Positions 1 to 37,049 of a stretch of DNA of 37,049 nt are shown here, piece by piece. The translations under genes were made by a program, and so were the position numbers. This DNA comes from an uncultured beta proteobacterium (GTDB lineage: Bacteria > Pseudomonadota > Gammaproteobacteria > Burkholderiales > Burkholderiaceae_C). Location of the stretch: the NCBI GenBank assembly GCA_903914615.1, contig CAIWPS010000147.1, positions 1 to 37,049 on the forward strand, read 5' to 3'. The notes beneath the pieces were generated by a model, which saw only the letters and a list, made by a program, of their open reading frames with translations, had not been told where the DNA came from and searched no databases. Each line of letters opens with the position of its first letter. Position 1 is the first letter of the stretch.

Positions 1-141
1 CGACCTCGCCCTGCATGTTCCGCCACTGGTGATCGTTGATTTTCCCGGCCGCGCGATCGGCCGTGATCTGGTCCAGGCGCGACTGAGCTTCGGAGGCGCC
101 ACCTTGGAAGCGGGTGCCATGGCCCGCCTCGCCGGCAAAGC
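1..141. repeat. Terminal direct repeat, identical to 36909-37049 (circular contig overlap)
   Basis: Both stretches read cgacctcgccctgcatgttccgcc...ccgcctcgccggcaaagc, and a gene (scaffold) reads continuously across the junction. Confidence 0.97.
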
Positions 142-922
142 GGCCCTCCGCGTTGGCGGAGCCCAGCGCGTGCATCATCTTGAGGTAGGCGGTGGTGCCG
201 ATCGCCGTCTCGAGTGCGCGCTGGCTCTCTGGCGTGATGCCAAACTGTTTGGTGGCAAGCTCCCAGCCGCGCGCGGCCAGTGTCGAATTCTCCTGGAACT
301 TGGGGCCCCACTCGCGTTCGAGGTCGAGCACGCCCGCCTCGCTGGCCGCGTCCTCGCGTGCGCGCAGGCTCGCCTCGGCCGCCTGGATGGCAGACTCGTA
401 GCCCTTGACGAGCGCGCTGGCCATGCGCGGTGGCACGCCGTTGGCGTGGAACATCTTCTGAACCTCGGCCGTGAACTCCGGATAGGGGTTGTTCTCCGGC
501 ACCGGCAGCTGGTAGCCGTCCGGCGACTCCGGCACGCCCATGGCCTTGTTCCACGCGGCGCGGCCCACGTCGTCGGGCTTGACCAGGTTGCCCTGCGGGT
601 CGTACTCGTCGCGCGGGATCGGCACGACGTTATGGCCCCGCGTGCGCTCGAGCTCGCGGTAGGACTTGGCGAGCTCGTAGGGGTCCGCGTAGTTCTTGTT
701 CGCTACGAAGTCGCGGACCTCCTTCTGCTCTGGCTTGTCCCAGCCGTTCCAGAACGCGTTGGCGCGGTCCTGAGCGGATCCGGAGCCGGCGGGCGGAGCT
801 CCGCCGGCAGGGACTGCGGGGGCACCAGGCGGCGGAGCTCCGCCCGCGCCTGCGGCCCCAGGTGCTCCGGCGGCAGGGGCAGCGGCAGCGCCACTAAGGA
901 CGTCCGAGGCGGTTCGGCTCAT
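1..922 (-). CDS. Putative scaffolding protein, N-terminal part (gene wraps the contig ends; full product about 320 aa)
   Basis: Manual minus-strand reading from ATG at 922: MSRTASDVLSGAAAAPAAG...RANAFWNGWDKPEQKEVRDFVANKNYADPYELAKSYRELERTRGHNVVPIPRDEYD...; the NKNYADPYELAKSYRELE motif is typical of podophage scaffold-type proteins; lies between portal-block genes and capsid; missing from the ORF track because the contig ends interrupt it. Confidence 0.8.
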   Translation of the reverse strand, partial: MSRTASDVLSGAAAAPAAGAPGAAGAGGAPPPGAPAVPAGGAPPAGSGSAQDRANAFWNGWDKPEQKEVRDFVANKNYADPYELAKSYRELERTRGHNVVPIPRDEYDPQGNLVKPDDVGRAAWNKAMGVPESPDGYQLPVPENNPYPEFTAEVQKMFHANGVPPRMASALVKGYESAIQAAEASLRAREDAASEAGVLDLEREWGPKFQENSTLAARGWELATKQFGITPESQRALETAIGTTAYLKMMHALGSANAEGRFAGEAGHGTRFQGGASEAQSRLDQITADRAAGKINDHQWRNMQGEV

Positions 923-1214
923 GGGTCTCTCTCCAGCTGATGGCATCGTTGATGATTTCGAGCATGTCGCGCTGCCCGAGCTTGCGGAACGTCCGCGCTA
1001 TGTCCGTGGCCCCCGCGTCGGTCGTCTCGCACTTGGGCAGCCCACGGCCGGCGAACGTCTCCAGGTAGTGCAGCATGACGTTGCCTTGTGGCGTGCGGGC
1101 CTCCGGAGTGCCAAAGGCCTCGGTAAAGGCCTGGCGGACCTCGCGGCGGTACGCATTGCGCTGCGCCTGCGCGAGCAGGTTGTCAGCTTCAACGGGGCGG
1201 TCCTGGTCAGTCAC
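894..1214 (-). CDS. Bbp19-like small phage protein
   Basis: 106 aa; GTPEARTPQGNVMLHYLETFAG...TDIARTFRKLGQRDMLEIINDAI resembles the Bbp19 family; overlaps the scaffold start. Confidence 0.6.
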   Translation of the reverse strand: MTDQDRPVEADNLLAQAQRNAYRREVRQAFTEAFGTPEARTPQGNVMLHYLETFAGRGLPKCETTDAGATDIARTFRKLGQRDMLEIINDAISWRETHEPNRLGRP

Positions 1215-1232
1215 AGACCGCAGAGGTTATGT

Positions 1233-1703
1233 CTAGACCCGCGGGGTTGCAAGGGCCATGCGGTGCGCGCGCAGTTCCTCGACGAGTGCGAGCAGGGCCT
1301 TGGCGACGGCGCGGTCCGCCTCGACGTCGGCCGCCTGGTTGGCCAGCACCTTCTGGAGCTCACGCTCCATGGATCCGTGCAGGGCATGCATGGCACCGGT
1401 GACGAGGCCTGACACGTGGGCCGGGTTCTGGCCCTCCTCGAGCGCGGCAAGCCTGCGCTCGTGCTCGTCGATGCGGAAGTGCGCGTCCTCGATGCCGCCA
1501 GCCTTGAGTCCGGGCCGCGGCCGCGGCGCGCGCGCGGGTGGTGGCGGCGGTTCCATGCCGCCACCCATGGCGGCGGGATCGGCTGGCGCGCTGGCGGTGG
1601 GGTTGGGGCCTGGCGCGCCGCCGGCGAGGGTGAGCGGGTTGTTGCCGCCGAGGGTGAGCTCACCGGAGTTAGGGCCCGAATCGAGGGGGGGCATGCGGCT
1701 CAT
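1233..1703 (-). CDS. Hypothetical virion-operon protein (Pro/Gly-rich N-terminus, helical C-terminus)
   Basis: 156 aa, fits the contiguous minus-strand gene series. Confidence 0.7.
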   Translation of the reverse strand: MSRMPPLDSGPNSGELTLGGNNPLTLAGGAPGPNPTASAPADPAAMGGGMEPPPPPARAPRPRPGLKAGGIEDAHFRIDEHERRLAALEEGQNPAHVSGLVTGAMHALHGSMERELQKVLANQAADVEADRAVAKALLALVEELRAHRMALATPRV

Positions 1704-1705
1704 GG

Positions 1706-2065
1706 TCAGCTGTCCACGTTGGGGAAGGGGAAGGGGCGGCGCATGGGGGTCACGAGCATGACGGAGTTGGGGGACATCGTGACCGTCGCCGGCAGGGAGC
1801 TTGCGATTTCCACGCCGGCCAGGACCGCCGTCACGTTGAGCGTGTAGGTGCCTGGCGCGGTCTTAACGCCCGTGCTCGAGTTGTAGCTGGCCTCGGTCAG
1901 TCCGGTGACGGTCGCCCGGCGGCCACTGGCCACGTTCTGGTTGAGCGCGCCGTTGACGTAGACGTTGTAGCTGGTCGGGACCGAGGCCGGGAACTCCTGC
2001 CAGGCGAGTTGCAGCGCGCCGTTGCCCGCGTCGTAGACGTCCAGCTTGCGTGACGCGTAGGTCAT
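1706..2065 (-). CDS. Fibronectin-III/Ig-like small structural protein
   Basis: MTYASRKLDVYDAGNGALQLAWQEFPASVPTSYNVYVNGALNQ...GTYTLNVTAVLAG; start codon overlaps the portal stop; 119 aa. The track's 488-aa call is an over-extension antisense/out of frame to portal. Confidence 0.75.
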   Translation of the reverse strand: MTYASRKLDVYDAGNGALQLAWQEFPASVPTSYNVYVNGALNQNVASGRRATVTGLTEASYNSSTGVKTAPGTYTLNVTAVLAGVEIASSLPATVTMSPNSVMLVTPMRRPFPFPNVDS

Positions 2066-3726
2066 GCCGCATTGGGCACGGACGGCGCGCCGGGTGAGCC
2101 GCCAGCCTGGCTCGCCAGTTGCGCGGCGCTGGCGAGTTTCTGGACACCGGCGGCCACCTGCGGCGCCTGCGCGGCGGCGGCGGACTGCTGCTGTTGCTGC
2201 GCGGCCTGCTCGAGCAGGTCCTGCACCTGCTCCTCGGAGCGCAGGAGCTTCGCGGGGCAGCCGCGGATGTTGGCCATTTCGCGGGCCGCGTCGTGGAAGT
2301 CCAGCGTAAAGAGCACGGTCTTGTCGAGGTTGGCCATCTGCGCGAGGTCGGCCACGGTGTTCATGATGGCAGTGCCCTCCTCGGCGCGCATCGCGCGGGC
2401 CAGGGGGCTTGTGTAGATCACGCACAGGCCGCGGCCGGAGCGCTTGAGTGGGTCCGGCACGGGGGGCAGCTGGCCCGCATCCATGAGCAGCTGGAATTCC
2501 CGGTGAACGATGGGGCCCAGGAATTCGGACTGCTGCCGGCCCATGGCGGGTGCGATGAGCTCGCCCTTTTCCTGAGCGCGCAGCAGCGCCTCGGTGGCGG
2601 TCATGTTGGGGTTGTCGACGAGAATCTGAAACAGCGTATTGAGGAAGGTGTCGCGGATGGTCGCGCGGGTATCGCCCTGGATTTCCTTGCCGACATCGAA
2701 CCGGCCCTTGCTCTCGAACGCGATCGCGAGCGGCTTGCCGTCCTGGCTGACCATGCCGTAATTCGCGGCACCCGCGCGCTGGTTGAACGGCGATATGACG
2801 CTGTCCTCGGCGAGCAGTACGGGCGGGTCCAGCGCCTTCTGGCCCGCGCGGAGCACGGTCTTGACGAGCTCGTTGGCGGTGCGGATGTCCGCGAGCGCGG
2901 ACTGGCCAGGGCCACGCCCGTAATGCTCGCGGGGTGCTACGCGGTAGCGGCCGATGCCGATGGGCCAGGACCTGTAGCCGGCGCGCTCGAGCACCGACTT
3001 GTCGCCCAGGTAGACGTACCAGCACTCGAAGCGCATGCCACGTGGCCCCATGGCGCCAGGCTCGTGCTCCGGGTTGGTCTTGGTGACGTGCAGGAACTCG
3101 AACTCCTGGTAGGGGTCGCCGGAAGCGAACGCGCGCGCGATCGGCGCCGGCACGTGCTCCACGCCGCCCCAATGGTCGATGGCTTGCTTTGCGGTGTAGC
3201 GGAATTTCCGGTCGACGCGGTCGATGACGCCGCAGTGATTCGGGGCCCAGCAGATTTCGGACAGCGGCAGCGCGCGGTAGCGCAGGTTACGGCCAGGGAC
3301 CTCGTCGACGAACAGGGCATCGTTGCCGAACGCGCCGAGCGACATGTAGCACTCATCGGTCTGGCTCGCGAAGTTGGCTTCGGGATGGTAGCGGCAGGCG
3401 AACATTATCTTGGTGCACTGGTCGAGCCACCGCGCGATCGCCGGTGACTCGTCGAGCTCCGGATCGCCGGTCGAGAGCTTGTGCCACAGGCCACTGCGTG
3501 GCGTGAGCATGGCTTCCATCGCGGCGGCGAAGCGCTCGTTTGCGGTGATGGCGGTGGAGTCGAAAACGCGGGTATTGCGGTTCACGCCCTGCGCGTACTC
3601 GCCAATGAAGTTGTCCCAGGCGGGCATGATGTATTGCGCCGAGACGTTCCACAGGCTGCGGAAGTTTGCCTGTTTCTGCCACAGGGCCTCGTGCTCGCGG
3701 GCCAGCTGCGCGCCTTCTTCGCTCAT
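2062..3726 (-). CDS. Portal protein (T7-type head-tail connector)
   Basis: 554 aa; FRSLWNVSAQYIMPAWDNF...RVFDSTAITANERFAAAMEAMLTPRSGLWHKL is characteristic of podophage head-tail connecting proteins. Confidence 0.93.
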   Translation of the reverse strand: MSEEGAQLAREHEALWQKQANFRSLWNVSAQYIMPAWDNFIGEYAQGVNRNTRVFDSTAITANERFAAAMEAMLTPRSGLWHKLSTGDPELDESPAIARWLDQCTKIMFACRYHPEANFASQTDECYMSLGAFGNDALFVDEVPGRNLRYRALPLSEICWAPNHCGVIDRVDRKFRYTAKQAIDHWGGVEHVPAPIARAFASGDPYQEFEFLHVTKTNPEHEPGAMGPRGMRFECWYVYLGDKSVLERAGYRSWPIGIGRYRVAPREHYGRGPGQSALADIRTANELVKTVLRAGQKALDPPVLLAEDSVISPFNQRAGAANYGMVSQDGKPLAIAFESKGRFDVGKEIQGDTRATIRDTFLNTLFQILVDNPNMTATEALLRAQEKGELIAPAMGRQQSEFLGPIVHREFQLLMDAGQLPPVPDPLKRSGRGLCVIYTSPLARAMRAEEGTAIMNTVADLAQMANLDKTVLFTLDFHDAAREMANIRGCPAKLLRSEEQVQDLLEQAAQQQQQSAAAAQAPQVAAGVQKLASAAQLASQAGGSPGAPSVPNAA

Positions 3727-4004
3727 TAGTGCAATGCCTTGATGGGGGCCATCGCCAGCCCGTAGACGTGGAAGGCCTCGAGCACGGGCCAGGGGTTGCC
3801 GCGTTTGCGGGCCTCGTGGCAGTCCGCGATGAGGAGCTCGTGGTTGGCGACGATGCCAAAGCCGCCGGCTTCAATGTAGTCCAGGACCTCCAGCGCCTCG
3901 GCCTCCGAGAGCGTGACGGCAAAGGTGCTCAGCTGGTAGCCGGTGCGCACCGCGTAGTCGCGCAGTACCTGCGCTTTCTCGAGCGCGGCGGGGGCCTGCA
4001 TCAC
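3726..4004 (-). CDS. Hypothetical protein
   Basis: 92 aa; overlaps portal start and upstream gene. Confidence 0.7.
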   Translation of the reverse strand: MMQAPAALEKAQVLRDYAVRTGYQLSTFAVTLSEAEALEVLDYIEAGGFGIVANHELLIADCHEARKRGNPWPVLEAFHVYGLAMAPIKALH

Positions 4005-4288
4005 GTGCCCAGCTGCGTGCGGCCGGTGACGCTGGCGCCGTTGGAGGAGTTGGACGCGCCGGCGAAGATGGTGGAGAGCACGCCGCGCCTGGCGCGCAGC
4101 TGGTCGGCCGTGGTCTGGGAGGCGTTGAGGGCCGCGTTGGGGTCCACGGTCGGGGGCGGTGGGACGTTCTGCGCGGGTGAAAACCCGAACGTCGAGCGCA
4201 GGTTATCGCGTTCGCTATCCCAGTTCCGGCCCGGCTTCCAGGGCTGGAAGGAGTTACCGACGTCCTGCTTTACGCGGTTGAAAGACAC
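4001..4288 (-). CDS. Hypothetical head-operon protein (GTG start)
   Basis: 95 aa; ATGA-type overlap with next gene; GGAGGG upstream of GTG. Confidence 0.7.
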   Translation of the reverse strand: MSFNRVKQDVGNSFQPWKPGRNWDSERDNLRSTFGFSPAQNVPPPPTVDPNAALNASQTTADQLRARRGVLSTIFAGASNSSNGASVTGRTQLGT

Positions 4289-4310
4289 GAGGGGGCCCTC
4301 CCGGATGGTG

Positions 4311-4344
4311 CCCGGAGGGTCGCGCAGCCGGCCGGCACAATCAA
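4311..4344 (-). promoter_or_regulatory. Promoter-like element, copy A (TTGATTGTGCC-N17-TCCGGG)
   Basis: Same motif and spacing as copy B; located between terL and the portal block. Confidence 0.55.
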
Positions 4345-5855
4345 GTCAGGGTGTAGGCGGGGCGGGTGCGGCCACGGGCGGACAGGGGGCCATTGATGAC
4401 GACGCGGCCCTCGCCGGTGCCGAGCATGCGGTACTGGTCTGCCTCGCACACGTGCGATACCTGGTTTTTCTCCGGTGTGGAGTGGTAGCGCTCGTCGCCC
4501 AGGACCTGGATGCGCTTGAAGCGGTATTGCCCGGACATCCCGCGGCGCAGGGTGGGCACGGCCGTGGGGTGTATCTGGTAGCCCGCCTCGCCGTCGATCA
4601 GCCGGGCCATGGCCTGCTTGTGGGCCTCCTGGCGCACGGTCGTGGAGTTGGTCTGCGCGGGCCGGGCATTGATGCCGTTGGCCTGGAGGATCTTGAAGCA
4701 CGTGATTTCATCGTCGGCCTGCGCGGCCGCGGAGCCGGCGGGGTCGCCGGTGATGGTGCCTATGTCGAATTGCGAGCAGTACTGGTTGAGGAAGCCCTTG
4801 AGCACGTCCGCGAACTGTTTGGCGCCCATGTGCTCCGTGACGACTTCCCAGCGCACGCGGTGGATGCCGGTAAACGAGCGCTGGCCAATGGTGGCAGCAG
4901 GGGTGAGCCCGAAGTCGATGCCGATGTCGATGGGCAGGCGGGTATTGAGCTCGAACTCACGCACGTGCAGGTACTCGCGGAACTCCGGATAGACGGGGCG
5001 GCCATCCTGCACAAACCCGTATTCGCCGCGGATGTAGACCTTGCGCCATTCGTCGGACTTGCCGGCCGAGAGCTTGGCGTAGTAGTCGCGGGGCAGGTTC
5101 GGGAGGTTCTCGGCGTCGGGGCTGTTGGCGTCGGGCTGCGCGAAGAACTCGAACAGCGGCTGCCGCTTGCCGAGCAGGCCCGCGTCGCGCATTTCGGCCT
5201 CGGCGCGCTTCACCGAGCCGACCATTTCCGCATTGCGCTGGGTGCTGGTGTCCTGCTCTGCGAGCACGTACCACCAGTGATCGACCTCCGGCGGGTTGGT
5301 GTCCATGATGATCTGCGGATTGACGCAGCCGCCATCGCGCACGGGTGGGAACCGGCCGACGCGGCCGGTGAGGCCGTCGATGACCTCCTTGGCGATTTCG
5401 CGGGCCTCGTTGATCCACGCGGCGGTGATTTCGAGCGAGAGCACCTTCTTGACGTCCGCCGGCCGATCGAGCGCGAGGAAGATGACCTCCATGTCGAGGC
5501 CCGGCGCGGCCCTGGTGCCAGCGATGCGGATGTGGTGCGTGGGTGGCCCCTGGCTGACCCAATGGCCGAGCGTGTCTGGAATCCACTGGTGCCAGGTCTT
5601 GATGGTCGTCGTCTTGAGCTCGCTGTAGGTGTTGCGCACGACGAGGAAGCGCGAGCGGCGCACGTGGTCTTTCTGGACCGGCTGCTCGAGGGCCTTGAGG
5701 AGCAGTTTCATGACGCAGCCCGTTGACTTGCCGGAGCCGAGGGGTCCCCGGATGCCGGTCACGAAGGATTCCGAGCGCAGCAGCTTGTCGACGGTGGGGC
5801 CGGGGCTCACGTAGTTGAACGTGGGGGCCAGCGCGTTTTTCTGCTCGTCAGCCAC
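4341..5855 (-). CDS. terL: Terminase large subunit
   Basis: Walker A GPLGSGKST, RSRFLVVRNTYSELKTTTIKTW, DIGIDFGLTPAATIGQ nuclease-type segment. Track start is ATG 5879; GTG at 5855 gives only an 8-bp overlap with the upstream ORF. Confidence 0.93.
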   Translation of the reverse strand: MADEQKNALAPTFNYVSPGPTVDKLLRSESFVTGIRGPLGSGKSTGCVMKLLLKALEQPVQKDHVRRSRFLVVRNTYSELKTTTIKTWHQWIPDTLGHWVSQGPPTHHIRIAGTRAAPGLDMEVIFLALDRPADVKKVLSLEITAAWINEAREIAKEVIDGLTGRVGRFPPVRDGGCVNPQIIMDTNPPEVDHWWYVLAEQDTSTQRNAEMVGSVKRAEAEMRDAGLLGKRQPLFEFFAQPDANSPDAENLPNLPRDYYAKLSAGKSDEWRKVYIRGEYGFVQDGRPVYPEFREYLHVREFELNTRLPIDIGIDFGLTPAATIGQRSFTGIHRVRWEVVTEHMGAKQFADVLKGFLNQYCSQFDIGTITGDPAGSAAAQADDEITCFKILQANGINARPAQTNSTTVRQEAHKQAMARLIDGEAGYQIHPTAVPTLRRGMSGQYRFKRIQVLGDERYHSTPEKNQVSHVCEADQYRMLGTGEGRVVINGPLSARGRTRPAYTLT

Positions 5856-6045
5856 GGTGCGTGAGCCTGCGGTGCGCATCGACGCGCGCAGCGCGGTAGG
5901 CCCAGCCGGCGCGCACGAGCTCGCGCTCCGCCTCGATAAAGGCGGGACTGGTCATGTCCGTGCGGGCATCGAGCCAGGTGTCCAGTCGCTCGACGACGTC
6001 GCGCAGCAGCGCTATCTCGTGGCGCATGGGGCCTGGCTGTCTCAT
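5848..6045 (-). CDS. Hypothetical small protein between terS and terL
   Basis: 65 aa ORF filling the terS-terL gap in the same direction. Confidence 0.55.
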   Translation of the reverse strand: MRQPGPMRHEIALLRDVVERLDTWLDARTDMTSPAFIEAERELVRAGWAYRAARVDAHRRLTHRG

Positions 6046-6052
6046 GTGACGG

Positions 6053-6604
6053 TCACCGGATGGCCTTGCCGTCAGAGGCGGCGATGTTGATCGTCAGGGT
6101 GCCCCCCTGGCCGGGGTCTATCTGCTTGCGCAGGCCCAGCAGGTCGGAGGCGAGCGTGAGCGCGGCCACCTTGGAGTAGCGCTTCATCTTGGACACGGTG
6201 CCGATGGCGACGCCGTCGACGCGTGTCTCGTCCATCTCAAGGCTCGCAATCAGGGCCCGCTGGTCGCGCGTGAGCTCGTGGGGCCGCTTGAGCGCGCCAC
6301 TGGCGTCATACAGGTCGCCCAGGTCGCCGAACGCCAGGAGCGCGACCTCGCGGGTGACGTTCTCGGCGGTGAGCGACAGCCGATCGAGCATGCGCGCCTG
6401 CCGGCTCGCAATATCGGCCGCGACGCTAGGGATAGCCAGCAGGCGGCTTCCCGTGACGCCCAGGGCCTTTGGCGTGCCCGTGTAGCCGGCGCGCTTTGCG
6501 GCGCCCGTGGCGTTGAGGTCGATCACGTACTCCGCGGCGAATAATTTCCGCCGGGATTCGGATTTGGTTTCCACCTTGCGCTTAGGGTGCGGCTTCTTGG
6601 CCAT
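6053..6604 (-). CDS. terS: Terminase small subunit
   Basis: 183 aa; RRKLFAAEYVIDLNATGAAKRAGYTGTPKALGVTGSRLL HTH typical of Terminase_2. Confidence 0.88.
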   Translation of the reverse strand: MAKKPHPKRKVETKSESRRKLFAAEYVIDLNATGAAKRAGYTGTPKALGVTGSRLLAIPSVAADIASRQARMLDRLSLTAENVTREVALLAFGDLGDLYDASGALKRPHELTRDQRALIASLEMDETRVDGVAIGTVSKMKRYSKVAALTLASDLLGLRKQIDPGQGGTLTINIAASDGKAIR

Positions 6605-6628
6605 CTGTTAGTCCGTATGTTTGCAACG

Positions 6629-7822
6629 TCAGTTAGCGGGAGAGCCGGTAGATGCAGGCCCGGAAATTATCGCGTCCCCGCAAACCCGCGCTTTCGCGGA
6701 GGGGATTAATTCCCCGGCAATTCGCACTCCCTGCTGCTTGAGGTCCTGGTTGGTGTGGGCATAGACCATGGTCTGGCGCAGGGTGGAGTGGCGCAGGATC
6801 GCCTGGACGGTGGGGGCACCGACGCCGGCGGCAAATAATCGGGTGGCGAGTCCGTGGCGAAAGGCATGGAAGCCGGCGCGGGGGATGCCCAGCGCCTTGA
6901 GGAGCGGGTGCAGGGTGTACTGGCGGATGTAGTCCGCCTCCCACGGGCGGCCGTTGCGGTGGCGGAAGATGAGCTCTCCCACGAGGGTGCCGTCATCGTG
7001 CGCCGCGAGGTACCCGGCGAGGCCGATGGCGAGGTCTGGGGCCATGGGTACGGCACTGACGGAGGCGGCGGTCTTGCAGGCATGGAGCTCGCCGCGGGTG
7101 GCGCTGCGCCGGACGTGCAGGAGGTTTTGCTCGTGGTCGATGTCAGCCCAGCGCAGGCCCAGGGCCTCGCCGATCCGCAGGCCCGCGTAGGCCAGAACGG
7201 CGAACAGCAGGCGCGGCAGGCCCTGCGAGTGCTCGAGGATGCGTGCGACGTCCTCCGGGCTGAAACAGCGGTAGGCGACGAGCTCGCGGTTCTGGCGCGG
7301 GTAGAGCAGGACGCCGACGGGGATGGGCCGGCAGGCGAGGCCCTCGCTGGTGGCGCGCTTGAGCATGAGGCGCAGGAGCGCGATGTTGCTGCGCACGGTG
7401 GAGGGTGCCAGGCCCTCGCGGCCGAGCGTGGTGATGAGGTCCTGCACGAGCCGCGTGCTGAAGTCATCGAGCCAGGTGTCGCGCAGGTGGGGGAGCAGGT
7501 GCGAGTTGAGCCGGCTGCGGACAGTTACGGCGGTCTGGGGGCGCACGAGGCCCTCGACGTAGCGGTTGAGGTATTCGGCGGCGTAGCGGCCAAAGGTCAC
7601 GCGTGAGCCGATGGGGCGGGTGCCGGCGCCGGTGTTGGCGAGCAGGCGGTCCGCCTCGGCACGGGCGGCCTGGCGGGTGCGCAGTTCCGAGCGGGGCCCG
7701 ACGCGCAGGCGGACGGAGGGACGAGCGCCACCCGTCGCGTCAGGCTCCCCCCGGAGGGTCAGGACCCACTGGCGCCCTTCCAGGCGGAGGGCTCCGCGCT
7801 GGCGCCGGCGCCGGGGTTCCAT
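6629..7822 (-). CDS. int: Tyrosine-family integrase/site-specific recombinase
   Basis: 397 aa; AYAGLRIGEALGLRWADID, HAFRHGLATRLFAAG, ILRHSTLRQTMVYAH give the R..HxxR..H..Y catalytic set. Confidence 0.95.
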   Translation of the reverse strand: MEPRRRRQRGALRLEGRQWVLTLRGEPDATGGARPSVRLRVGPRSELRTRQAARAEADRLLANTGAGTRPIGSRVTFGRYAAEYLNRYVEGLVRPQTAVTVRSRLNSHLLPHLRDTWLDDFSTRLVQDLITTLGREGLAPSTVRSNIALLRLMLKRATSEGLACRPIPVGVLLYPRQNRELVAYRCFSPEDVARILEHSQGLPRLLFAVLAYAGLRIGEALGLRWADIDHEQNLLHVRRSATRGELHACKTAASVSAVPMAPDLAIGLAGYLAAHDDGTLVGELIFRHRNGRPWEADYIRQYTLHPLLKALGIPRAGFHAFRHGLATRLFAAGVGAPTVQAILRHSTLRQTMVYAHTNQDLKQQGVRIAGELIPSAKARVCGDAIISGPASTGSPAN

Positions 7823-7823
7823 G

Positions 7824-8129
7824 TCAGGTGTCGTCGTCCTGGTAGGCCTTCATGCCGACGACTTCGGCCGCGGTGCGGCGGCGTTTCTCGGCGGGCTTCT
7901 CGCCCAGGCGCGTGCCGCGCTCCTTCATCGGCGAGCGGTCTGCCGGCATGCGTGCCTTCTCGTGCCGCTCGCGGCCTTTGGTGGCCATGCTGGCCATGCG
8001 CTTGTCGCCATACTTGCGGCGGCCGATGTAGGCTGCGAGCGCGCCGGGATTGGTCACGCCCGGTCGGTGCGAGAGCTTGCCCTCCATGGCCTTGAACCGG
8101 CCGCCGCCGCCGGGCTTCATGCTGTCCAT
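7824..8129 (-). CDS. Conserved-type phage protein (GALAAYIGRRKYG motif)
   Basis: 101 aa, basic; PGALAAYIGRRKYGDKRM motif seen in small phage proteins. Confidence 0.7.
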   Translation of the reverse strand: MDSMKPGGGGRFKAMEGKLSHRPGVTNPGALAAYIGRRKYGDKRMASMATKGRERHEKARMPADRSPMKERGTRLGEKPAEKRRRTAAEVVGMKAYQDDDT

Positions 8130-8130
8130 G

Positions 8131-8460
8131 TCACGCCTCCAGGTTGGTCAGGTTGGTATCGCCGGCACGGTTGCCGATGATCGGGTGCCGGCGCCAGTTC
8201 TGGCCGGATACCTGACTGTAAGCGTTGAGCGCGGCGACCGCCATCGCGCGCAGTTCCTGCGGGCTGACGGGGCGGCCCTGGTCGTGATCCCATTCCGCGT
8301 TGGCGACGAGCTCCAGGCCCGTGCGCAGGGCATCGACGGCGAGGCTGAGCTTGCGGTTGCCCTCCGCGAAGTTGTGGGCCGCCTCGCGGGCCGCCTCGAG
8401 CGGGTCTGGCAGGCCCAGGGAGGGTTTTTCGCCGGGAGCGGTTTTCTTGCGGGTGGCCAT
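8131..8460 (-). CDS. Hypothetical protein
   Basis: 109 aa; stop/start coupled to neighbours. Confidence 0.65.
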   Translation of the reverse strand: MATRKKTAPGEKPSLGLPDPLEAAREAAHNFAEGNRKLSLAVDALRTGLELVANAEWDHDQGRPVSPQELRAMAVAALNAYSQVSGQNWRRHPIIGNRAGDTNLTNLEA

Positions 8461-8783
8461 CAGGGGCCCTCGGTCTTGCGGGGACGGCCGGGGCCGCGCT
8501 TTTCAGGCTGCGGCTCCGGTTCGGATTCGGCAGGGGCGAGCTTCGCCAGGCCCCGGCGGGTGCGATCGAAGCGCGGGTCTGCGGCGCTGACGTCATGCCC
8601 GAGCCGCTCGAGGATGAGGTTGGTCACGTCGGTGGCGTTGTCGAGCCAGGCATCGCCGCCGAGTGCCTCGAGCGCGCCGGGCTCGAGCTCAGGCAGGCAG
8701 CTCACGTAGGACCGCAGTCGCTGGAACAGTTCCGCGACGCCACGCATGGTGCGCTCGCGGATGAGTACCGGCTGCTTTAGCAC
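8460..8783 (-). CDS. Hypothetical protein with C-terminal AT-hook-like tail
   Basis: Probable GTG start at 8783 overlapping the upstream stop; C-terminus PEKRGPGRPRKTEGP resembles an AT-hook. Confidence 0.6.
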   Translation of the reverse strand: MLKQPVLIRERTMRGVAELFQRLRSYVSCLPELEPGALEALGGDAWLDNATDVTNLILERLGHDVSAADPRFDRTRRGLAKLAPAESEPEPQPEKRGPGRPRKTEGP

Positions 8784-8989
8784 GGCACCCCCGGTGGGGC
8801 AAACTCCCCGCACCCGTCCGTGGGGTCGATCGGCGGCCACAGGCCGGCGAGGCCGATCGCGCCCGGCTGCTTGCCCGGCAGCAGGTGGAGCACGGCCGGG
8901 TGGCGGGTGCAGATGAGGCCCGTGGCGCCCAGCTGTTGGGCCATGCGGCTATGGCGGCACTCGGCGCAGGTGGGTCGGACGTCGGTCAT
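8777..8989 (-). CDS. Small cysteine-rich (zinc-ribbon-like) protein
   Basis: MTDVRPTCAECRHSRMAQQLGATGLICTRHP...DGCGEF, CxxC plus later Cys residues; ATGA-type overlap with upstream gene. Confidence 0.6.
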   Translation of the reverse strand: MTDVRPTCAECRHSRMAQQLGATGLICTRHPAVLHLLPGKQPGAIGLAGLWPPIDPTDGCGEFAPPGVPC

Positions 8990-9249
8990 GCCATGCGCTC
9001 GCACAGCAGGTAGGCCTCGCGGCTCTGGATTTCGCTGAGCGCGTTGTCCCTGGCGATCGCCTTGCCGACGACCGCGTCAAAATTCGCGGGTGTGACGCAC
9101 GCGGAGTACCCCACGCCCGAGTACCCGTTGCGCACGGTCAGGCAGCAGACCGTGACCTGCGTGCCGGGGAATACGTGGTACTGCTCCGTGACGATGAGCG
9201 ACTCGCAGTGTGCGCGGCTCACGGTCGCGCTGCCGGTGGGCTGGGTCAT
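8986..9249 (-). CDS. Phage Gp49-like protein (gp49/66 family)
   Basis: FPGTQVTVCCLTVRNGYSGVGYSACVTPANFDAVVGKAIARDNALSEIQSREAYLLCERM matches the family signature. Confidence 0.85.
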   Translation of the reverse strand: MTQPTGSATVSRAHCESLIVTEQYHVFPGTQVTVCCLTVRNGYSGVGYSACVTPANFDAVVGKAIARDNALSEIQSREAYLLCERMA

Positions 9250-9617
9250 GGCTTGCCTCGCGTGAGGGATTCAACGGCGGTTTGCAGGTTGCCGATAGGC
9301 CCGAGAAACTTGCCGAGCATGCGGTGCTGTTCACGAAGCGCCTCGACGATCGGGGTCTGTGCGGCCACGGTCTGGGCCATGAGGTCCGTCAGCCGATCGA
9401 GCCTGCGCGCCTGCTTGTCGACCTTGCCGTGCAGCGCTTCCACGCGGATCGGCAGCGGCGCCAGGTAGGTGTTTTGCGCGTGCACGTTGAGCTCGACGCC
9501 CCCGTACCGCTCCGCGTTGGCCTTCTCGAGCTCCTCCAGGCGCGCCGCGAGCTCGCGCAGTGCGCCCGGTACCGAGCGGGGCCGCTTCGCCGGCGCGCGT
9601 GGCGTTCGCGGCTTCAC
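9246..9617 (-). CDS. Hypothetical coiled-coil protein
   Basis: 123 aa; predicted helical; ATGA overlaps both sides. Confidence 0.65.
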   Translation of the reverse strand: MKPRTPRAPAKRPRSVPGALRELAARLEELEKANAERYGGVELNVHAQNTYLAPLPIRVEALHGKVDKQARRLDRLTDLMAQTVAAQTPIVEALREQHRMLGKFLGPIGNLQTAVESLTRGKP

Positions 9618-10054
9618 CGGCTAACGTCCGCGCGGCGCAGGATGGTCACGCGCACGCCGTAGGTTTTCTCGACGACGGCGATCTTCACCCGGCTGGTCTG
9701 CGTCATAACGCCCTTCGTGTCCTCGATGGTGACGACGTCGTCGGCTGAACCGCTGCGGTTCCACACGACGAGAAAGTCCGCACGGTAGACCACACGGGGC
9801 GCGACGTCAAACGGCACTTGCCGCAGGAAGTACCGGACCTGGCCCCACTGCACCAGCTGCACGAGCTCGCGGTAGCGGTCCGCCTCGAGCTTGGAATCGA
9901 AGCGGATGCCGTTGCAGACCGTCGCCCGGTTCGCGAATTTCCCGCCGACGCGCTCGCTGAGCACGGGTGGCAAGTCCGCCGCACCGCCGCGCCGGCGCGC
10001 GTAGGCGGTCCAGGCGCTACGCGTCACGGGCACCCTCCGCACGGTCATAGCCAC
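9614..10054 (-). CDS. DUF1064-type nuclease-like protein
   Basis: FDSKLEADRYRELVQLVQWGQVRYFLRQVPFDV...YRADFLVVW...VTIEDTKGVMTQTSRVKIAVVEKTYG. Confidence 0.82.
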   Translation of the reverse strand: MAMTVRRVPVTRSAWTAYARRRGGAADLPPVLSERVGGKFANRATVCNGIRFDSKLEADRYRELVQLVQWGQVRYFLRQVPFDVAPRVVYRADFLVVWNRSGSADDVVTIEDTKGVMTQTSRVKIAVVEKTYGVRVTILRRADVSR

Positions 10055-10226
10055 AGGCGTTTTTGGCCGCGGCCAGGGACAGGAACGTCCCGAGCGGGTG
10101 CAGCCGGGTCCCGCCCATGAGCCGCTCGACGCGGTAGGCCCTCCAGCACTCCGGGCGGATGTACGTCACCCGGTAGCCCTCCGCGTGGTGGGTCCCGAAA
10201 TTTCCGAGCTCCTCGGTCCAGTCCAT
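10017..10226 (-). CDS. Hypothetical protein
   Basis: 69 aa; overlaps the DUF1064 ORF start by 38 bp. Confidence 0.5.
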   Translation of the reverse strand: MDWTEELGNFGTHHAEGYRVTYIRPECWRAYRVERLMGGTRLHPLGTFLSLAAAKNACGYDRAEGARDA

Positions 10227-10277
10227 GGCCTTCTCCCCCTTGCCAAACTTCTCGGCTCCGCGGTCGCTGCCGCAAAG

Positions 10278-10610
10278 TTATCCACAGGGCTCTAGATTCT
10301 TAGGATTTGTTCTTAGTTCTAGTTCTGGTCCGCATTTTGTCCGCAATGTGTCCGCATTGCGTCCGCACCGCGTCCGCTCGCGTGGTACGCTTGCGGTCGG
10401 CGTCGACTGCCCGACGCTTCGCTAAGGTGCCGTTATGATTGTGGAAATTCGGGAGCGTTACCTGGCCGTCGACGACTTGAAGCCACTCCGGCGGGAGGAG
10501 GTCGCAGATGCCCTTAATGCCGGTGAATTGGTCTACGTCGTCCGGAGTGAACGGAGTACGGTCGAAATCATCCACAGCCTGCTCACAGGTTATCCACAGG
10601 ATACTCACAG
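10278..10610. promoter_or_regulatory. Putative replication origin region
   Basis: TTATCCACA at 10278 and 10590, near-match TCATCCACA at 10568, five GTCCGC units at exact 11-bp spacing (10328-10377). Confidence 0.65.
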
Positions 10611-10791
10611 CCCCGATGGCCATGGCGACAAACGCATTATGGTCAATCGGGGTTTGAGTTCCGCCGGTGACGCGGCCCCGATCGCGGGCGGCTAACTCGC
10701 GCGCGATTCGGTGGATCCGTGCATCCAGGTAAAGGCTCTTTTCGAGCTTGACCCAGGGGCCCTGGTGGGCTGGCCGTGGGGGCCTCGTCAT
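10300..10791 (-). CDS. Putative phage replication-initiation protein
   Basis: 163 aa; GPWVKLEKSLYLDARIHRIARELA...LPNFHNHNGTLAKRRAVDADRKR resembles phage replication proteins with 'NFxxHNGxxAKxRA' followed by a low-complexity basic tail; iterons and DnaA boxes lie in the gene. Confidence 0.6.
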   Translation of the reverse strand: MTRPPRPAHQGPWVKLEKSLYLDARIHRIARELAARDRGRVTGGTQTPIDHNAFVAMAIGAVSILWITCEQAVDDFDRTPFTPDDVDQFTGIKGICDLLPPEWLQVVDGQVTLPNFHNHNGTLAKRRAVDADRKRTTRADAVRTQCGHIADKMRTRTRTKNKS

Positions 10792-10988
10792 GGCGCCGGC
10801 GGCGTGCGCACGCGCCGATAGGACTCGTAGGCCTCGAGCCCGAGGTAGGCCAGCAGCCGGGGTCCTGGCAGCTTGCGGCCATTGAGGACCTTGCCGACAA
10901 AGGCGCCAGAGACGCCCGCCTCACGGCCGACGTCCCGCAGGGTGCGGCCGCGACAGCGGGCGGCCAGTTCGCGTTGTGCTAGGTTCAT
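10788..10988 (-). CDS. HTH (Cro/XRE-like) transcriptional regulator
   Basis: 66 aa; TLRDVGREAGVSGAFVGKVLNGRKLPGPRLLAYLGLE. Confidence 0.72.
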   Translation of the reverse strand: MNLAQRELAARCRGRTLRDVGREAGVSGAFVGKVLNGRKLPGPRLLAYLGLEAYESYRRVRTPPAP

Positions 10989-11013
10989 GGCGCAAGGTTA
11001 GTGCGATACCCGC

Positions 11014-11072
11014 TAGACCGCAACGGTTAAACTGTGCGCTGCGTCGTTGACGGCGATACCGCAGCGGTCTAC
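11014..11072. promoter_or_regulatory. Paired operator-like palindromes in the divergent promoter region
   Basis: ACCGCAACGGT (11017-11027) and ACCGCAGCGGT (11058-11068); TTGACG...TACCCT brackets the second one. Confidence 0.6.
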
Positions 11073-11104
11073 CCTACGAGACGTCACAGTCACGAGGGAG
11101 TCGC

Positions 11105-11584
11105 ATGCAATATCCCAGAATCGTCGCGCAGACCGGCCGGACCCACATTTACCGGGTCGAATGGTCGCCCAGCGCTTTCACCTTCCATGACACGCACGCG
11201 CAGTGCGTGGCTGCCATTCTCACGCGCGGGATGGTCCCGCCTATCGAGGAGTTTCCCTATGCGTCGCCTGCCGCCGTTTCATTGGACGGAGCTCCTGGCA
11301 CCGGGCCTGCTGCTGGTGTTCCTGCTCCTGGTGCTGCTGGTCGTGATCCGCGGCCTGCTCGCGCAGCCGAGCCTGACGTTGTGAGCGGGGCAGGACTGGC
11401 CGCGGTGCGGCTGCTGCCCACGATGACGCTCGAGCAGGCGGATGCGTGGTGCCAGGCTAACCGCATGGCACTGGTGATCGGCTACCGCCGCACGGCGCCT
11501 GGCGAGCGCGTGCCGACGTTTACGGCGGTGCCGATCGACGGGCCGCAGAACCTGCCGGCGCTGCTGCGCGAGCAGGCCCTTTGA
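11105..11584 (+). CDS. Hypothetical protein, first ORF of the plus-strand operon
   Basis: GAGGGAG just upstream of ATG 11105; 159 aa open frame; the central part is low-complexity Pro/Ala and may be two genes (see findings). Confidence 0.55.
   Translation: MQYPRIVAQTGRTHIYRVEWSPSAFTFHDTHAQCVAAILTRGMVPPIEEFPYASPAAVSLDGAPGTGPAAGVPAPGAAGRDPRPARAAEPDVVSGAGLAAVRLLPTMTLEQADAWCQANRMALVIGYRRTAPGERVPTFTAVPIDGPQNLPALLREQAL
11259..11384 (+). CDS. Embedded small single-TM protein (41 aa)
   Basis: MRRLPPFHWTELLAPGLLLVFLLLVLLVVIRGLLAQPSLTL*; GAGGAG 8-10 nt upstream of ATG; out of frame within the 159-aa ORF. Confidence 0.5.
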   Translation: MRRLPPFHWTELLAPGLLLVFLLLVLLVVIRGLLAQPSLTL

Positions 11585-11868
11585 GCGCGGCGGAGCGGGC
11601 CATCATGGCAGCGAGCACCTACGCGCTTCGCGAGCGCGGGGTGCCGCTCTTTTTCCGCATGCTCACGCCGGAGGACCAGGCCATATGGGACCGCCTGGCG
11701 CCGACGGGCACGCCGCGTGCGCAGCTGTTTTATCAGTCGCTGTCCACCGATTGGGAGGACCTGACGACGTGCCTGGTGGCATCGCACTTCGCCGCCAACG
11801 CGGCGCCAGGCTGGCATGCGCGCAAACACGCCCTTTCGGACTTCGCCGTCCGAGCGCTGCTGCCATGA
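11581..11868 (+). CDS. Hypothetical protein (TTG start)
   Basis: 95 aa; 4-bp overlaps with both neighbours. Confidence 0.65.
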   Translation: MSAAERAIMAASTYALRERGVPLFFRMLTPEDQAIWDRLAPTGTPRAQLFYQSLSTDWEDLTTCLVASHFAANAAPGWHARKHALSDFAVRALLP

Positions 11869-12335
11869 AGGCGGGAATACGGCGGCTCCAGGGGGCGTGG
11901 GAGGTTGTCGTTGGCGTGCTGCTGATGCGCCTGGCACGTGGCGAGGCCATCGTCACGCGCCAGGACCTGGCAGCGCTGCCGATGGATCGGGTGCTGTTGG
12001 CAACCGAGTCCGAGGACGGCGAGGCGCTGGCGCTGATTTTCTGCACGCCGGAGGCGGCGCAGGAAATCAAGCAGGTACGCGGCGCGGACGTGACGACGTT
12101 GCAGTCGATGTACCAGAAACTCGCCGCGGTGCTGCTTTGGAAGTACGCGAAGGATGGCACGGTCATCACGCAGGCGGACCGGCGCGCGCTGCCCGTTGAC
12201 CGCGTGCTGCTCGTGCACGGCCACGCGGATGACCTCGAGTTGCGCTACGTGCCGCTCGAGGAGGCCCGCGCGGTCGCCAGGCGCGAGCGCGATAACGAGG
12301 GCCGGATCATTCTGCCGGGCCTGGAACCGAAGTAA
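11865..12335 (+). CDS. Hypothetical protein with two tandem copies of a ~60-aa domain
   Basis: 156 aa from the ATGA start; internal repeat (LLMRLARGEAIVTRQDLAALPMDRVLLATESEDGEALALIF / LLWKYAKDGTVITQADRRALPVDRVLLVHGHADDLELRYV). Confidence 0.72.
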   Translation: MKAGIRRLQGAWEVVVGVLLMRLARGEAIVTRQDLAALPMDRVLLATESEDGEALALIFCTPEAAQEIKQVRGADVTTLQSMYQKLAAVLLWKYAKDGTVITQADRRALPVDRVLLVHGHADDLELRYVPLEEARAVARRERDNEGRIILPGLEPK

Positions 12336-12349
12336 CGAGGGAGAGGGAC

Positions 12350-12565
12350 ATGCCCAACGGATCGACGAACGCCCTACAGGTGCAGGCTGACGCGCACACG
12401 CGGCTGGTCTGCTCGCGTGACGATGGCCAGGACGCGACGTGGTGGAACCCGGCGACGGGTTCGCTGTTTTGCGCCGACTGCGCCTGCCGCATCCATTTCC
12501 TGGCGGAGCGACTCGAGCAGCCGCCGCCGCTGGTGCCCGTGCAGGTGCGGCAGGTGATGGCATGA
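12350..12565 (+). CDS. Small Cys-containing hypothetical protein
   Basis: 71 aa; GAGGGAGAGG upstream; LVCSRDDGQ...FCADCAC. Confidence 0.6.
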   Translation: MPNGSTNALQVQADAHTRLVCSRDDGQDATWWNPATGSLFCADCACRIHFLAERLEQPPPLVPVQVRQVMA

Positions 12566-13023
12566 AGCACTACAAGGTGCCCGGTTTTTTCCTGGGAGTG
12601 CGGCCGTGGCTCGCACGCTTTCCGGTCGTGCTGGCCTCGGAGCACGCGATCGCCATGGATGCGACCAAGACGGCCGCGCGCGCGTGGGTGGAGCACACGC
12701 GCCAGCTGGTCGCGCAGAACGTCGACGCCACCGCAGGCTTTGCCACGGAGGTCGGCCGGCGGCATGCCGTCTCGAGCCAGGCGGCCGAGTTGCGCCGGCA
12801 GCGCGACGACCTGGCGCGGATCCACGCGGACGACGCGACGCGCATCGCCGAGCTCGTGAACGAGCGCAATCATTTCCGGGACCAGTTGGCGACGATCGCC
12901 CGCCGGCAGGTCCAGGATCCCGCGGCCCTGGCCGCACTGACGCTGCGCGAATGGGAGGGCAAGCGCACGCAGCGCCGCCTCGGCCCCCAGACGCCCAGCA
13001 AACCGAGAGGGACCAAGACATGA
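12562..13023 (+). CDS. Hypothetical coiled-coil protein
   Basis: MKHYKVPGFFLGVRPWLARFPVVLASEHAIAMD...; ATGA overlaps at both ends. Confidence 0.65.
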   Translation: MKHYKVPGFFLGVRPWLARFPVVLASEHAIAMDATKTAARAWVEHTRQLVAQNVDATAGFATEVGRRHAVSSQAAELRRQRDDLARIHADDATRIAELVNERNHFRDQLATIARRQVQDPAALAALTLREWEGKRTQRRLGPQTPSKPRGTKT

Positions 13024-13340
13024 CACTCAACCACAACCTGAGCGTCGCGACGCTCCTCGCGACCGCGCACGCCCTCGTGCGCCGCGGATTCGAGACGGAC
13101 CTCCTGCGGCAAGGGCCGCTGGCCGCGAAGGAACGCCCGCGGTCGCGGGGCTTCCGGTTCTCGCAGGTGCGCTCGCCGTATTTTTTGTCGCCGACGGTCA
13201 CGACGTATGACCGGCGCGGCCCGGACACGCTCATGGCCGCGCAGGACAAGCGCGTCCGCAAGGCCCTCAAGAGGGTGCGCGACCAGAACCGATGCGCGCA
13301 CGGGCAGCTGGCGCGGCAACCGCTGCGGGGGCTGCTGTGA
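13020..13340 (+). CDS. Hypothetical basic protein
   Basis: MTLNHNLSVATLLATAHALVRRGFETDLLRQGPL...; ATGA/TGATG junctions. Confidence 0.62.
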   Translation: MTLNHNLSVATLLATAHALVRRGFETDLLRQGPLAAKERPRSRGFRFSQVRSPYFLSPTVTTYDRRGPDTLMAAQDKRVRKALKRVRDQNRCAHGQLARQPLRGLL

Positions 13341-13597
13341 TGGGCACCGTATCGGTCAACGTCCAAGCGCAGGTGTTCGTCGACGAGGAGGTCGACGTCG
13401 AGCTCCGCGAGCTCGTCGAGGACCTTACCGACGACCAGGCGCAGGAACTCCGCGAGCTTCTCGAGCGCAGGCTTGCCCTGGCCGGCAATGGCCGCGGCGA
13501 CTTGCTCGAGGCGGCGTACCTCGCCATGCGCGGCCGCGCGGACTGCCCGGACGTGCTGCGCGAGTATTTTTGGAAGGTGCTGGGGAGGGTGTTATGA
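13340..13597 (+). CDS. Hypothetical acidic protein
   Basis: MGTVSVNVQAQVFVDEEVDVELRELVEDLTDDQAQELRELLERR...; TGATG start coupling. Confidence 0.65.
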   Translation: MGTVSVNVQAQVFVDEEVDVELRELVEDLTDDQAQELRELLERRLALAGNGRGDLLEAAYLAMRGRADCPDVLREYFWKVLGRVL

Positions 13598-13941
13598 CGG
13601 ATCAGTTGCAGGAGCCCGCCACGTTCGTGTGGAAGCCCATGGGCATGATGCTCGAGCGCGTGCATGGCACGTTGGTTGACGAGGCGGCGCCGCGGTTCGT
13701 GCTGCTGCTGGACTACCGGCGCGACATCCGCCAGGCGCGGCCGAAGTCGCCCGCCGCCGATGCCGTGTCGTTCGTGGCCATGCGCGAGTGCGAGCGCCTG
13801 CAAGGGTTTCCCGACGACTACACGGCGATCCCGTATCGCGGCAAGCCGGCCAGCGACGGCCCGCGCTACAAGGCGCTGGGGAACTCGATGGCCGTTCCGG
13901 TCATGCGCTGGATCGGCGAGCGGATAGGTCAGGTCAAGTGA
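13594..13941 (+). CDS. Stand-alone C5 cytosine methyltransferase C-terminal fragment (motif IX/X-like)
   Basis: 115 aa; VAMRECERLQGFPDDYTAIPYRGKPASDGPRYKALGNSMAVPVMRWIGERI; no PCQ/ENV catalytic motifs. Confidence 0.75.
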   Translation: MTDQLQEPATFVWKPMGMMLERVHGTLVDEAAPRFVLLLDYRRDIRQARPKSPAADAVSFVAMRECERLQGFPDDYTAIPYRGKPASDGPRYKALGNSMAVPVMRWIGERIGQVK

Positions 13942-13969
13942 AAATCCTGGATGCGGAGGGGGGTTAGAC

Positions 13970-14224
13970 ATGGTCGAACTAAACGATGCGGCGGTGCTGG
14001 ATCAGGTCCGCGAGCACTGGCAATCGGTCGCCGCGCTGCTCGTGTGGAAGCTCGCACCGAACGGGGTGCTTCTCACGGCCGACGATTTTGTGCAGTTCAT
14101 GGCTCAGGATAAGGTTCTGCTCACGCACGGGCACCGTGAGTCGTTTGAATTGCGAATTGTCACGCACGCCGAGGCGCAGCTGATTGCGGCGCACGACCGG
14201 GCGACGAACCGCGGGCGCGCATGA
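13970..14224 (+). CDS. Hypothetical protein, third copy of the ~60-aa repeat domain
   Basis: LLVWKLAPNGVLLTADDFVQFMAQDKVLLTHGHRESFELRIVTHAEAQLIA matches repeat 2 of the 11865-12335 product; RBS GGAGGGGGG upstream. Confidence 0.7.
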   Translation: MVELNDAAVLDQVREHWQSVAALLVWKLAPNGVLLTADDFVQFMAQDKVLLTHGHRESFELRIVTHAEAQLIAAHDRATNRGRA

Positions 14225-14349
14225 AGGAAGGCGCCGGCAAACCGCGTTGGCGGTATAGCCCGAAGCTTTTCCGATGGCAACGCAAACAGTGAGCGAGGGG
14301 GTGAGTACGTTGGCGATTTTCAATCATCCGTGGTTCTTGTGGCTGACTG

Positions 14350-14628
14350 GTGGCCCGTAAGCACTACGCCACGTCGGTGCACCGCTGGCAGATGGGTCGG
14401 TTCTACCGGGCTTACCTGTCAGCGGTGCTCGATGACCATTACGGCCGCGTCGCGTGCGCCGCGCGCCACGCGCAGGTGAGCACGGCGACTTTCTACAAGC
14501 TCTGCCGCCAATATGGCGTGCACGTCACCCACGACACCGGCACGCACCGGCAGCTAATCCGGGCGGCCCGGATCCTTAACCTGCAACGTCGTTGCCGCGC
14601 GCGCCTGGAGGGCCCGCGCCAGCGCTAG
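14350..14628 (+). CDS. Fis-like HTH DNA-binding protein (GTG start)
   Basis: HYGRVACAARHAQVSTATFYKLCRQYGVHV resembles the Fis/NtrC C-terminal HTH. Confidence 0.68.
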   Translation: MARKHYATSVHRWQMGRFYRAYLSAVLDDHYGRVACAARHAQVSTATFYKLCRQYGVHVTHDTGTHRQLIRAARILNLQRRCRARLEGPRQR

Positions 14629-15084
14629 GGTGATGTCCGCAGATTCCGCAAGGTCGCGCAGGCCGGGCCCGATGTCTGGCCCTGGCTGAGCTCCTCCAGG
14701 CAGGCCTGGAAGGCACCCGCTGGCGGTAGTGGCGCCAGGAGCTCCGGAGCCGCCGGTGGCGGCGCTGGACACGGCAGAGCGACCAGGCGCGGGGAGGTAC
14801 ACCCGGATAACAGCAGCAGGCTCAGCGGCAGCAGCAGCGGCTGCGGCGCGCGCCTGGTCGCGCTCGAGTTCATACGCATGCAGTTGTTCCTCGTAATGGC
14901 GGGTGAGCCCCGCGATGGCGGTGGCCCGCTCCGCTGCCGATGTGGCTGCGGCCGCAGCCAGGGCTTTCTCCAGGGCCGCGCGCCCGGCGACGCGCTCATG
15001 CTCCGCGAAGATGGCCAGGGCTGACAGCGCAGCCACGATGAGCCCCACGACGGCGGCAAGGCGGATTTCAGACACGGTCCACAT
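14554..15084 (-). CDS. Rz: Rz-like i-spanin
   Basis: Start MWTVSEIRLAAVVGLIVAALSALAIFAEHERVAGRAALEKAL... after GGAGGTAAGC; N-terminal TM then helical Ala/Glu-rich domain; contains an out-of-frame Rz1. Confidence 0.82.
   Translation of the reverse strand: MWTVSEIRLAAVVGLIVAALSALAIFAEHERVAGRAALEKALAAAAATSAAERATAIAGLTRHYEEQLHAYELERDQARAAAAAAAAEPAAVIRVYLPAPGRSAVSSAATGGSGAPGATTASGCLPGLPGGAQPGPDIGPGLRDLAESADITLALARALQARAATTLQVKDPGRPD
14625..14879 (-). CDS. Rz1: Rz1-like o-spanin lipoprotein nested in Rz
   Basis: MRMNSSATRRAPQPLLLPLSLLLLSGCTSPRLVALPCPAPPPAAPELLAPLPPAG: lipobox LLSGC, Pro-rich; AGGA 8 nt upstream. Confidence 0.85.
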   Translation of the reverse strand: MRMNSSATRRAPQPLLLPLSLLLLSGCTSPRLVALPCPAPPPAAPELLAPLPPAGAFQACLEELSQGQTSGPACATLRNLRTSP

Positions 15085-15166
15085 GCTTACCTCCACGCCG
15101 CCCAGGCGACTAGCGCCCCCAAGGCTGCGGCCAGTGCGGCCCACAGCCAGGGGGAGGGGGACGACG

Positions 15167-15535
15167 CTAGGCCACCGTTAAACCCGTCGGCGCTGCCGGC
15201 GCGGCGATCGGCTGCCACGTGAACTGGTACTCCGCCGACCAGGCGGACGGGCCCGGTGGCGTGGCGGCCAGTGTCTTGACGGCGACGGCGTAGTCATGGC
15301 CGGCGACCATGGCACCCGAGGTATAGAGCAGGGACAGCGCCTCCGCGACCGTGGTCGCGTTGGTGCTGGCGGTGTTGGGGTAGGTGCCCACGGCGCTGCC
15401 GGTGGCAGCCAGGTCGCGGATGCCCACCATGTAGCCGCTGATTTCGCCGGCGGGCACGAGGTTGCCATTGATGTCGAGGTTGTCCGCGTTCCAGCTGGCG
15501 ACCGGGGCGGGGTTGGTGACGATCGGTAGTGTCAT
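15167..15535 (-). CDS. Ig/fibronectin-III-like protein in the lysis region
   Basis: MTLPIVTNPAPVASWNADNLDINGNLVPAGEISGYMVGIRD...APAAPTGLTVA; GGAG 7 nt upstream of ATG 15535. Confidence 0.72.
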   Translation of the reverse strand: MTLPIVTNPAPVASWNADNLDINGNLVPAGEISGYMVGIRDLAATGSAVGTYPNTASTNATTVAEALSLLYTSGAMVAGHDYAVAVKTLAATPPGPSAWSAEYQFTWQPIAAPAAPTGLTVA

Positions 15536-15537
15536 GG

Positions 15538-15924
15538 TCAGACTCCAAGTTTGAAGGTAACGCGCTCCGGCGCGCCCCAATGCGCGGCGAAGTCCGGAAA
15601 CTTCCACGCGACCGCGGCCCGGAGCAGGTCATAGACGACGGGGCAGGCGATGCCCCAGCCGGCCGTGACCCACTCCTCGAGCCCGGCGCTGGTGTGGTCC
15701 AGCTGGTTATGCCACAGGCCCAGGCTGAATAGCCACGTCAGCAGTGCCGACAGGGCCCGTATCGAGAACGTGAAGCGCGGCTCCGTGACTTTCTCGGTGC
15801 TGCCAAAGGCGAGCCAGCCTTTCTTGACGAACTGCGTGGCCGACAGCCCGAACAGCATGCCCCCACCGAGCACCCACAGGACGGGCAGGCGGACGAACGT
15901 CTCGAGGAGCTCGTGCAGGTCCAT
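15538..15924 (-). CDS. Multi-TM membrane protein (holin candidate)
   Basis: MDLHELLETFVRLPVLWVLGGGMLFGLSATQFVKKGWLAF...SALLTWLFSLGLWHN...; immediately follows the endolysin gene. Confidence 0.62.
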   Translation of the reverse strand: MDLHELLETFVRLPVLWVLGGGMLFGLSATQFVKKGWLAFGSTEKVTEPRFTFSIRALSALLTWLFSLGLWHNQLDHTSAGLEEWVTAGWGIACPVVYDLLRAAVAWKFPDFAAHWGAPERVTFKLGV

Positions 15925-15926
15925 GG

Positions 15927-16325
15927 CTATATGCCCGCCAGGGTGCGCCACCCTGGCATCTGAAAGTGCGGGAGCTCGTGGAACGGGAAGCCCGGCGCGC
16001 CGGCCCACTCCAGGCCCGCCGCCTGGCCCAGCGCCCCCAGCTGCTGCCACACGGGATGCGAGCCCTGCCAGTCACACTTGCCGTTGACCAGCGGGACGAC
16101 ATCGAGCGCGAGCCCGTAGTTGTGGGCTGACTCGCCTGGCGGCGCGTCGGTGACGATCGCGCCTGGCGCGGTGCGGCCCTGCGCGTACAGCGCCGCCTGC
16201 TCCTCGTTAGAGCGCTGCGTGCACGTCACGAGCATGTCGATGCCGGACGCGGACACCGCGTCGACAAAGGCCTGCGCCAGAGGCTGGAAGTCGGGCCTAA
16301 GGTCGCTGAGCAGTCGGCTGGCCAT
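15927..16325 (-). CDS. Endolysin, M15-type (L-Ala-D-Glu / D-Ala-D-Ala) peptidase
   Basis: TCTQRSNEEQAALYAQGRT...GESAHNYGLALDVVPL...FHELPHFQMPGW; GGGAG upstream of ATG 16325. Confidence 0.9.
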   Translation of the reverse strand: MASRLLSDLRPDFQPLAQAFVDAVSASGIDMLVTCTQRSNEEQAALYAQGRTAPGAIVTDAPPGESAHNYGLALDVVPLVNGKCDWQGSHPVWQQLGALGQAAGLEWAGAPGFPFHELPHFQMPGWRTLAGI

Positions 16326-16549
16326 CAGTGCGCTCCCAGGCGGGACAGGACGAGCGTGATTGCGTTGGACAGGAACAGGATGCCCCCGGCGAGCCACACG
16401 GCACCCTTGCCCTGGTGGAAGGCGGCCTCAAGCCGCTCCGCCGTGGCCGTCAGGCTCACAACGGCCGCGTCGATGTGCTTGTCGCGCTCGACGTCGGCCG
16501 CAGACTTGATCTCAAGCGCGCGCAAGCGCTCCTCCAGGTCCGGGGGCAT
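16325..16549 (-). CDS. Small coiled-coil plus C-terminal TM protein (holin/holin-regulator candidate)
   Basis: MPPDLEERLRALEIKSAADVERDKHIDAAVVSLTATAERLEAAFHQGKGAVWLAGGILFLSNAITLVLSRLGAH. Confidence 0.68.
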   Translation of the reverse strand: MPPDLEERLRALEIKSAADVERDKHIDAAVVSLTATAERLEAAFHQGKGAVWLAGGILFLSNAITLVLSRLGAH

Positions 16550-16553
16550 GGGA

Positions 16554-16727
16554 CTAACCCTTCTTGATGGCGTTGGCAGCTTCGGTCGCCGCCTGGCCGA
16601 TGGTCTGTCCGGCGGCCTTGACGGCCGCGATGTCAGCAGCCACGCGGCTGCCCCACTTGTAGCCCGCATAGAGCACGGCGCCGGTGTAGACGAGTCCGGC
16701 GACGATATACGGCAGATAATTTCCCAT
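16554..16727 (-). CDS. 57-aa membrane protein (holin candidate)
   Basis: MGNYLPYIVAGLVYTGAVLYAGYKWGSRVAADIAAVKAAGQ...; strong AAGGAG RBS before ATG 16727. Confidence 0.7.
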   Translation of the reverse strand: MGNYLPYIVAGLVYTGAVLYAGYKWGSRVAADIAAVKAAGQTIGQAATEAANAIKKG

Positions 16728-16738
16728 TCTCTCGCTCC

Positions 16739-18772
16739 TTACATTTGGGCCCAGGCGCCCGTGTTGCCATTGAAAGACAGCTTGTACGCACTGCCCGCGG
16801 CGAGCAGCTGGTTTCCGCCGCTGGTCCATTTCACCGCACCGCCGCTGGTGCCATAGCTCATGGTCGTGAAGCCGTCGCCGTAGAGGGTGAGCTCCATGCC
16901 CTGCACGCCACCGGTGATGCCGGCGACGGTCGTCGCGCCGACGTTCGCGGCGTACAGCTGATTGACCCATCCCCCCTGGCCCAAGGTCGTGCCTTGCAGG
17001 TAGACGGTGCAGTTGGCGGTCGACGTGAAGGTCTTGGAGCCGGGCACCGCCGGCGACGGCGATGCGTTTTGGTCCCAGCGCTGCAACGGCGTGGCGGTCG
17101 CCACCTGCACGCCATTGCTCACTACCCAGGGGATGGTGTTGTAGCAGAGCGGGTGATTGTCGATGATGGCGCGGATGTTGGCCGTGCCGAAGAAGTTATA
17201 GAACGCGGTCGTGCCCACGGTCGTGGCCCACGAGTTGCGCGCCGCGTAGAACGCCTGCGTCTGCTCGAGAAACAGCGCCTGGCTGACCACGGTGGCGCCG
17301 GACAGGTAGCCCGAGCAGCCCTGCACGTTGAGCCCGTTGACGTAGACGGTGCCCGTCAGGCCCTGGCCGCAGGCAATGTAGGCGGTGATGGTCGTGCCCG
17401 AGGAAATGGTGTCCTCGAAGTCCGAGTTGATGATGTCCACCTGCGAGCAGCCGACGGTGGCCGCCTTGGAGCTCACCTGCACGCCGATGCCGCCGGACTC
17501 AAAGGCGCAGTTCTGGATGAGCGTGTTGTTGGCGCGGTCGACGTTGAGGCTGGCCGGACAGTTGGCGTTGGCCCCCTGGATCCAGACGTGGTCAAAAGTG
17601 GTGTTCGTCGACAGCCCGCTCGCGAAGTTGGTGGCATCGAGCTCCACCTGGCCATAAGCGGCCGAGCCGCAGGCGGTGATGTAGGAGTCGGACACCCGCG
17701 TGACGAGGGTGTTGTTGAGGTAGATGCCGCGGCCGGGCACGCCACGCACGACGACGTCGCGGATGATCCCCATTTCGGTCTGGTTGAGGAGGATGCCATT
17801 CACGATGCCGGCGGTCTGGCCGCCATTGATCTGGAGGTCGCGGATGGTGCCCGCCACCTTCCAGGTACCGGCGACGCCAGCGCTGTTCACGTTGATGACG
17901 TTCGTCACGCCCGTGGTCGGCGCGATGATGGTCTGTGCCTTGCCGTCACCCACGAGGTTGACCGCGAACGGGCCTGAGCCACCCTGGAGCCACTGCGAGC
18001 CAAAGGGGACGATGATGTCCGCGTTGGTCGCGTAGGTGCCGGCGGGCATGCGGAACTCGCCGACGTTGCCGCGGCCCGCGGCATTGAGGCCTGCGTTGAG
18101 GGCCGCGGTGGTCGCGGCCGCGTTGACGCCCAGGTTGTTCGCGCCATAGCGCAGCGCGTTACCGTAGGGCCAGTAGGGCAGCGCGACCGTGGCGCCGGCG
18201 GCGGTCTCGGCCGCGGACGTGGGATAGAGAAAGCCACCGATCGAATTCGCGGACAGCGAGCCCGAGGGCAGCGTCTGCGCGAGCGACACGTTGCCATTGC
18301 CATCGAACGTGAGCACGGTGTTCTCGCGCGCCAGCGCCGACGGAAGATTGAAGTTGAGCGGGTTGGTGTCCGCGTCCGGCGCCTTGACGCACCGATTCAT
18401 CTGGTCCTGGAGGGCCAGGACCATTTGCACGGCGCGGTCGAGCGCGGTCTGGATGGCCGCCGTCGGGAAGGCCTGGCCCTGCACCAGCTGCGTCGGCTGG
18501 GTCTGTGCGGGCCTGAGGATGACTTGCAGCGTATCGCCGGCGGGCCAGGCGGTGCCGGCGAGCGTGGTCATGGTCCAGGCCGGCGGGCTCAGGGAGCCGG
18601 AGCTCACGAGCGAATAATCGCTATTGAGCGTGAACGTGGTCTCCAGGCCTGCGGCGGTCGTGTGCGTGACGACAAAATCGACGTTGTAGTATGCCTGGAT
18701 CGGCACCGGAAAGACGGTGGTGACGCCATCGCAGTTGAAGGCGACGCGGGTCGTGGCGGATGCGATGGTCAT
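16739..18772 (-). CDS. Tailspike/tail fiber (podophage N-terminal adaptor plus beta-helix)
   Basis: 677 aa; N-terminal FNCDGVTTVFPVPIQAYYNVDFVVTHT...FPTAAIQTALDRAVQMVLALQDQ; followed by repetitive pectate-lyase-like sequence. Confidence 0.87.
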   Translation of the reverse strand: MTIASATTRVAFNCDGVTTVFPVPIQAYYNVDFVVTHTTAAGLETTFTLNSDYSLVSSGSLSPPAWTMTTLAGTAWPAGDTLQVILRPAQTQPTQLVQGQAFPTAAIQTALDRAVQMVLALQDQMNRCVKAPDADTNPLNFNLPSALARENTVLTFDGNGNVSLAQTLPSGSLSANSIGGFLYPTSAAETAAGATVALPYWPYGNALRYGANNLGVNAAATTAALNAGLNAAGRGNVGEFRMPAGTYATNADIIVPFGSQWLQGGSGPFAVNLVGDGKAQTIIAPTTGVTNVINVNSAGVAGTWKVAGTIRDLQINGGQTAGIVNGILLNQTEMGIIRDVVVRGVPGRGIYLNNTLVTRVSDSYITACGSAAYGQVELDATNFASGLSTNTTFDHVWIQGANANCPASLNVDRANNTLIQNCAFESGGIGVQVSSKAATVGCSQVDIINSDFEDTISSGTTITAYIACGQGLTGTVYVNGLNVQGCSGYLSGATVVSQALFLEQTQAFYAARNSWATTVGTTAFYNFFGTANIRAIIDNHPLCYNTIPWVVSNGVQVATATPLQRWDQNASPSPAVPGSKTFTSTANCTVYLQGTTLGQGGWVNQLYAANVGATTVAGITGGVQGMELTLYGDGFTTMSYGTSGGAVKWTSGGNQLLAAGSAYKLSFNGNTGAWAQM

Positions 18773-21700
18773 TAATCTTCCCTCCGCGGCGCGTCAGGGG
18801 GCAATCCCATGGCGTCGCCGAGTTTTTGCTCCAGGTGGTTCACGCCACGCCGCAGGTACCATATTTGATTTCCGGGCAGCATGCGACGGATACGGTGGAT
18901 GTCGCCCCGGCTGAAATGCGCGTCCTGCGGGTTGTGAGTGATTTGGCCGCGGATCTTTGCGGGGATTCTTAAATCCCACGCGTCGACAGCGGTGCCGGCG
19001 ACCGGGCCGCCGAGCGTCTCCCAGGTCTGGCGATCGCCCCAGCGGCTGAAGTTGCCCATGCCGAACTGCCACAGCACGGGGTAGAAGAATTCCCCTACCC
19101 AACCGAGCAGGTTGGATTTATCCAGGACCTCCAGCGCGAAGCGGTCCGGGTGCTTCTCGATCGGCTGCCCGGAGGCCAGCTGCTTGAGCACGTAGGTGGC
19201 GGTACCGGCGCCGATCAGGGTGGCCAGTGCGGAGGCGCTGCGCAGGTCGCCGCGCGCGACACCTTGGGCCAGGGGGATGACGAGCTTGCGGATGGCGACG
19301 GCGCCAAAGGTCTTGAACTGGAATATGCACTTGCCGACTTCCGAGCTCGTCCACAGCGGGGTATCGCCCACGCCCGGTGAGAGCGTGGAGCTCTCGCCGG
19401 CGCGCATCGTCAGATTGTCCACCGCCTGCGCGGCCGCGTGGTCCGTCCACTTGTAGGTGCTGCCCATGCGCAGGCCATTGACGGTGCGGCCGTAGCTCTG
19501 GAACTGGTCCGCGATGCGATGGAGCATGCCCTGGTCGATGCCGTTGTTGTTGAGGCGCGTGCGGTCACTGACGGACAGCGCTTCACCGGCGCGCGCGCGG
19601 GCGGCCAGGTCGAGTATCTCGTCATGCGCGGCCGCGGCACTCCAGGCCTTGGTGCTCGCAATCCATGGCGTCTCGAGGGTGGCGATGGTGAACGCGCGCG
19701 TACCGCGGTTCAGTGCTTTCTGGAAGGCATAGGCGGACTCGACGCCATACTCGCCCAGCTGCGCGGCGGTGGAGTTGTGCACCATGTCCATCGCCGTGCC
19801 CATGCGCTGCATTTCCCGGCGGGTGAGCTTGAGCGCTTCCATCGAGGAGGCGAGCTTCATGGCCGTGGCGAACGTGCGGGTGAGCCCATTGCGCAGGACC
19901 GCGTTGCCGAGGTCTGGGATATGCGAGGCGGTGGCGGTGCCGAGGAAGCGGAACGCGTTAACGCTGCGGATGCCGCGTGCGATGCGCTGGAACCATCCCG
20001 TGGGATCGGACGGCGTGCCGAAGATGCCGTAGAGCCGGTCGCGCAGGGCCTTGAGGTCGCGGACGTCCGTGTTTTCGCGGCGGTTGAGGGCATTGGCGGT
20101 GGTCTGGTCGCCCTGCGCGAGCGCGCGCTGCTTCAGAAGCGCGTACTCGTCCTGGACCCGCTGGAAGGCATCGATCATGTCCTTGTCGCCAAAGGCGCGG
20201 GTGATTTCCACTTGCGGCGCGAGCGACTTGATGTACGCGTGGCTCAGGACGTCGATGTCATTGGTCAGGTACTTCTCGAGCAGCACGTCGGGCATCAGGA
20301 GCTCACGCGCCTTGAGCCGCCCCGACGTGGGGGCCAGGTCCTTGAAGATTGACGGGTTGTGATCTAGGAACCCGAGCTCACTGCCGAGGATGTTGGCCGT
20401 TACGCGGTGCGCGACGTTGTCGGCCTCCGCGCGCTCAAGGCCCTGCTTCTCGAAGTGATCGGCCAGGATCTGGTGCCAGTTGACGCGGTCAGCGCGGATC
20501 GCGGCGCGGTCGTACTGGCGCATGAGGTAGGACTCGGCCGTCCCGCCGAGGAGCTCCTGCTGCTTAGGGAGCAGCCCGAGCTCCTCCGCCTCGGCCTTGA
20601 GCGGATCGAACGCGATCGAGCGCGTCGCGCGCGCGGCCTCCTGCACTTCCGGCACGACGTGGCGATCGCCGCGGCGCATGGCGGCGGACACTTCCTGATT
20701 GAACTGGTGACGGTCCAGGCGCACCGGCTCCGTGGGCCCGAGGTCGCGCAGCTTGTACTGGCGATACAAGTCATCGCGCGCGCGCCACGCTTCGTTCCAC
20801 TTGCCTTCCCAGGCCTTGAGCAGCGTCTCCACCGATTTCGGGGTCGGCACGCCATTCGGCCGCTCTTTGGTCGGGACGTTCATCTCGAGCATTTCGGGCA
20901 TTTCGGTCAGATGCACGAGCACGCGGCGCACCGCGAGCGACGGCGAGCGCAGGGTGCGCAGCGACGGGTAGAACCATCCCAGCGCCTTGCCGAGCGCGCG
21001 GCCACCGCGGGCCAGGCGCAGGTCCCCAAGGGTGTACTCGTTGGCGGCCTGGAACGCACCGACGGTGCTGCCCTCCGGCGCGGCGGTGGGAGTGCCGTGG
21101 TCCAGGTCGCGCAGGCGCTGCTCGAATTCCCCGCGCTCCTCGAGCGGGAGGCGGCCGAGCATGTCGACCAGGTCATTCTGGCGCACCGCCTGGCTGAACA
21201 GGTCCGACGGGTCGCCCGTCTCGGCCGACTCCTGGCCGCCGTTCCTCAGTCCGTCGCGGCGGCGGATCTCGTCGGCGAGGGCCTGGGTGCTGGTGGGCCG
21301 CTCTCCAAAGAGGTCTGTTTCAGCGCGAGCTCGCCCGCCGGACTCGGCCCCTCCTGTTTCGTCGGCTGTACGGGCTCCGGTGGCAGGTTCGTCCCCGCCG
21401 CCGCCTGCCTCGCGAGCAGGTCCTCCGGCGGCAGGCCCGTCGGTAAATCTCCCAGCCGGCTCCGATTCTTCTGGGCCACTTGCAGCAAGCTTTGCGTCCG
21501 TGTCGTGCGCATCGAGGGCCTCCTTTACGTGCCGCATGAAGGCGGTGTCATCGTTCTCGAACCGGCGCGCCAGCGTCTCGACGAGGCCCTCGTCGATCGA
21601 CGCCAGGCGCGACACCATGGCCACCTGCCAGACGTCGTTGGGATTCTCGGCCGATAGGTGCTCGACGCCCTCGAAGTCAGACGGGTGGGCCAGGAAGGGC

Positions 21701-24700
21701 TCCGAGCTCGTGCGCTGGTCTGCGACGCTGACCATGTAATCGAGCAGCATGCGCTGGCGTTCGCCGAGCCCGTCACCGCGCAGGGCCTTTTCCACGGCGT
21801 TCTGCACTTCCGGCACGGTGAAGCCGGACTCCGACTTCTCCGACCGGCGCGGCATGCCCGGCCACCAGTGCGAGTTGGGCAGCCACTTGGTGCGGCCGAC
21901 GATGACGTTGTAGTCGATATGGCTGGGGTCCTCGGTCTTGCGAATGATCGAGCCGCCGATTTCCTGCCATCCCCCTTGCTCGTAGGCCATCTGCCGCAGC
22001 GTCTCGCGCAGCACGTCGTCGCCAGCCAGGCGCCGCAGGCCCTCGTCGGGCGCGGCCGCGACGCGTGCGGCCCTGGCCGCGTCGATGTCCGCCTGGGTGG
22101 CGAGCATGCGGTCCATGACCTCACGCACCGCCTGCGGCGCACGGCCGAGCGCGGTGGTGTCCAGTCGCGTGAGGGCCTGGTAAATCTGCGTGAGCCACTT
22201 GCGGAACTGGTCGAAAACCGCTTGCAGGCGCGTACTGGGGGCCACGCCCTCGGCCGCGTAGCGCTCAAAGGCCTGCGCAAAGGCCTCGTGATAGCGGCGC
22301 TGCTCGTCCAGCGGCATTGCGTGCCAGGCATCGACGTCCTTGACGCGGAACCAATCCATGAGGGTCTGGACGTCCTGGCGGATCGACAGCGGGGCATCGG
22401 CGTAGGCGCCTATCTCGGTATACAGGTCCAGGAAGTGGTGCCCCGCCTCGTGCACGAACGTCGACAGGTCACGCGCGGCGGTGATCGACATGGTGTGTGT
22501 CGAGGGGTCATACGCGCCGCGGCCGCCGCCCTGGAACAGCGGCTGCCCGGCGAGCGCGGCGTCGCGCATCGCGGGCGGTATGTCCATCGAGTGCACGGTC
22601 ACGGCCGGCGGGGTTTCTGGCGGCGGCGTGGTCAGGTTCGCGGCGCGTCGCTCGAGGTCGCGGTAGTGCAGAGTCTCCTGGGGTGTCAGGTCGTCCTGGT
22701 AGAGTCGGCCCGCCTCGTAGATCGCCTCGAGCTCGCGGATGCGCTCACGGTCGCGCTCGTTGAGCTCCTCGAGGTTGTCAGTCGAATACAGGTGATTGAG
22801 CTCTGAGCTCTGCTCCGGGTTGAGCCCTGAGCGGCGCTCGTGCTCCTCAAGCGCGGCGCGCTCCTCCTCGGTCAGCGGCGTGTGCTCGAGCCGCTGGAGC
22901 AGGTCTCCGCGGCGAATCTGCTCCTCCGCGGTGAGGCTATGGCCCTCGATGGGTCCGTCCGCGTTGCGGCGCGCGTCGCGCTCGTTGAGGCGCTCGAGCT
23001 CTCCGCGCTCCTTCGGATTGAGCGGGGCGGTGTGATCGCCGATCTGTGCGCCATGCTGGCGCAGCCGCCGCTCGAGGTCGTCCAGGCGCGCGCCTTCCGC
23101 CACGTCAAAATTCCGCAGCGGATCCATGCTGTGAACGCGCAGCCGCGTGAGCTCGTGCTGCTCCGCTGGCGTGAGCCCGCGAGACTCGCCGAGCGCGCGG
23201 TCCAGGTGCTGGGTGTCGCGCATTTCGTTGCCGTCGGACGCGGCCACCCGCGCCTCGCGCTCGCTGCTGTAGACGCGGCCCGTGATGCCGCCATCGTCGA
23301 GCAGTTCCCACTGGTTCGGGCCAGTCTCGTGCACGGTGTAGACCGCCGGGCCGCCGTTCCCGTCCGGCTCCTGGCCATGTGGGACGACCTCGATGGCGGC
23401 GTCCGGGTGCAGCGCGCGGTAATGGTCGACGGTCGCGCGCAGGTTGGCGCGGTGCACGCCCTCCTCGGCGAGCTCGTTGCGCACGTGCACGTCAAAGTGC
23501 GTTTGAGAGTGCTCGCCACCGCGGCCATCGCCGCCGAGCTCCTTCTCCCCGACGGTGGCGCCATACTTCTTGCCGAGCTTCTTGGCGAACGCGGGCAGCA
23601 TCTTGTCGTAGAAGCCCTGCATGCCCGAGCCGCCGACGGTGAGGTCCTTGCCCGCGAGCTCGCCGCGCGGCTCGCCGCCGAGTACCTTCTGGGCCGCGTC
23701 CTGGCCAATGACTTCGGCCAGGGTCTTACCCTTCGCGTCGGCTGCCGATGAGTCTTTAATCGTGCCCTTGTTGATGTCGACGTCCGCGGTAAATACCGGG
23801 CGGCCCGCCTTGTGCGCGCTGACGACGACGGTGCTGTTGCGGAATAGATCGGTACCGATGTCCGCCGCCGGCGGAGCCCATCGGATGCTGTCGACGGCCT
23901 GGCGCAGTTCGTGGGTGTAGCGCTCCGCCTGGGTGGCGCCGCGCGTCCAGGTGATGCGCTCGAAGCCATTCTCCGCGGCGTGGCGGACCATGGCCTTGAA
24001 CGCGAGCTCCGGCCAGGACTTCTTGAACGGCGCATCCGGGAGCAGGTCGGTGGTGCCGCCACCCTGCACCTGCTCCTCGGCGGCAGCCCAGCGGCGTCGC
24101 TCGTTGAGCGCGCGGGCGATCGGCCCGCGGTGCTCCTCCGGGACGTTGTAATGCTGCCACCACAGCGGGTCCTTGAGGAATTCGTTGTACATGTCGCGCG
24201 CGTTGGGGAAGCCTGCCTTGTCGATCGCGTCGACGGAGGGCTTGGCTGCGTCGACGGCGTCGTTGTGGTTTTTCCTGATGAGGTCGAGCGCGGTGGCGCT
24301 AAAGCCGCGCGGGTTCTGGTACAGCCAATTTCGCTCGCGCTGGAGCGCACCGATGTCCTTGCCGGCTTTCTCGCGCTCCGTGATGAACTTGTAGGCCTCG
24401 CGGCGCTGCTCTGGCGTGCGCGCCTCGTCGTGCAGCGCTTCGTGGAGGTCCGTCTCCGGGGGATACCCGTGCTTGTCGAGCCACTCGCGCACGCGCCGGT
24501 CATACCCCTGGCCGAAGTACTTGTCATGCGCCTCGTCGATTTGGCGGTTGAGCTCCTGGATGCGCGCCTCGCGGCGGATCGGGTCGAGGATGTCGTAGCC
24601 GCTTTCGCGGCCCGCCTGGTGCCAATCGGACTGGATTTCCTCGATGTGGAGCTCGCGCTTGCCATCCGCGCCGATGCGCTCGTTGGTGCGCACGTGCGCC

Positions 24701-27681
24701 AGGATGTTTGGCTGGCTCCAGTGCCCGGAGTTATAGGCGCGGGGCTGGTTGGCCTTGGTGTCGGTGGGCTCGCCGTGCTTGGCGAGCTCCTCGTCACGCT
24801 CGCGCTCGAGCTCCCGGATGCGGTCCCGGCTGTCCATCATGGCGTCATGGTCGCGGATCGCCCCCTGGCGCCGGGACTCGGCGCGGATCTTCTCCTCGTA
24901 CTCGGCCGCGATGCGCCGGCGCGCGGCGTAGTCGACGCCCGGATCGAGCTTGCTGAGCTCGTGGTCCATGAGGTCCTGGTCGATGTCGCGCAGCTTTTTC
25001 GTCCCGGCGAGCTCGTCGCGCCACTGCTGGAGCTTCACCGGCTCGTACTTTTCGCCGTACTCGGCGACCGAGCGGCGGATCATGTTCTCGAGGGTCTGGA
25101 TTTGCGCGTGGTGCTTGTTCTCCTGCGACGCCCAATAGGCCTTGCGCTCATGCAGGACGTTCGTCGGCCGATCGAGCGTGAGGAGGTGCTCCTTGTTATT
25201 GGAGCCGCCGGGCAGGTTGTATTGGTCGTAACGGACCGACTCGGCCAGGTTGTCCAGGTCCATGACGATGTGCGCGGCATCGGCCGGCAGGTCGCCGAGG
25301 TCGCGCTCCTCGCCGGTCGCGCGGTCCGTGACCACGGGACTCTCGCCGGGATAGTCGCCGGGGGTGATGTCATAGCCCATGGCGCCCAGGCGGTCGACGA
25401 GCTCGCGCTCACGCGCGACGTCGTAGCCGTTGCGGATTTCCTTCACCGCTACCTGGTTGGCGCGCATGTGCTCAAGCAGCTGCTCACGCGTGACGGTGCC
25501 CGTGCGCGATTCGAGCCAGGGGCGCACGCCCATCCACTCGAGTTCCTCCTTGGTCACGCCCTTGGTCGTGAGGTTCTCCAGCGTCTTGAGCCACTGCTCC
25601 GGCGAGGCCTTGGTCATCGGCAGCGACTCGACGCCCCGGATGGCCGCCGAGTAGAACGGATCGGCCAGCGCTTGTGCCAGGCCACCGGGCAGCGCTTCGC
25701 CGGTGATGTGCAGCGGGGCCATGTCAAACAGCGCGTCGGGGGTGATCCCCAGCCGATCGGCGAGCGTGTGGTAGCCCTCGCCGATCAGCGCGGCGTAGGC
25801 CTGCGCTTCCTTTGGCGTATAGCGGTCGGTCGAGGCCAGCGCATCAAGCACGTGATGCTCGACGTTCGGCGCGCCGCTGACGGGCCGCCACCCGCTGCGG
25901 TGGCCGCCACCGCGGGTGGTGGGCAGCACCTGCTCGTGCTGGAACGGGATGTAGTAGGTCGGCCCGCCGGCGTGGCTCGCGTCGATGACCAGGCCATCAT
26001 GCCCGGCGGCGATTTGCTCGTTGCGCCAGGCGGTCGCCTCGGCGTTGCTCGCGAAGTTGGGGAGCTCGTCGTGGCGCAGTTCCAGCGGGTGCTCGATGTT
26101 GAGGTGATGCTCCGTGACGGGGCCCATGGCCGCCGCGTCAGCCGCCGTGCCCGTGAATACGGGCCCCAGCGCGGAGGTTGGCCGCCCGGTCTCGGCCGTC
26201 AGCCGGGCAGGCTCGAAGTCGCGCTTGCTGAGCCGCCGGCCGCCGCGATAGACGGGGAGAGGTTCGCCGCTCCGGCTGCCTGCTCCTTCAACGCCGCGTG
26301 CGTTGCGGCCAGCTGGTCCGCCAGGAACTGGCTCGCCGGATTCTCCTGGAGCAGCTGCTCCAGCGCCTTCGGTGGGTGATACGTCGGATCGTAGGCCCTG
26401 GAATTCGTGGCTAAGCTCATAGGGGGGCTCCGGGACGGGTTCGGGGTTATGTTCTGCGTGGAACCGCTCTAACTGCTCGCGGGCCTCGAGGGCCGCCTGG
26501 GCCCGTGCCTGGTCCTCGAGCGCGGCGGCGTGCTCTGTCTGGAGCCCGAGCCCGGCCCTGGTCTCCTCCCATAAGGCCCACAGCCGGCCCACGGCGCGCT
26601 CACGGAGCACGTGGGGCAGATCCTCGCCGTAGGTCGCCTCGAGCCGCTCACGCACGGACTCCGGCTGCTGGAGTCGCTCGACTTCCTGCGCAATGGCCGC
26701 CTCGCGCGCCTCCGGCGGGGGCTCCGCATGGGCATCCAGGGCCGCCTGGGCCGCCTGTAGCCGGTCCTGAGCCGCCTGGGGGTCTATGCCCTGCGCGGCG
26801 GCGTGGGCCTCGGCGGCGGCCTGCTGGAGCCGCTGGGAGTGCTCCGCGAGCCGCTGGCGCACGTCGGCGGCGATCCGTTCGGCGGTATCGCCCTCCGGCG
26901 CGACGTAGGTGGGTATGCGCTCCGCGAGGTCGCGCTTGAGGGTCTCCTGGATCCGCGCAATGTCGGCCGCGGTCTGGTGGGTATCCCCGCCATGGTGCAG
27001 GACACCGCCGAGGATGCCGGCGAGCAGGGTGCCCTCGCCGAGATTCAGGGCATTTTCGTACAGGCCCTGCGGCGCGTTGGGGTCAATCTGGCGCATGGCG
27101 ATCTGCTGCGCCGCGCTGGTGGCGCCGCCGGTGATCGCAAAGCGCACGGCGTTGGCCAGGCGGGTCGGGGCTGCGGGGGTGAGCATGGCCGCTGCGCCGA
27201 TGACATCCAGATTGCCGGCTGCAAAGCCGATGAGGCCCTGGTGCTTGGAGGCCATGAGGGCCTGCGCGTCGCGGTCCTGGGACTGGAGCTCCTCATAGCG
27301 CTGCTGGATTTCCTCCGGGGTGAACAGCCCGCCGTATTTGGACGCGCGCCATTCCTCCCCCGGTGGGATGGCGACGTTGGGGTCCGCCTTGCGGGGATCC
27401 GAGCCCGCGCCGAGATACCGCCAGTTGATGTCATCCGGTGGGCCCTGGTGCGAGCCGGCGATGACGAGGTCATCGAACGCGCGGCCCTGCACGGTGTTGC
27501 GCAGCGCGGCGGCGGTGATGTCCAGCGCCGAGTATTTCGGCGAGTTGGCGCCCGTGCCGCCATTGGCGTCGGGGTCGGGCAGGTTGCCGAGCGGGCGGTT
27601 GTAGACCGGCCCCTGCGGCATGAAGTTGGTCTGATCCGCAGCCGGATCCGGCGCGCCAGCGGTGGGGTTGGTCAGCGGCAT
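18772..27681 (-). CDS. Giant polyvalent internal virion/ejection protein (ART-like, zincin-like and other polyvalent-protein domains)
   Basis: 2969-aa ORF; YRGGRRLSKRDFEP...AAGHDGLVIDAS...YYIPFQHEQV (ART-like), LHIEEIQSDWHQAGRESGYD...WTRGATQAERY, STFVHEAGHHFLDLY (HExxH), helical C-terminus; downstream of gp13/14/15-like genes. Confidence 0.88.
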   Translation of the reverse strand: MPLTNPTAGAPDPAADQTNFMPQGPVYNRPLGNLPDPDANGGTGANSPKYSALDITAAALRNTVQGRAFDDLVIAGSHQGPPDDINWRYLGAGSDPRKADPNVAIPPGEEWRASKYGGLFTPEEIQQRYEELQSQDRDAQALMASKHQGLIGFAAGNLDVIGAAAMLTPAAPTRLANAVRFAITGGATSAAQQIAMRQIDPNAPQGLYENALNLGEGTLLAGILGGVLHHGGDTHQTAADIARIQETLKRDLAERIPTYVAPEGDTAERIAADVRQRLAEHSQRLQQAAAEAHAAAQGIDPQAAQDRLQAAQAALDAHAEPPPEAREAAIAQEVERLQQPESVRERLEATYGEDLPHVLRERAVGRLWALWEETRAGLGLQTEHAAALEDQARAQAALEAREQLERFHAEHNPEPVPEPPYELSHEFQGLRSDVSPTEGAGAAAPGESGEPVPGGPAGRNARGVEGAGSRSGEPLPVYRGGRRLSKRDFEPARLTAETGRPTSALGPVFTGTAADAAAMGPVTEHHLNIEHPLELRHDELPNFASNAEATAWRNEQIAAGHDGLVIDASHAGGPTYYIPFQHEQVLPTTRGGGHRSGWRPVSGAPNVEHHVLDALASTDRYTPKEAQAYAALIGEGYHTLADRLGITPDALFDMAPLHITGEALPGGLAQALADPFYSAAIRGVESLPMTKASPEQWLKTLENLTTKGVTKEELEWMGVRPWLESRTGTVTREQLLEHMRANQVAVKEIRNGYDVARERELVDRLGAMGYDITPGDYPGESPVVTDRATGEERDLGDLPADAAHIVMDLDNLAESVRYDQYNLPGGSNNKEHLLTLDRPTNVLHERKAYWASQENKHHAQIQTLENMIRRSVAEYGEKYEPVKLQQWRDELAGTKKLRDIDQDLMDHELSKLDPGVDYAARRRIAAEYEEKIRAESRRQGAIRDHDAMMDSRDRIRELERERDEELAKHGEPTDTKANQPRAYNSGHWSQPNILAHVRTNERIGADGKRELHIEEIQSDWHQAGRESGYDILDPIRREARIQELNRQIDEAHDKYFGQGYDRRVREWLDKHGYPPETDLHEALHDEARTPEQRREAYKFITEREKAGKDIGALQRERNWLYQNPRGFSATALDLIRKNHNDAVDAAKPSVDAIDKAGFPNARDMYNEFLKDPLWWQHYNVPEEHRGPIARALNERRRWAAAEEQVQGGGTTDLLPDAPFKKSWPELAFKAMVRHAAENGFERITWTRGATQAERYTHELRQAVDSIRWAPPAADIGTDLFRNSTVVVSAHKAGRPVFTADVDINKGTIKDSSAADAKGKTLAEVIGQDAAQKVLGGEPRGELAGKDLTVGGSGMQGFYDKMLPAFAKKLGKKYGATVGEKELGGDGRGGEHSQTHFDVHVRNELAEEGVHRANLRATVDHYRALHPDAAIEVVPHGQEPDGNGGPAVYTVHETGPNQWELLDDGGITGRVYSSEREARVAASDGNEMRDTQHLDRALGESRGLTPAEQHELTRLRVHSMDPLRNFDVAEGARLDDLERRLRQHGAQIGDHTAPLNPKERGELERLNERDARRNADGPIEGHSLTAEEQIRRGDLLQRLEHTPLTEEERAALEEHERRSGLNPEQSSELNHLYSTDNLEELNERDRERIRELEAIYEAGRLYQDDLTPQETLHYRDLERRAANLTTPPPETPPAVTVHSMDIPPAMRDAALAGQPLFQGGGRGAYDPSTHTMSITAARDLSTFVHEAGHHFLDLYTEIGAYADAPLSIRQDVQTLMDWFRVKDVDAWHAMPLDEQRRYHEAFAQAFERYAAEGVAPSTRLQAVFDQFRKWLTQIYQALTRLDTTALGRAPQAVREVMDRMLATQADIDAARAARVAAAPDEGLRRLAGDDVLRETLRQMAYEQGGWQEIGGSIIRKTEDPSHIDYNVIVGRTKWLPNSHWWPGMPRRSEKSESGFTVPEVQNAVEKALRGDGLGERQRMLLDYMVSVADQRTSSEPFLAHPSDFEGVEHLSAENPNDVWQVAMVSRLASIDEGLVETLARRFENDDTAFMRHVKEALDAHDTDAKLAASGPEESEPAGRFTDGPAAGGPAREAGGGGDEPATGARTADETGGAESGGRARAETDLFGERPTSTQALADEIRRRDGLRNGGQESAETGDPSDLFSQAVRQNDLVDMLGRLPLEERGEFEQRLRDLDHGTPTAAPEGSTVGAFQAANEYTLGDLRLARGGRALGKALGWFYPSLRTLRSPSLAVRRVLVHLTEMPEMLEMNVPTKERPNGVPTPKSVETLLKAWEGKWNEAWRARDDLYRQYKLRDLGPTEPVRLDRHQFNQEVSAAMRRGDRHVVPEVQEAARATRSIAFDPLKAEAEELGLLPKQQELLGGTAESYLMRQYDRAAIRADRVNWHQILADHFEKQGLERAEADNVAHRVTANILGSELGFLDHNPSIFKDLAPTSGRLKARELLMPDVLLEKYLTNDIDVLSHAYIKSLAPQVEITRAFGDKDMIDAFQRVQDEYALLKQRALAQGDQTTANALNRRENTDVRDLKALRDRLYGIFGTPSDPTGWFQRIARGIRSVNAFRFLGTATASHIPDLGNAVLRNGLTRTFATAMKLASSMEALKLTRREMQRMGTAMDMVHNSTAAQLGEYGVESAYAFQKALNRGTRAFTIATLETPWIASTKAWSAAAAHDEILDLAARARAGEALSVSDRTRLNNNGIDQGMLHRIADQFQSYGRTVNGLRMGSTYKWTDHAAAQAVDNLTMRAGESSTLSPGVGDTPLWTSSEVGKCIFQFKTFGAVAIRKLVIPLAQGVARGDLRSASALATLIGAGTATYVLKQLASGQPIEKHPDRFALEVLDKSNLLGWVGEFFYPVLWQFGMGNFSRWGDRQTWETLGGPVAGTAVDAWDLRIPAKIRGQITHNPQDAHFSRGDIHRIRRMLPGNQIWYLRRGVNHLEQKLGDAMGLPPDAPRRED

Positions 27682-29966
27682 TACCTGACGGGCCTCGCGC
27701 CGCTGGAGAGTGCCGCCTCGCGGTTCGCCGTCTCGATGGCCTCACGGTTCGCCTGGCTGCGGCTCGCGGCCTCGGCGTCATCGTGTTCGGACACCAGCGC
27801 GTTGCGGACCTTCCTGTAGTCGGCCGAGCGGACGGGCAGGTCATACTCGAGGGGCTTGCCGGTGCGCGGGTCGATGATGGCCTCCGCGTGGTCGGTGTGC
27901 TCGTCGCGGTAGGTCATGGCGTAGGTGATGCCACCGCTGGGGGCGGTTTTCTCGTTTGGGGTGAGCACGATGCGCGACGGGTCCGGCTTGAACGTGACCG
28001 CCTTGCCGGCGATGGGATCCCAGCGCGTGAACGCGTCCGGATGCTGGGACAGCGTATCGGTGAGGTCGCGCTGCACGAGCTCGTGCGTGAGGATCGGGTG
28101 GCCCTTGTCGTCCTGGAACATCCGCTCCGGTGGGGTCGCGGAGTATTCCGGGAACCCGTTGAGCATGGTGACGCCCCACGTGCGGCCGATGTCGGCGGCC
28201 GCGTTGCGGCGCGCGGCCTCGAAGTCCTGGCCGTTGTTCTCCCAGCGGGCCCTGGCGTTTGCCTTGAACGCGGCGACCATGTCGACGGGTATCGTGGTCG
28301 GGTCCGGATGGCTGCCCTGCCACCAATGCTCGCGGTCGGCGATGAAGCGCGGGTCATCGCCGATCGCATCGGTGAGCGCGCGCAAGAGGGCCGAGTCGGA
28401 CCGGCCAAAGCTGCGGTTTGAATTCCACTGCTCCTCGAGGAGCTTCGCGTTGGGCTTCACGCGCGCCGCCTCGCCGCGGGCAATGTCCACCGCCTGGCCG
28501 GCGGGCATGCCGCCCTTCATCAGTTCCGTGACGCGGTCGGCCATGGTCGCGAGCCGCTTGTCGTCGTCCGCGTACTGCCAGGCCCACGGGGCGGAGTTGC
28601 GCAGGCGCACGACGGCGTCGGCGGCGGCCGCGACCTTGTTGGGGTCCGTCTCGCCGGTCAGGGTGGGTCGCACCCACTGGAGGGCCGACTCCGGAATCAT
28701 GCCCAGCCGGCGCGTCGCCTCGGCGGCCATGTTGGTGAACAGCGGCGTACCGGGGTCGGCGTGATTGGCGGCGGTAAACTCGTCAAACCATTGCTCGAGG
28801 GCCTTTTTCTGGTCCGGGTTCTTGGGGTCGAGCTTGTCGAGCCGGTCATAGGCGGCCTGCACGTCACCCACGCCAAAGACGCTGGGGTCCGGCTGGCGGG
28901 CGCGCAGGGTGCGATCGTACTCGCCGAGCAGGGTGCCCTTCGCGGCCGCGTCGATCGCGTTGGCGTCATACAGGGTGTTGACGTAGTCCGGCACGCGCGC
29001 GGAGGGGTTGCCGCTGGCGATTTCCCGGTGCAGGGCTGCGATCGTGTCCGCGTGGGTCTGCTGCGCCTCGGCGCGAATCTCGCCGAGCTTTTGCGTGGTG
29101 GCCTGGCGGATCTTGTCCTTGAGGTCATCGTCGAGCGGCAGCTTGTCGATGGCGCCGTAGGCGGTCTGTCCGGCTTCCGGTCCGCCGTCGCGGTAGCTCG
29201 AGGCGATGCCCTGCGCGAACAGGTCGACGGATTTGGCGGTGGCGTGCGTGAGCACGTCCGCGCGGCTCTGCGGGTCCGTGAGCTCCTGGAGGTACTTGGT
29301 CGTGACGGTCCCGCCGGGGCGGAGCTCGTCATAGACGCCCAGGGGGTCCTTGTCCGCCAGCCCGAGGGCTGCGTTGTGGCTGAGCGTGGTGACGGCCGCG
29401 CGCGCGCGGGCGAGTCGCTCCGCGGGGCTGCCACCCATGCCGTCGTTCTGCTGGAGCAGGGTGCCGGTGATCGACTCCTTGAGGTCCGGATTCGAGCGCA
29501 CCAGCGGCGCCTGCGTGCCGAGCGCGGTGTTGAAACTGTCGGTTCGAAACGCGCGCTTCTGCTCCGCCTCGTATTGCAGGGCCTGCGACTGGTAGGTGTA
29601 GTGCGACTGCTCGAGCGACTGGCGCACCATGGCCTGCGCGACGCCATTGCCCTTGGTGGCGTCGAGCAGTTCCTGCTCGCGCGCGGCGATCTTGGCCATG
29701 AGCGCGGGGGTGTAGCCGGACGGATCCCCCTGGAGCGAGTCCTGGACGTCCTGCTGGTCCTGCTGCACGCGCAGATGGAACGCGGCCAGCTGGTTGCCTG
29801 CGTAGGTCGCGGAGTCGGCCACCTGCTGCTTTTGCAGGGCATCGCCGAGGCCTTCCACGTTCTGGCCGATGCTGATGCCCGAGGCGGTCGGGACGGTCTT
29901 GCGCGGCAGGTCCGCCGGTGCGACCTCCGGGGTATAGATTTCCTCGCCGGGCATCCCGCGGGCCAT
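27681..29966 (-). CDS. Internal virion protein (T7 gp15-like position)
   Basis: MARGMPGEEIYTPEVAPADLPRKTVPTASGISIGQNVEGLGDALQ...; TGATG coupling at 29966. Confidence 0.75.
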   Translation of the reverse strand: MARGMPGEEIYTPEVAPADLPRKTVPTASGISIGQNVEGLGDALQKQQVADSATYAGNQLAAFHLRVQQDQQDVQDSLQGDPSGYTPALMAKIAAREQELLDATKGNGVAQAMVRQSLEQSHYTYQSQALQYEAEQKRAFRTDSFNTALGTQAPLVRSNPDLKESITGTLLQQNDGMGGSPAERLARARAAVTTLSHNAALGLADKDPLGVYDELRPGGTVTTKYLQELTDPQSRADVLTHATAKSVDLFAQGIASSYRDGGPEAGQTAYGAIDKLPLDDDLKDKIRQATTQKLGEIRAEAQQTHADTIAALHREIASGNPSARVPDYVNTLYDANAIDAAAKGTLLGEYDRTLRARQPDPSVFGVGDVQAAYDRLDKLDPKNPDQKKALEQWFDEFTAANHADPGTPLFTNMAAEATRRLGMIPESALQWVRPTLTGETDPNKVAAAADAVVRLRNSAPWAWQYADDDKRLATMADRVTELMKGGMPAGQAVDIARGEAARVKPNAKLLEEQWNSNRSFGRSDSALLRALTDAIGDDPRFIADREHWWQGSHPDPTTIPVDMVAAFKANARARWENNGQDFEAARRNAAADIGRTWGVTMLNGFPEYSATPPERMFQDDKGHPILTHELVQRDLTDTLSQHPDAFTRWDPIAGKAVTFKPDPSRIVLTPNEKTAPSGGITYAMTYRDEHTDHAEAIIDPRTGKPLEYDLPVRSADYRKVRNALVSEHDDAEAASRSQANREAIETANREAALSSGARPVR

Positions 29967-30445
29967 CAGTTGCCCCAAGCGTAGGGGCTACCGCCACCGC
30001 CGCCAAACGGGTTGAGGCTCGAGTACGCGCCATTGGGCGCCGCGAGCAGGCGGCCAGCGGCGGTCATGTATCCCTGGTCGGCCTGCGTGCGCCCGGTCTG
30101 CGCGTCGATGCCGGCCTGCACGCCATAGCCGTAGCCGGCGAGCGCGCCCTTGTACCGGGTATTGAGGGCATCGAGCTCCTGGTTCTGCGCCGACTCGTCG
30201 AGCGCGCCGCCTGAGCTTCCGCCGTAGCCGGCGCCGGCGGCACCGAAGGCTGCGTACTGCCGGGCCAGGGCCTCGCGCGAATTGCGCCGCACCTGGACCT
30301 CGGACTGGTTCGCGTTGTCGATCGAGGCGGTCTGCTCGTTCTTCTGGAACTGCGCGTTTTCAGCGCTCGCGACGGCGCTGTCGTGGCCCTGCTTGACCGC
30401 GCCATAGGCGGCAATGATCGCGGAGGCAGCGGGTGCAAAGGCCAT
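29966..30445 (-). CDS. Internal virion protein (T7 gp14-like)
   Basis: 159 aa; MAFAPAASAIIAAYGAVKQGHDSAVASAENAQFQKNEQTASIDNANQSEVQVRRNSREALARQ. Confidence 0.72.
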   Translation of the reverse strand: MAFAPAASAIIAAYGAVKQGHDSAVASAENAQFQKNEQTASIDNANQSEVQVRRNSREALARQYAAFGAAGAGYGGSSGGALDESAQNQELDALNTRYKGALAGYGYGVQAGIDAQTGRTQADQGYMTAAGRLLAAPNGAYSSLNPFGGGGGSPYAWGN

Positions 30446-30448
30446 GCG

Positions 30449-30880
30449 TCACGTCCTCGCGTAGCGGTGATGCGTCTCACCCTGCGGACCGTAGCGGCGC
30501 GCGGGGCCCTCGTACTCGAAGCCGAGCAGGTTAAGCCACCGGCAGCCGGGGCCGAAGCCCTCGACGACGGTGGCCTCGATGCGCTGGTAGGGCTGCATGG
30601 CCAGGAAGCGGCGCAGGCCGCGGGTGATGGCCAGCATGTGCGGGCCGGCGCGATCGGACACCAGGCCCCAGAATTCCCCGTGCATTGGCGTCCGGCTCAC
30701 GATGCCCCCCACGATAATCACGCGCTCCGCGTCATCCCAGGCGGTCAGCGCGGGCCCTGGCGGCCGCGGAAGGCTGGCATAACTGCCGGGCACAAGCGAC
30801 ACCTCCGCGCGCTGCGCGGGCTGGACGCCCTGCGCGATGAGGAGGTCGACATGCCAGGGCTCGAACGGCGTGACGCGCAC
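30449..30880 (-). CDS. gp13-like GNAT-fold internal virion protein
   Basis: 143 aa; WGLVSDRAGPHMLAITRGLRRFLAMQPYQRIEATVVEGFGPGCRWLNLLGFEYEGPARRYGPQG. Confidence 0.75.
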   Translation of the reverse strand: MRVTPFEPWHVDLLIAQGVQPAQRAEVSLVPGSYASLPRPPGPALTAWDDAERVIIVGGIVSRTPMHGEFWGLVSDRAGPHMLAITRGLRRFLAMQPYQRIEATVVEGFGPGCRWLNLLGFEYEGPARRYGPQGETHHRYART

Positions 30881-33627
30881 TAGCGGGGCTCCTCGACTTC
30901 GTAGTTGGGGTAGAGGCCCACGACGGTCATCGGGAGCGGGTCATTCTGCTGGATGAGGATGTAGAAGTCCGTGGCGTCCTGGTCGGTCACGGGCGCGTGC
31001 GCGAAGTCGACGGGGAAGTCCCCGGACATGATCGGCGGCGGGCCGCCGAGCGCGGTGGCGGTGTCGTTGTAGCGGATGTAGTCCATGTAGGTCGGGGCCA
31101 GGGTCAGCTGCCCGAGCTCGTTGTAGTAGCCGCCGAGATTGACGAGGCCTGAGCTCAGCTGGCCAATCTGCCCGGAGCTCGAGTCCACGAGCCGGACGGT
31201 GACGACGCTGCCCTGCTTGCGCTTGCCCATGGCGGTGCCGACGTCGGCGCCACCCTCGAGGCGCATGGGCACCAGGTTGCCCTGGTAGGGGAGTCCGACG
31301 GTCACGGTCGTAAAGGCGCCGGTCAGGGTGATGATGCCACTGGCGGGGACGACCTGCTGCGGCTGGACGCCGCCATCGGCGAGGATGCCGACGGTGTAGC
31401 CGGCCAGGTAGCTCAAGCCCGTGATGGTCGTCGTGGTGGCACCCGCGGCTGGCGTGGCCACTGACTGCGCGGCGCAGTCCAGGTACCAGGCGGAGCTCTG
31501 GAGGTCGCCGCCATAGCCGGCCTGCGGGCCCTCGTAGTGCTTGGCCATGTACTCGACGGTGCGGGTGGTCACGCCATTGAGCGTGCGGCGCACGATGCAC
31601 CACAGTTCATCGCGCAGGCCATCGGGGCTGGGGACGACGGCGATGGATTCCACCGCGCCGTTGCCGCCGAGGTTGTGGCGGTTCCAGGCGGTGACGTTGT
31701 CCTCGCGGTTGAAGGTGTAGGACAGCAGCGTCCCGTCATTGCGCACGGCCCAGACCAGGGAGAACGGCTCCTGCTGGTAGGCCATGGCGATCACGCCGCC
31801 GAGCGTGATGTGGTAGGCATACTTTGACTGGTCGGTGCTGTCATAGCGGTTGAGGTAGAAGTTGTAGTCCATCGCCTGGAGCTTGCGCCCGGCGCGCTGC
31901 CAGTAGAGCACGGAGGTCCCGGCGAGCACGGGCTGGATGGCCCTGGACCGCCACTTGCTTTGCTGGAGGATGGCGATGTTGGCAGGCCCGAGCGGTGCGG
32001 TGGAGTAGGCCGCGGCATCCAGTCCGTACTCGCCACCCTGCGTGCCGATCAGGAGAATGATCGCCGGGCTGAGCCAGTTGATGCCTGAGGCATCCGAGCC
32101 GGACACGAGGTTATTGGTCGCGCTCGAGGTCACTACCTGGCCGAACTGGTCCGGCGCGTGGCTGGTGTACTGGCCCGGCACGGAACCCCAGACGTAGAGC
32201 TTGCCGGCCCAGAAAAGCCGATCCTTGAAGAACGCGCACGAGCGTGGCCACTCGGTGGTGTTCGACCACGCGCCCAACTGCCACTCATAGCTCGCGTTAC
32301 TGATGACCGTGCCGCCACTGGTGTAGGCGGTGAAGCTGGTGGAGTCGACACCGACGAGGGTCACGTTGGCCGCGCTGGTCGTCTGGTTCGTGTACGCGTT
32401 GTTGTTGAGCTGGGTCATGCCAACCACGCCGGTGACGAACAGCGGCTGCCCGGCGAGCGCGGTGTTGGCGCAGGTGATGACACAGGGGTTGGCCTGCGTG
32501 ATGTTGGTGATCGTCGCTTGTGAGCCCACGACGCCCGCGGGGAAGCGGCGCAGGACGTTGACGACGACCTGCGAGCTTGAGGTCACGCTCGTGATCTGGC
32601 CGACACCATAGGTCGAGTCGGTGTATAGCCAGATGATGTTGGTCGACAGCGGGCCATCCGGCGCGGAGCCCGCGGTATGCACGGGTGGCGTGGATCCGGT
32701 CGTACCGGAATTCAGGGCCAGGTAGTTGTTGCCCCCATTGCTGACGTACTGGCCAGCGGTGATGGCAATGTTCGTGTTCCAGCCGGGCACGTTGAAATTC
32801 TGCTGAGCGATGCGCAGCAGCCGGCCGACGTCGGTGGCCGCGAACGGCGTGCCGCCGAACGCGGTGACGGTCACGGCGGTTCCCTGCACGGCCGAGCAGG
32901 TGAGCGCGATGTTGCCATTGGGCATGACGGGCAGGCCTGGCGAGAACGGGCCATCCGTGGGTGCGTAGCGTGCGAGTTGCCAGTTCGGCGGGTTGTTCGC
33001 GTAGCGCGTCAGGGTGTAGGGCGGGTAGCCGGTGGCGGTGGTCGCGAACGCGGCGCCGCCGGCGATGTAGAGCACGTCACCGGACTGCACGAACTGGAGC
33101 GCGAACTGGCCATTGGCGTCGGTCAGGTCGCCGGCGATCCACGGCGAGGGGATCTCATAAATCGCCGTGGTCGCGCTGCCGTTGTAGGGCTGCATGGCGT
33201 ACCAGTACAGCGGCGAGACGTCCGGCTCGTGGTTGGTGTGGGCCAGGATGCAGTAATAGGTAATGCCCGCATACGTGACCTGGCTGCCGACGACGTAGGC
33301 GGTGCCCGAATTCCAGGCGGGGTTGCCCGTGGTGAGCAGCGGCCCGTGGTTGGTGTAGAAGCGCAGGTACTGGCTGCCGAATTCGATGATGAACGCTTGA
33401 GTCTGGGAGAACTCGAACGAGCGCAGCCACCCGCGCGTGCTCGAGGCCCTGGTCGGCTGCACGTAGGCAAAGCCGGGCCGGAACATCGCCGGGCCCTGCT
33501 TGAGACTGATGAAATTCTGCGAGACGTGGCACGCGTTGGCGTACTTCTCGACGTCGGTGCGGCCCTCGGTCTGGGGTGCCCATTCGCCTGCGTTGAAGGC
33601 AGCGACAGCCGGACTTGCGCGGCCCAT
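30880..33627 (-). CDS. Tail nozzle/tubular protein B-like (T7 gp12 position)
   Basis: 915 aa; VAAFNAGEWAPQTEGRTDVEKYANACHVSQNFISLKQGPAMFRPGFAYV...WLRSFEFSQTQAFIIEFG. Confidence 0.8.
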   Translation of the reverse strand: MGRASPAVAAFNAGEWAPQTEGRTDVEKYANACHVSQNFISLKQGPAMFRPGFAYVQPTRASSTRGWLRSFEFSQTQAFIIEFGSQYLRFYTNHGPLLTTGNPAWNSGTAYVVGSQVTYAGITYYCILAHTNHEPDVSPLYWYAMQPYNGSATTAIYEIPSPWIAGDLTDANGQFALQFVQSGDVLYIAGGAAFATTATGYPPYTLTRYANNPPNWQLARYAPTDGPFSPGLPVMPNGNIALTCSAVQGTAVTVTAFGGTPFAATDVGRLLRIAQQNFNVPGWNTNIAITAGQYVSNGGNNYLALNSGTTGSTPPVHTAGSAPDGPLSTNIIWLYTDSTYGVGQITSVTSSSQVVVNVLRRFPAGVVGSQATITNITQANPCVITCANTALAGQPLFVTGVVGMTQLNNNAYTNQTTSAANVTLVGVDSTSFTAYTSGGTVISNASYEWQLGAWSNTTEWPRSCAFFKDRLFWAGKLYVWGSVPGQYTSHAPDQFGQVVTSSATNNLVSGSDASGINWLSPAIILLIGTQGGEYGLDAAAYSTAPLGPANIAILQQSKWRSRAIQPVLAGTSVLYWQRAGRKLQAMDYNFYLNRYDSTDQSKYAYHITLGGVIAMAYQQEPFSLVWAVRNDGTLLSYTFNREDNVTAWNRHNLGGNGAVESIAVVPSPDGLRDELWCIVRRTLNGVTTRTVEYMAKHYEGPQAGYGGDLQSSAWYLDCAAQSVATPAAGATTTTITGLSYLAGYTVGILADGGVQPQQVVPASGIITLTGAFTTVTVGLPYQGNLVPMRLEGGADVGTAMGKRKQGSVVTVRLVDSSSGQIGQLSSGLVNLGGYYNELGQLTLAPTYMDYIRYNDTATALGGPPPIMSGDFPVDFAHAPVTDQDATDFYILIQQNDPLPMTVVGLYPNYEVEEPR

Positions 33628-34238
33628 TATTGGAGCCTTGACAGGATGAAGGTGTCATCCGCGAACGCGTCCGGCGGATTCTCGAGCGCGTTGGCGGCGG
33701 TGGCCTGGCTCATGGCCTCCTCGCGCCGGGCTTTGGCCAGCTGCTGTTTCGAGTCCGAGCCGGTGATCCGCTCGCACGCGGTGTAGGCGAGCTCGCACGC
33801 GAAGTAGACGACAAAGCGCGGATCGAACTGCGTGGGGTCCTGGCAGTCATAGACGTACTTCAACGCAAGCGGGCTGCCGTAGTCGCACAGGATGTTGCGG
33901 CCCTCGATGGAGTAGCCGGCATCGGTGGGGCCCATGCGGTAATCCGAGAGGTCCAGGCCTGGCCAGGTGTTGCCGGCCAGCAGCACCCGCAGGCAATCGG
34001 TGGGCATCGCGTACTGCGTGGTGAACGGGCCCGAGGTCGGTACCGTGGTCAGCGAGGGGAGCGATGCGCGCTTGACCGAGAACCGCCAGATGGCGCGCCC
34101 GGTCAGCAGCGATCGGCGGATGAGGTCGTACTCGACATTGAGCACGCGCGCCGCGTTTGAGTTGTCGGCCAGCGAGGCGATCGTGGGCTTTCCCAGGATT
34201 GACAGCGCCAGGTTGCAGACATCGACTTGACTGGCCAA
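33627..34238 (-). CDS. Tail adaptor/tubular protein A-like (T7 gp11 type)
   Basis: 203 aa; VDVCNLALSILGKPTIASLADNSNAARVLNVEYDLIRRSLL...WRFSVKRASLP. Confidence 0.87.
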   Translation of the reverse strand: MASQVDVCNLALSILGKPTIASLADNSNAARVLNVEYDLIRRSLLTGRAIWRFSVKRASLPSLTTVPTSGPFTTQYAMPTDCLRVLLAGNTWPGLDLSDYRMGPTDAGYSIEGRNILCDYGSPLALKYVYDCQDPTQFDPRFVVYFACELAYTACERITGSDSKQQLAKARREEAMSQATAANALENPPDAFADDTFILSRLQ

Positions 34239-34271
34239 AGGAGCTCCTGGGCCCGTTGCCCTGGGGGCACT

Positions 34272-34619
34272 TTACGGCGGACCGATATAGGCCTTGAGGA
34301 ATACCCAGATCTTACCGGCTACCGATGGCGTGAACGTCCATGGCGCCAGCCAATTCAGGATCGGCGCCGGCGGCATCCAGAAATAATCGGCGGTCGTGCT
34401 GCCGGTTACGATCATGGTCTGCGCCGTGCCGGTGTTGTCGAACTGGCCGCCGATGGTCAGCGTCGGCGGACCTGCGGCGAACTGGATGTAGACGCCAAAC
34501 AGGCTGGTGTCTTGCGCGACGCCCGCGCTGGCGCCGATGACACCTGCCTTGCAATTCAGGAGCACGGTGCCCTGGAGCAGTGTGCCCTGGACGTTGTCGA
34601 TTGAGGTAAAGCCAGCCAT
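34272..34619 (-). CDS. Hypothetical structural protein
   Basis: 115 aa in the head/tail operon. Confidence 0.68.
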   Translation of the reverse strand: MAGFTSIDNVQGTLLQGTVLLNCKAGVIGASAGVAQDTSLFGVYIQFAAGPPTLTIGGQFDNTGTAQTMIVTGSTTADYFWMPPAPILNWLAPWTFTPSVAGKIWVFLKAYIGPP

Positions 34620-34622
34620 GGC

Positions 34623-34880
34623 TTACGGCTGCGGGATGTCGGACTGGCGGAGCAGGTACTGCTCGAGGATGCGCAGGCACTGGTGGATCTCGGCCGTTTT
34701 CTGCGCACGCTGGTTGCTGGGGTAGTTCACGTCGTAGACGCCCGTGGGGGGGCTTGCGACGTAGACCGCCGTGGTGTCATAGGTGAGCTCCACGGTGCCC
34801 GTGACGCAGGCGAGGCCCGCGGCTTCCGTGACCTGCTCGAGAGACTGGCCCGGACTGATGCTAAGGCGGATGGTCGACAT
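34623..34880 (-). CDS. Hypothetical small protein
   Basis: 85 aa; RBS TAGGAG upstream of ATG. Confidence 0.7.
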   Translation of the reverse strand: MSTIRLSISPGQSLEQVTEAAGLACVTGTVELTYDTTAVYVASPPTGVYDVNYPSNQRAQKTAEIHQCLRILEQYLLRQSDIPQP

Positions 34881-34934
34881 TCACGAGCTCCTAAGGTCCG
34901 GGGGCCGCAGGCGCCCCCATCCCTCCCCGGCTGA

Positions 34935-35456
34935 TTATTTGACGTAGGTGTACTGCGTCGCGATGTTGCCACCGGCGGTGCCGGGAGTGACCGCGGTCCA
35001 CACCAGGTGGTACTCCTTGAACGGATCGGCCGCGAGCCCGAGCAGTTCCCACACGCGCAGGTTGGTGTTGGCCGGCAGGCCACCCGCGGCGAGGATGCTG
35101 GGGTTATAGATGCTGGTCCAGACGTTGCGCGCCGTGGCGAAGGTCACGGCGTTGGCGAAGATCTGCGCCGCACCCGCGACCGGCACCGCGCCGCCGTCGA
35201 CGGTCTGGTAGTACACGCCCAGCTGGTAGCTCGTGCCGGCGGTGTTCGCATCGTTCTGGACCTGGATGTCCTCGATGCGCGCACCGCTGGGGATGAAGCC
35301 CACGCGATACGTCGAGTTTGCCGAGTCCGTCGCGCCCGTGGTGACGATGCCGTTGGCGACGATGTCGTTGGCTCCGGCGAAGTAGCCGGACGACAGCACG
35401 CGCGGCTGCGCCTCGTAGTTCGTGACGGTGACTGATTTTACGTTGACGACTGCCAT
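34935..35456 (-). CDS. Putative head decoration/structural protein downstream of capsid
   Basis: 173 aa; beta-rich sequence; strong AAAGGAAA RBS; position next to capsid. Confidence 0.65.
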   Translation of the reverse strand: MAVVNVKSVTVTNYEAQPRVLSSGYFAGANDIVANGIVTTGATDSANSTYRVGFIPSGARIEDIQVQNDANTAGTSYQLGVYYQTVDGGAVPVAGAAQIFANAVTFATARNVWTSIYNPSILAAGGLPANTNLRVWELLGLAADPFKEYHLVWTAVTPGTAGGNIATQYTYVK

Positions 35457-35494
35457 GGTCGGTTTCCTTTAGTGGGGGCCGTTGGGCCGTCGCC

Positions 35495-36412
35495 TTACCG
35501 GGCCCAGATCTGCATGACACGGGCTTCCTCGAGCCGCGTGGCGCCTGCCGTCATGTAGACGTAGGCCTGCCACGGTTCGCTCTGGAGGTCGTGCCGCTGC
35601 GAGATGTTGGTCGTGATGTCGTTCCAGATGCCGAGGTGCATGCCTTCCTTCTGCCAGACAAACACCTTGGTCGACGTGCCGGACTGGTCATCCGTGCCGG
35701 TCTGGAGCCGCTCCGAACGCACGAACTCGATGCCGAGGAAGCGCTTGACGCGGCCCTCCTCGAGCACGGGCTGGTCGTTGAAGTCCTTGGAGACGACCTG
35801 CGCCTCGGCCATCAGGTTATCCAGCTGGCGGGCACCGGCGACGCACACGAGGCCCGTCGACGGGTCGCCTGGGTCCTCCTCCTCGTCCGAGTAGGCCTCG
35901 TTCTGCATGAGTACCAGCTTGGCCTGGCGGAGCTTGGCGACCGTGAGGCCCGTGGGGGCGGTGGCGCCCTGCTGCACGGACACGACGGCGCTGGCGGGCA
36001 GGTTCACGGCCGTGGCACCCGAGACACCAGTCTGCGCGGTACCGCCGAGCGCGTTGATGATGAGGTCGTCGTACTGACGCTTCGCGGCGTTGTGCGCGTT
36101 GCTGACGAACCGGCTCTTGGGGTCGATCAGCAGGCGCAGCTTGTCGAAGTTGTCGAACAGCTGCGGCAGGTCGTAGTCCGACGGATAGACCCAGCGGCGG
36201 TTGGTCGGTGCGTCGACGCGCTGCATCGGGCCATAGCGCTGCGTGACGGGCTGCATGGCGATCGCGCCGACCTGCTCAACGGGTGAGCCGGCCTGGCCGA
36301 CGTACTTGTCCTCGGTGACGAACTTGCGCAGGCGCGAGCTTTTCTGCTGGACGAGCTCGTTGAGAACCTTGGCGTACTGCTGGACGTAGAAGGTGACGAT
36401 ATTGGTTGACAC
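35495..36412 (-). CDS. Major capsid protein (GTG start)
   Basis: 305 aa; MSTNIVTFYVQQYAKVLNELVQQKSSRLRKFV...VFVWQKEGMHLGIWNDITTNISQRHDLQ; GGAGG 5 nt before GTG. Confidence 0.88.
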   Translation of the reverse strand: MSTNIVTFYVQQYAKVLNELVQQKSSRLRKFVTEDKYVGQAGSPVEQVGAIAMQPVTQRYGPMQRVDAPTNRRWVYPSDYDLPQLFDNFDKLRLLIDPKSRFVSNAHNAAKRQYDDLIINALGGTAQTGVSGATAVNLPASAVVSVQQGATAPTGLTVAKLRQAKLVLMQNEAYSDEEEDPGDPSTGLVCVAGARQLDNLMAEAQVVSKDFNDQPVLEEGRVKRFLGIEFVRSERLQTGTDDQSGTSTKVFVWQKEGMHLGIWNDITTNISQRHDLQSEPWQAYVYMTAGATRLEEARVMQIWAR

Positions 36413-36582
36413 GGATGCCTCCGAAAAATTGGGCCGGGCGCAAGCGCGCTACGGGGAACTTTTCGAGGGCCGTGTCCTTTCGGGGGCCTTCTAAGCCGGG
36501 ACGCCGGCTCTATGCGGTGACTTTGCCACCTTCAGCGGGGGAGGGTCCCTCCGTGTCCGCGATCGGCGGGCAAGGCCCGCGA

Positions 36583-36616
36583 CCCGGACGCTAGCGAAGG
36601 GACCGGGCACAATCAA
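36583..36616 (-). promoter_or_regulatory. Promoter-like element, copy B (TTGATTGTGCC-N17-TCCGGG)
   Basis: Same motif and spacing as copy A; at the head of the 200-bp capsid leader. Confidence 0.55.
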
Positions 36617-36852
36617 GGGGTGTTATCCGCCTCCGTGTGGCTGCGCGGGAGGGTCTCGGCCAGCGCCGCCGGGGCAGCGACCTCGGTGCCATCGGCGAAC
36701 GCGTAGAACCGGCCGACCTCATACGGGTGCGTGGCGTCCAGGGGCAGGCGGATTTCCAGGTGGCCACCGGGCAGGCCCGCCTGGTCAAGGCGGATGGTCT
36801 GGTGTTCCTGGTACTGGCTGATGACGGTGCACTCGGCTTGCGATAGGGACAT
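36613..36852 (-). CDS. Hypothetical small protein between scaffold and capsid
   Basis: 79 aa; GGAGAGACCCATG start context. Confidence 0.65.
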   Translation of the reverse strand: MSLSQAECTVISQYQEHQTIRLDQAGLPGGHLEIRLPLDATHPYEVGRFYAFADGTEVAAPAALAETLPRSHTEADNTP

Positions 36853-36867
36853 GGGTCTCTCCGTGGG

Positions 36868-37049
36868 TTAGTTGGGCATGCCACCGACGATGCGGTCGCG
36901 CAGGGCATCGACCTCGCCCTGCATGTTCCGCCACTGGTGATCGTTGATTTTCCCGGCCGCGCGATCGGCCGTGATCTGGTCCAGGCGCGACTGAGCTTCG
37001 GAGGCGCCACCTTGGAAGCGGGTGCCATGGCCCGCCTCGCCGGCAAAGC
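36868..37049 (-). CDS. Putative scaffolding protein, C-terminal part (continues into 1-922 in the circular genome)
   Basis: Reads ...NMQGEVDALRDRIVGGMPN* with TAA at 36868-36870; 922 + 41 nt = 963 nt, in frame across the circle junction. Confidence 0.8.
   Translation of the reverse strand, partial: FAGEAGHGTRFQGGASEAQSRLDQITADRAAGKINDHQWRNMQGEVDALRDRIVGGMPN
36909..37049. repeat. Terminal direct repeat, identical to 1-141
   Basis: Exact 141-bp match to the window start. Confidence 0.97.

Follow-up and report, generated by a model that had tools for sequence, protein, structure and literature searches.

A putative phage replication origin overlapping the gene of its epsilon15-related initiator: iterons, an AT-rich tract and DnaA boxes

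Do five short repeats near the 3' end of a small gene mark the place where a phage starts its replication? The repeats lie in the window (the whole stretch of 37,049 nucleotides that was analysed), within an ORF of 163 amino acids (10300..10791, minus strand). We have high confidence that this region is an origin and moderate confidence that DnaA is used there. As a whole, the reading that a small temperate phage has its replication origin at 10278-10598, where it overlaps the phage's own initiator gene and works through iterons and DnaA, is very probable on the sequence evidence. The original prediction had placed GTCCGC at 10328, 10339, 10350, 10361 and 10372, and all five positions were re-found. 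On the minus strand, which is the gene strand, they form an array of five GCGGAC hexamers at 11-bp steps (10328..10377), at gene positions +415, +426, +437, +448 and +459. As claimed, the hexamer is read in all three codon phases of the ORF (0, 2, 1, 0, 2). Nowhere else in the window does a hexamer recur at least four times in a row at a constant step of 8-22 bp, and of 2000 synonymous-codon shuffles of the gene, 2 produced a run of five. Because the step is 11 bp, the five sites are predicted to lie on one face of the DNA.

Two perfect DnaA boxes, TTATCCACA, stand on opposite sides of the array: an outer box at 10278..10286 and an inner box in the gene at 10590..10598, both on the plus strand. 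Both had been predicted, and they are the only two in the window, against 0.04 expected from dinucleotide shuffles. A one-mismatch box, TCATCCACA (10568..10576, plus strand), lies 22 bp from the inner box, and the 22-bp tandem repeat described there was confirmed at 84% over 19 nt. An AT-rich tract (10287..10327, 39% G+C), the proposed unwinding element, separates the array from the outer box. It contains the lowest-GC 40-mer of the 37-kb window (0.35 G+C, starting at 10290-10291), a point overlooked earlier. Sequence comparison revealed that the 13 bp TTATCCACAGGGC at the outer box match R1 of E. coli oriC and that the AT-rich tract is on the same side of the box in both; a DnaA box beside an AT-rich tract in this orientation is the arrangement of an oriC-like unwinding unit. 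The elements had been described as lying inside the gene, which is right for the array and the inner box; the box at 10278 and part of the tract are outside the ORF, which ends at 10300; the rest of the tract falls within the 3' end of the gene. The predicted inflection of GC skew near 10.3 kb was not clearly found, as the raw cumulative skew showed no reversal there and the detrended peak was at 9384. GC skew is a weak test of an origin here because gene orientation confounds it.

The protein encoded by the gene matches phage replication initiators, in agreement with the role first assigned to it. It is a short member of phrog_2509 (E 7.7e-18, profile positions 31-135 of 277), a family annotated as 'replication initiation protein', and its N-domain fits the profile. 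A Pfam search with the window protein gave no family match at E up to 1, and with it as a single query, scans of viral contigs, genomes and phage records turned up no relatives. The way into the family was a paralogue of the same assembly, C511, which is about 50% identical to the window protein; tblastn from C511 led to epsilon15, phiPSA1, Xanthomonas phages and a Rac-like phage, and further relatives were found in IMG/VR. Judged by sequence, the relationship of the window gene to the 'replication initiation protein' of epsilon15 is distant. Directly upstream, a gene for a small helix-turn-helix protein of 66 amino acids (10788..10988, minus strand; PF13560, E 1e-5, just below the cut-off) is likely a regulator in the same transcription unit. 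A DnaT domain (PF17948) was found in 14 of the 28 family members scanned, and so is not universal, and the family profile matched solved DnaT structures at 4.7e-16. In a domain search the DnaT-like C-terminus was absent from the window protein, which ends short of the DnaT region, as do C511, L010 and L215. An AlphaFold2 model made from 28 sequences (mean pLDDT 83) has a helix at residues 122-160 after a mixed helical and beta core, with low confidence at the end coded by the array. Foldseek with the N-domain matched no solved structure; the best viral matches were uncharacterised proteins and a fragment of 'Primosomal protein 1'.

Are the repeats a property of the family? For each gene, the hexamer with the most copies having a neighbour 10-13 bp away was compared with synonymous-codon shuffles. 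For 86 of the 93 distinct genes tested in the family, no more than 1 shuffle in 100 reached the observed repeat count. The 93 are mostly epsilon15 relatives and not independent of each other. None of 38 control genes of the same phages passed the same test. The same types of site were also found in divergent members in a wider set of 162 distinct genes. Nearly all of about 160 distinct relatives carry GCGGAC or GCGTNAC at steps of about 11 bp in the gene, usually in two clusters and with sites on both strands; cores in other members are CGTTAC, CGTGAC, CGTCAC or CATTAC. In epsilon15, GCGGAC is located at +55 and +66 (reverse) and +79 and +101 (forward) in the first cluster, and at +334 and +345 (reverse) and +358 and +369 (forward) in the second. 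The first cluster codes the loop before a G-A-x-x-x-L-W helix, and the linker that follows HNGxxAKxRA is coded by the second. The last site of several members leads into CAGACC(A/T) and then an AT-rich tract, and 41 epsilon15-type genes have a perfect DnaA box in the same orientation after the second cluster. The window shows the family arrangement, an HNGxxAKxRA helix followed by phased GCGGAC or GCGTNAC sites in the gene. The first cluster of most relatives is absent from the window and the second alone is present; because two clusters were not found, the window was filed as a short variant of phrog_2509.

The nearest relatives of the window are C511, L010 and L215, and these four form a short branch that bears on what the repeats are conserved for. 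The frame of C511 ends at a TGA within the array, and those of L010 and L215 end at a TAA belonging to a GTAAC site. In all three, sites after the stop codon, the AT-rich tract and the outer DnaA box are kept outside the initiator frame. The GCGGAC site of the window has no stop trinucleotide, and its frame continues through the array into the AT-rich tract. Since these three proteins end within the array while the repeats beyond the stop, the tract and the outer box are all retained, the constraint acts on the DNA. The original prediction had named relatives with the protein and without the repeats as the case against it; the relatives retain the repeats, including those that now lie outside the reading frame, which bears out conservation at the DNA level. 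The DnaA boxes are also kept. The inner box, CTGTGGATAA in the gene, encodes L-W-I, located identically in the proteins of the four members, with ATA as the Ile codon in each; ATA makes up 9 of 215 Ile codons in the long ORFs of the window. The window, C511 and L010 have the outer box 41-44 bp beyond the array; in L215 the box deviates at one base. The short branch, without a DnaT-like C-terminus, probably relies on host DnaA.

C511 (L008, L009) itself carries a related but different initiator and putative origin (C511:2646-3047, minus strand), and its initiator adjoins a DUF1064-like gene, as in the window. Thus, two related phages in one bin differ in their iterons, GCGGAC versus CGTGAC.

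Which part of the protein would read the sites? The candidate is a basic helix, AKRRAVDADRKRTTR (codons 122-138; 10378..10428, minus strand), whose codons end directly before the array, which starts at codon 139. Window residues common to the epsilon15 group and not to C511 or L010 are R126, D130, D132, K134 and R135 in this helix after HNG, and an alanine in the stretch that is iteron-coded in epsilon15; the window and epsilon15 have GCGGAC and 'RRAxDADRKR' in common. At the key helix position, GCGGAC genes of the 162-gene set have R-K, and GCGTNAC genes mostly have R-V, R-Q or R-T. Outside the helix, the window protein sides with relatives whose site is GCGTNAC. A tree of the body domain with the helix left out, which has few columns and a long branch for the window, places the window with C511 and L010 (98/92); on this tree two separate changes to GCGGAC are required. 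The pairing of helix and iteron also fits two relatives that come from bacterial genomes: L244 has GCGGAC and the helix KRKQ, and L248 has GGAC at 11-bp steps and the helix QRKG. The helix is proposed as the site reader because its residues track the iteron type; as the co-variation comprises two to three independent events, confidence in this is moderate. Recent recombination from epsilon15 as the source of helix and iterons is unlikely because the codons of the shared residues differ between the window and epsilon15; an old exchange with epsilon15 is possible.

The contig has an exact direct terminal repeat of 141 bp (1-141 and 36909-37049). It therefore probably closes as a circle of 36,908 bp, which makes it likely that this assembly contains the whole phage genome and not an integrated prophage. 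It encodes an integrase, both terminase genes, a PF12236 head-tail connector and a phage capsid protein. As had been claimed, no polymerase or helicase gene was recognised on this contig closing on itself, nor was a helicase loader, among 32 other ORFs scanned with Pfam, PHROGs or both; outside these 32 is a single ORF of 2,969 amino acids (18772-27681, minus strand) in a 37-kb phage. A methylase-like stretch at 13207-13941 (plus strand) also matches one PHROG labelled DNA primase. Just about 50 of its C-terminal residues match a C5-cytosine DNA methylase, so the gene may be broken or its start or frame misassigned. In the host assembly, rated 98% complete, HMM searches found neither DnaT nor DciA, and a 16S search gave no match either.

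Taken together, the repeats of the relatives, the phrog_2509 match and the lack of a recognised helicase, loader or polymerase support the original idea of an in-gene origin served by the 163-aa initiator and host DnaA. We infer that the initiator binds the five GCGGAC sites, probably via residues 122-138, and that its nucleoprotein complex would form beside the AT-rich tract. Host DnaA would bind the box at 10278, on the far side of the tract, and the in-gene box at 10590. The initiator complex and DnaA may then jointly open the tract, where the host helicase and replisome would be loaded. Points that speak against this reading are the missing first cluster of the window, the GC skew, the many relatives whose arrays come without a perfect DnaA box, and the small number of independent events behind the co-variation.

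Several other explanations have to be weighed against this reading. The repeats might be a by-product of coding a low-complexity basic tail, with no role at the DNA level: the model has low confidence for the array-coded tail, and the codon composition of the gene alone yields a five-run at the shuffle frequency given above. However, all three frames are in use, sites of the relatives occur on both strands, and sites lie beyond the stop codon in C511, L010 and L215. These out-of-frame sites largely refute the by-product explanation, which we regard as scarcely credible. The array could instead be an operator, through which the initiator or the upstream helix-turn-helix protein controls transcription while replication starts elsewhere. 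The helix-turn-helix gene is directly upstream of the initiator gene, and initiators of iteron replicons frequently autoregulate. The array, however, sits at the gene's 3' end, with the AT-richest tract and an oriC-like DnaA box next to it, and the two clusters of the relatives sit within the coding region, not at a promoter, which makes an operator improbable.

An origin in the gene that works without DnaA is a different matter, as here the initiator alone would open the tract and the boxes would be incidental or driven by coding. Perfect DnaA boxes are lacking in many relatives whose arrays are good, and the residues coded by the inner box are conserved ones. Against this are the number of perfect boxes compared with expectation, the position of the outer box outside the initiator frame, at a near-constant distance past the array and in R1 orientation in the window, C511 and L010, and the rare ATA codon of the inner box in all four short-branch members. 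We consider an origin without DnaA unlikely, though not negligible, and keep the origin with initiator and DnaA as the preferred reading.

How does the proposed origin compare with known systems? The closest are epsilon15 (Salmonella phage, NC_004775), phiPSA1 and Klebsiella BUCT711, whose N-domain is homologous to that of the window. Epsilon15 and its relatives share with the window in-gene GCGGAC at 11-bp steps and the basic helix RRAxDADRKR, and in epsilon15 an AT-rich tract and then a DnaA box in the same orientation follow. In contrast, epsilon15-type genes have two clusters with sites in both orientations, whereas in the window five direct repeats form a single cluster and the gene contains an additional DnaA box; their proteins are longer and often carry a DnaT-like C-terminus, and the window protein has neither feature. 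In iteron plasmid origins, iterons stand on one side of an AT-rich tract with one or more DnaA boxes nearby (reviewed in PMC4980987), as in the window, although there the iterons are usually outside the rep gene and the Rep family is different. The established analogue is the origin of lambda and Stx phages, located mid-gene in O with iterons and an AT-rich tract (PMC7466680). The parallel drawn with lambda holds for iterons in the initiator gene beside an AT-rich tract, which in the window overlaps the 3' end. It does not extend to homology: initiator homology to lambda O was not detectable (no Pfam family at E up to 1), the sites are six-base sites at 11-bp steps, and DnaA boxes flank the tract of the window. 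The best reading is thus analogy, an origin that would work like that of lambda with an initiator of another family (epsilon15, phrog_2509).

A 'Rac ydaU' record, MN652886, was considered as a guide to oriJ of K-12 and dropped because the ydaU of K-12 is another protein (DUF1376) and has no such clusters. K-12 ydaU (Rac prophage, L249 4620-5477) has GTTCAAAC at +394 and +427, and reversed at +450. It is possibly another in-gene origin and a candidate place for oriJ, which carries no annotation in the ydaU stretch of NC_000913.

No origin was found described for the epsilon15/YdaU-like family in the literature, and this absence is weak evidence because the search covered open-access papers only. 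The origin proposed here would give precise coordinates for a widespread temperate phage family that includes epsilon15. We see an even chance that the family carries one module, in which 11-bp-stepped hexamers and the basic helix coded directly upstream change together, in a large initiator family without a Pfam DNA-binding model, and that one branch dropped the DnaT-like domain, with stop codons supplied by iterons and host DnaA boxes used instead. The helix and iteron pairs are a natural series from which a recognition rule could be read off, and the short branch would show an origin exchanging a phage helicase-recruiting domain for host DnaA.
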